Program-made: the position numbers and the translations under genes
The notes under the pieces: generated by a model
Told to the model about the DNA's origin: nothing
What the model saw: the letters and a program-made list of their open reading frames with translations, nothing else
Database searches by the model: none
IMG/VR virus record: IMGVR_UViG_3300035698_003351
Coordinates: 1 to 34,142 of that record
Origin: a virus
Length of the DNA: 34,142 nucleotides
Strand: one strand, 5' to 3'
Shown: positions 1-34,142 of the stretch, piece by piece
Position numbering within the stretch: the stretch's first letter is position 1
Layout of the letters: every line of letters starts with the position of its first letter

Positions 1-2
1 GC

Positions 3-83
3 CCATGTACATATACCGCCTACCGTGGCAAAGAAGACCCCCACCCCCCCCTAGACCTGCCACGGAGTAATAGTCATAAGTAA
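3..83 (+). CDS. possible 3' end of an upstream gene (partial)
   Basis: An open frame enters from the left edge and stops at TAA 81-83, three bases before a terminator-like hairpin, which is where a gene end is expected. Frame 1 is also open, to TAG 52-54, so the frame choice is uncertain. About 26 residues are visible and none is recognisable. Confidence 0.3.
   Translation, partial: PCTYTAYRGKEDPHPPLDLPRSNSHK
23..65. repeat. 8-bp inverted repeat around a C-tract
   Basis: CCGTGGCA (23-30) and TGCCACGG (58-65) are perfect reverse complements. The 27-nt spacer holds C5-A-C8 at 38-51. It overlaps the possible end of an upstream gene, so it may be coding sequence only. A homopolymer this close to the contig end could also be a sequencing error site. 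Confidence 0.4.
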
Positions 84-85
84 CT

Positions 86-124
86 GGCTTTGTCCTATAC
101 TTTTCGGAGGACAAAGCCTTGTCT
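86..124 (+). terminator. terminator-like hairpin
   Basis: GGCTTTGTCC (86-95) pairs perfectly with GGACAAAGCC (109-118) across a 13-nt loop and is followed by the T-rich TTGTCTTCT. The 10-bp stem is strong and the T tract is imperfect. It lies between the probable end of an upstream gene and the promoter region of the first complete gene, so it probably ends upstream transcription. Confidence 0.55.
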
Positions 125-154
125 TCTATAATCTGTCTAGTCTATCATGACTAG
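119..154 (+). promoter_or_regulatory. possible promoter with palindromic operator
   Basis: TTGTCT (119-124) and TATCAT (143-148) are spaced by 18 nt and resemble sigma70 -35 and -10 boxes (4/6 and 5/6 matches). TATCAT is exactly the spacer of a perfect inverted repeat, CTAGTC (137-142) and GACTAG (149-154), which would suit a repressor or activator site. A second -10-like TATAAT lies at 127-132 but has no good -35 partner. Confidence 0.35.
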
Positions 155-174
155 TACTAACACAGGAGGTAGTG

Positions 175-486
175 ATGACTACACCAACAGTAGAAGAGAT
201 GCAAGCAAAGATCAAGGAGTTAGAAGCAAAGGTAGCAAAGAGTAATGTGCAAGATGATGCGTTCGTAGTATGTAGTAAGAGCAAGGGTAAGATGAAGCTA
301 GGTTATACTTCGTTAATTGATGATAGTTACAATGGTAAGGCACGTAAGGGTCTAGCTACTGTTATCAACCAAGCAGTGAGTGATAGTAAGAACATGATCA
401 CATTCCGTACTTTCAATTACACTAAAGCAGATGGCACACAGTGTATTGGTGTTGGTATGCAATGCTGGAAGGCTGATAAGAAGTAA
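175..486 (+). CDS. small early protein, unknown function
   Basis: This is a 103-residue protein. AGGAGG at 164-169 sits 5 nt before ATG 175 but only 2 nt before the in-frame GTG 172, so ATG 175 is preferred. Residues 1-25 are charged and likely form a short coiled coil. The rest is a compact Lys-rich domain with two Cys near the C-terminus. I do not recognise the family. It has its own candidate promoter and a strong terminator, so it is probably transcribed alone and abundantly. That would fit an early host-takeover or DNA-binding protein, but this is inference. Confidence 0.9.
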   Translation: MTTPTVEEMQAKIKELEAKVAKSNVQDDAFVVCSKSKGKMKLGYTSLIDDSYNGKARKGLATVINQAVSDSKNMITFRTFNYTKADGTQCIGVGMQCWKADKK

Positions 487-494
487 GTGGTAAT

Positions 495-536
495 GAGAGT
501 GGCTTGGCTTCGGTCAGGTCACTCTCTCTATTTTTT
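495..536 (+). terminator. rho-independent terminator with UUCG tetraloop
   Basis: A continuous 14-bp stem (495-508 with 513-526, including G-U pairs) is closed by a C(UUCG)G tetraloop and followed by a T run at 531-536. This is a textbook intrinsic terminator placed 9 nt after the stop of the preceding gene. Confidence 0.92.
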
Positions 537-574
537 ATGCGTAAGTGCTTAACCAACTAAGAATGGAGGTAATA

Positions 575-784
575 ATGAAGTGCATACACTGCAACAATGA
601 AGGCAGGCTACATTACGGACAGTATTACTGTCATCTCCACATACCAGAATGGATTAAGGAGAGACAGCTATTAAGATCATGTAGGCCTGTCAAAGAGCAA
701 CAAGAGGCAGGTGTTATCGTTGGGTTGTGTATCATGGGAGCAATAATTATCTTATTAATCGTAGTTATATTTGGAGGTGTATGA
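575..784 (+). CDS. small zinc-ribbon membrane protein
   Basis: This is a 69-residue protein. Start ATG 575 follows GGAGGT (565-570); an upstream in-frame start at 545 has no ribosome site. Cys3, Cys6, Cys19 and His22 form a CxxC...CxxH zinc knuckle. Residues about 46-69 are a strongly hydrophobic transmembrane helix with only a few residues after it. The layout suggests an N-terminal zinc knuckle tethered to the inner membrane. The stop overlaps the start of the next gene. The function is unknown. The same CxxC...CxxH layout recurs in the gene at 2894-3205. Confidence 0.8.
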   Translation: MKCIHCNNEGRLHYGQYYCHLHIPEWIKERQLLRSCRPVKEQQEAGVIVGLCIMGAIIILLIVVIFGGV

Positions 785-951
785 TGACCAAGACAGTATG
801 TCAATTCATGAACCAATCAAAGAAGAGACAACTCAAAGAATGGGAAGACCTAGAGAAGACATTGAAGGATGAAGACCCTAAGGTATTCTTTCAGTTAAGA
901 CAGAACATTATCAATAACATGGAAAGGAGCAATGATGAGAGACAACCTTAA
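784..951 (+). CDS. small charged protein, unknown
   Basis: This is a 55-residue protein. ATG 784 lies 5 nt after GGAGGT (773-778); the adjacent in-frame ATG 781 is only 2 nt away. The sequence is highly charged and helical (Lys/Glu/Asp/Gln-rich), with one Cys. No family is recognised. It is translationally coupled to both neighbours by overlaps. Confidence 0.7.
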   Translation: MTKTVCQFMNQSKKRQLKEWEDLEKTLKDEDPKVFFQLRQNIINNMERSNDERQP

Positions 952-1186
952 GAAGATGATAGAAGAAATGGAACAGAACAGTAAGAAAGAACAGAATAAT
1001 AGTAAGAATGATGAACTAGGTAAAGCAACTGATTATATTCTTAAGAAAGTTGGCACAGATATTGCTGGTATGGCTGCTATTTCTTCTTTTGCTGATGGCA
1101 TTGACCCAAGGAAGTCAATGAGAATAATGGTAAGTATGTTATGCTCACTCTATTTATCTAAAACAATAACATTTAAGGAGGAATAA
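935..1186 (+). CDS. small helical protein, unknown
   Basis: This is an 83-residue protein. Tandem ATGs occur at 932 and 935; AGGAG at 925-929 favours 935. The N-terminal third is a charged, Asn/Lys/Glu-rich coiled-coil-like segment. The C-terminal half is mildly hydrophobic and helical. No motif is recognised. It overlaps the end of the preceding gene. Confidence 0.75.
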   Translation: MRDNLKKMIEEMEQNSKKEQNNSKNDELGKATDYILKKVGTDIAGMAAISSFADGIDPRKSMRIMVSMLCSLYLSKTITFKEE

Positions 1187-1187
1187 A

Positions 1188-1448
1188 ATGTACAAAGAAC
1201 TAGACAACGTAATCGGTGAGTATGTGGGTATGAATGAAGAACCAGATGGTAATGGTGTTATTCATTATGATTGTGCTGACCCACATTTGCATGATTCAAT
1301 AACCAATGAATGTAATATGTATTTAGATGAAGGCAATCACATGCCTTTTGATTACCTTAGCGATGATGCTAAACAATGTATTACTGAATGGGAAGAGTTA
1401 ATGAAAGATACACCTTTAGTTAACTTTGATGAAAGGAGTGACCACTAA
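1188..1448 (+). CDS. small acidic protein, unknown
   Basis: This is an 86-residue, strongly acidic protein rich in Asp/Glu, His and Asn, with four scattered Cys. AAGGAGGA directly upstream supports ATG 1188. Its last base is shared with the ATG of the following HTH gene. Small acidic early phage proteins often act as inhibitors or DNA mimics, but nothing in this sequence proves that here. Confidence 0.8.
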   Translation: MYKELDNVIGEYVGMNEEPDGNGVIHYDCADPHLHDSITNECNMYLDEGNHMPFDYLSDDAKQCITEWEELMKDTPLVNFDERSDH

Positions 1449-1645
1449 TGGGTCGCAGTAAGCTGTTCACAGTTGAAGAAGAGTACCAAATAGCTGAAGA
1501 ATACTTCGATACACCTGCAACATGGACAATGACAAAGATAGCTCGTAGATGGAAGTGTTCTCAACCAACAGTAGGTAAAATCATAGATAAAATAACTAAG
1601 GAGCTTAACAATGGACACAATACTAGATCAATTCCAAAAGAGTGA
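1448..1645 (+). CDS. small helix-turn-helix DNA-binding protein
   Basis: This is a 65-residue protein. Residues about 22-46 read as a helix-turn-helix: a first helix, a turn after the ARRWKCS segment, and a recognition helix at QPTVGKIIDKI, as in homeodomain-like and sigma-like small phage regulators. The short length leaves room for little else. It overlaps the previous stop by 1 nt and the next gene by 35 nt. It probably regulates phage or host transcription; the target is unknown. Confidence 0.75.
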   Translation: MGRSKLFTVEEEYQIAEEYFDTPATWTMTKIARRWKCSQPTVGKIIDKITKELNNGHNTRSIPKE

Positions 1646-1856
1646 CAGTGTAGTAATAAGAGCAACATTTAGTGAGTATAAGGGTATTGAATACTTCAAC
1701 GCTAGAGAATGGTTCACTAAAGACAAACAAAACTGGTATCCGGGTCAGAAAGGTATCTCAATGCCTAAAGCTCTCTTACCTAAGTTTGTAACAATGGTTA
1801 ATAAGGCTGAGGAAGAGTTAATTAAGCAACAACAACCACAGGAGGTAACTAAATGA
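1611..1856 (+). CDS. PC4/p15-like ssDNA-binding transcription cofactor
   Basis: This is an 81-residue protein. Residues about 11-65 match the PC4 fold pattern: a beta strand, an Asn-Ala-Arg-Glu-Trp segment, a Trp-x-Pro-Gly-x-Lys-Gly-Ile-Ser turn, then the start of a helix (MPKALLPKF). PC4-like proteins are dimeric ssDNA binders acting in transcription and replication, and they occur in bacteria and phages. The C-terminal tail is Gln/Glu-rich. The start follows AAGGAG inside the HTH gene, and the end overlaps the next gene by ATGA. Confidence 0.8.
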   Translation: MDTILDQFQKSDSVVIRATFSEYKGIEYFNAREWFTKDKQNWYPGQKGISMPKALLPKFVTMVNKAEEELIKQQQPQEVTK

Positions 1857-2056
1857 ATGACATTATGTGGTGGGGATACTTACATAGCAATGGATCACTT
1901 CAGCTAAAGCGTTGGTTTGGTGATCATAAAGATTATACGGATGACTGCGAAGGTAATGACTTCGTTGTAGAAGTATGTCGTCCGTTCTCAGCACCAGACA
2001 GGGATTTAGCTATGATTTACTTACAACAGAACATAAGAGGAGGCAATAATGCCTAA
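1853..2056 (+). CDS. small Trp-rich protein, unknown
   Basis: This is a 67-residue protein beginning with a Trp-Trp pair and containing several aromatic and Asp residues. It overlaps the PC4-like gene by 4 nt (ATGA), with AGGAGGT just before the start. Similar short WW-starting proteins with a C-terminal segment like APDRDLAMIYL seem common in phages, but no function is known to me. Its last codons double as the ribosome site (AGAGGAGG, 2036-2043) of a 6-codon reading frame. Confidence 0.75.
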   Translation: MNDIMWWGYLHSNGSLQLKRWFGDHKDYTDDCEGNDFVVEVCRPFSAPDRDLAMIYLQQNIRGGNNA

Positions 2057-2069
2057 ATGGTTTGATTAG
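2049..2069 (+). other. six-codon reading frame with strong ribosome site
   Basis: ATG 2049 lies 5 nt after AGAGGAGG (2036-2043) and is followed by five sense codons (PKWFD) and TAG 2067-2069. The ligase ribosome site begins within this stop. It may be a leader peptide coupling translation into the ligase gene, or the stub of a deleted gene. Confidence 0.3.
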
Positions 2070-2078
2070 GAGGTATAA

Positions 2079-2897
2079 ATGCTAGTAACCAAGAACAAAG
2101 TCCCTAATATAGGGCACCCACAACTGCGTGGGAGCGCAACGGGTCTTAAGTATCCTACTTATGCTGAAGTTAAGATAGATGGAGAGTTTAATTTCCTTGT
2201 CTATCAAACAGCTAAGAATTACGGTAATATACCAAGTAAATGCTTCACAATTAACAAGTATGGAACAACAAGAGAGAACTTCCCCGCATTGAATGAAATA
2301 AAGGGAATATTAAAAGAAAAGGCTGTTCTAAGTGCCATGTTCTTATGTGAAGTATATTGGAATGAAGGTAAGAAAGGTGCATTGTATGATCTATTAAGTC
2401 ATAAGAAGGATGATAACATCAAATTAGCTGTCTTTGATTTAATAGGTTATAACGGTGACTGTAGACAGAACGACCTATTAACTAGGCTTGAGATGTTACA
2501 AGACCTAGGCTTAGGGCATCTACAACCCAACGCTACAATAGCTAACAATACTCTAGAACTAGGAACATTCTTCCATGAAACAGTAGATAAAGGGTTTGAA
2601 GGTATAGTTGCTAAACCAATGGATGCTAAGTTCGTTAGTGGTCCTTGTACTCAAGCTAAATTAAAGTATAAAGACAGAAATGATTACAGAGTAAACACCG
2701 TTGATAACATCAAAGAAAGAATAGAAATAAAGAGACAACTAGCTGACAGTTCATTTGTATATGTTGGCGTTAAAGCACCCAACAGGTATAAAGCACATAT
2801 TAAAGTAGGAGACTTAGTAACAATCGAACATCAGGGTGTTTTGGCTAGTGGTTCACTTAGACATCCTGTATTGATAGCACGAAAGGAGTGGAAATGA
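2079..2897 (+). CDS. ATP-dependent DNA ligase
   Basis: This is a 272-residue protein that seals nicks using ATP. The adenylation motifs are visible: motif I around Lys32 (KIDGE), motif III at Glu91 (FLCEVYW), motif IIIa FDLIG at 119-123, motif IV EGIV at 174-177, and motif V KLKYK at 194-198. Residues about 205-272 form a compact OB-fold domain. The length fits minimal phage ligases with only nucleotidyltransferase and OB domains; no DNA-binding, polymerase or nuclease domain is fused. AGGAGGT at 2068-2074 sets the start. The stop overlaps the next ATG. Its role is Okazaki-fragment joining or repair. Confidence 0.95.
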   Translation: MLVTKNKVPNIGHPQLRGSATGLKYPTYAEVKIDGEFNFLVYQTAKNYGNIPSKCFTINKYGTTRENFPALNEIKGILKEKAVLSAMFLCEVYWNEGKKGALYDLLSHKKDDNIKLAVFDLIGYNGDCRQNDLLTRLEMLQDLGLGHLQPNATIANNTLELGTFFHETVDKGFEGIVAKPMDAKFVSGPCTQAKLKYKDRNDYRVNTVDNIKERIEIKRQLADSSFVYVGVKAPNRYKAHIKVGDLVTIEHQGVLASGSLRHPVLIARKEWK

Positions 2898-3205
2898 TAG
2901 GTGATGACCGATTTAAAGTTAACGTTGACATTGATGGTGTGTATCAAGGTCAGTGTGATGACGCTAGTAAGAAGCCTGAACGTAGAGAGAAGCCTGGTAG
3001 GTGTAAGATATGCGGTACACCATTAAATTCTTATCGTTTAGGTAAATATTGTGGAGTGCATCAAATACAAGGAACAAAACTAGAAGATAAGAAAGAAGAT
3101 GATAAGAAAAGACTTGCAAAGTCTAAAGAACATAAAAAACGAAAGGAGCTAAAGAATGGCAATAAGTCAAGTAAACGACGATCAACTAAGAGACCTAAGA
3201 AATAA
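2894..3205 (+). CDS. zinc-knuckle protein with lysine-rich tail
   Basis: This is a 103-residue protein. ATG 2894 overlaps the ligase stop (ATGA) and lies 5 nt after AGGAG; the in-frame GTG 2888 falls inside that ribosome site. Cys37, Cys40, Cys53 and His56 form a CxxC...CxxH knuckle. Residues 62-103 are very Lys/Arg-rich and probably disordered and nucleic-acid binding. The last 50 nt overlap the MoxR-like gene out of frame. It could be a DNA-binding accessory to the ligase or the ATPase. Confidence 0.8.
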   Translation: MIGDDRFKVNVDIDGVYQGQCDDASKKPERREKPGRCKICGTPLNSYRLGKYCGVHQIQGTKLEDKKEDDKKRLAKSKEHKKRKELKNGNKSSKRRSTKRPKK

Positions 3206-4349
3206 ATTGTTAATGAAATTCCCGCATCAGAAAGTGAGAGCTTGGCAAATCAAGGAACACGTCAAGCGTTTTTATAATTATGACATGGACGAATCAACCA
3301 TTAGAGGCAGGTTTATCATAATGAAAGAATCGTTAAGTGGTACAAGTGATCAAAAGTTCACACCTAAAATAAAACAACCAACGGAACAGCCAAAGATTCA
3401 GTATAAAGAGCCTGAGATCCCAGTATTTGTAGTTCCCGATAGGCTCAAACAGTATATTCCTCAAGATAGTGAGTTTGACCATTATATTGAACGTGGTGTT
3501 GATAAGCGTCTTGGTCTTCATTATGACTCAGGTAAGTTTCCTCTTACTCAAGGTAAACAGGGGACAGGCAAGACGTTCAGTCATAGTTATTATGCTTGGA
3601 AGCGTAAACTACCATTCTATGTACTAAGCTGTTATGAAGACTTCAAGTTACCTAAACTATTTGGAGAGAAGACAATAGAGAATGGCAGTGTAATCTTTAA
3701 AGAAAGCTTGTTTGTTGAAGCTATTCAGAATCCAGGTGTATGGTTAATGGATGAGATTAATGCAGTATCTAATGCTAATACCTTCGACTTCCATGCGATC
3801 TTACAGCAAAGAGAACTATTCATCAAGGATGCGGACAATGGTAATGGCAAACTGTACAAGCTACATCCTCATTTCAAGATGGGCTTTGCACAGAATCCTA
3901 AATCAGCTAAGTATATTGGTGGTAATGTTAAACCTAGTAACTTCTTAGGCAGATTGACTTACATTACTTACCCAGAGTTCACTAAGAATGACATACTTAA
4001 AGCTGTACAAAAGAAATTCCCAGCATTACCGCTAGATGATGTAAAAGCGTTTGTTACATTCTATTTTGCTTGTATCAGTACAATCGAGAAGAGTAATATC
4101 CCTGTTGACATTAGTATTAGGCAGTTATTTAATGTAATTGACCTATACACCTCAGGTATGCCTCTTAAAGAGAGTATTGAAGATGGTATGACAAGTATCA
4201 TGGAAGCAGTTAGTCAACCACAAAGCAAAGACGCTTTCTGGAGATTAGCTCAAGCTAATTGGGCAGAGTTGTTAGATGAAGATAAACTTGAGACGTTAAG
4301 CAGGTCAAGAGGATTTGCTAATGTGTTCTTAGGTGGGTGGAGTAAATGA
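3156..4349 (+). CDS. MoxR/CobS-like AAA+ ATPase
   Basis: This is a 397-residue protein. The Walker A motif is GKQGTGKT (133-140), Walker B is VWLMDE (195-200), a sensor-1-like Asn sits at 247, and an arginine-finger-like Arg at 266 (FLGRL). These and the layout resemble MoxR/CbbQ/CobS AAA+ ATPases, which remodel partner proteins together with VWA-domain proteins. Residues about 8-60 look like a winged-helix domain, and 70-90 form a linker. A VWA protein with an intact MIDAS lies 1.5 kb downstream on the same strand, so the two probably work as a pair. Cobalt chelation is unlikely because no cobalamin genes are present. AAAGGAG precedes ATG 3156. Confidence 0.92.
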   Translation: MAISQVNDDQLRDLRNKLLMKFPHQKVRAWQIKEHVKRFYNYDMDESTIRGRFIIMKESLSGTSDQKFTPKIKQPTEQPKIQYKEPEIPVFVVPDRLKQYIPQDSEFDHYIERGVDKRLGLHYDSGKFPLTQGKQGTGKTFSHSYYAWKRKLPFYVLSCYEDFKLPKLFGEKTIENGSVIFKESLFVEAIQNPGVWLMDEINAVSNANTFDFHAILQQRELFIKDADNGNGKLYKLHPHFKMGFAQNPKSAKYIGGNVKPSNFLGRLTYITYPEFTKNDILKAVQKKFPALPLDDVKAFVTFYFACISTIEKSNIPVDISIRQLFNVIDLYTSGMPLKESIEDGMTSIMEAVSQPQSKDAFWRLAQANWAELLDEDKLETLSRSRGFANVFLGGWSK

Positions 4350-4447
4350 AGGGTTAATGCTATGTACAATCACGAGTGGGGAGCAGGTGGGAATGGAAGG
4401 GCAACAGACTGCGGTTGCGAGAAATTGTGCATAGCATTAACCCTTCA
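4347..4447 (+). ncRNA. large hairpin RNA with 24-bp stem
   Basis: Bases 4347-4364 pair perfectly with 4430-4447. After one U-G pair the stem continues to 4370/4424, giving 24 bp in all. The 53-nt apical region contains a second hairpin, GCAAC (4401-4405) with GTTGC (4414-4418). The left arm includes the stop codon of the MoxR-like gene, and the right arm ends about 10 nt before the ribosome site of the next gene. There is no T tract, so it is not an ordinary terminator. It may be a processing site, a translational switch, a small RNA or a short inverted-repeat insertion. Confidence 0.7.
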
Positions 4448-4464
4448 GTGACAAGGAGGGAAGG

Positions 4465-4617
4465 ATGGTTAACTTTTTAATAGGTTGTGTGTTATTAGCA
4501 CTATGCCTTACTGTTGGATATTTCATAATAAATCTGGTATTTATAGTAGCAATAGTAGCAATAGCTATCATAGGATCAGGAATAGGTTGGATAATCGAGA
4601 AACTAGGAGGTAAATAG
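4465..4617 (+). CDS. 50-residue membrane protein
   Basis: This gene is too short for a 60-residue cutoff. ATG 4465 follows AAGGAGGGAAGG. Residues 3-43 are almost entirely hydrophobic (one long or two short transmembrane helices), and the last residues, EKLGGK, are charged. The stop TAG (4615-4617) shares its G with the GTG start of the following gene, and AGGAGGT inside its end serves that gene. This tight coupling supports it as real. It could anchor the MoxR/VWA complex to the membrane, or be a small holin-like toxin. Confidence 0.8.
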   Translation: MVNFLIGCVLLALCLTVGYFIINLVFIVAIVAIAIIGSGIGWIIEKLGGK

Positions 4618-5270
4618 TGGCTTACAATTTAAATGTTATAGCAAAAGACATCACGTTCAACAGTAAATACCAGAACCTCAGCAAGTACAAGAAGCCAGCA
4701 ATCGAAGCTAAAGCACCCAACGGCAAGCTTGTATCTGAAAAGACTACGTATCAAGGTCAGGTGTTGGGACCAGGTTCAACACAGAGGCAGTGGGTTGATG
4801 ATGTTGGTGCTGTTTATTCTAAGCAAGAGCTTACTTTCCTGTATGAAGGAGAGCCAGTTGAAGAGAACAGTATGACTAAAGTGTTTCACGTGGAACAGTT
4901 TCAACCATTAGCTAATTACACTGATACTTATGTAATCGATAAGTATTATGAAATATTCCCTAGTGATAATGGTCATAAGAAGGATATTGACAAGTCTATG
5001 GCTGTTAAGACTAACCTCTCAGCTATGTATAGATTATGGGAGAAACTCACCACAGAGGAAGTTGTAGGTAGAGGTGAGTTCTGTACTAGCTCAAGAGGTT
5101 TTGTTGCCTCTGACGGCTACGTGAGAGCCATCAGCATAGAAGGAAAGTGGGGATTAGAGATCGGAATATTCAAAGAAGAGAAGGTATTTCAGCATTTACA
5201 AGAAGGTAAACCAAGTGAAGTCAAAACAGCCGTTCAATCAGGTCTAAAGAAACGCCTTAAGATGGTATAA
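4617..5270 (+). CDS. uncharacterised protein, possible Ku-like fold
   Basis: This is a 217-residue protein with a GTG start coupled to the preceding stop, with AGGAGGT just upstream. I cannot assign it firmly. The middle (about residues 60-180) resembles bacterial Ku in pattern: a 'V-D-D-x-G-x-V-Y-S-K-Q-E-L' stretch, then V-x-x-F-x-P...D...Y-Y-x-x-x-P, a helix ending in LWEKL, and a strand-rich segment before EEKV. Ku binds DNA ends for end joining, and an ATP-dependent ligase lies 2 kb upstream. The similarity is by eye and weak. The position between the ATPase and the VWA gene could equally make it a partner of that pair. Confidence 0.9.
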   Translation: MAYNLNVIAKDITFNSKYQNLSKYKKPAIEAKAPNGKLVSEKTTYQGQVLGPGSTQRQWVDDVGAVYSKQELTFLYEGEPVEENSMTKVFHVEQFQPLANYTDTYVIDKYYEIFPSDNGHKKDIDKSMAVKTNLSAMYRLWEKLTTEEVVGRGEFCTSSRGFVASDGYVRAISIEGKWGLEIGIFKEEKVFQHLQEGKPSEVKTAVQSGLKKRLKMV

Positions 5271-5271
5271 T

Positions 5272-5313
5272 AAGGTGGGCGGATTGCGCGCCGCAATACG
5301 CAGGGAAGGAGGG
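5272..5313 (+). promoter_or_regulatory. structured pre-ribosome-site element, copy A
   Basis: AAGGTGGGCG is followed by a hairpin: lower stem GCG/CGC (5279-5281 with 5299-5301), a G-A mismatch, upper stem ATTGCG/CGCAAT (5283-5288 with 5292-5297), and loop CGC. Then comes CAGGGAAGGAGG, the ribosome site of the next gene. Copy B at 5800-5841 has the same flanks and loop but a different, still perfectly paired, upper stem. Confidence 0.75.
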
Positions 5314-5317
5314 AACG

Positions 5318-5500
5318 GTGAAACAATCAGATGGAAGAGAAGACCTACAATTAAGATGTGATAATTGCGGAAGGAAGTTAATGCCAAGGCTTGGTTCTTA
5401 TGCGTTACGCTGTCCTGTATGTGAATACAAAGTTCCAAGGGAGGGTAGAAATGAACAAACAAACATTCAATGTACTAGAGAAAGTTTTAAATATTCTTGA
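5318..5500 (+). CDS. small double-CxxC zinc-ribbon protein
   Basis: This is a 60-residue protein. GTG 5318 follows the AAGGAGGG of element copy A. Cys14, Cys17, Cys32 and Cys35 form a classic zinc ribbon (CDNC, then CPVC). The C-terminal 17 residues overlap the next gene in another frame (50 nt) and may be unimportant. It could be a nucleic-acid-binding or adaptor protein; no family is assigned. Confidence 0.7.
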   Translation: MKQSDGREDLQLRCDNCGRKLMPRLGSYALRCPVCEYKVPREGRNEQTNIQCTRESFKYS

Positions 5501-5849
5501 AGGAATATTAGATTGTCCAAGATTAATTGATGAGGCAACAATTCCAAAAGAAGGTAGTATAAGCTACGCAAGAATTAAAGAAGCAAGAGAAAGAAGGACA
5601 ATGAATAAAAGATTCAGTGTACTTGCCAAGAAATGGGGCAAGTCAGCTGGTAAATTATGTCCTCTTTGCAATAAAACCAAAGTCCAAATGTTAGATGAAA
5701 TACTAAAAGCAACAGGGTACAAGAAAGGCAAGTCAAAATACAGTGATGGACAAATAACTAAGATAGAGATGTCTTATATCTATCAACACATCATGGGTAA
5801 GGTGGGCGACTTTTCCCGCGGAAAAGACGCAAGGAAGGAGGATAAATGA
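5451..5849 (+). CDS. uncharacterised protein with CxxC, paralogous start to VWA gene
   Basis: This is a 132-residue protein. ATG 5451 follows AAGGGAGGG (5437-5445); an earlier in-frame ATG at 5391 lies in the preceding gene and lacks a ribosome site. It is basic and helical, with Cys70 and Cys73 in a CPLC pair. Its first nine residues match those of the VWA protein, encoded by an identical 28-bp stretch. The C-terminal 17 residues are encoded by structured element copy B. The stop overlaps the VWA start. The function is unknown. Confidence 0.8.
   Translation: MNKQTFNVLEKVLNILEGILDCPRLIDEATIPKEGSISYARIKEARERRTMNKRFSVLAKKWGKSAGKLCPLCNKTKVQMLDEILKATGYKKGKSKYSDGQITKIEMSYIYQHIMGKVGDFSRGKDARKEDK
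5800..5841 (+). promoter_or_regulatory. structured pre-ribosome-site element, copy B
   Basis: AAGGTGGGCG leads to a hairpin: lower stem GCG/CGC (5806-5808 with 5828-5830), an A-A mismatch, upper stem CTTTTCC/GGAAAAG (5810-5816 with 5820-5826), and loop CGC. Then follows CAAGGAAGGAGG, the ribosome site of the VWA gene. Compared with copy A, flanks and loop are kept while both strands of the upper stem changed together. Confidence 0.75.
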
Positions 5850-7450
5850 ACAAACAAACATTCAATGTACTAGCTAAGTTCGTATCAGAAGAATGTGGGA
5901 TCAAGGTTGTTATCAATGATTCTATCGGTGGACCTCAGATGAGTATTGAAGACAAGACCATCTACTTACCTGAGAACATCAAAGAAGAAAACGCCTTGCC
6001 AGCTCTGGCTACTCTAATCCACGAAGCCTCACACATGAAATATACTGTTAATATTCCTAAGGATACTTGGGATAATAAGACAGAGTTTCATGTTCTTAAT
6101 TCAATGGAAGATGTCAGAGTTGATTTACGTAACTTTGGCATTCTTCCTAATATTAACAAGTTCTACGCTAAGATGTATAAAGAACACTCATTCAAACCAG
6201 GTAGATTGGAGAATCTAAAGAAAGCACCGTTGCTTACTAGGGTCATGATTACTAATATACTACAATGTGAAGGTTTTGGTAATTATTGCTTAGACAAAGA
6301 AGCAAGAGACATTAGTCATAAATGGGGCATAGACAATATGTTTCGGAGAGGAGTTAGAGCCTTACAAAACGAAGATTGGGACGTAGCCAAGCAACAGATT
6401 AAATTAATAATCAAGAAGTTTCAAGAAGAGGGAGGTACAAATGGTGGAAATAATCAAGACACATCCAACGCTGGAGGAATTGATAGAGTTGATGGTGGAG
6501 GGACAGGACAAGGAAACAAAGGAGATGATTGTAATTCAACTCAGAACTCTAAACCATCAGCTGATAAAGCAAATGGTAATAGTAGTTCAGGAGGAAACGG
6601 AGGAGGCAAAGAAGAAACTAAAGCAGATAAAGGAACTTCAGAAGAGAATAAGCTACCAGATAGCTCTAGTGCAGACGAATATCTCCACTCAGGAAGCGTC
6701 TGGGGAAAAGGAAGCGGACTCAAAGGAGGAGGGAGCTTAAGTTTCTCTACCCTTGAATTGAAAGAACAAACAAGAGCTAAGTTTATTGACGCATTAAGTA
6801 TAAAGGAGAAAAGGACAGTTCAAGATGGGAAAAGGTTAGATACAGATAATCTTATAGCTTTCTTTACAGGTGAAATCAATGAGTTATTCGTTGATGACGC
6901 TATTGTTAAGAAGAGACTGAGTAAGATTGTCTTTGCTCTAGACTGTTCAGGCTCAATGCGTATGGGCTTACCGTTGGCAAGAACTGCCCGCGACAAGACT
7001 CTTGTTTCTACTGTTAAAAGCTTGACTGACTTACTTGATGAGGTTATCCAAACAGAGGGAATAGCTGTTGATTATGAAGTAAACGCTTTTGATGACCGTT
7101 ACCACCGCCTAGACAAAAACAACTGGGTTGCTGAATATAGTAAATATGGTGGTGGTACTAATATTTTGGGCGCTTACAGAGAATCAAAGAAGATCCTTGT
7201 TGAGAATCCTGAAGTAGATGGTAATAAGATGTTAGTTCTTGTTACTGATGGGTGCGTTGGGAGCAATGAGATTGACCGTATCAAGCGAGACATTATATGT
7301 GACAATAATGACATAAGAGTTATGATTGTTGGCATAGGTGCTCAGATTGAAGGTCATTTCGTTAAGACAGTAATTGGAGATAATAATATTATCTGTCCGG
7401 AACACGCAGAAGAAATACTAATGGGTGCAATACAAACAATGCTAGGTTAG
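5846..7450 (+). CDS. CobT-like metallopeptidase-fold and VWA domain protein
   Basis: This is a 534-residue protein. The N-terminal domain (1-195) holds His59-Glu60-Ala-Ser-His63 (HExxH) followed by NSMEDVRVD (85-93), the paired motif of the peptidase-like region found in CobT-type VWA proteins. A Gly/Ser/Asn-rich linker (about 196-300) joins it to a VWA domain with a complete MIDAS: DCSGS (366-370), Thr438 in GGGTN, and Asp468 in VTDG. Such proteins are the known partners of MoxR/CobS ATPases, and one lies upstream in this operon. In this phage the pair probably remodels a protein or complex. Translation may be controlled by structured element B. Cobaltochelatase annotation would be misleading. 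Confidence 0.92.
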   Translation: MNKQTFNVLAKFVSEECGIKVVINDSIGGPQMSIEDKTIYLPENIKEENALPALATLIHEASHMKYTVNIPKDTWDNKTEFHVLNSMEDVRVDLRNFGILPNINKFYAKMYKEHSFKPGRLENLKKAPLLTRVMITNILQCEGFGNYCLDKEARDISHKWGIDNMFRRGVRALQNEDWDVAKQQIKLIIKKFQEEGGTNGGNNQDTSNAGGIDRVDGGGTGQGNKGDDCNSTQNSKPSADKANGNSSSGGNGGGKEETKADKGTSEENKLPDSSSADEYLHSGSVWGKGSGLKGGGSLSFSTLELKEQTRAKFIDALSIKEKRTVQDGKRLDTDNLIAFFTGEINELFVDDAIVKKRLSKIVFALDCSGSMRMGLPLARTARDKTLVSTVKSLTDLLDEVIQTEGIAVDYEVNAFDDRYHRLDKNNWVAEYSKYGGGTNILGAYRESKKILVENPEVDGNKMLVLVTDGCVGSNEIDRIKRDIICDNNDIRVMIVGIGAQIEGHFVKTVIGDNNIICPEHAEEILMGAIQTMLG

Positions 7451-7458
7451 GAGGTATA

Positions 7459-7665
7459 ATGAAGAACTTTTTTATTATTCTATTGCTCTTTGGTTGTGCT
7501 TTATCTTTGAATGGAATAAACAAACTCAGAGAGCGTATTACAAGAATAGAAGTTCTAGTAGAAAACTGCATTACCAGATGTGACATAGCAGGTGAACGCA
7601 CTGATGAACTCTGGGAGGAGGTGTTCAATGGGGAAGATGTTAGCCCAGTATCCAAGCAAGAGTAA
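7459..7665 (+). CDS. small membrane-anchored protein
   Basis: This is a 68-residue protein. AGGAGGT sits just before ATG 7459. Residues 3-18 form a hydrophobic signal or anchor ending LLLFGCALS; the Cys could be a lipidation site, but Phe at -2 is unusual for a lipobox. An amphipathic, coiled-coil-like stretch (about 22-55) follows. The size and layout resemble small phage inner-membrane or spanin-like proteins, but this is weak evidence. Confidence 0.75.
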   Translation: MKNFFIILLLFGCALSLNGINKLRERITRIEVLVENCITRCDIAGERTDELWEEVFNGEDVSPVSKQE

Positions 7666-7870
7666 GCCTGGCAAGCTTTACACTGTAACTGAACCCAACG
7701 GAGGAGGTGATCCTTATTGTGATTGCTGGCAATGGAAGCGTACTAGAAATTGCCAACACTTAGAGGAGTATTTATCATGTAATAATATAGTACCAATGAC
7801 CAAACAAGGTAATCCTTACCAGAAGAAACAAAGCGAAACAGACCTAGCTATCGCAGAAGCGTTGGCTTAG
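7628..7870 (+). CDS. SWIM-type zinc finger protein
   Basis: This is an 80-residue protein. ATG 7628 follows GGAGGAGG (7614-7621); an earlier in-frame ATG at 7592 lacks a ribosome site. Cys31-x-Cys33...Cys42-x-His44 is the CxCx(n)CxH signature of SWIM fingers, which bind DNA or protein. It overlaps the preceding gene by 38 nt and converges with the HNH gene, sharing its last 27 nt with that gene's 3' end on the other strand. Confidence 0.82.
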   Translation: MGKMLAQYPSKSKPGKLYTVTEPNGGGDPYCDCWQWKRTRNCQHLEEYLSCNNIVPMTKQGNPYQKKQSETDLAIAEALA

Positions 7871-8305
7871 TCTTCGAATAAGAGGGTCGTCCACCGTTAC
7901 TCCTTTTTTTTGTTCTAATTCAGCTACAACCTGCTCCAACCACCACACTTTCTTCCAACCATGATTCGGTTTCATAGACTGGTCAACTCCAACCATATAA
8001 TCAAACCACTCTTTCCCCTCGCGTTCTATAACGATTTCATCAATGGCACGATCAATAGACTTCTGCTTATAGTGTTTAGCTCTGTTACAAGCGCCACATA
8101 CAACCGTTCCATTGCGTGGTTCAAAGAAGAAGTGTTTATTCTTCCGGGTAATGCAATGATCTATCTGGAGCGGTCCGTTATGAGCTATGGTTATCGTTGG
8201 GTAATGCTTCTGAACCTGGCAATACCTCTTGCCGTCCCTTGCAAAGCATATCTCTTTCCATAGTTCTGCAGCTCTTTTTTCTAGTTTCTTTACTTTTTTG
8301 GACAT
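7844..8305 (-). CDS. HNH endonuclease, NinG/Rap-like
   Basis: This is a 153-residue protein. The N-terminus is a basic helix, then a Trp-Lys-Glu-x-Cys...Arg-Asp-Gly segment. The HNH core follows: Asp49-His50, Asn65, and a Cys70-x2-Cys73 knuckle with Asn74 and His78. The layout is like phage NinG/Rap recombination nucleases, which act on branched DNA. No ribosome site is near the ATG; GAGGA lies 26 nt upstream with a small hairpin between them. An in-frame stop upstream rules out an earlier start. It converges with the SWIM gene. Confidence 0.85.
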   Translation of the reverse strand: MSKKVKKLEKRAAELWKEICFARDGKRYCQVQKHYPTITIAHNGPLQIDHCITRKNKHFFFEPRNGTVVCGACNRAKHYKQKSIDRAIDEIVIEREGKEWFDYMVGVDQSMKPNHGWKKVWWLEQVVAELEQKKGVTVDDPLIRRLSQRFCDS

Positions 8306-8336
8306 AATGTTTTGTTATGTGGTGGTATAACTCCTC
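8306..8336 (-). promoter_or_regulatory. hairpin between distant ribosome site and HNH start
   Basis: On the minus strand, GAGGA (8336-8332) is followed by GTTAT (8331-8327), an 8-nt loop, and ATAAC (8318-8314), then 8 nt before ATG 8305. Folding would bring the ribosome site to a normal distance. The stem is only 5 bp, so this is tentative. Confidence 0.35.
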
Positions 8337-8340
8337 ATCT

Positions 8341-8550
8341 CTACGCACGGTAACCTTTCTCGGCTATTTTCTTTACCTTTTCGTCAATAATACCTAGTTC
8401 CTCGATAGTTATTTTAACCTTAACCCACGATTCACCGCCCGGCTTAGCCCATAGAATAGTGTGATAGACACCGATCCCACTCTGTTTCAGAGCCCAGTCC
8501 TTTTGAGTCCAAGCGTTTATTGACTCTGGCTTGCGTTGGTTCTTACGCAT
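8341..8550 (-). CDS. small basic protein, unknown
   Basis: This is a 69-residue basic protein with a Trp-rich middle and an amphipathic C-terminal helix. It overlaps the end of the upstream gene by 8 nt. The only ribosome-site-like sequence (GAAGGT) is about 13 nt from the ATG, so translation may depend on coupling. No family is recognised. Confidence 0.65.
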   Translation of the reverse strand: MRKNQRKPESINAWTQKDWALKQSGIGVYHTILWAKPGGESWVKVKITIEELGIIDEKVKKIAEKGYRA

Positions 8551-8752
8551 AAATACAAATTACCTTCAGGTCGTAAGCCACACCCCACGCAGTCTTCTCG
8601 CAAGACTGTTTCCGTGAATAATCTTCTGAGTGCGCAAGTATCCTACCGTTGGCATTAGATTTAAGTCTCCAGTACCATTTACCTCTTTTGTTTCTTAGAA
8701 CTTCTACCATTATCTTTGTTTTTCTCATTTCTTCTATCTTTGTTTTTCTCAT
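8543..8752 (-). CDS. YegP/DUF1508-like small protein
   Basis: This is a 69-residue protein. Residues about 17-57 follow the DUF1508 pattern: a Gly-Lys-Trp-Tyr-Trp-Arg-Leu-Lys strand, Asn-Gly-Arg-Ile-Leu-Ala-His-Ser-Glu, then Tyr-Ser-Arg-Lys leading into a helix. These are small single-domain proteins of unknown biochemistry. The first 16 residues hold a tandem duplication (MRKTKIEE then MRKTKI). AGGAG lies 5 nt before the outer ATG at 8752, so that start is used. Confidence 0.75.
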   Translation of the reverse strand: MRKTKIEEMRKTKIMVEVLRNKRGKWYWRLKSNANGRILAHSEDYSRKQSCEKTAWGVAYDLKVICIYA

Positions 8753-8758
8753 TTCTTC
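8711..8758. repeat. 24-bp tandem duplication spanning a start codon
   Basis: Two perfect 24-bp units, 8711-8734 and 8735-8758, lie head to tail. Each contains the start codon and first codons of the DUF1508-like gene on the minus strand. Its length is a multiple of three, so the frame is kept. Perfect identity indicates a recent event. Confidence 0.95.
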
Positions 8759-8846
8759 TCCTTTTACAAAAGATACAAATACACTTCTCTAGGTTTATAC
8801 ATTCCTTAAGCCCTGTGCTATAAGCACCCCTGCTCTTATAACTCAC

Positions 8847-9011
8847 TTATTCTATCACTCCATTCACTAACGTTACGTCAGGGAACTCAAAGTTTATCCC
8901 TTCGCCCTCTATTTCTATCATCTCATTTAGCTGAACTTCTTCAAGCTTAGGTCTTGCGAACATAAGCCATATTAAAGCCAACGGTATTAATAGTAACCAT
9001 AGATATTTCAT
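8847..9011 (-). CDS. 54-residue single-pass membrane protein
   Basis: This gene is too short for a 60-residue cutoff. AAGGAGGAAAA directly precedes ATG 9011. Residues 3-18 are a hydrophobic helix (Leu/Ile/Trp-rich), followed by Ala-Arg-Pro-Lys and an acidic tail (residues 24-54). It probably has one transmembrane anchor. No family is recognised. The 94 nt between it and the DUF1508-like gene hold only a small palindrome (GTGCTATAAGCAC) and no convincing gene. Confidence 0.8.
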   Translation of the reverse strand: MKYLWLLLIPLALIWLMFARPKLEEVQLNEMIEIEGEGINFEFPDVTLVNGVIE

Positions 9012-9020
9012 TTTTCCTCC

Positions 9021-9488
9021 TTAGATAAATACATAAAACATTATAATTAGGTTATTAAGACAACATACCAACGGCTCCTCTGCCGCGGCATGTATTGGGT
9101 TCTTAAAAGCAAACTGTGTGGTAGCTAGACCTAGCCATAGATGTAAGAACAGCAAATACCACCCACCTCCAAAGATCGTACACAACACAACCCCGCTAAC
9201 CAAAGAAGTACCAGCAATAAGCAACCTCTGAACCCGCTTCGGTATGTCACCGTTGCCACCGTAACCCTGGATAAATTCGCCAATCTTTAACGGGTAAAGA
9301 ATCAGCAACCACCAACTGAACTTCCCTAATAATATCGCAGATGCGCAAACTGTGGCTGTGATAAGAGCACTCGCGCCGAACCTTCTAATACCTTTATCCT
9401 TCCTACCTCCTGCCATATAAAGCAACGCAGCCATAGAAAGACCAATTAAGTTTACAATGGCTACGTAACCAATTTGGTACTCTGTCAT
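9021..9488 (-). CDS. multi-pass membrane protein, unknown
   Basis: This is a 155-residue protein. Hydrophobic segments lie at about 5-26, 40-66, 88-108 and 108-122, with an amphipathic C-terminal stretch. No signature of a known transporter is seen. The basic loops (residues 28-36 and about 84-87) suggest several helices crossing the inner membrane. GGAGGAG lies 2 nt before the ATG, and its first base is shared with the stop of the upstream gene. A holin-like or superinfection-exclusion role is possible but unsupported. Confidence 0.8.
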   Translation of the reverse strand: MTEYQIGYVAIVNLIGLSMAALLYMAGGRKDKGIRRFGASALITATVCASAILLGKFSWWLLILYPLKIGEFIQGYGGNGDIPKRVQRLLIAGTSLVSGVVLCTIFGGGWYLLFLHLWLGLATTQFAFKNPIHAAAEEPLVCCLNNLIIMFYVFI

Positions 9489-9682
9489 TACTCCTCCTTT
9501 GTGTCTGGTTTGTTAGGTATAACTCCGTATAATCCGTGCTGTTTATAATGCTGCGACATCTCTTTTAGTTTGTCTGCACATTTCCCACAAAGATACCAAC
9601 ATAAACCGCCTTTCTTTTGGGCTATAAACTCATCGCATCTAACACAAATGATAGCATCACTTATTCTACACTCATCTTTCAT
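9488..9682 (-). CDS. small double-CxxC zinc-ribbon protein
   Basis: This is a 64-residue protein. Cys13, Cys16, Cys32 and Cys35 form a zinc ribbon (CVRC, CGKC), followed by a His-rich helix. AGGGGGAG precedes ATG 9682. A short sequence encoding its end (GTCTGGTTTGTTAG on the plus strand) recurs just upstream of its start, near 9694-9707, a sign of local duplication. Confidence 0.8.
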   Translation of the reverse strand: MKDECRISDAIICVRCDEFIAQKKGGLCWYLCGKCADKLKEMSQHYKQHGLYGVIPNKPDTKEE

Positions 9683-9790
9683 TTCTCCCCCTTGTCTGGT
9701 TTGTTAGATTGGTGAGTGTGCTGTAAGACATTAGTAATAACGCTAGGTCAATACCCTCGGATAACCCGATATTCTTTACGGATATTGTAG
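9683..9790 (-). other. 108-nt gap, possible short unassigned frame
   Basis: One minus-strand frame stays open through the gap for about 40 codons and reads as plausible protein, but it has only a TTG start and no clear ribosome site. I do not call a gene. The repeated GTCTGGTTTGTTAG near its downstream end suggests a remnant of a duplicated gene end. Confidence 0.3.
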
Positions 9791-10114
9791 TCAAACTCGC
9801 CTTTCACCCTTTATCTCTGAAAGTAGGTTGTCAAGCATCTCTAATGCTGAACCAGTACTATTCTTCTTTAGATTAATTAATGTTTCGTGTCGTATCTTTT
9901 CAACCGCCTCTATTATGTATGCTTGCCATTCGTCATGGGTTTTATCAACTCCTATACATAATCCACGCATATACCCACCTTGATAATGTGATAATACTTC
10001 GTGCTTCATTCCTCTTGGATAACTAGAGCAATCAATTTCCTTTTCGCCTTCTTTCATTTGTCCTTGTAAACATTTTATTTTTATTTCTTTCTTCTTAGGC
10101 TTCTTCTTTAGCAT
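9791..10114 (-). CDS. small Lys-rich protein, unknown
   Basis: This is a 107-residue protein. The first 15 residues are almost all Lys, Glu or Ile, then there is a Cys-containing middle and helical C-terminal half. AAGGAG lies 5 nt before ATG 10114. It overlaps the upstream gene by 20 nt. The function is not recognised. The basic start suggests nucleic-acid contact. Confidence 0.75.
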   Translation of the reverse strand: MLKKKPKKKEIKIKCLQGQMKEGEKEIDCSSYPRGMKHEVLSHYQGGYMRGLCIGVDKTHDEWQAYIIEAVEKIRHETLINLKKNSTGSALEMLDNLLSEIKGERRV

Positions 10115-10313
10115 CTTGACTCCTTAAATTACAGTAAACTTCATCTCCCCACATTAGGGTACCATCTATAAGACAATCATAAGTTACACCATCATACCAA
10201 AAACCATTAAAATGTTCACATTTCCAACACTTTGAATGTTTATTCTCTTTCTTGATTTGCTTACTTAATTTCTTAAAATCAGGTGTATACTTCTTCACCT
10301 TCTGTCTATTCAT
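10095..10313 (-). CDS. small Cys-rich protein, MNRQ group
   Basis: This is a 72-residue protein. ATG 10313 is preferred over ATG 10322, which touches its ribosome site. It starts MNRQ like its upstream neighbour. A Lys-rich stretch precedes Cys29, Cys32, Cys47 and Cys61, a likely zinc site. The start overlaps the upstream stop by 4 nt (ATGA). No function is known. Confidence 0.75.
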   Translation of the reverse strand: MNRQKVKKYTPDFKKLSKQIKKENKHSKCWKCEHFNGFWYDGVTYDCLIDGTLMWGDEVYCNLRSQDAKEEA

Positions 10314-10489
10314 CCATTCCATCCTTTTCTATGGATTAAGCGAGATTCTCTTTTCATAGGACATTGATTACCTTCCAGTAATTCTTCACATAATACAATT
10401 CCGTTGTGTGTTCCATGGTAGTTATGATAAATACACCTAGCTTTATTACCCCACGCACACTTATCATATTTAAAAGGCTGTCTATTCAT
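10310..10489 (-). CDS. small Cys-rich protein, MNRQ group
   Basis: This is a 59-residue protein. ATG 10489 is preferred because it shares the 12-bp start (ATGAATAGACAG) with the next gene and follows CAGGAGAGTCAAGG; an in-frame ATG at 10537 lies within the Lar-like frame. Cys11, Cys19, Cys34 and Cys43 could bind zinc. No family is assigned. Confidence 0.7.
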   Translation of the reverse strand: MNRQPFKYDKCAWGNKARCIYHNYHGTHNGIVLCEELLEGNQCPMKRESRLIHRKGWNG

Positions 10490-10660
10490 CCTTGACTCTC
10501 CTGTTCCATGCCTTGATTGCTTCTTCTTTATCCCCATAATAATGTAATTGACATGGTTTTAGTAGGCCACAAGACAAACATACAAGCCCTAAATCTTCCT
10601 TAACAATCGTTATTGCTTCCCCACCACAAAACGGACACCTCTTTAACTCTATCTATTCAT
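10482..10660 (-). pseudogene. Lar-like zinc-ribbon gene with broken start
   Basis: The frame from 10652 to 10482 encodes 56 residues of a Lar-like restriction-alleviation zinc ribbon: CPFCGG, then CLSC, ending in an EEAIKAWNRR helix that closely matches the intact copy at 12373-12567. The frame has no ATG, GTG or TTG at its start; its first codon after a stop is ATA. An ATG with a good ribosome site (AAGGAG) lies at 10660, but it is in another frame and stops after three codons. Adding one base would join them. It may be a recent frameshift, a sequence error, or use of a rare ATA start. Confidence 0.7.
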
Positions 10661-10714
10661 GGGTTAGACTCCTTTTAGCGAACATGTTGTCGGGTAAAAA
10701 ATCTCAGTATTTGC

Positions 10715-11011
10715 TTAAACCGTTTGTTTGAATACAAGACTTCTCATATCTTTTAAATGTTTTTCTGTAGCTTCTAGCTTTCCCTCAACATATTTCTTTT
10801 CTACGTCTGGAACAGAATCATCTTTTTTAATTAGTTGTGCTAATTCCATATAAATATCTATGGGTATTCTTAAAATAAACTCATCCTCGGGATATGAACC
10901 TTCAGTTATGGGCTTATAAACTTTGTCTGTAAATGAATAAGCGTCGTTTTTATCCCTGGCAACAAAAGATACCATTCTTGAATAATTTTCATTTTGTTTA
11001 TATACTTTCAT
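10715..11011 (-). CDS. small protein, unknown
   Basis: This is a 98-residue, mixed-charge protein without Cys. GGGGGAG immediately precedes ATG 11011. The N-terminal half looks beta-rich (a SYPEDEFILRIPID stretch), and the C-terminal half is a charged helix. It is unlike its Cys-rich neighbours and I recognise no family. Confidence 0.75.
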   Translation of the reverse strand: MKVYKQNENYSRMVSFVARDKNDAYSFTDKVYKPITEGSYPEDEFILRIPIDIYMELAQLIKKDDSVPDVEKKYVEGKLEATEKHLKDMRSLVFKQTV

Positions 11012-11020
11012 CTCTCCCCC

Positions 11021-11194
11021 CTAGTCTTTAATCCAAAATTTATACCATATACGTTTATAAAACTGGCAATTATTCCAAGTATTCAAAACATACTCTCCTT
11101 CTCGCTTTTTATTTCCAAACTTACAAAATGTTCCTCCATCTAAACAAGTAGTAAAACAATATTTACAATTATCACAACTTCTTACTGCCTTCAT
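11021..11194 (-). CDS. 57-residue Cys-rich protein
   Basis: This gene is too short for a 60-residue cutoff. GAGGAGGTAGT precedes ATG 11194. Cys7, Cys10, Cys13 and Cys17 form CxxCxxCxxxC, close to the first half of a ferredoxin cluster motif, and Cys24 and Cys43 follow. The C-terminus is basic and aromatic (Trp/Tyr/Lys). It could bind zinc or an Fe-S cluster. Its stop lies 9 nt before the next gene's start. Confidence 0.8.
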   Translation of the reverse strand: MKAVRSCDNCKYCFTTCLDGGTFCKFGNKKREGEYVLNTWNNCQFYKRIWYKFWIKD

Positions 11195-11244
11195 ACTACC
11201 TCCTCATATATATCCTATCGACACGTTATTAAAACATGGTTATA

Positions 11245-11454
11245 TTATTGAGTTTTATCGACATATATGTCCTTGTTATAATCAGTCATTGTAGACCGAT
11301 AAAAACTTAAATCCCTCTTATTTGTCTTTATGTTATATCCTTGTCCTTCCCATTCAAAATTAAATGGTGGATGTTCTAGTAGTCCTGCTATTCTTGTGTC
11401 AATTTCTTCTTCTGGTTTACCATCATAAATTATTTCAATTCTTTGCTTTTTCAT
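11245..11454 (-). CDS. small protein, unknown
   Basis: This is a 69-residue protein. ATG 11454 follows AAAGGAG; the in-frame ATG at 11490 lacks a site and lies in the upstream gene. It is a mixed alpha/beta, Asp/Lys-rich protein without motifs I can name. It overlaps the upstream gene by 20 nt. Confidence 0.7.
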   Translation of the reverse strand: MKKQRIEIIYDGKPEEEIDTRIAGLLEHPPFNFEWEGQGYNIKTNKRDLSFYRSTMTDYNKDIYVDKTQ

Positions 11455-11662
11455 AATGCTCCTTTTGTTTATATTTATCACAACAATCAAATATCTTTCT
11501 TAAAGTATTCCAAGCACAATTCTGTTGTTCTCCACAATCTGGACACTTTTCTATGCTTGGATTAAGACAATGCGTATGTGGAAAGTCTAATACTCTAAAG
11601 ACATCTCCTCTAAACTCACAGGAGTAACATTGTTCCTTTAGTATCTCTTTCCTTAGTGTCAT
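11435..11662 (-). CDS. small Cys-rich zinc-binding protein
   Basis: This is a 75-residue protein with eight Cys, including CYSC (12-15), Cys32, CPDC (40-43), Cys49 and a Cys60-Cys61 pair. This suggests two zinc sites. GGGGAAAG precedes ATG 11662. The function is unknown; it belongs to the run of Cys-rich small genes in this region. Confidence 0.75.
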   Translation of the reverse strand: MTLRKEILKEQCYSCEFRGDVFRVLDFPHTHCLNPSIEKCPDCGEQQNCAWNTLRKIFDCCDKYKQKEHYEKAKN

Positions 11663-11680
11663 TAGCTTTCCCCTAGATTA

Positions 11681-11728
11681 TCATTCTTTTAACTGCTCTA
11701 TATGCCATTTGTTTATGGCATCTTCTCA
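11681..11728 (-). pseudogene. remnant of a Lar-like gene end
   Basis: After an in-frame TGA (11728-11726), the frame reads EDAINKWHIEQLKE and stops at TGA 11683-11681. This resembles the C-terminal AIKAWNRR helix of the Lar-like proteins at 10482 and 12373. The zinc-ribbon part is gone. A 7-bp inverted repeat (ATGCCAT/ATGGCAT, 11702-11721) lies inside it. Confidence 0.45.
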
Positions 11729-11735
11729 ATCTCGG

Positions 11736-12008
11736 CTACTGACATTTAATCCTCCATCTTTTAGCTCTAAATTGAACTTTACCGTTTTTTATTCTAAAAT
11801 CCATTTTATGTACCAGTCCACAATCACAACATTTAAGTAAATGCCCTTTTTGTTTCGGCTCTATCCATTCATTATCTTGTTGTGTATAAAAAGCCTTGTA
11901 CTGACAACAGCCTGTATCATACCCCTTACAATTAGAAGTAAGATGATTTCCATAATGAGTACATCCGAAATTCCCTTCAAACTCTATACATCTTTTTGGT
12001 TTACTCAT
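11736..12008 (-). CDS. Cys-rich phage protein with CCDCGLVH motif
   Basis: This is a 90-residue protein. AAGGAGGATTAA precedes ATG 12008. The N-terminal part has Cys7, Cys16, Cys27, Cys34 and Cys35. The C-terminal part carries the HLLKCCDCGLVH segment followed by a beta-rich F-R-I...F-R-A stretch, a combination I recall from short phage proteins of unknown function. It probably binds two zinc ions. The last residues look shorter than usual for this type, next to the Lar-like remnant. Confidence 0.8.
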   Translation of the reverse strand: MSKPKRCIEFEGNFGCTHYGNHLTSNCKGYDTGCCQYKAFYTQQDNEWIEPKQKGHLLKCCDCGLVHKMDFRIKNGKVQFRAKRWRIKCQ

Positions 12009-12380
12009 TTAATCCTCCTTAGGTGGTTCTGGTGGTTCTATAAAGAAATCTTCTAAATTAACTATTTTTCCATCCTTCATAACAACCATTCCACTCTTAA
12101 ACAAGCTTTCCTGATACTCTTTCAATTTATCTGTGTGCCATTCTAGTATTGAATCATATAACTCTTCCATATCTTCTTTGATACAATGTTTTTTCTTATT
12201 CAAAACACTTTTGTTTACGATTGTTACCATTAATATTTGCTCCCAAAATATTAAATCGCCATTTAGTAAAATTCCATCTTCCCTCATTTGAAAACCATCT
12301 TTATTTGAGATAGGAACAGCTAAATAATCTTTTTCTAAGGTTTCTATATCTATGTCAAAATTATATTCTTCGTTATCCAT
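12009..12380 (-). CDS. acidic protein, unknown
   Basis: This is a 123-residue protein rich in Asp and Glu. AGGAGGCACTTAG precedes ATG 12380. The middle is predicted helical (residues 55-95). The C-terminal tail, PPEPPKED, is encoded by a 20-bp sequence repeated in the gene at 12568-12744 and also supplies the ribosome site of the next gene. No family is recognised. Confidence 0.75.
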   Translation of the reverse strand: MDNEEYNFDIDIETLEKDYLAVPISNKDGFQMREDGILLNGDLIFWEQILMVTIVNKSVLNKKKHCIKEDMEELYDSILEWHTDKLKEYQESLFKSGMVVMKDGKIVNLEDFFIEPPEPPKED

Positions 12381-12567
12381 CTAAGTGCCTCCTGTTCCAT
12401 GCTTTGATTGCTTTTTCCTCAGAACTATATATCTTCGTCAAAGGCTCAACGTCACACTCTTCATTATTACATCCTATTGCAAACTCATCTTGCTGTTCTC
12501 CTACCATAAATCCTATTTCCCCACCACAAAAAGGACAGGGAAGTAATTTATCTTTTAGTTCATCCAT
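12373..12567 (-). CDS. Lar-like restriction alleviation zinc-ribbon protein
   Basis: This is a 64-residue protein. CPFCGG (Cys11, Cys14), Cys33 and Cys38 form the zinc ribbon, and the C-terminal EEKAIKAWNRR helix is the family's signature. Lar-family proteins from prophages modulate host type I restriction-modification. Whether this short protein does so is inferred. AAGGAGGAAGATTAG precedes ATG 12567. A broken paralogue lies at 10482-10660 and a remnant at 11681. Confidence 0.85.
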   Translation of the reverse strand: MDELKDKLLPCPFCGGEIGFMVGEQQDEFAIGCNNEECDVEPLTKIYSSEEKAIKAWNRRHLDG

Positions 12568-12744
12568 CTAATCTTCCTCCTTAGGTGGTTCTGGTAGTGG
12601 TTGAACTCCATAAATCATTTCGTGTATTTGCTTTGCTACCACCTCTACAAAATCATCTCCGTGTAATCCGTTTTTATTAGACACAAAATTCAAATTAATA
12701 TTAATCATTTCTTCTATTGCATCAACGCTTATCCATTCTTTCAT
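12568..12744 (-). CDS. 58-residue protein, unknown
   Basis: This gene is too short for a 60-residue cutoff. GGAGAGGGGA precedes ATG 12744, and its stop TAG lies directly before the Lar-like ATG. It is a helical, acidic protein (MKEWISVDAIEE start) ending in LPEPPKEED. That tail and the overlapping ribosome site are shared as a 20-bp repeat with the gene at 12009. No function is recognised. Confidence 0.8.
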   Translation of the reverse strand: MKEWISVDAIEEMININLNFVSNKNGLHGDDFVEVVAKQIHEMIYGVQPLPEPPKEED

Positions 12745-12765
12745 TCCCCTCTCCTATTCTTTGTG

Positions 12766-12791
12766 ACTATACTGCATAGTTAAAGTATAGT
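12766..12791. repeat. 8-bp inverted repeat
   Basis: ACTATACT (12766-12773) and AGTATAGT (12784-12791) are perfect reverse complements with a 10-nt spacer. There is no T tract on the minus strand, so it is a weak terminator candidate. It lies between the tRNA-like RNA and the small-gene array and may be an operator or an RNA processing hairpin. Confidence 0.5.
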
Positions 12792-12809
12792 TGTTGTATA
12801 ACTGTTAGG

Positions 12810-12931
12810 CTCTCAAGGCAGGATTTGAACCTACATCGTCAATACCAACTTCTTTGTTTAATCTATCGTCCATCATTAGAGGATATTCTCCTAGCACTGA
12901 TAGATGCGTTTCACCAGAACGCCACTTGAGA
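12810..12931 (-). tRNA. tRNA-like RNA with abnormal anticodon region
   Basis: On the minus strand, TCTCAAG (12931-12925) pairs with CTTGAGA (12817-12811), and the pairing extends three more bases outward. A perfect D-arm (GCGT/ACGC with GG in the loop, 12922-12906) and a T-arm with TTCAAAT loop (12834-12818) are at the correct distances. Between them lie 71 nt instead of about 23 to 40. A 7-bp stem (12905-12899 with 12867-12861) encloses a 31-nt loop, and a long variable segment follows. I find no 7-nt loop with U33, and CCA is not encoded. It could be an intron-bearing tRNA, a decayed tRNA or a tRNA mimic. Confidence 0.65.
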
Positions 12932-12935
12932 GCCA

Positions 12936-13457
12936 TTAATCGTTTGTATATAATATATCCTTAGGTCTAGCAAACGTTGAACCAACAACATGTCCACCAA
13001 ACTGTTTCTCAACTCGCTTAACTGCTATTGTTGTGTTTCTATCCAACCCAACGAACTCTTTAAGCTTATCACGGATCTTGCCTAGCTGCGCGTCATTCAA
13101 GTCCTCTTTAAGATACTCTTTCAACCAATGTATATGACTATTGTTTTCTGTATCGACTTTACTTGCCTTGTCTGACCATTCAGAAACTATTATTGATCTG
13201 CGCCAGTCTGGATTCTCCTTATCGAATCTATATCTATCCTCTTTATTTAACAATCTATAACGAACAACAGCTTCAGGAGGGGCAGGTTTAGTTAATGGTT
13301 TGATAGTATCTAGCAATTCGTCTGCAACAAACATAGCTAATGCTCTCTCTAGACCTTTCTGGTTGTCTTTGTATTCCTTAGCTATTTCATGGCATCTCTT
13401 TGGGACCCAATCGTATTTAGGGTCTCTGTAGTCATTGCCTATATTACCTATTATCAT
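12936..13457 (-). CDS. uncharacterised phage protein
   Basis: This is a 173-residue, soluble, charged and mostly helical protein. AAGGAG lies 6 nt before ATG 13457. A Pro-rich break (KPLTKPAPPEA) separates the N-terminal helical part from the rest. Its position downstream of the replication genes suggests a DNA-metabolism accessory, but no motif shows this. The tRNA-like RNA begins a few bases after its stop. Confidence 0.8.
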   Translation of the reverse strand: MIIGNIGNDYRDPKYDWVPKRCHEIAKEYKDNQKGLERALAMFVADELLDTIKPLTKPAPPEAVVRYRLLNKEDRYRFDKENPDWRRSIIVSEWSDKASKVDTENNSHIHWLKEYLKEDLNDAQLGKIRDKLKEFVGLDRNTTIAVKRVEKQFGGHVVGSTFARPKDILYTND

Positions 13458-13458
13458 C

Positions 13459-13860
13459 CTATTCTCCTTGTTCTAGGGCTTTTCTTACATTGTTAACATC
13501 TATATTTATAATTGTACCATTGTTTTCACAATAACCTCCACAATCTTCTTTAACTAATTTATCAAACACCTCTAAATAATGTTTTCTTATCCTATTTTCA
13601 ATAGCAAGACAACCACTTGTTCCAATATATTGATATAATAATTCATGGAGTATTTCATCTAAGCTCTCCTCTTTTACTTCTTCGAACCAGCCTTGGTCAA
13701 TTAAACTAATAATACAAGGATAGCCTAATCTGTAAACTGCCTTAGATATGCTTTCATCCATAGGCTTGCGTTTTGATAAGAAAATACTATCTTGAGAATT
13801 TGTCTCAACCACTTCTCCAACCTTTGCAAAAGGTAATTCTTTAAGAACTCTTACTTTCAT
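13459..13860 (-). CDS. uncharacterised phage protein
   Basis: This is a 133-residue protein. The N-terminus (MKVRVLKELPFAKVGEVVE) and the WFEEVKEE segment read as a small beta barrel followed by a helical part. Cys residues near 108-114 (CGGYC) might bind metal. GGGGAAAGC precedes ATG 13860. The family is unknown. Confidence 0.75.
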   Translation of the reverse strand: MKVRVLKELPFAKVGEVVETNSQDSIFLSKRKPMDESISKAVYRLGYPCIISLIDQGWFEEVKEESLDEILHELLYQYIGTSGCLAIENRIRKHYLEVFDKLVKEDCGGYCENNGTIINIDVNNVRKALEQGE

Positions 13861-13872
13861 GCTTTCCCCTTT

Positions 13873-14118
13873 CTAAAAGTTGTAATTTATAACATATTTA
13901 ACTGCTTCTGAAGAACTATTAAATATTCCTAATAAATCTATGCCACCATTATATGTATCTTTTACACAAATAGAACCATAATAACTGTAGTATATTACAC
14001 ACTTCCAAACACAAGCCCCAAATATTTCGTGTGTAACAAATACTATTTCCTTGTCCTTACCATTTTTATAAAAAATATTCACATATTTTTCTCCAACATC
14101 AAAAATTGCTCCTTTCAT
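13873..14118 (-). CDS. small beta-rich protein, unknown
   Basis: This is an 81-residue protein rich in Tyr, Val, Ile and Phe with three Cys, probably a small beta-sheet domain. GGGGAGAGC precedes ATG 14118, nearly the same leader as the next gene downstream. No family is recognised. Confidence 0.7.
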   Translation of the reverse strand: MKGAIFDVGEKYVNIFYKNGKDKEIVFVTHEIFGACVWKCVIYYSYYGSICVKDTYNGGIDLLGIFNSSSEAVKYVINYNF

Positions 14119-14131
14119 GCTCTCCCCTTTC

Positions 14132-14956
14132 TCATTTTAACAACTCCTTGATCTTATCCATCTCAGAATCAGCTTGAATATCCGGGTTAGATACCCAGCT
14201 CTCCCAATCATTAAACCATGTAGAACCATATTGAACGAACCCATCTTTAACTTCTTTACTGTTTTTATAGTTAACTAACGCAAGGTAGCAGTTCTGCATG
14301 TCAACTGTGTCTTTAACGGATTTCTTGTAGCGTGCAAATGAAAGTTTCTTCTTGACCTTACGCGGGTACATTTCCCAAAGCTTTTCAAAGGTTTTAATGA
14401 CCATTATATTATATTTATTATTTGTTAATTTGTTAATTTGTTGTTTAGTGGTTAGTGACCCCTCTTTTTTCGGTCTTTTCTCGTCGCCACCCACACTGGG
14501 TTGGCTGGAATCTTTTTCTATATCCTCTTTATTATCAATGGCTTTCGTAGAAGAAGCACCCTCTTCGGACGGTAATAAATGACCCTCACTAACCCACTGT
14601 GGGTTGAACTGTTGGTTGATGTCCGGGTCACTATTCTGGTAAGCATTGTAAGCGCATATAGTTATGATTGAACAGAGATGGTTAGCTGATAGGGTTAGGA
14701 AACTGCTGTCTTTTAGCTCTTTTAGGGCAGTTCTGACCTCTTGAACATTAAGGTTTACAGCCTTAGCCAACCTTCTACGACCTGTTACGTACTGCCCTCT
14801 CAGCAGTCTCACCTTATGAGTACCAACAAAGATGTCTTTATCTGCATGTGTTGCACTCAATAAAAGGTGAACTGCCAATCGGACTGCATTAGGCTTGCAA
14901 TACCAGCTGGTATCCATCATCTTGCGATGTAGACATATCCAACCATTATTAGTCAT
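14132..14956 (-). CDS. phage replisome organiser (DnaD-like / lambda O-like)
   Basis: This is a 274-residue protein. Residues 1-100 match the winged-helix N-terminus of phage replication proteins (GWICLHRKMMDTSWYCK, then a GQYVTGRRRLAKA helix). A Ser/Lys-rich linker covers about 125-180. The C-terminal domain (about 185-262) has FEKLWEMYPRKVKKK and a TWFNDWESW helix as in DnaD-like and primosome-loading proteins. It would bind the origin and load the helicase. The linker DNA carries iteron-like repeats and an AT-rich block, as in lambda O. The start overlaps the upstream DUF669-like gene by 8 nt. Confidence 0.85.
   Translation of the reverse strand: MTNNGWICLHRKMMDTSWYCKPNAVRLAVHLLLSATHADKDIFVGTHKVRLLRGQYVTGRRRLAKAVNLNVQEVRTALKELKDSSFLTLSANHLCSIITICAYNAYQNSDPDINQQFNPQWVSEGHLLPSEEGASSTKAIDNKEDIEKDSSQPSVGGDEKRPKKEGSLTTKQQINKLTNNKYNIMVIKTFEKLWEMYPRKVKKKLSFARYKKSVKDTVDMQNCYLALVNYKNSKEVKDGFVQYGSTWFNDWESWVSNPDIQADSEMDKIKELLK
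14403..14460. other. candidate replication origin (iterons plus AT-rich block)
   Basis: Three 8-bp units run head to tail on the plus strand at 14418-14441 (TTATTTGT, TAATTTGT, TAATTTGT). An AT-only block lies at 14403-14417, and a degenerate TTAGTGG/TTAGTGA pair follows near 14445-14458. They lie in the linker-coding part of the replisome-organiser gene, the place where lambda-type phages keep their origin. Low-complexity coding (Asn/Lys) is the alternative. Confidence 0.45.
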
Positions 14957-15371
14957 TTAAGAACTCCGGTGCATCTACAGTGTCAGTTTGTTCTTCATCA
15001 AGCACGTAATCTGTAACTTTTCCTTTCTCTTCCTTCACTTCAACTTTCCAGTATGTTGATCTATTTAGACACTTGTTCAAGATAGCCCTGAACTTACCGC
15101 TTGATGTATCTACAGATTCAAGTTGTGTGACATCAACACCCATAGCCTTAATAAACTTCACAAGCTTCCAAGTGCAGCTCTCTACCAACGTTATGTAGTC
15201 AGTAAGCTTGCGTCCTGCGTTGTCTCCTTCAGTGATCTTAGTAACAACCTTCAACTGCATATTACCAGACTTTGCTTCTACTTCTGTAATCTCTTGTGGC
15301 ACAACACGGTACATACCCGCTTCATAGAGACCCCCGCCTCCTTCTGTATCAACGTTCCAATCTACTTTCAT
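14949..15371 (-). CDS. DUF669-like ssDNA-binding protein
   Basis: This is a 140-residue protein. The GLYEAGMYRVVPQEITEVEAKSGNMQL start and the following strands with GDNAGRKLTDYI follow the DUF669 pattern, an OB-like phage family found beside Sak4-like ATPases. The tail is acidic, as in SSB proteins. CGGGAGGG precedes ATG 15371. It is probably the recombination and replication ssDNA-binding partner of the neighbouring ATPase. Confidence 0.85.
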   Translation of the reverse strand: MKVDWNVDTEGGGGLYEAGMYRVVPQEITEVEAKSGNMQLKVVTKITEGDNAGRKLTDYITLVESCTWKLVKFIKAMGVDVTQLESVDTSSGKFRAILNKCLNRSTYWKVEVKEEKGKVTDYVLDEEQTDTVDAPEFLND

Positions 15372-15390
15372 AATCCCTCCCGTTTTATTC

Positions 15391-15558
15391 TTAGACGCTT
15401 AAAGCGTCAATTATCTTATTAGTATTAGGGTTTTCTGCTAGGGCTTTTATTCCCGCGTTTATCGTGTCCAGACTGTACAACAACTGTCGTCTGCGTTCTT
15501 CCAACTTTTGTAGTGTTGTCTGGGGTTTCTTTGACTCTACATGTGACTGCTGGTCCAT
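15391..15558 (-). CDS. small coiled-coil protein overlapping the ATPase gene
   Basis: This is a 55-residue protein from ATG 15558 (or 57 from ATG 15564). AAGGAG is placed 8 nt before 15558. It is helical and Gln/Lys/Arg/Glu-rich (KLEERRRQLLYSL). All but its last 34 nt overlap the C-terminal end of the ATPase gene in another frame. Either both frames are used, or the last 50 or so residues of the ATPase are a frameshifted extension. GACGCTT-A-AAGCGTC, a 15-bp palindrome, lies at its end (15394-15408). Confidence 0.65.
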   Translation of the reverse strand: MDQQSHVESKKPQTTLQKLEERRRQLLYSLDTINAGIKALAENPNTNKIIDALSV

Positions 15559-16291
15559 AATCATGACTCCTTAGTTTTTGTATGACCCCCATTAGGTCAG
15601 CTGGTTCGCCAGATTGGTCATTGGCTCCACCAATACCACCGAACTGGGATTTACATAAGAATTGGTCATTAGGTCTAAACCTAATCCAACGCTTTCCTGA
15701 CTTCTCATGAACTTCCATGTGCCCTACAACGTCCACTAGACCACAGATATTAGGTGCGTATGATTTAGAGACCTTCGGTAAGATAAGGGTTAAGAGGTTA
15801 CCTTCTGCGCTACGTAGCTCTATAGGAAACTCCCATGCGTTAAAGATAACATTAATGCCTTTATACTGAAGATCACGGTAGAGATGCACCCATTCTTTCA
15901 TCTTGAATGCTACATCCCCGTACTCTTTAATCGTTGGCACTTCTTTACCCCTTCGCTTGGTTATACTTAGCAATAACTGGTTCTCTATCTCAGAAAGGTT
16001 ATCTAAGACAACGTATTTGAAGGGGTGGTCTGTGGTTCGTAACGTTTTATAGAGGTCTTCAACGGTCTTCTCAAACTCACCATCTTCAACGAACTTGATA
16101 AGCTCAAAGACAATGTGTCCTTTACCTAGCAAGGGTCCATCCCCTGCCTCTGAATTGACTATAAGTGTCTGCTCTGGTGGGAGGGTTGTTGCGAGAGTTG
16201 TCTTACCAACACCTGGATTGCCGTAGATAATGAAGGATATGCCTCGGTCAATCGTTGAGCCTACTGGTTTTAACTCTTTTAGATTTATCAT
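15425..16291 (-). CDS. Sak4-like RecA-fold ATPase
   Basis: This is a 288-residue protein. Walker A is GNPGVGKTT (24-32) and Walker B is YVVLDNLSE (93-101). The layout and the neighbouring DUF669-like and nuclease genes match phage Sak4/AAA_24 ATPases, which promote single-strand annealing and recombination. The C-terminal 50 residues are basic and unlike a folded domain, and they overlap a well-formed small gene in another frame. The start is ATG 16291, with GGAG upstream. Confidence 0.88.
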   Translation of the reverse strand: MINLKELKPVGSTIDRGISFIIYGNPGVGKTTLATTLPPEQTLIVNSEAGDGPLLGKGHIVFELIKFVEDGEFEKTVEDLYKTLRTTDHPFKYVVLDNLSEIENQLLLSITKRRGKEVPTIKEYGDVAFKMKEWVHLYRDLQYKGINVIFNAWEFPIELRSAEGNLLTLILPKVSKSYAPNICGLVDVVGHMEVHEKSGKRWIRFRPNDQFLCKSQFGGIGGANDQSGEPADLMGVIQKLRSHDYGPAVTCRVKETPDNTTKVGRTQTTVVVQSGHDKRGNKSPSRKP

Positions 16292-16309
16292 TAGTCAGCT
16301 CCTAGGTCC

Positions 16310-16474
16310 TTAGAATTTACCTGCTTTAATCCATTTAGATTGTGCAATGTTCATTACTTCAATCTTCTTTGCTACATCTGCTACTACCTTTGTTAGCTCT
16401 TTTACAGCATCTAAGATCATGCCAGTATCAGACTGTGTCGATTGTCTTGTTGAAACTTTCTTGTCTTCGTCCAT
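16310..16474 (-). CDS. 54-residue helical protein
   Basis: This gene is too short for a 60-residue cutoff. AAAGGAG followed by an A-rich spacer precedes ATG 16474. It has a polar N-terminus, then one amphipathic helix (residues 19-46, LDAVKELTKVVADVAKKIEVM). Its first 47 nt overlap the C-terminal end of the upstream gene. It may form a coiled coil or multimer and is perhaps an accessory to the adjacent ATPase. Confidence 0.75.
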   Translation of the reverse strand: MDEDKKVSTRQSTQSDTGMILDAVKELTKVVADVAKKIEVMNIAQSKWIKAGKF

Positions 16475-16709
16475 TTTTTAATCTCCTTTCTTTTTTACTT
16501 AACTTGATTTTTCTACAAATATCATCATAAGAAGTTTTTACTACTATGGGGTTATTATCTAAGCACACAATCATGGTGCCTTTAAACTCTGTGTCCTCTT
16601 TAAAATAATGTGAGCTAACAGTATGAACTGGATAAAAATATACAATATTATCCAAATTCAAACACATCGGCTTACCAGACTGCATTTCAACCATCATATG
16701 CTTTCTCAT
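16428..16709 (-). CDS. small beta-rich protein, unknown
   Basis: This is a 93-residue protein. It has a NLDNIVYFYPV strand, a GTMIVCLDNN strand and a TSYDDICRKI helix, a pattern seen in small FlbD-like or phage beta proteins; this resemblance is by eye only. The C-terminal 20 residues are very basic and encode the ribosome site of the next gene. The start overlaps the nuclease stop by 4 nt. Confidence 0.75.
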   Translation of the reverse strand: MRKHMMVEMQSGKPMCLNLDNIVYFYPVHTVSSHYFKEDTEFKGTMIVCLDNNPIVVKTSYDDICRKIKLSKKERRLKNGRRQESFNKTIDTV

Positions 16710-17620
16710 TTCTCCTCCTTGGCTTCAATTATTCCGTCCTTATTTATATGCACTTCTTTTCCCTCATATTTAAAATATAATTTAATCATTAATGGGTCTG
16801 GATATTCCTCAAAGCAAATCTTTTTGTAAGGACACTCGTAGTTGTATTTATAGCAGTTGTCAGTATTGCGAGGGAACGCTTTCCTGAGCCTGATGTCTCT
16901 AGTTACAGCCATCATATCTTGTTCCCACATATTAACCTCGGTATCACTGCGCCAAGAATAGAACTGCCCGAAGTACATAGCTGGTTTTTCTTTGTAGTCT
17001 TGCATGATCCTATTACCAAATCCGAACTGGTCTTCACTCACTCTCTTGCGAAGGAGAGGTTTCTTAATGTAATCATAAAGGATTCCCTTAACATCATAAC
17101 CTATCTGTTTCATGGCATAGAGATAGCCAGTTGACTGAGATGATGCGTTCATTCGGCTCTCGAATTGACGTTGGTTTAACCCAGTAGTTTTAAGCTCTCT
17201 AACCCACCAATTACCATCTTTAAGAATTAATCCATCAATGCGACCTTCATATCTAATCCCACGTAATTTATTCAAACGTACACTAAATGCTTTCTCACTT
17301 TCTATCACTTCGAACTTAGATAAATCTTTAAATGGATAGTTTGCAAACATTCCGATAGCAGTATATTTTGCAATGACTAAGTCTTCTTGTTCTTGTAATC
17401 CAACTTCACCAATCTTCTCGTCAAATGTCCTGACAAGTTCTTTAATAATTTCCTCGACGGTGAATCGGTTATAGAACATATCAAATGCCATGTGTACTGC
17501 TGAACCTAATGTAAGTGCTGATGATTTTTTAATGGGGGTAAGTTTTTGGTTGTAGCGCCAATCATACTTCTTTAAACAACTGCGGATAATTGAGGATTTA
17601 TTGTGACTTAGTGTTAACAT
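16706..17620 (-). CDS. Cas4/RecB-like PD-(D/E)XK nuclease with Fe-S cysteines
   Basis: This is a 304-residue protein from ATG 17620; a TTG two codons earlier lacks good spacing to AAAGGA. Nuclease motifs: GSAVH with His43, Glu110, GRIDG with Asp129, Glu142-Leu-Lys144, and Gln162. Cys15 plus Cys256, Cys263 and Cys269 match the four-cysteine 4Fe-4S arrangement of Cas4/AddB-type nucleases. It would resect DNA ends for recombination with the Sak4-like ATPase. It is the first gene after a promoter at 17658-17686. Confidence 0.9.
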   Translation of the reverse strand: MLTLSHNKSSIIRSCLKKYDWRYNQKLTPIKKSSALTLGSAVHMAFDMFYNRFTVEEIIKELVRTFDEKIGEVGLQEQEDLVIAKYTAIGMFANYPFKDLSKFEVIESEKAFSVRLNKLRGIRYEGRIDGLILKDGNWWVRELKTTGLNQRQFESRMNASSQSTGYLYAMKQIGYDVKGILYDYIKKPLLRKRVSEDQFGFGNRIMQDYKEKPAMYFGQFYSWRSDTEVNMWEQDMMAVTRDIRLRKAFPRNTDNCYKYNYECPYKKICFEEYPDPLMIKLYFKYEGKEVHINKDGIIEAKEEK

Positions 17621-17657
17621 GGGCAAGTCCTTTATTTGTGGGGTTAAGATTATTCAT

Positions 17658-17686
17658 AACTTACCACAAAACAAGAACCGTGTCAA
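17658..17686 (-). promoter_or_regulatory. sigma70-type promoter for replication genes
   Basis: On the minus strand, a perfect -35 TTGACA (17686-17681) is spaced 17 nt from TAAGTT (17663-17658), preceded by TGG as an extended -10. It lies between the end of the giant virion gene and the nuclease gene and would give the replication operon its own start. The -10 match is weak (3/6). Confidence 0.5.
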
Positions 17687-17717
17687 CCCCTATTTTACTC
17701 TAGAAGCTAACCCACTC

Positions 17718-20700
17718 CTACCAACGTTTTTTCTTCCATTTTTCCCAGAGCGCTTTGTTCTTCTGAAGCTCTTTTTCCTTCTGTAATTTCCTTTTGAAGA
17801 TATATGTATTGCGTCTATCCTTACGTTTCATTGTCTGGTTTATCTTGGTCTGGATAGTCTGGTCTGGCAAGTTACGTATGTCCTTTGTAGGGGTTCCTCT
17901 CATTATATCATCAGCAATGTCATTTGCTCTTCTGTTCCAATCCTCTTCAACATCATCTTTATACTGAGCTTTCTCATCTGCTGTTGAACCTTGAACATTA
18001 GCTGACGAAGCACTCACACCCCAAAGGATAAGGAACTTCCACCTTTGGTCTAGGTCTCGCGTCTCTCTCAACGGTAGCCCTCTATGTCCATCTATGAAGT
18101 GTCTGACTCTAAGTTCCCAATACTCTGCTGTATCCCTACCCATCAACGTTTCGCCCATAAGTGTCTCTCCTTGAGCGTTCTCCCATAGCTGACGTAAGTA
18201 GAAGTCCATCTTGTTTACGACTGTCTGACCGGGCTTTGTGATCCATTTAGCGGTATTCACCATCTCTCTCCAGACAATAGCATCAAGATATATGTTCTTA
18301 TCATTATCATCAAGCCAAGGTGTTCTGATCCTCCCGAACTTATCTACTGGGTTATGAAAGATATACCTGTCTTTCTCATTGGTTGTTCTTAGGTACTCAT
18401 ATTCAGGGTTCTCATCAGCAATCTTATCACCTATCAAACTTAACCCATACTGGATCATTCCAAATAAGAAGTATGCCGTTGAGAAGACATTAACGAGATG
18501 AGCCATAGCCATTGTTCCTGTTGCTTGTAGATCTTCCTTGGGAGTTTCACCCCACGTTATAAGATTGCGAGGATCTCCTGAGCCTCTACCTCTACCTCCT
18601 AAGGTCTTACCTCCTGTTCGGAGTTTCTTTTTCTTTCTAGATAACTTGCCCCAAGGAGTAGGACCGTATAATATGGTAGCCGAAGCCTGTTTTGCTAAGG
18701 AAACGTTAAAGTTTCTAGCAAAGAGAAATGCCTGTAGCCAGTCTTTCTCCCAACCATAGACCGTGTTATTAATCAACCCAGAAGATGTATTACAGAAGTT
18801 AACCGCAATGCGCCTTGCTTGTTCAGGGGTCATATCACCCACATTAACCTTAGGACCCACTACTCCGAAAGCTCCGATAGGTATTTTTCCTGATAGCATC
18901 AGCCTCTCAACAGCTTCAATATAACGATACATAACCCTAGGTAATACGTTACTGAAAGCGTACCTATCCATACCAAATTTACCACCAATTATCTCCCAGA
19001 AACGACCCCAGTTGCTCTTATTATACGGGTGTGTCTTTGATTCTGGCGAATCGTAGAAGGATTTATTAACCCAGTCAGGACTGAAGAAGGAAGCTCCGTG
19101 TTGCATATAGGATTCAAGCTTATCCAAGTCATACATATCAGTCTGCATATCAGAGAAAGGTTTATTGTCTTTACCGAAATTATACTTCTTAGCACCACCC
19201 CACAAGAACTTAACTGTAACTATGGGCTCAATAATAAGCTTCCATCTATCACTCCAAGACAGCCATCTCTCTGCGGATGATATAATCTGTATCAAGTATA
19301 ACTGTGGAATAGCCATAACTGTTTTCTTGTGGAGACCTTTCCACTTCAGAAAAGCTGCTACTTGATCATTGCCTCCCTTACGTTGGGTTTCATAGTACAA
19401 CCTAAGCGTATCAGCCAGGCTTGAGTGAACCCACGGTTCTTCCCAGCTACCTCTATAAAAGCTTCTAAGACCAGGAGCATCTTTCATTTGCTCATAACCT
19501 TTAGACTCTAAATATTTATGAGGATCCTCACCTTTCCCGAGCTTTTTCTCAACTTCTGGTGTGTATGTAATATATCCAAATTCATAATCATCATTAGGTA
19601 TTCCTGTAAGCATCTTAATAGTCTTTATCTGCTTTATCTTATTAAGAGATTCTTCTACATATATACCGAGACTAGCAGAGTAATCCTTTTCAACAAGCAT
19701 ACCATTGTCCGCTTCTTTGTCTGTAACAGCTTCAAACCCGGAACCTTTTTGGAACTCGGCTGTTGTTCTATAGAGTTTCTGATGTATCTTAGGAGTATCA
19801 GTTGCTGATGGTTTCTTTTTCTTCATCTTATTTGTAAACCTAGCATGATTGGAAGTATACCCGCGCTCTCTGTTAGCAACGACATTGGTTCTGTCCATTA
19901 ACCCGGAATCGATTAAGGCAAAGAATATCTTATCTTCTACGTTTACTTTATGCCATATCAGTATATCCTGTACTGGTTCAGTAAGCATCTTAAAGAAGAA
20001 CAACTCAGGTCTGCTCTTAGACCAAGCCAAGAGTTCAGTATCTTCGATAGCTTTAACTCCGGGTATAATCTCCATTAATCTGCGGTGGAACTCAAGCCTC
20101 TTCTCTATATTAGAGTGCATCTCGGAATCTTTTACGCCTTTGATTCTTCCAGCTTCCCAAAGAACACCCTTACCAATAGAAGAAATAGCTACCTGAGGTA
20201 TCTTATGATCACCTACTTGTATATAATTTATCTTAACCTCTTCATTAGCAAGTTGCATGATCTCACCGTACAAGGCAACAAGCGCCTTTTCCTGCTTAGT
20301 AGTAAGACTAAACCCTTTATATTCAGTTTCTACGTAGTTTCTTACCGCTTGCTTGCCTATATCTTCTATCTGCTTGCCCTTGTCTTGAGCAAAGTTAAGG
20401 TAATCTATTTGACCTATAGCTAGTCTTTGAGACATTTCAATTATGTCTTCCTTAGCTTTAGGAATCCTCAACCCTTTCCTCATGCGTTCTTCACCTAAAT
20501 ATGTCTTCATTCGCTGTATACGCTGTTGTTCTGTTTCACCCTTAGTGGGTTCGCCTACACCAAAGATCGTTGAAAATATAGGTATCTGAGCGATTTTAAG
20601 GTGTACTTTTAGCCATGGTCCAAAGTTATTAGGATTAATATAAGGAGGCATACTCTCCCTAGGCAATGGCTTTGGAGCCATAGGGTCACCAAGACCAGCA

Positions 20701-23700
20701 GTTAACGGACATCCATCAACCTTTTCACCTGTTGGTAACCTCTCAACGTGTGATGGTTGGAGTCTTGTTTTAGGATCTGTCTCTGACTCACCTGGGTCGT
20801 TATCATTGGGATTATTAGTAGCAACCATAGTCCAAACCAATTCCTCTTCAAGCTTTTTACTTACAGGTCGTCCACTCTTCCATTTCTCTGCTGTAGGAGC
20901 ATTAGTTATATATGAAGGATGAATTGTCTTATTCTGTTTAAGCACACGCATGATACCAGTTATCTGTTCAGGCGTTGTATTGGGAGACATCTTAACAATC
21001 TCATCTAATTGAGTTCTGAGTTTCTCATCTTGTATCCCCCCAACTCTTTCTTCGTTAACTAATTCTCCATTAATAATCTTATCTAACTCATCAATATAAA
21101 TATACCCGATTTCCTTAGCTTGTTCTTCCACCTCACCAATAATTTTCGTAAGGTTATCAATTATCTTACGTAACTCACCAGACGTTGGTTTAGTCCACCC
21201 AGCAGAAGGAACAAAAGGAGCGTCTGGTCGCTTCTTCAACGTTTCTTTAAGAGCGTTCAAAGCTGCTAGTGACATAAACAAGTCAGCATTGGGGTCTTCT
21301 AAGGTAGCAATAACCTTCTTATGGATAGCTGCTAACTCTTCTTTGTACTTATCCAAATTGGTTCTTCGCATAGCTTTTATTAAATGAACCTCTTCTTTCT
21401 CGGTACTTCTTAACTTATGGCTTTCAGTGATAGATTCCTTTAAGCTAGGGCTGCTCTTTCCGTAAATCACATCATCTTTATGCCCAACATCAGTTTCAGC
21501 GAGCTCACTTGCCGTGATAACCCCTAAGTTACCAAGGTGCATAGCAAGACCATCCTTGAAAGGTTTAGCAGTAAGGGTGTTAAACCAATCATCCAACGTT
21601 TCTAAGATAGTTGCAATCTCCATTTCATATTCTTCTACGGCATACTTGCCAGCTTGCCATTGAACATCTGAGCCTTGTTCAGGGCTTTCTGAACCGAACT
21701 GTCCTGAGAACTCAGCAAACATAGTATCAACATCCACACCTTGTGCAGGTTCAGCACCGAACTGTCCAGAAAACTCAGCAAACATAGTATCAACTTCGTT
21801 AAATGACTCTTCGAACTCTGAAGTGTCAGTAGGAGCTGGTATAAATTGTTCAGGAGAAAAGGCTTCTTTAATAGTAGGCTGTTTAAAAAAGTCATCTCCT
21901 ACCCTAAATATTAGATAGCTTCTTTCATCATTGAAATGTATTCCTGTAAACCCAGCCTTCTGAAGGGTGTCTTCTGTCCAGTTATATTTTTCATAAATAG
22001 CCCTACCAAGTTGAGCCGCTTGTTCATTCATTTTAATATAAGACTCTTCTTCCCCTCCGTCATAAGTTAATTGACTATTTATTTTTTCCATATCCTTAAA
22101 CGAAAGAGTAGGTTTATCATCTAATCCCAATTTAGATCTCTGTAATGCAGTCAATGGCTTATCCCAATTCAAAATAGTGCTTTTATCAATGTTATGAGGC
22201 AAAACTCTAGGCTTAGGGTCACCTTCTATTCTTTTTGTTCCAGATTTTGCATATTCCTCAGCGTCCTTTTTCGTTTCTGCAAAAAATATTCCTTCATGTG
22301 GTTGTCCAGGCTCATAAATCCCTCGCCCTCCTGTAACACCATGATACACCTCATCCAACTCTTTCACTTTTTCCTGGACTCTCTCTACTCTCTCCTCTAA
22401 CTCTTTCTCTACTGTTTTGTCATCAAGCCCGACCTTTTTAAGCTCAGCTTGTTCTGCTTCAACCAACTGTCTTCTTTGCTGTTCACCCTTTAACGTGCCG
22501 TGAATACCCCTAGCGTTGGGTCCCAAGAACGTGAGCTCATTCATATCCTTGAACTTATACAGTGCCTTATCAAGGTTGTTGCTTAACTCATTTATCTTAA
22601 TAAACGGAGAGTTCCCGTGAAATAGTTCCTCACCCACCCAGACTTGTGTTTCTGGATCTTTAACATCACCCTTCCACTCATAAACCTTTCCTGTATGGAG
22701 TTCTTGTGTAATGAACTCATCTAGTCCTTCTATTCCGTTAAGAAGAATATGAGCGCGTATATCACGCCTTAGTTCCAACGGCATCTGATCGTATGTCAAA
22801 ACAGTATCAGCGTTATCATGCTTGTATTTCATACCAAGACCTACAACCGCTTCTGTTGCTGTCTTATGAGTTTCTCTTTCTTGATCAAGGCTATCAAACT
22901 CATTGTTAATAGGTTGAGCTACTGTCTCAAGTTTCTCGTTGCCTTTCTCATCAGTAGTGACAGTAGTTGAAGTTGTTGCAACATCTTCATTCGTTGGGTG
23001 AAGAGTTAAATCCATTCCTCCAACGGCTTGACTTAAGATGTTTGGATCCAAGGGAGATTCAGAAACCCATTCCTCTCCAAAGGCATTAAGGTTCTTATAC
23101 TTATCAATAACCAGATCTTGTGCAACTTTCTTGGTAGAAGCCCTAGACAGCTCTTTACCGGTCACATCTCTTGCAACATATTCAGTACCTTCTTTCTGTA
23201 CTAACGATTTCATAGTCTCTGTATGTAGCGTGTTCTTAAGCTTACTTAAATACTGATCTCTCATTAGAATGTCTACTGGATCAGCCCCAGCAACAATAGC
23301 CTTCTTAAACTTAACCAACGTTGCAGCCCTTGCCTTATTAGCATCTCCACCCTTAGCCAACTTAGCAGACCAACTCTCAAGCATTTGTCCGCGCGCCTTA
23401 GTGCTTCTTAATTTTGCAAGGTCTCTAACGAAACCTTTAGTTTCTGTAAGACTACCAGCTTTAGGATGCAATAACTTGAACCAGAAAGGAGTATCAAGAC
23501 CATTGATTTCTTCTTCTAAGCTCTTTAGGAATATCTTTCGTTTCTGAGAATGTAAAGCGTTCTTGAATACAGGGGATAGTTCTTGAGGATTAACACCAGT
23601 AAGCCGAACAATCTCTTTAGCTTCACCATAAGAAAGTTTCTTTGGGTTCTTTACAGTAACAACACGTCCACTTAATCTAGCCTTAGCGCCTTTTGTAGTT

Positions 23701-24704
23701 ATGATTCTTGGGTTTCTCTTAACTAATCCATTAGCTTCTCGCATAACAGCAGTTCGTAATGCAGGCGCTTCGGAAATAATACTTAATATACCAATCGTTG
23801 CCATTGTCATAGCACCATCAGCCAAGGCTTGATTCATATTAATATCTTTTTCACTTAGAGCTTGTTGAGCTATTGTCTCTGCGGTAGCAGTTAATCCAGC
23901 ACCTCCGGAGCGTGCCAACACTCTACCCAACAGTGTATCCATAGTTCCTGCTGCACCAAATATCCAAGCTGTTGCAAGTCCTCTAACACCAGCAGTTCCC
24001 AGCTTCATAGCTTTCCTACCACCAGATAAATCCTTCTCTCTAGACCTAACGTTTGCTCCTTCGTTAAGCATATTAATAACAGGAAAAGCGATCAACGCTG
24101 GTATCTTAGCCCATGCAGCTCCTATATAAGGGACTAACCCACCACCTAATTGACTAGCAATAGCTGTCTTAGGATACTTACCGGACAGTTCTTTCTCTTC
24201 TTCAGACATATACTCATTGCCTGTTGCTAATTCATAACCAGTTCCAATGGTTCCCTGAGTGGCATTCTTTATAATGACCCTTGAAGGTTCAATCTTCTTA
24301 GCTTCTTCTTGTGCAACCTGAGCAGAAGTCTTCTTTCCGTACCAAGCTTTACGAAGTTTCTTTCCATATGCAGTCGTATCCATTTGGTCTACAAGCTCTT
24401 TAGACACCTCTTTGGAAGTAGCTGTCTTCCAAGCCTTACCAAAGATATTGCTTTTGCTTTCTCCTATCTTCTGAATAGACTTAATATTAGCAAATGGACC
24501 AGATGGAGGTGCTTGTTCGTGCACTTCAACTTTACGCTGTGCTTCCGAGACAGCTTGTTTTTTAGGTGCGCTATTAAACGCCTTATCAAACTCACCACCA
24601 AAGTTATCATCTACAAAAGAATTATCAAACTCTCCTGTATTATAGACTGTGGACTCCCCAAAAGCTTTATCAAATTCCTTCAAAGCATCTTCGTATTCTG
24701 CCAT
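17718..24704 (-). CDS. giant internal virion protein with ART-like region
   Basis: This is a 2328-residue protein. Its position after the adaptor, nozzle and Gly-rich ejection genes mirrors T7 gp16, so it is probably a DNA-ejection protein carried in the capsid. Hydrophobic segments (about 190-310 and near 2100-2120) could cross membranes. Residues about 690-950 resemble ADP-ribosyltransferase domains of phage polyvalent proteins: a FHGN site, a coiled coil, then VYHGVTGG near 786, GIFFAETKKDAEEYA, and a TGIHF...YLIF end near 933. No transglycosylase motif was found. Short EFDKAF / VDTMFAEF motifs repeat near 10-45 and 965-1000. AAGGAG precedes the ATG. Confidence 0.9.
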   Translation of the reverse strand: MAEYEDALKEFDKAFGESTVYNTGEFDNSFVDDNFGGEFDKAFNSAPKKQAVSEAQRKVEVHEQAPPSGPFANIKSIQKIGESKSNIFGKAWKTATSKEVSKELVDQMDTTAYGKKLRKAWYGKKTSAQVAQEEAKKIEPSRVIIKNATQGTIGTGYELATGNEYMSEEEKELSGKYPKTAIASQLGGGLVPYIGAAWAKIPALIAFPVINMLNEGANVRSREKDLSGGRKAMKLGTAGVRGLATAWIFGAAGTMDTLLGRVLARSGGAGLTATAETIAQQALSEKDINMNQALADGAMTMATIGILSIISEAPALRTAVMREANGLVKRNPRIITTKGAKARLSGRVVTVKNPKKLSYGEAKEIVRLTGVNPQELSPVFKNALHSQKRKIFLKSLEEEINGLDTPFWFKLLHPKAGSLTETKGFVRDLAKLRSTKARGQMLESWSAKLAKGGDANKARAATLVKFKKAIVAGADPVDILMRDQYLSKLKNTLHTETMKSLVQKEGTEYVARDVTGKELSRASTKKVAQDLVIDKYKNLNAFGEEWVSESPLDPNILSQAVGGMDLTLHPTNEDVATTSTTVTTDEKGNEKLETVAQPINNEFDSLDQERETHKTATEAVVGLGMKYKHDNADTVLTYDQMPLELRRDIRAHILLNGIEGLDEFITQELHTGKVYEWKGDVKDPETQVWVGEELFHGNSPFIKINELSNNLDKALYKFKDMNELTFLGPNARGIHGTLKGEQQRRQLVEAEQAELKKVGLDDKTVEKELEERVERVQEKVKELDEVYHGVTGGRGIYEPGQPHEGIFFAETKKDAEEYAKSGTKRIEGDPKPRVLPHNIDKSTILNWDKPLTALQRSKLGLDDKPTLSFKDMEKINSQLTYDGGEEESYIKMNEQAAQLGRAIYEKYNWTEDTLQKAGFTGIHFNDERSYLIFRVGDDFFKQPTIKEAFSPEQFIPAPTDTSEFEESFNEVDTMFAEFSGQFGAEPAQGVDVDTMFAEFSGQFGSESPEQGSDVQWQAGKYAVEEYEMEIATILETLDDWFNTLTAKPFKDGLAMHLGNLGVITASELAETDVGHKDDVIYGKSSPSLKESITESHKLRSTEKEEVHLIKAMRRTNLDKYKEELAAIHKKVIATLEDPNADLFMSLAALNALKETLKKRPDAPFVPSAGWTKPTSGELRKIIDNLTKIIGEVEEQAKEIGYIYIDELDKIINGELVNEERVGGIQDEKLRTQLDEIVKMSPNTTPEQITGIMRVLKQNKTIHPSYITNAPTAEKWKSGRPVSKKLEEELVWTMVATNNPNDNDPGESETDPKTRLQPSHVERLPTGEKVDGCPLTAGLGDPMAPKPLPRESMPPYINPNNFGPWLKVHLKIAQIPIFSTIFGVGEPTKGETEQQRIQRMKTYLGEERMRKGLRIPKAKEDIIEMSQRLAIGQIDYLNFAQDKGKQIEDIGKQAVRNYVETEYKGFSLTTKQEKALVALYGEIMQLANEEVKINYIQVGDHKIPQVAISSIGKGVLWEAGRIKGVKDSEMHSNIEKRLEFHRRLMEIIPGVKAIEDTELLAWSKSRPELFFFKMLTEPVQDILIWHKVNVEDKIFFALIDSGLMDRTNVVANRERGYTSNHARFTNKMKKKKPSATDTPKIHQKLYRTTAEFQKGSGFEAVTDKEADNGMLVEKDYSASLGIYVEESLNKIKQIKTIKMLTGIPNDDYEFGYITYTPEVEKKLGKGEDPHKYLESKGYEQMKDAPGLRSFYRGSWEEPWVHSSLADTLRLYYETQRKGGNDQVAAFLKWKGLHKKTVMAIPQLYLIQIISSAERWLSWSDRWKLIIEPIVTVKFLWGGAKKYNFGKDNKPFSDMQTDMYDLDKLESYMQHGASFFSPDWVNKSFYDSPESKTHPYNKSNWGRFWEIIGGKFGMDRYAFSNVLPRVMYRYIEAVERLMLSGKIPIGAFGVVGPKVNVGDMTPEQARRIAVNFCNTSSGLINNTVYGWEKDWLQAFLFARNFNVSLAKQASATILYGPTPWGKLSRKKKKLRTGGKTLGGRGRGSGDPRNLITWGETPKEDLQATGTMAMAHLVNVFSTAYFLFGMIQYGLSLIGDKIADENPEYEYLRTTNEKDRYIFHNPVDKFGRIRTPWLDDNDKNIYLDAIVWREMVNTAKWITKPGQTVVNKMDFYLRQLWENAQGETLMGETLMGRDTAEYWELRVRHFIDGHRGLPLRETRDLDQRWKFLILWGVSASSANVQGSTADEKAQYKDDVEEDWNRRANDIADDIMRGTPTKDIRNLPDQTIQTKINQTMKRKDRRNTYIFKRKLQKEKELQKNKALWEKWKKKRW
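21693..21794. repeat. 39-bp direct repeat inside the giant gene
   Basis: Bases 21693-21731 and 21756-21794 match at 37 of 39 positions, 63 bp apart (21 codons), and encode VDTMFAEFSGQFG twice. The in-frame spacing and near identity indicate a duplicated peptide motif. Confidence 0.92.
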
Positions 24705-24713
24705 TGGAACTCC

Positions 24714-25433
24714 TTATTTTTTCTTCTTCATTATGTCTTTAGCTGGTTTTCTAAATGGTTTATCCTCTCCAATTAGTTTCTCATTGAATATATCGTCACC
24801 GTGATTATCTACAAGATCATTAACCATAGTAACAATAGATTCCATTGAAGCTTCAGGTAATTGTTTTCTTAAAGAAACAGCTAAGATTTTCTTCTTGCTC
24901 ACAATATCAGGAGCATTCTTATAAGACATTTCTAATCGAGATAGTCGTAAAGAATCCCTGGCTCCAAGCTTAGCATTTAATGCTTCTTCTGCTTTAGCCT
25001 GTAATAACCCAGCTGGCTTGTCATCTCCAGTGAACATCCATACACTATTAGGATCATACGCAAACTTATTCAAGAACGTTTGATCTCTACCTTCTTGAGA
25101 GTTCTTGAAGTTCTCTGTACTTGTTTTAGCTTTTGCAAGAGCATCTTGTGCAGTTTCTTTCTTGTCAATAACTTTCCAGAAGTTAGCGCCGTATTTCTTG
25201 GCTCCTTTTTCTCCCTCTTCAGCTGGAGAAATTCTGTTGTTATTAGCGAGAGCCTGCATAAGAACGTTCTTTTCCTTACTTACTTGTTCTTGTTCTCTAA
25301 TTCCTTGTTCTTTCTTTTCCCTGACCTTATCACCTTGATACTTAGTATATGAATTAACAAAGTCCATAAACTGATTAGGTTGAGTTCCAGGAACAGTATT
25401 CCATTCTGGTGGTGTTGTAAATGCGTTTGGCAT
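24714..25433 (-). CDS. internal virion protein, unknown
   Basis: This is a 239-residue protein that is highly helical and Lys/Glu/Gln-rich, without transmembrane segments. AGGAG precedes ATG 25433. It sits between the Gly-rich ejection protein and the giant internal protein, the place of gp15 in T7, though it is far shorter than gp15. A role in the ejection apparatus is inferred from position only. Confidence 0.8.
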   Translation of the reverse strand: MPNAFTTPPEWNTVPGTQPNQFMDFVNSYTKYQGDKVREKKEQGIREQEQVSKEKNVLMQALANNNRISPAEEGEKGAKKYGANFWKVIDKKETAQDALAKAKTSTENFKNSQEGRDQTFLNKFAYDPNSVWMFTGDDKPAGLLQAKAEEALNAKLGARDSLRLSRLEMSYKNAPDIVSKKKILAVSLRKQLPEASMESIVTMVNDLVDNHGDDIFNEKLIGEDKPFRKPAKDIMKKKK

Positions 25434-25444
25434 AGTATTCCTCC

Positions 25445-26269
25445 TTATACTTTTGGTTGGTACGGACCTTGTCCTGCGCCCGGATAAGTTACTGTTCCCC
25501 TATAGTTAGATGGGGTACTAAACCCTCCTGTTGCCTGACCAGCTCCAGGATTTGGATTATGGGCATAGCCCGCAGGAGAAACAGATGGCTTTGAGGCTCT
25601 ATTAGCAAGAGTACCTAAAGCACCTCCAAATTGTTTAAGACCAGCCATAGTTCCCTCCATATCTGGTTGACTACCTTGTGGCATTCCACCCATCATACCA
25701 GCTGACCATTGACCTTGTGCTCCTTCTCTCAGCTGATTGCCTATCCGAGGAAGTTGTAGGGAAGCATTACGCATGTAATCTGTGCCTCCTCCATATATCC
25801 TAGACCGAGTATCATCAAACTGTCCTTGCATACCCAGCATCATCTTCTTCTTTTGAGCTAACATTTGCTTAGGATTAAGACCATACTGTGACATCTGTTG
25901 CATAGCTTGACCCCATAGACTGTTTCCTCTATCACCAGCAACTCCGAGATTCTCTCTACGAATCGCATCTATCTCCATACCGTATTGAGCATCTGCTCTG
26001 TTCTGCATAGGGTCAACACCAGACTGAATGTCTTGCATCATGCCTTGTGTATAGTCCCTATTGTAGTTCCTGAAATCAGCAGCTCCTGCATCTTCAGGGT
26101 TCTGTAGCCACTGAGGAGCCATATATTGTTGACCTTCGCCTCCTCCGCTAAAAGCTCCCATTACCCCGCCAGCAACACCTCCTATTGCTGTACCCCAAGG
26201 TCCAGCCATTGACCCCATAGAGGCACCTGACGCTGCTCCCGATGCTGCTCCACCTAAATTAAAAGCCAT
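25445..26269 (-). CDS. Gly-rich internal virion/DNA ejection protein (gp14-like)
   Basis: This is a 274-residue protein. Residues 1-45 are Gly/Ala/Ser/Met repeats (GGAASGAASGASMGSMAGP and on), a glycine-zipper membrane segment as in podovirus ejection proteins such as T7 gp14. Residues 50-180 are helical and Gln/Met-rich, and the tail is Gly/Pro/Asn-rich and disordered. AAGGAGGTAAAC precedes ATG 26269. Its likely role is to form a channel in the outer membrane at infection. Confidence 0.8.
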   Translation of the reverse strand: MAFNLGGAASGAASGASMGSMAGPWGTAIGGVAGGVMGAFSGGGEGQQYMAPQWLQNPEDAGAADFRNYNRDYTQGMMQDIQSGVDPMQNRADAQYGMEIDAIRRENLGVAGDRGNSLWGQAMQQMSQYGLNPKQMLAQKKKMMLGMQGQFDDTRSRIYGGGTDYMRNASLQLPRIGNQLREGAQGQWSAGMMGGMPQGSQPDMEGTMAGLKQFGGALGTLANRASKPSVSPAGYAHNPNPGAGQATGGFSTPSNYRGTVTYPGAGQGPYQPKV

Positions 26270-26290
26270 GTTTACCTCCTTACATTTATG

Positions 26291-26899
26291 TTATTTCCAA
26301 GTACTATCATCTCTTACCCAAATACTTATTGCTTCCTTCCACGAATCGCTTTTTCTGACCCAAACATTTATAACTTCTCTCCAGGTGCCAGAAACCATAG
26401 TCCATAGCGGAAGTCTAAGTCCTGGTACTTGTAATTCGTAAAGCCTTGTTTCTAACCAATAAGGATAATTACCATTGAGATCTGCCTCGTGCCTCATTGT
26501 AATTCTTACGCCAGAAGTTGAAACTAATCCTAACGAGGTTCCAGTTAATGTTTGCGTCCCTCCATTTCCACCTGTCATATCCCCATTTGCAATAGTATGC
26601 CAACTACCACTATAATATGCTTCTATTACATATGTATGTAATAAATCTCTTGTTCTATTGTAAAACGCATATCCAAACTTAGCTGTAATCTCATCAACAT
26701 ATTGTTCAGTAAAAGTCCATGAAGTTATAGATTGAACAAACCCTTGATTGTAATTCGTTTCAGTCCATCTTACATTATAATACGTATCCAAGTCATCATC
26801 AAAAGCATTCGCAAGAGTTCCCGCTGAGAGTGACCCCCTATCTGTGTTCCACCTGTCAAATCCCCAACCACCTCCAGTATTAGTTGAACTATATGCCAT
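26291..26899 (-). CDS. tail fibre-like protein with F5/8-type C-like domain
   Basis: This is a 202-residue protein. Residues 1-155 read as a discoidin-like beta sandwich (NAFDDDLDTYYNVRW near the start, LETRLYELQV at the end), a carbohydrate-binding fold. Residues 163-202 hold three short repeats (TMVSGTWREVINVWVRKSDSWKE, then SIWVRDDSTWK), a known tail-fibre end motif. It is probably a receptor-binding or decoration protein. The ribosome site is weak; it shares one base with the upstream gene's stop. Confidence 0.8.
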   Translation of the reverse strand: MAYSSTNTGGGWGFDRWNTDRGSLSAGTLANAFDDDLDTYYNVRWTETNYNQGFVQSITSWTFTEQYVDEITAKFGYAFYNRTRDLLHTYVIEAYYSGSWHTIANGDMTGGNGGTQTLTGTSLGLVSTSGVRITMRHEADLNGNYPYWLETRLYELQVPGLRLPLWTMVSGTWREVINVWVRKSDSWKEAISIWVRDDSTWK

Positions 26900-27213
26900 T
26901 ATACGTACTGTATCCAGATTGCTCCATCAATGGCTGTACCAGACGCAACCGAAGATGATATTGTTATAGGATTAGCTTCAGCTACTGCTGGTGTTAACGC
27001 AACGATATTCCCTTCCCCTGTCTTAACACTTACCCCAACGGTACCAGCTCCGTCATCATAAACAACCAACTTACCAACAGGCACCTTAGAAGGAGCACTA
27101 TCGGTGAACTGTGTGCCAACGGCTTGCTCGGCAATACTTGATAAAGCTTTCTTTAACGTAGATGTTTCATCTTCTTTTAACGAGTTTATTTTATATACCT
27201 CATCTATAGCCAT
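26899..27213 (-). CDS. small virion protein, unknown
   Basis: This is a 104-residue protein. The N-terminal 35 residues are helical, then it has beta strands rich in Gly/Val/Thr with a VGKLVVYDDGAGTVGV segment. AGGAG precedes ATG 27213. It lies between the nozzle and the fibre-like gene, so it may be a fibre attachment or trimeric tail protein. Confidence 0.75.
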   Translation of the reverse strand: MAIDEVYKINSLKEDETSTLKKALSSIAEQAVGTQFTDSAPSKVPVGKLVVYDDGAGTVGVSVKTGEGNIVALTPAVAEANPITISSSVASGTAIDGAIWIQYV

Positions 27214-27238
27214 ATATTTCTCCTAAATTGTATATATA

Positions 27239-30200
27239 TCATATAATAAGCGGTTTACTTGTATACAAAGCGTGTATCTCCTTCATCTGGAACGCATTTG
27301 TGTCATTCTTATAGACCTTAAAGCTCATCTTCTTACCCATTGCATTGGCTGGGAAGAACGCATCCCACATCTTTGGGTTAACTGTAAGATCAATAGTAAA
27401 TGACCCTGAAGTGTTTTCTGTTTCCCATGAGAATACAAAAGCTCCTTTTTCTCCCTTGTGATTAAGGACAATCTTTTTCCATAATTTATCTAACATAGGA
27501 GCGTCAGCATTCATAAACCCTGTTTCATAGATCATCTCAACAGTGCTTTCTGCCAATGTTCCCTGTTTAGTATAAGTTATCTTAACTATAAAGTTATTAG
27601 ATATTGATATCCTCGGATTAGACACAACTGTATCTACTGCCGTGAATACACATATATATTGCAACCACACGTTAGCCGTTGCTCCTATTGCAGAACCGCT
27701 AACTGTTTGAGCATCTTCCCATTTCTTAAACGTTACAGCTGTTCCATCAGAAGAGAACGACTTAGCTGATCCTCCAGATGTTTTACTCACTTGGAAATCT
27801 GCTCCACTAACACCAACAACGTAATACATAATAGTATTAAGAATACCGTTGGGTAGAGCAGTTCCATCAATGATGACTCTATCTGTATTAGTAAGTCCAT
27901 GGCTTGCCTTTGTGAATAGGTTAGTAGCATTTGTAACTGTCGTAATAGCAGTTGCATCTTCAACAAGTGCTTTTGTAGCAGCAGTTCTAACATGCCAAGT
28001 GAATGTATCACCAGTTGCTATTGAAGAGTTCCATTCAACCTTCTCAAGGGTGTCTGCATTTAACTCTATAGCTGGAGAAGTCCATACTCCATTAGTAGCA
28101 GATGTTGTGATCGCTGCATTATAATCTTTCATTTGCCCTAAGACTTTCTTAAGTAAACAAAACTTGCTCCAAGGAGGAAGAGTATGACTTCCCGCAGTTA
28201 CTGTGATCAATTTCTCATGGCTATGTTCTACATCAATAGCTGAGGTATCCCCGTCTCCACCTGCTTTTGTCCCGTTGAAATCAGCAGAATCAGTAGATCC
28301 CGATTCAACAGTATGGGTATGGCTTAAACCAGAAGTTGATCCTGTATCTATTGAAGAGTTCCCTACCTTAAGAAAACGTCCATTATATGCTGTGACTTTT
28401 GTCCAAGAAGAATCAGGAGCAGCACCGTTACTAGCATACAAGCAGTAGATATAATTTGCTACACCATCCCATGTGCTTTGTTCTCCTACCTTCCTAATAA
28501 AAGTAAATTGTACATTATCTAACTCCCAGTTATTATCATCAACAGAAGACGTTGTACCTGCAAGGTCATGAGTGTGTGCAGTTTGAGTTGGACAACTTGT
28601 TCCGTTATAAGAAGCCTGTTCTGCATTTGGAGTACTATTTCCAGAATTATAACTAAATGTATGTGAATGAGCGCTTGATATTTTCTCAAAGAAATTGCAA
28701 GCAGCGCCACCTTTTGTGTAGTACCCAACAGCACTATTCTCAAGCCAGAACCCCTCAGGTTGCGTAGGTTGATCGTATAGCATCAACGCTCCTGTAGGAA
28801 ACTCATACTCTGTTGTGGTATTATTCTTTTTAAATAGTCTTAACAGGACATGCTTTGGTCCATGTGCAGTCTGTCCGTTAGCTGAAGTTCCAGTAGCTGT
28901 ATGAGTATGGTGGGAACCCAATGAAGTATTATCAGTATTATCACCACACGGAACCTTTGGCTCAGTATCTGATGACAAGCTTCCGCTCAGGGCATGTGTA
29001 TGTCCTGACCCACCTCCCGTATCTCCATAGGAATCGCTAGTAAATAGTATATACTTACCCTCAATTTCAGTAGTAATATCTGTCCAACCAGAACCAGGGT
29101 TAGTGTCCGGATCATCCCAGAATACACATATATCATCAGGTATTGCAACAGCTGATGTTGTACTCCCGATCTCAATGTACGGGGAAGATTCAGTTCCCCC
29201 AACAAAGGCAGTATCAGAGTCCCCTTTATTACATTGAGTCTTAGATGAGAGTCTATAGACCATGTCAGATTCTTCAGCTTTATAAACATATCCTGTGGTG
29301 CTATCTCCAATATAAAGTTCACCAGACTCATCACTACCAGTATGAGCAGAGAAACAACTAGCATTTATATTATCAACACTAAAGGTATTGCGTTTGAAGT
29401 TATAAACCATAACTTTATCATTAGCGTTGGGTGCTATATTTGAATCTGCATAAGCAGCATAAAGAAGTCCTTTATTAAAATACGTAACTACATTATCATA
29501 TAACCCGGTCAATATATCAGCTGTATCAAACTCATCAATAATTGGTCTAGGATTAGACCCATCGAATATATACCAACTGTTCCATCCTAAGAACACAACG
29601 CCATAAGGTGTTGATACGACAGAGGTTTTGACTGGAGTACCAATATGCGCCAACGGATCATCAGCGTACCAACTCGCAGGGTCAGCACCAGAACCAGCTG
29701 TAGCAACAAACATCTTACGCAACGTGTTCTTCTTAATGCAAATCATTGTTCCGAAGTGAATACCTAGCCCCATAATAACATCCCCGTCTTCAGGAGCTAC
29801 ATCAAGATAATCTAAATCAACTGTCTGAGATATGTAGTGAGGCAAGTAAGGTTCAGAGTAATAGACTCTATTTTGTTCATTAGGATCACCAGCTACAAAC
29901 AAACGTTCTTTGTTAACTATTAGTATGTCGCCTTTAGGCATCTCATCTGTTACGCCTGGATAAGCAGCACCAAGCGAACCATCTGCTATGTCATCCGTAT
30001 AAGTAGTCGTTGTGTTATCTGCTACGGTTGCTAACAGTTTATAGGCAGACCCATCTCCTTCAGTCCTGTATATCTTACGATTAGCAGTTCCTACTTTACC
30101 TAACGGTATATTACTCAACGTTACCTTCCTGTAAGCTGCAGATGTTGTTACAGTATTACTGACAGCATCGCATACAAAGGTATCTGTATCTATAGTAACT

Positions 30201-30700
30201 TTATACTTATATATTGTACCATTATCTAGATTGGCTCCTCCTGCTGCTAGGACTGCCTTACAAGCCCCTAATTCCCAAGTAACGTTGTCTGACCCTCCAT
30301 CATACACCCATGGCGCATCCTGCCCGTTACAGCCTATTACAAGGTCTTTATAGGTAACAAAAGAAGTTCTATACCCAGATGAGGCTAAATCTCTTATCTG
30401 AGTAAAGGTTCCTGCTGCATCACTGCCAACATGGATCTTATCACTAAAGGCTAAGATAGTCTTTATATTAGCACTACCGTAGTATCTGTATAAACCAAGA
30501 CACCCGCTTCCTGTGCCAACGGCTGATGAATTATAATAAGCCAACGGTGGGCGTTTGGTTATAGCTCCTGGTTCATTCTCAAACCTTAGGTTCTGTGCAA
30601 GCTTAACGTGTTTACCGTTAAGTTCCAACTCCTCAGCCTTTGTATTCATACCGGGAGTGGTCTTCATATAAAATTGTTCGTAAGCATCATCTAGTGGCAT
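27239..30700 (-). CDS. tail nozzle protein (gp12-like) with three HxH modules
   Basis: This is a 1153-residue protein. Residues about 1-470 look like the beta-propeller of T7 gp12-type nozzle proteins (NLRFENEPGAITKRP start, WVYDGG, ERLFVAGDPNEQNRVYYSEP, WYIFDGSNPRP). Residues about 525-850 are three tandem modules of about 112 residues, each with two His-x-His motifs: near 567/598, 678/710 and 794/827. His-x-His pairs bind iron in the T4 long-tail-fibre tip. The last 280 residues are beta-rich and probably finish the nozzle. It is unusually long; T7 gp12 is about 794 residues. GGAG precedes ATG 30700. Confidence 0.85.
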   Translation of the reverse strand: MPLDDAYEQFYMKTTPGMNTKAEELELNGKHVKLAQNLRFENEPGAITKRPPLAYYNSSAVGTGSGCLGLYRYYGSANIKTILAFSDKIHVGSDAAGTFTQIRDLASSGYRTSFVTYKDLVIGCNGQDAPWVYDGGSDNVTWELGACKAVLAAGGANLDNGTIYKYKVTIDTDTFVCDAVSNTVTTSAAYRKVTLSNIPLGKVGTANRKIYRTEGDGSAYKLLATVADNTTTTYTDDIADGSLGAAYPGVTDEMPKGDILIVNKERLFVAGDPNEQNRVYYSEPYLPHYISQTVDLDYLDVAPEDGDVIMGLGIHFGTMICIKKNTLRKMFVATAGSGADPASWYADDPLAHIGTPVKTSVVSTPYGVVFLGWNSWYIFDGSNPRPIIDEFDTADILTGLYDNVVTYFNKGLLYAAYADSNIAPNANDKVMVYNFKRNTFSVDNINASCFSAHTGSDESGELYIGDSTTGYVYKAEESDMVYRLSSKTQCNKGDSDTAFVGGTESSPYIEIGSTTSAVAIPDDICVFWDDPDTNPGSGWTDITTEIEGKYILFTSDSYGDTGGGSGHTHALSGSLSSDTEPKVPCGDNTDNTSLGSHHTHTATGTSANGQTAHGPKHVLLRLFKKNNTTTEYEFPTGALMLYDQPTQPEGFWLENSAVGYYTKGGAACNFFEKISSAHSHTFSYNSGNSTPNAEQASYNGTSCPTQTAHTHDLAGTTSSVDDNNWELDNVQFTFIRKVGEQSTWDGVANYIYCLYASNGAAPDSSWTKVTAYNGRFLKVGNSSIDTGSTSGLSHTHTVESGSTDSADFNGTKAGGDGDTSAIDVEHSHEKLITVTAGSHTLPPWSKFCLLKKVLGQMKDYNAAITTSATNGVWTSPAIELNADTLEKVEWNSSIATGDTFTWHVRTAATKALVEDATAITTVTNATNLFTKASHGLTNTDRVIIDGTALPNGILNTIMYYVVGVSGADFQVSKTSGGSAKSFSSDGTAVTFKKWEDAQTVSGSAIGATANVWLQYICVFTAVDTVVSNPRISISNNFIVKITYTKQGTLAESTVEMIYETGFMNADAPMLDKLWKKIVLNHKGEKGAFVFSWETENTSGSFTIDLTVNPKMWDAFFPANAMGKKMSFKVYKNDTNAFQMKEIHALYTSKPLII

Positions 30701-31428
30701 TATATTCTCCGATATGGTTTCATGATAACGTCTTCATCTTCCCTTGCCCTGTTTCTTTCAATCTGATAATCCTTAATCATTTGATGATATTTGTTCCAAG
30801 CATCATTAGATTTCTCACCCAACCCGCGCGTTGAGAATCCAGTTGCGACAACGAACTCTATAACACAAAGGTGTAAAGGATCAGGTAGCGTAGGTGAATC
30901 AACGTCAGCACTTATATTTGTATGGTCATAGGTATAAAAGACCCTTAAATTGTTAGATGTTGCATTATCTGAGTTACAAGGAGGATATATCCCTAGCTTG
31001 TCCTCTTCATAGTCCCACCAGTAAAAGTCTGGTATTCCAGGTTGACATTCATAGTTATAAGTTGTTGTGGTAGTATATGTTCTACCAACAGCATCTCTCC
31101 ATCCTTGAAAACGAATGTCTAAATCATCCCTAGTAATAGGTTCAAGTTTCTGCCAGCGCTTACCATCTGTGTGAAACTGCACCTCATAAACTCCTAATAA
31201 ATTAGTAAAGTTTGTAGATAGAGTCCATTCGGATGCTACTGCAGCTGAGGTGTTGGCAGCTACTTCAGTTGTAGAAATATATCCGTTTGTTCTGAGACAC
31301 TTGGATTTCTGAGCTACATCAGAACAACCGAAATTTATCCAATTATTAAGCTCACTATCAGACCAGAAAGATTCGGTAGTCTCCCCTAACCTTTTGCGAG
31401 CAAGTGTCCTTATTTCTAGTCTTGTCAT
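30700..31428 (-). CDS. tail adaptor protein (gp11-like)
   Basis: This is a 242-residue protein. The start (TRLEIRTLARKRLGETTESFWSDSELNNWINFGCSDVAQ) is the typical opening of podovirus head-tail adaptors, T7 gp11-like. The middle is beta-rich, and the end (KYHQMIKDYQIERNRAREDE) is helical. It would sit under the portal as a dodecamer and hold the nozzle. AAAGGAG precedes ATG 31428. Its stop shares one base with the nozzle start. Confidence 0.85.
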   Translation of the reverse strand: MTRLEIRTLARKRLGETTESFWSDSELNNWINFGCSDVAQKSKCLRTNGYISTTEVAANTSAAVASEWTLSTNFTNLLGVYEVQFHTDGKRWQKLEPITRDDLDIRFQGWRDAVGRTYTTTTTYNYECQPGIPDFYWWDYEEDKLGIYPPCNSDNATSNNLRVFYTYDHTNISADVDSPTLPDPLHLCVIEFVVATGFSTRGLGEKSNDAWNKYHQMIKDYQIERNRAREDEDVIMKPYRRI

Positions 31429-31439
31429 TATTAACTCCT

Positions 31440-31634
31440 TTATCTTAGTTTTTGTCTATCAGCTTTCCACTTACGGCAGTAGTGCTTTATAAGCTTATCA
31501 CGTTTTTTACTCTTGCTGGCAAGTACCTTAACTAGGTCATCACCAGTATCAACAAGTCCCTTACGGACACGTGAGTCATACCCACCGACTGCCTTATTAA
31601 GTAAAGCAGCTGCCTCTCCTAAGAATTTAAACAT
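31440..31634 (-). CDS. small basic helical protein
   Basis: This is a 64-residue protein from ATG 31634. An in-frame GTG at 31664 would add ten residues but has a poorer site; neither is certain. It is Lys/Arg-rich with an Ala/Leu helix near the start. It overlaps the holin-like gene by 8 nt. It may belong to the lysis or tail module; no family is recognised. Confidence 0.65.
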   Translation of the reverse strand: MFKFLGEAAALLNKAVGGYDSRVRKGLVDTGDDLVKVLASKSKKRDKLIKHYCRKWKADRQKLR

Positions 31635-31824
31635 CTCCGTTCTTAGCCTTTCCAACGTTCGCACCTAAGAAATTAACTATGTCTAGTAAAAGCTGTACTA
31701 TCTTGTCATCAGTCTTGTTAGGTGTGACTACTGCTATCATTGCAAATGTACCAACAACACCGCTAACGATTGGTAGCCACTGGATTAAAAAGTCACTAAT
31801 TGTTTGGAAAATTGTTCCTTCCAT
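31627..31824 (-). CDS. holin-like small membrane protein
   Basis: This is a 65-residue protein. Residues 12-36 form one transmembrane helix (LIQWLPIVSGVVGTFAMIAVV), followed by TPNKTDDKIV and a second amphipathic helix ending NVGKAKNGDV. This layout is common in phage holin-like proteins near lysis genes. AAGGAGGAG precedes ATG 31824. No endolysin is visible in the window, so the role is inferred. Confidence 0.75.
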   Translation of the reverse strand: MEGTIFQTISDFLIQWLPIVSGVVGTFAMIAVVTPNKTDDKIVQLLLDIVNFLGANVGKAKNGDV

Positions 31825-31839
31825 TTACTCCTCCTTTTA

Positions 31840-33255
31840 TTAATGGGTTACAGCATCTGATGGTCTAGCTATCTCAGAATATTCTATTCCCCATCCATCT
31901 TTAGAACCACGTCTACTCTGTTTGTCTCTATTTAAGTTACAAGGGAACCCACATCTTGCACAGCGAACATAGTTGTCTTCATTGTCTGCATTACGACCAT
32001 GATTCACTGTGTCTGAGCGAATAGCTTCTCCCTCGCTATATAATAAAGTTCCGCACTGAGGACATCCAGCGGTAACTATTGGGTCATACATATAACTTGC
32101 ACTAGGGCTAGGACTTGAGCTAGGACTCGCACTGGGGCTTGCACTAGGACTTCTACTGCTACTAGGACTTGCGCTTACTGATGAACTTGGACTGCTACTA
32201 ACACTAGAACTCGGTGATTGTGAAGAACTTGGTGTCGCGCTAACAGACGCGCTTGGTGATGAGCTAGTAGATGCTGAAGGCGAAGAACTAGGTGTTGCTG
32301 AAACACTAGAACTAGGACTTGCTGAAACAGATGATGAAATGCTAGGGCTAGATGACACAGAGCTACTTACAGAAGATGATGGACTAATGCTAGAAGATGG
32401 ACTTGAGCTAACACTTGCGCTTACACTAGAACTTGGTGTAGCACTTACAGAAGCCGAAGGACTTTGGCTAGCAGATGGTGACGCACTCACTGAAGCTGAA
32501 GGACTAATACTTGCTGAAGGTGTAGATGATACACTAGCACTAACACTTGATGAAATTGACGGACTCGATGAAGGTGTAGCGCTAACTGAACTAGATGGAC
32601 TAGATGAAGGCGAAGCCGATACACTAGACGAATACGAAGAACTAGGACTAGCACTTACTGAGCTAGAAGGTGTAGCACTTGGGCTAGCTGATTGACTTGG
32701 TGAACTAGACACTGATGATGAAGGACTAGATGAAACGCTCCCCGAGGGTGATGCGCTTGGTGAAGCTGAAGCAGTACTATAAGTCGTTACCTGAGCATGT
32801 GTTTCTCCGTCTCCTAAAGGCACTTCTGTCGAGATATCTAATATCCTAAAATAATAAGTAGTACCACTTGAAGCATTACCTGTTTGCTGTATACAATAAT
32901 CATTTTCAAAGAAAGCACTAATAAAATATATCCAACCTAACCCGCCAGCTTCTAGATAATATCCTTTGTCAATAGTATCCGAAAGAAGATAGCCTGTAAC
33001 CTGAGTGCTACCAGTAGCCGCACCATCTGCCCAATCCCAATGATTCCCTGAACCAAAATCTGTCCAATTTACTTCATTGGTAGAATACTGTAAATTATGG
33101 TATATGTAACTGCCATAACCCTGAGAATAAATTCCTGCTCTTAAGCGTATCTTACCAGTATCTGTTAATGTAGGCTTAGCATTCTCAGCCGCTAAAGCAG
33201 ATGTAGGTTCTGCTGCGTCATTTTCATAGAATCTCCAGTTTTTTTGTACCGACAT
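31840..33255 (-). CDS. Ser/Pro-repeat fibre-like protein with C-terminal zinc ribbon
   Basis: This is a 471-residue protein. Residues 1-155 are beta-rich (a lectin- or sandwich-like domain), residues about 160-387 are an extended low-complexity tract of SPSxS, SVSA and TPSSS units, and residues about 390-440 hold a zinc ribbon (CPQC, then CARCGFPC). The Ser/Pro tract would be a long flexible or glycosylated stalk. A very similar ribbon (CPQCGTLLYS) is seen in phage structural proteins. GGAGATAAATA precedes ATG 33255. It is probably displayed on the virion. Confidence 0.85.
   Translation of the reverse strand: MSVQKNWRFYENDAAEPTSALAAENAKPTLTDTGKIRLRAGIYSQGYGSYIYHNLQYSTNEVNWTDFGSGNHWDWADGAATGSTQVTGYLLSDTIDKGYYLEAGGLGWIYFISAFFENDYCIQQTGNASSGTTYYFRILDISTEVPLGDGETHAQVTTYSTASASPSASPSGSVSSSPSSSVSSSPSQSASPSATPSSSVSASPSSSYSSSVSASPSSSPSSSVSATPSSSPSISSSVSASVSSTPSASISPSASVSASPSASQSPSASVSATPSSSVSASVSSSPSSSISPSSSVSSSVSSSPSISSSVSASPSSSVSATPSSSPSASTSSSPSASVSATPSSSQSPSSSVSSSPSSSVSASPSSSRSPSASPSASPSSSPSPSASYMYDPIVTAGCPQCGTLLYSEGEAIRSDTVNHGRNADNEDNYVRCARCGFPCNLNRDKQSRRGSKDGWGIEYSEIARPSDAVTH
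32100..32785. repeat. degenerate Ser/Pro-codon repeat tract
   Basis: Some 680 bp encode the SPSxS/SVSA repeats. Ser uses both AGN and TCN codons, so the DNA copies are degenerate although the protein repeat is tight. A shadow ORF on the plus strand here (Asp/Leu/Glu-rich) is only its complement. Confidence 0.9.
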
Positions 33256-33425
33256 TATTTATCTCCATTTGCTTGTCTTAATATAATCTCATTAAGCTTA
33301 TCTAATTCTGCTACTACTTCTTTTCTTATGTTCTTACAAAGCTTCTCAATACCAGCTGTCTTTACAAGCGTACCCTTAATTTCATGCTGTATGTCAGATA
33401 TTTCTTTCCAGAAGACTTCAGGCAT
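33255..33425 (-). CDS. small helical protein, unknown
   Basis: This is a 56-residue protein from ATG 33425 (GAAAGGAATG upstream); an earlier in-frame start at 33500 lies inside the upstream gene. It is a single charged helical region (KTAGIEKLCKNIRKEVVAELDKLNEII). The stop shares a base with the fibre-like gene's ATG. No function is assigned. Confidence 0.7.
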   Translation of the reverse strand: MPEVFWKEISDIQHEIKGTLVKTAGIEKLCKNIRKEVVAELDKLNEIILRQANGDK

Positions 33426-33427
33426 AA

Positions 33428-33679
33428 TTACATTCCTTTCATCCAGACTCCAAGTACGAGCCCTCCGATAAGAACAACAATGACAACAGTCCAAAGCCAA
33501 TTAATCTTCCCGTCTATCCCTGACATTCTTTCAGTATGGACCTCACAAGGTAAATTATCTAACTTAGCGAGTTTCTTAAACAGCACCTTGAGATCTTCTT
33601 TATTCTCGCGATGTCGCTCCGACTGCTTTGTTTCGATAGTAATCATCTTATTCATCAATATTGCAAGGTCACCGTTCAT
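33428..33679 (-). CDS. XhlA-like small membrane protein
   Basis: This is an 83-residue protein. Residues 8-45 are a coiled coil (IETKQSERHRENKEDLKVLFKKLAKLD), and residues about 60-80 a C-terminal transmembrane helix (INWLWTVVIVVLIGGLVLGVW). This is the layout of XhlA-type haemolysin or holin-accessory proteins. AAGGAGACAACT precedes ATG 33679. A lysis role is plausible, together with the holin-like gene at 31627. Confidence 0.75.
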   Translation of the reverse strand: MNGDLAILMNKMITIETKQSERHRENKEDLKVLFKKLAKLDNLPCEVHTERMSGIDGKINWLWTVVIVVLIGGLVLGVWMKGM

Positions 33680-33689
33680 AGTTGTCTCC

Positions 33690-34142
33690 TTACGTCATCT
33701 CTGTTGTTTTCACGGTCCCGCCATGATTATAACAGATATATAGCTTTGAATCATCCGTATCAGTCCAGAAACAAAACTTACCTGCTGGTAAGTCTGTAGT
33801 AGTTGGCTCTGCTGCCTGATTGAATGTTTTAATTCCCAATCTACCTTCCTTGTCCCAAACGTGGAATGTTCCTGTAGTAGTAATTTGGATTGTGCTTTCA
33901 GTTGGTGGTGTAGGCACAAGATTTCTTTTTCTTCTTATGCGAACCCAATAATAATCTGTTGCATCTACCTCGCCAGTAACTTGAGTAACCGTCTGCATAT
34001 CCCAATCAGTTAAGTTATCGCTATCAAATCTAATAGTTCCATTATTCTGGAAACCACTCGTATCATCTGACGGTATAAAAGCTGTCCAACCTGTATTCTC
34101 TAAAGAAAACGTAAATGTTGCTTTGATATTAGTACTTCCCAA
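33690..34142 (-). CDS. C-terminal part of a virion protein (partial)
   Basis: The gene continues past the right edge; only 150 C-terminal residues are seen. They are beta-rich, with a YYWVRIRRKR segment and a final block, LPAGKFCFWTDTDDSKLYICYNHG, like the ends of phage tail proteins. The TTG at the edge is not evidence of a start. It is probably a fibre or decoration protein. Confidence 0.8.
   Translation of the reverse strand: MGSTNIKATFTFSLENTGWTAFIPSDDTSGFQNNGTIRFDSDNLTDWDMQTVTQVTGEVDATDYYWVRIRRKRNLVPTPPTESTIQITTTGTFHVWDKEGRLGIKTFNQAAEPTTTDLPAGKFCFWTDTDDSKLYICYNHGGTVKTTEMT

Follow-up and report, generated by a model that had tools for sequence, protein, structure and literature searches.

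The MoxR/VWA block and its two hairpins

The window, which is the whole 34,142-nucleotide stretch of viral DNA analysed here, carries two copies of a small hairpin element in its MoxR/VWA block. Copies A (5271-5312) and B (5798-5841) are flanked alike, by TAAGGTGGGCG at the 5′ side and by ACGCA(A/G)GGAAGGAGG at the 3′ side (Table 1). In each copy an outer GCG/CGC step common to both is followed by one purine-purine mismatch, which sets off a perfect inner stem on a CGC loop, of 6 bp in copy A and 7 bp in copy B. The outer stem ends at 5301 (A) and 5830 (B) and AAGGAGG starts at 5306 and 5835, leaving 4 nt between them in each. With 3′ arms that end no more than ~14 nt from a Shine-Dalgarno, both belong with the ribosome-site-proximal intercistronic hairpins of phages. 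An earlier note on this DNA had described two copies with common flanks and a CGC loop, each immediately ahead of a ribosome site. We find this to be so for both copies, whose ribosome sites are strong, with the coordinates corrected, as AAGGTGGGCG begins at 5799 and not at 5800.

Copy A follows g217, a 217-aa gene whose stop codon (5268-5270) lies 8 nt before the hairpin, and it supplies the ribosome site of a small zinc-ribbon ORF. Copy B supplies that of the VWA gene, whose start overlaps the TGA stop of the 132-aa ORF (ATGA); as the earlier note had seen, copy B also encodes the end of this upstream protein. An extended -10 match, TGGTATAAT, at 5263-5271 precedes copy A, and a transcript made from it would begin close to where hairpin A begins. 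This match is partly fixed by the context of the g217 stop codon, and the relative L013 has ATGGTATAA there too. A sigma-70 scan yielded no promoter-like site at copy B.

Table 1. Features of the two hairpin copies and their surroundings (window positions, unless a contig is named)
Feature	Position	Strand	Remarks
Hairpin C	4347..4447	+	24-pair stem, one G-U; between MoxR and 50-aa membrane ORF; z -7.3
Copy A 5′ flank TAAGGTGGGCG	5271..5281	+	holds Shine-Dalgarno-like TAAGGTGG; last three bases form outer stem
Copy A hairpin	5279..5301	+	GCG / G.A mismatch / ATTGCG-CGC-CGCAAT / CGC
Copy A Shine-Dalgarno AAGGAGG	5306..5312	+	5 nt before GTG 5318
60-aa zinc-ribbon ORF	5318..5500	+	GTG start; copy A's ribosome site; weak zinc-ribbon matches, phrog_4875 E 1.2e-5
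30-nt direct repeat, copy of VWA gene start	5449..5478	+	start of 132-aa ORF
132-aa ORF	5451..5849	+	last 17 codons contain copy B; CPLC domain
Copy B 5′ flank TAAGGTGGGCG	5798..5808	+	sequence
Copy B hairpin	5806..5830	+	GCG / A.A mismatch / CTTTTCC-CGC-GGAAAAG / CGC
Copy B Shine-Dalgarno AAGGAGG	5835..5841	+	4 nt before ATG 5846
Same 30-nt repeat at VWA gene start	5844..5873	+	100% identical, 30/30 nt
VWA-domain protein gene	5846..7450	+	ATG 5846; copy B's ribosome site
Structured insert of relative	L009 6036-6225
Structured insert of relative	L010 5937-6088
Structured insert of relative	L013 9061-9194
Structured insert of relative	L007 6701-7000
Structured insert of relative	L011 7258-7378
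AAGCGNAGC-loop hairpins, L007 g217-MoxR gap	L086 1988, 2140	-
AAGCGNAGC-loop hairpin, L009 MoxR-VWA gap	L091 6082

The element pair is not the only repeat in this region. The start of the VWA gene recurs where the 132-aa ORF begins, and another copy, which has diverged, lies inside that ORF at ~5601-5630; together these three copies point to repeated local duplication. Since these 600 nt hold several local repeats, the element pair among them, the identity of the element's flanks needs no special conservation.

Pairing and stem changes in the two copies

Perfectly paired hairpins (stem 6 bp or longer, loop 3-8 nt) are not enriched in the window, where we count 51 against 52 in shuffles, and either hairpin taken alone is not notable. 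When the interior letters were permuted with the flanks held, full pairing arose in 226 of 400,000 permutations for copy A and in 32 of 400,000 for copy B, and any stem at least as long in 1.4% (A) and 0.19% (B). Because fully paired interiors are rare under this permutation, we conclude that A and B are related and that their pairing is not accidental.

The two stems were said in the earlier note to differ completely and still to pair perfectly. They are indeed spelled differently and perfectly paired; the difference is not complete, as alignment from the base of the stem leaves two of six pairs identical (T-A and T-A, close to the base), with about four changed on both sides and copy B one pair longer. 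In a MAFFT alignment of A with B, double changes make up 2 of 7 countable pairs, and the score observed for this alignment is reached by 110 of 500 shuffles. Selection for pairing is beyond statistical test here because there are only two copies. Additionally, template switching can make perfect stems and multi-base compensatory changes in a single event (PMC8794818), so that stems changed in step between two copies say little for selection. To call this compensatory change the mark of selection, as had been done, is thus unsafe from two paralogous copies. The pair offers a clean small case in which paired changes between paralogous hairpins do not by themselves prove a selected RNA structure.

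Predicted folding and access to the ribosome site

The hairpins evaluated alone have predicted energies of -10.5 (A) and -11.5 kcal/mol (B). Other folds of like energy compete and win in 58-nt pieces (z -0.08 for A, -1.27 for B). In contexts of 119 to 259 nt, hairpin A is predicted to dominate, with most pairs at 0.76-0.98 and the basal A-U at ~0.4. The predicted pair probability of copy B ranges from 0.08 to 0.93 by the flank taken: two contexts give ~0.9, and another gives 0.08. Altogether, the models lend modest thermodynamic support to the hairpins. The Shine-Dalgarno is predicted to be mostly accessible, with unpaired probabilities of 0.69-0.82 (A) and 0.43-0.94 (B).

Several known roles of hairpins do not fit these copies. 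A sequestering hairpin of the T4 gene e / I-TevI type was rejected, as the Shine-Dalgarno and the start both lie outside the proposed helix; with the Shine-Dalgarno outside the hairpin, the element is not a sequestering switch. Nor can it be a static one, because ribosomes translating the 132-aa ORF cross B, and A would be covered by a ribosome that terminates at 5268-5270. An intrinsic terminator was likewise dismissed: the hairpins are followed by ACGCAGGGAAGGAGG, with no U-tract, and the terminator scan made no call there. RNase III sites of the T7 type have stems of ~20 bp or more, and those of A and B have 9-10 bp with one mismatch.

Search for further copies and comparison with relatives

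We found no match with the whole architecture for three exact patterns in 2.9 million viral contigs or for one exact pattern in 84,980 prokaryote genomes, with pattern matches screened for stems; these collections may omit very near relatives of the window, and absence there is not absence in nature. Hairpins near AAGGAGG in L051 and in L022, L037 and L052 stand in other gene contexts and were judged unrelated. A comparison with Rfam 15 gave no match at gathering thresholds; a snoRNA match on the opposite strand (E 2.3) is due to chance. Viral contigs searched with the VWA protein or the 132-aa ORF as a single query yielded no relatives, and none were found for the VWA protein, the MoxR protein or the block DNA among GenBank phages.

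Among viral contigs, nine encode clear relatives of the MoxR protein, with ~53-60% identity over the best segment, and a tenth match is weak. A covariance model built from A and B and run against the nine related contigs in full and the window matched only A and B, and the flanks have no match in the nine contigs. The earlier note had proposed a search of related phages for further copies, with a covariation model, and had named their absence in advance as a refutation; none turned up. The element is known from one genome only.

The closest relative, L014, has the gene order ligase-MoxR-g217-VWA, with a g217 that is 69-71% identical. Its g217-VWA gap consists of 60 unstructured nt and contains neither hairpins nor the zinc-ribbon ORF nor the 132-aa ORF. 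Since this gap lacks the two small genes, what A and B bracket is additional material in the window. The CPLC domain of the 132-aa ORF, used as a query, has a homologue in L010 only. The gene there again lies downstream of g217, two genes further along, and a small hairpin at its end precedes the following ribosome site.

In relatives, long inserts of nested stems (z -4.8 to -9.6) are frequent in the gaps of the MoxR/VWA/g217 block, and their stems are unrelated. The outermost stem of such an insert mostly stops a short way ahead of the ribosome site that follows. Comparison of the long structured inserts among relatives gave short matches only and no family of shared sequence. In two of these relatives the loop AAGCGNAGC is carried by differing perfect stems (AACTTCATC, ACTCCAGC and GTGTTACC), a pattern of fixed loop and free stem as in A and B. 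In L004, a hairpin overlapping the VWA stop codon precedes a small ORF (~50 aa, from 8753) that lies after the VWA gene and has the look of a histone fold by eye.

A long hairpin in the window, C, ends 5 nt before an AAGGAGG (4453-4459) and has a predicted energy of -48 kcal/mol in its context. It was considered as a third homologous copy and rejected, as its stem is unrelated and the AGGTGGGTGGAG ahead of it seems to be part of the MoxR gene's own coding sequence (L014: TGTGGTGGATGAG). It has no Rfam match and is absent from the MoxR-g217 gap of L014. Its 24 pairs compare with the ~20 bp or more of an RNase III substrate, and any cleavage site there would be putative. The 50-aa membrane ORF behind it (4465-4617) has its L014 homologue after VWA, at 10510-10735, with the first part tandemly duplicated.

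Hairpins before ribosome sites are common in phages

We surveyed 382 genes of this phage group with a good Shine-Dalgarno and found that 40-nt windows ending 5 nt before the ribosome site have a residual fold energy, relative to the prediction from composition, of -0.71 ± 0.16 kcal/mol, compared with ~+0.1 further upstream. Strong cases make up ~6% of genes just before the site, compared with 1-2% at other positions. Model phages show this dip to an equal or greater depth: T7 (-2.15 at -10), lambda (-1.15 at -5), T4 and N4. Co-directional gene gaps with z < -4 number 18 of 123 in this group and 13 of 45 in model phages; structured gaps are thus not peculiar to this group. As hairpins before ribosome sites are enriched in the group and in model phages alike, the A/B element belongs to an ordinary class, and phages have such hairpins often enough that this should be the explanation considered first for finds of this kind.

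A proposed duplicated leader at a gene-insertion junction

On balance, we favour the reading that A and B are a locally duplicated leader, hairpin plus Shine-Dalgarno, at a gene-insertion junction, likely serving as a spacer or insulator for the ribosome site. We infer that such a leader cassette was placed where genes of the operon were inserted and shuffled, and that the segment was copied locally; its flanks would have stayed nearly identical, and the inner stem would have been rewritten and either stayed or re-became perfectly paired. In the mRNA, the hairpin would fold just 5′ of the ribosome site, leaving the latter single-stranded. The site would thereby be kept from pairing with the upstream message and the downstream cistron would get its own initiation site, perhaps with some nuclease protection from the hairpin. 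The hairpin would be melted by ribosomes completing the gene ahead of it, which read through B and stop 8 nt before A. Against this reading stand the competing predicted folds and the generic nature of an insulating role, which is read from the position of the hairpins. We also saw no hairpin in the tight junctions of relatives, where expression presumably works without one. If the exchange of stems in duplicated leader hairpins is functional, phages would thereby give captured genes translation signals of their own.

It seems rather unlikely that the pair is a functionless mutational product, a duplicated segment whose stem was rewritten as a perfect inverted repeat by template switching during replication. 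The one-event origin of perfect stems (PMC8794818), the richness of the region in local repeats and the chance-level number of hairpins in the window all agree with such an origin; however, both copies are placed alike, ahead of strong ribosome sites, a position in which phage hairpins are enriched, and copy B has been retained despite encoding protein.

We consider improbable a protein-binding operator that represses the zinc-ribbon and VWA genes, in which a protein of the phage or its host would recognise the CGC loop together with the base, GGTGGGCG/CGCA, and tolerate any paired stem. The loop, outer stem and flanks are conserved between the copies and the stem need only pair, and in the T4 gene 43 operator the loop bases carry specificity (PMC3014915). 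Nevertheless, just two copies exist, within 530 nt, with none in relatives or collections; recent duplication explains the identity of the flanks equally well, and the ribosome site lies outside the hairpin. The proposal in the earlier note of a translational switch or a protein site specific to the module finds no support beyond the two copies themselves: the Shine-Dalgarno and start are outside the hairpin, relatives have no copies and such hairpins are common in phages.

We think it likewise improbable that the copies are mobile cassettes, hairpin-plus-ribosome-site modules that give homology for gene insertion or exchange in the manner of the promoter-early stem-loops of T4-like phages. 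No copy occurs elsewhere in this genome or in the other genomes searched, model phages have structured gaps just as often, and a promoter is lacking at B, the extended -10 match being found only at A. These points outweigh, in our view, that A and B bracket genes absent from the L014 junction, that L014 has its homologue of the 50-aa ORF which follows hairpin C at another place, and that expanded junctions of relatives mostly hold structured inserts. Equally doubtful is a bolder combination, a two-site RNA operator or exchangeable cassette with fixed base and loop and a rewritable stem, which would control two genes of the MoxR/VWA module and aid the splicing-in of genes.

Comparison with known systems

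The split Shine-Dalgarno hairpins of T4 genes 25 and 38 are alike in having a hairpin in the initiation region after a Shine-Dalgarno-like sequence, and their working Shine-Dalgarno lies upstream of the hairpin (PMC3014915). We rejected this arrangement for A and B, in which a perfect AAGGAGG stands between the hairpin and the start, 5 (A) and 4 nt (B) from the starts. The T4 gene 43 operator (PMC3014915) shares a hairpin upstream of the ribosome site and a conserved loop; here, in contrast, conservation in relatives is lacking and the Shine-Dalgarno is outside the paired region. The CGC loop is the same in two paralogous copies, and the pattern scan and covariance model found no orthologues. 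The promoter-early stem-loop (PeSL) cassettes of T4-like phages, as described in PMC4503421, are similar in that stem-loops lie at junctions of shuffled genes; unlike them, the present element has no promoter at B, no terminator U-tract and two copies only.

The closest likeness in position is to the intercistronic and leader hairpins of T7, lambda, N4 and T4, in which a stable hairpin ends a few nt before a free Shine-Dalgarno and the same positional dip is observed. Functions identified there are the RNase III sites of T7 and phage promoters. Compared with the hairpins of these four phages, the present element occurs in two copies with common flanks and a differing stem. It is an ordinary kind of phage element, and what is unusual about it is the exchange of stems between the two copies.
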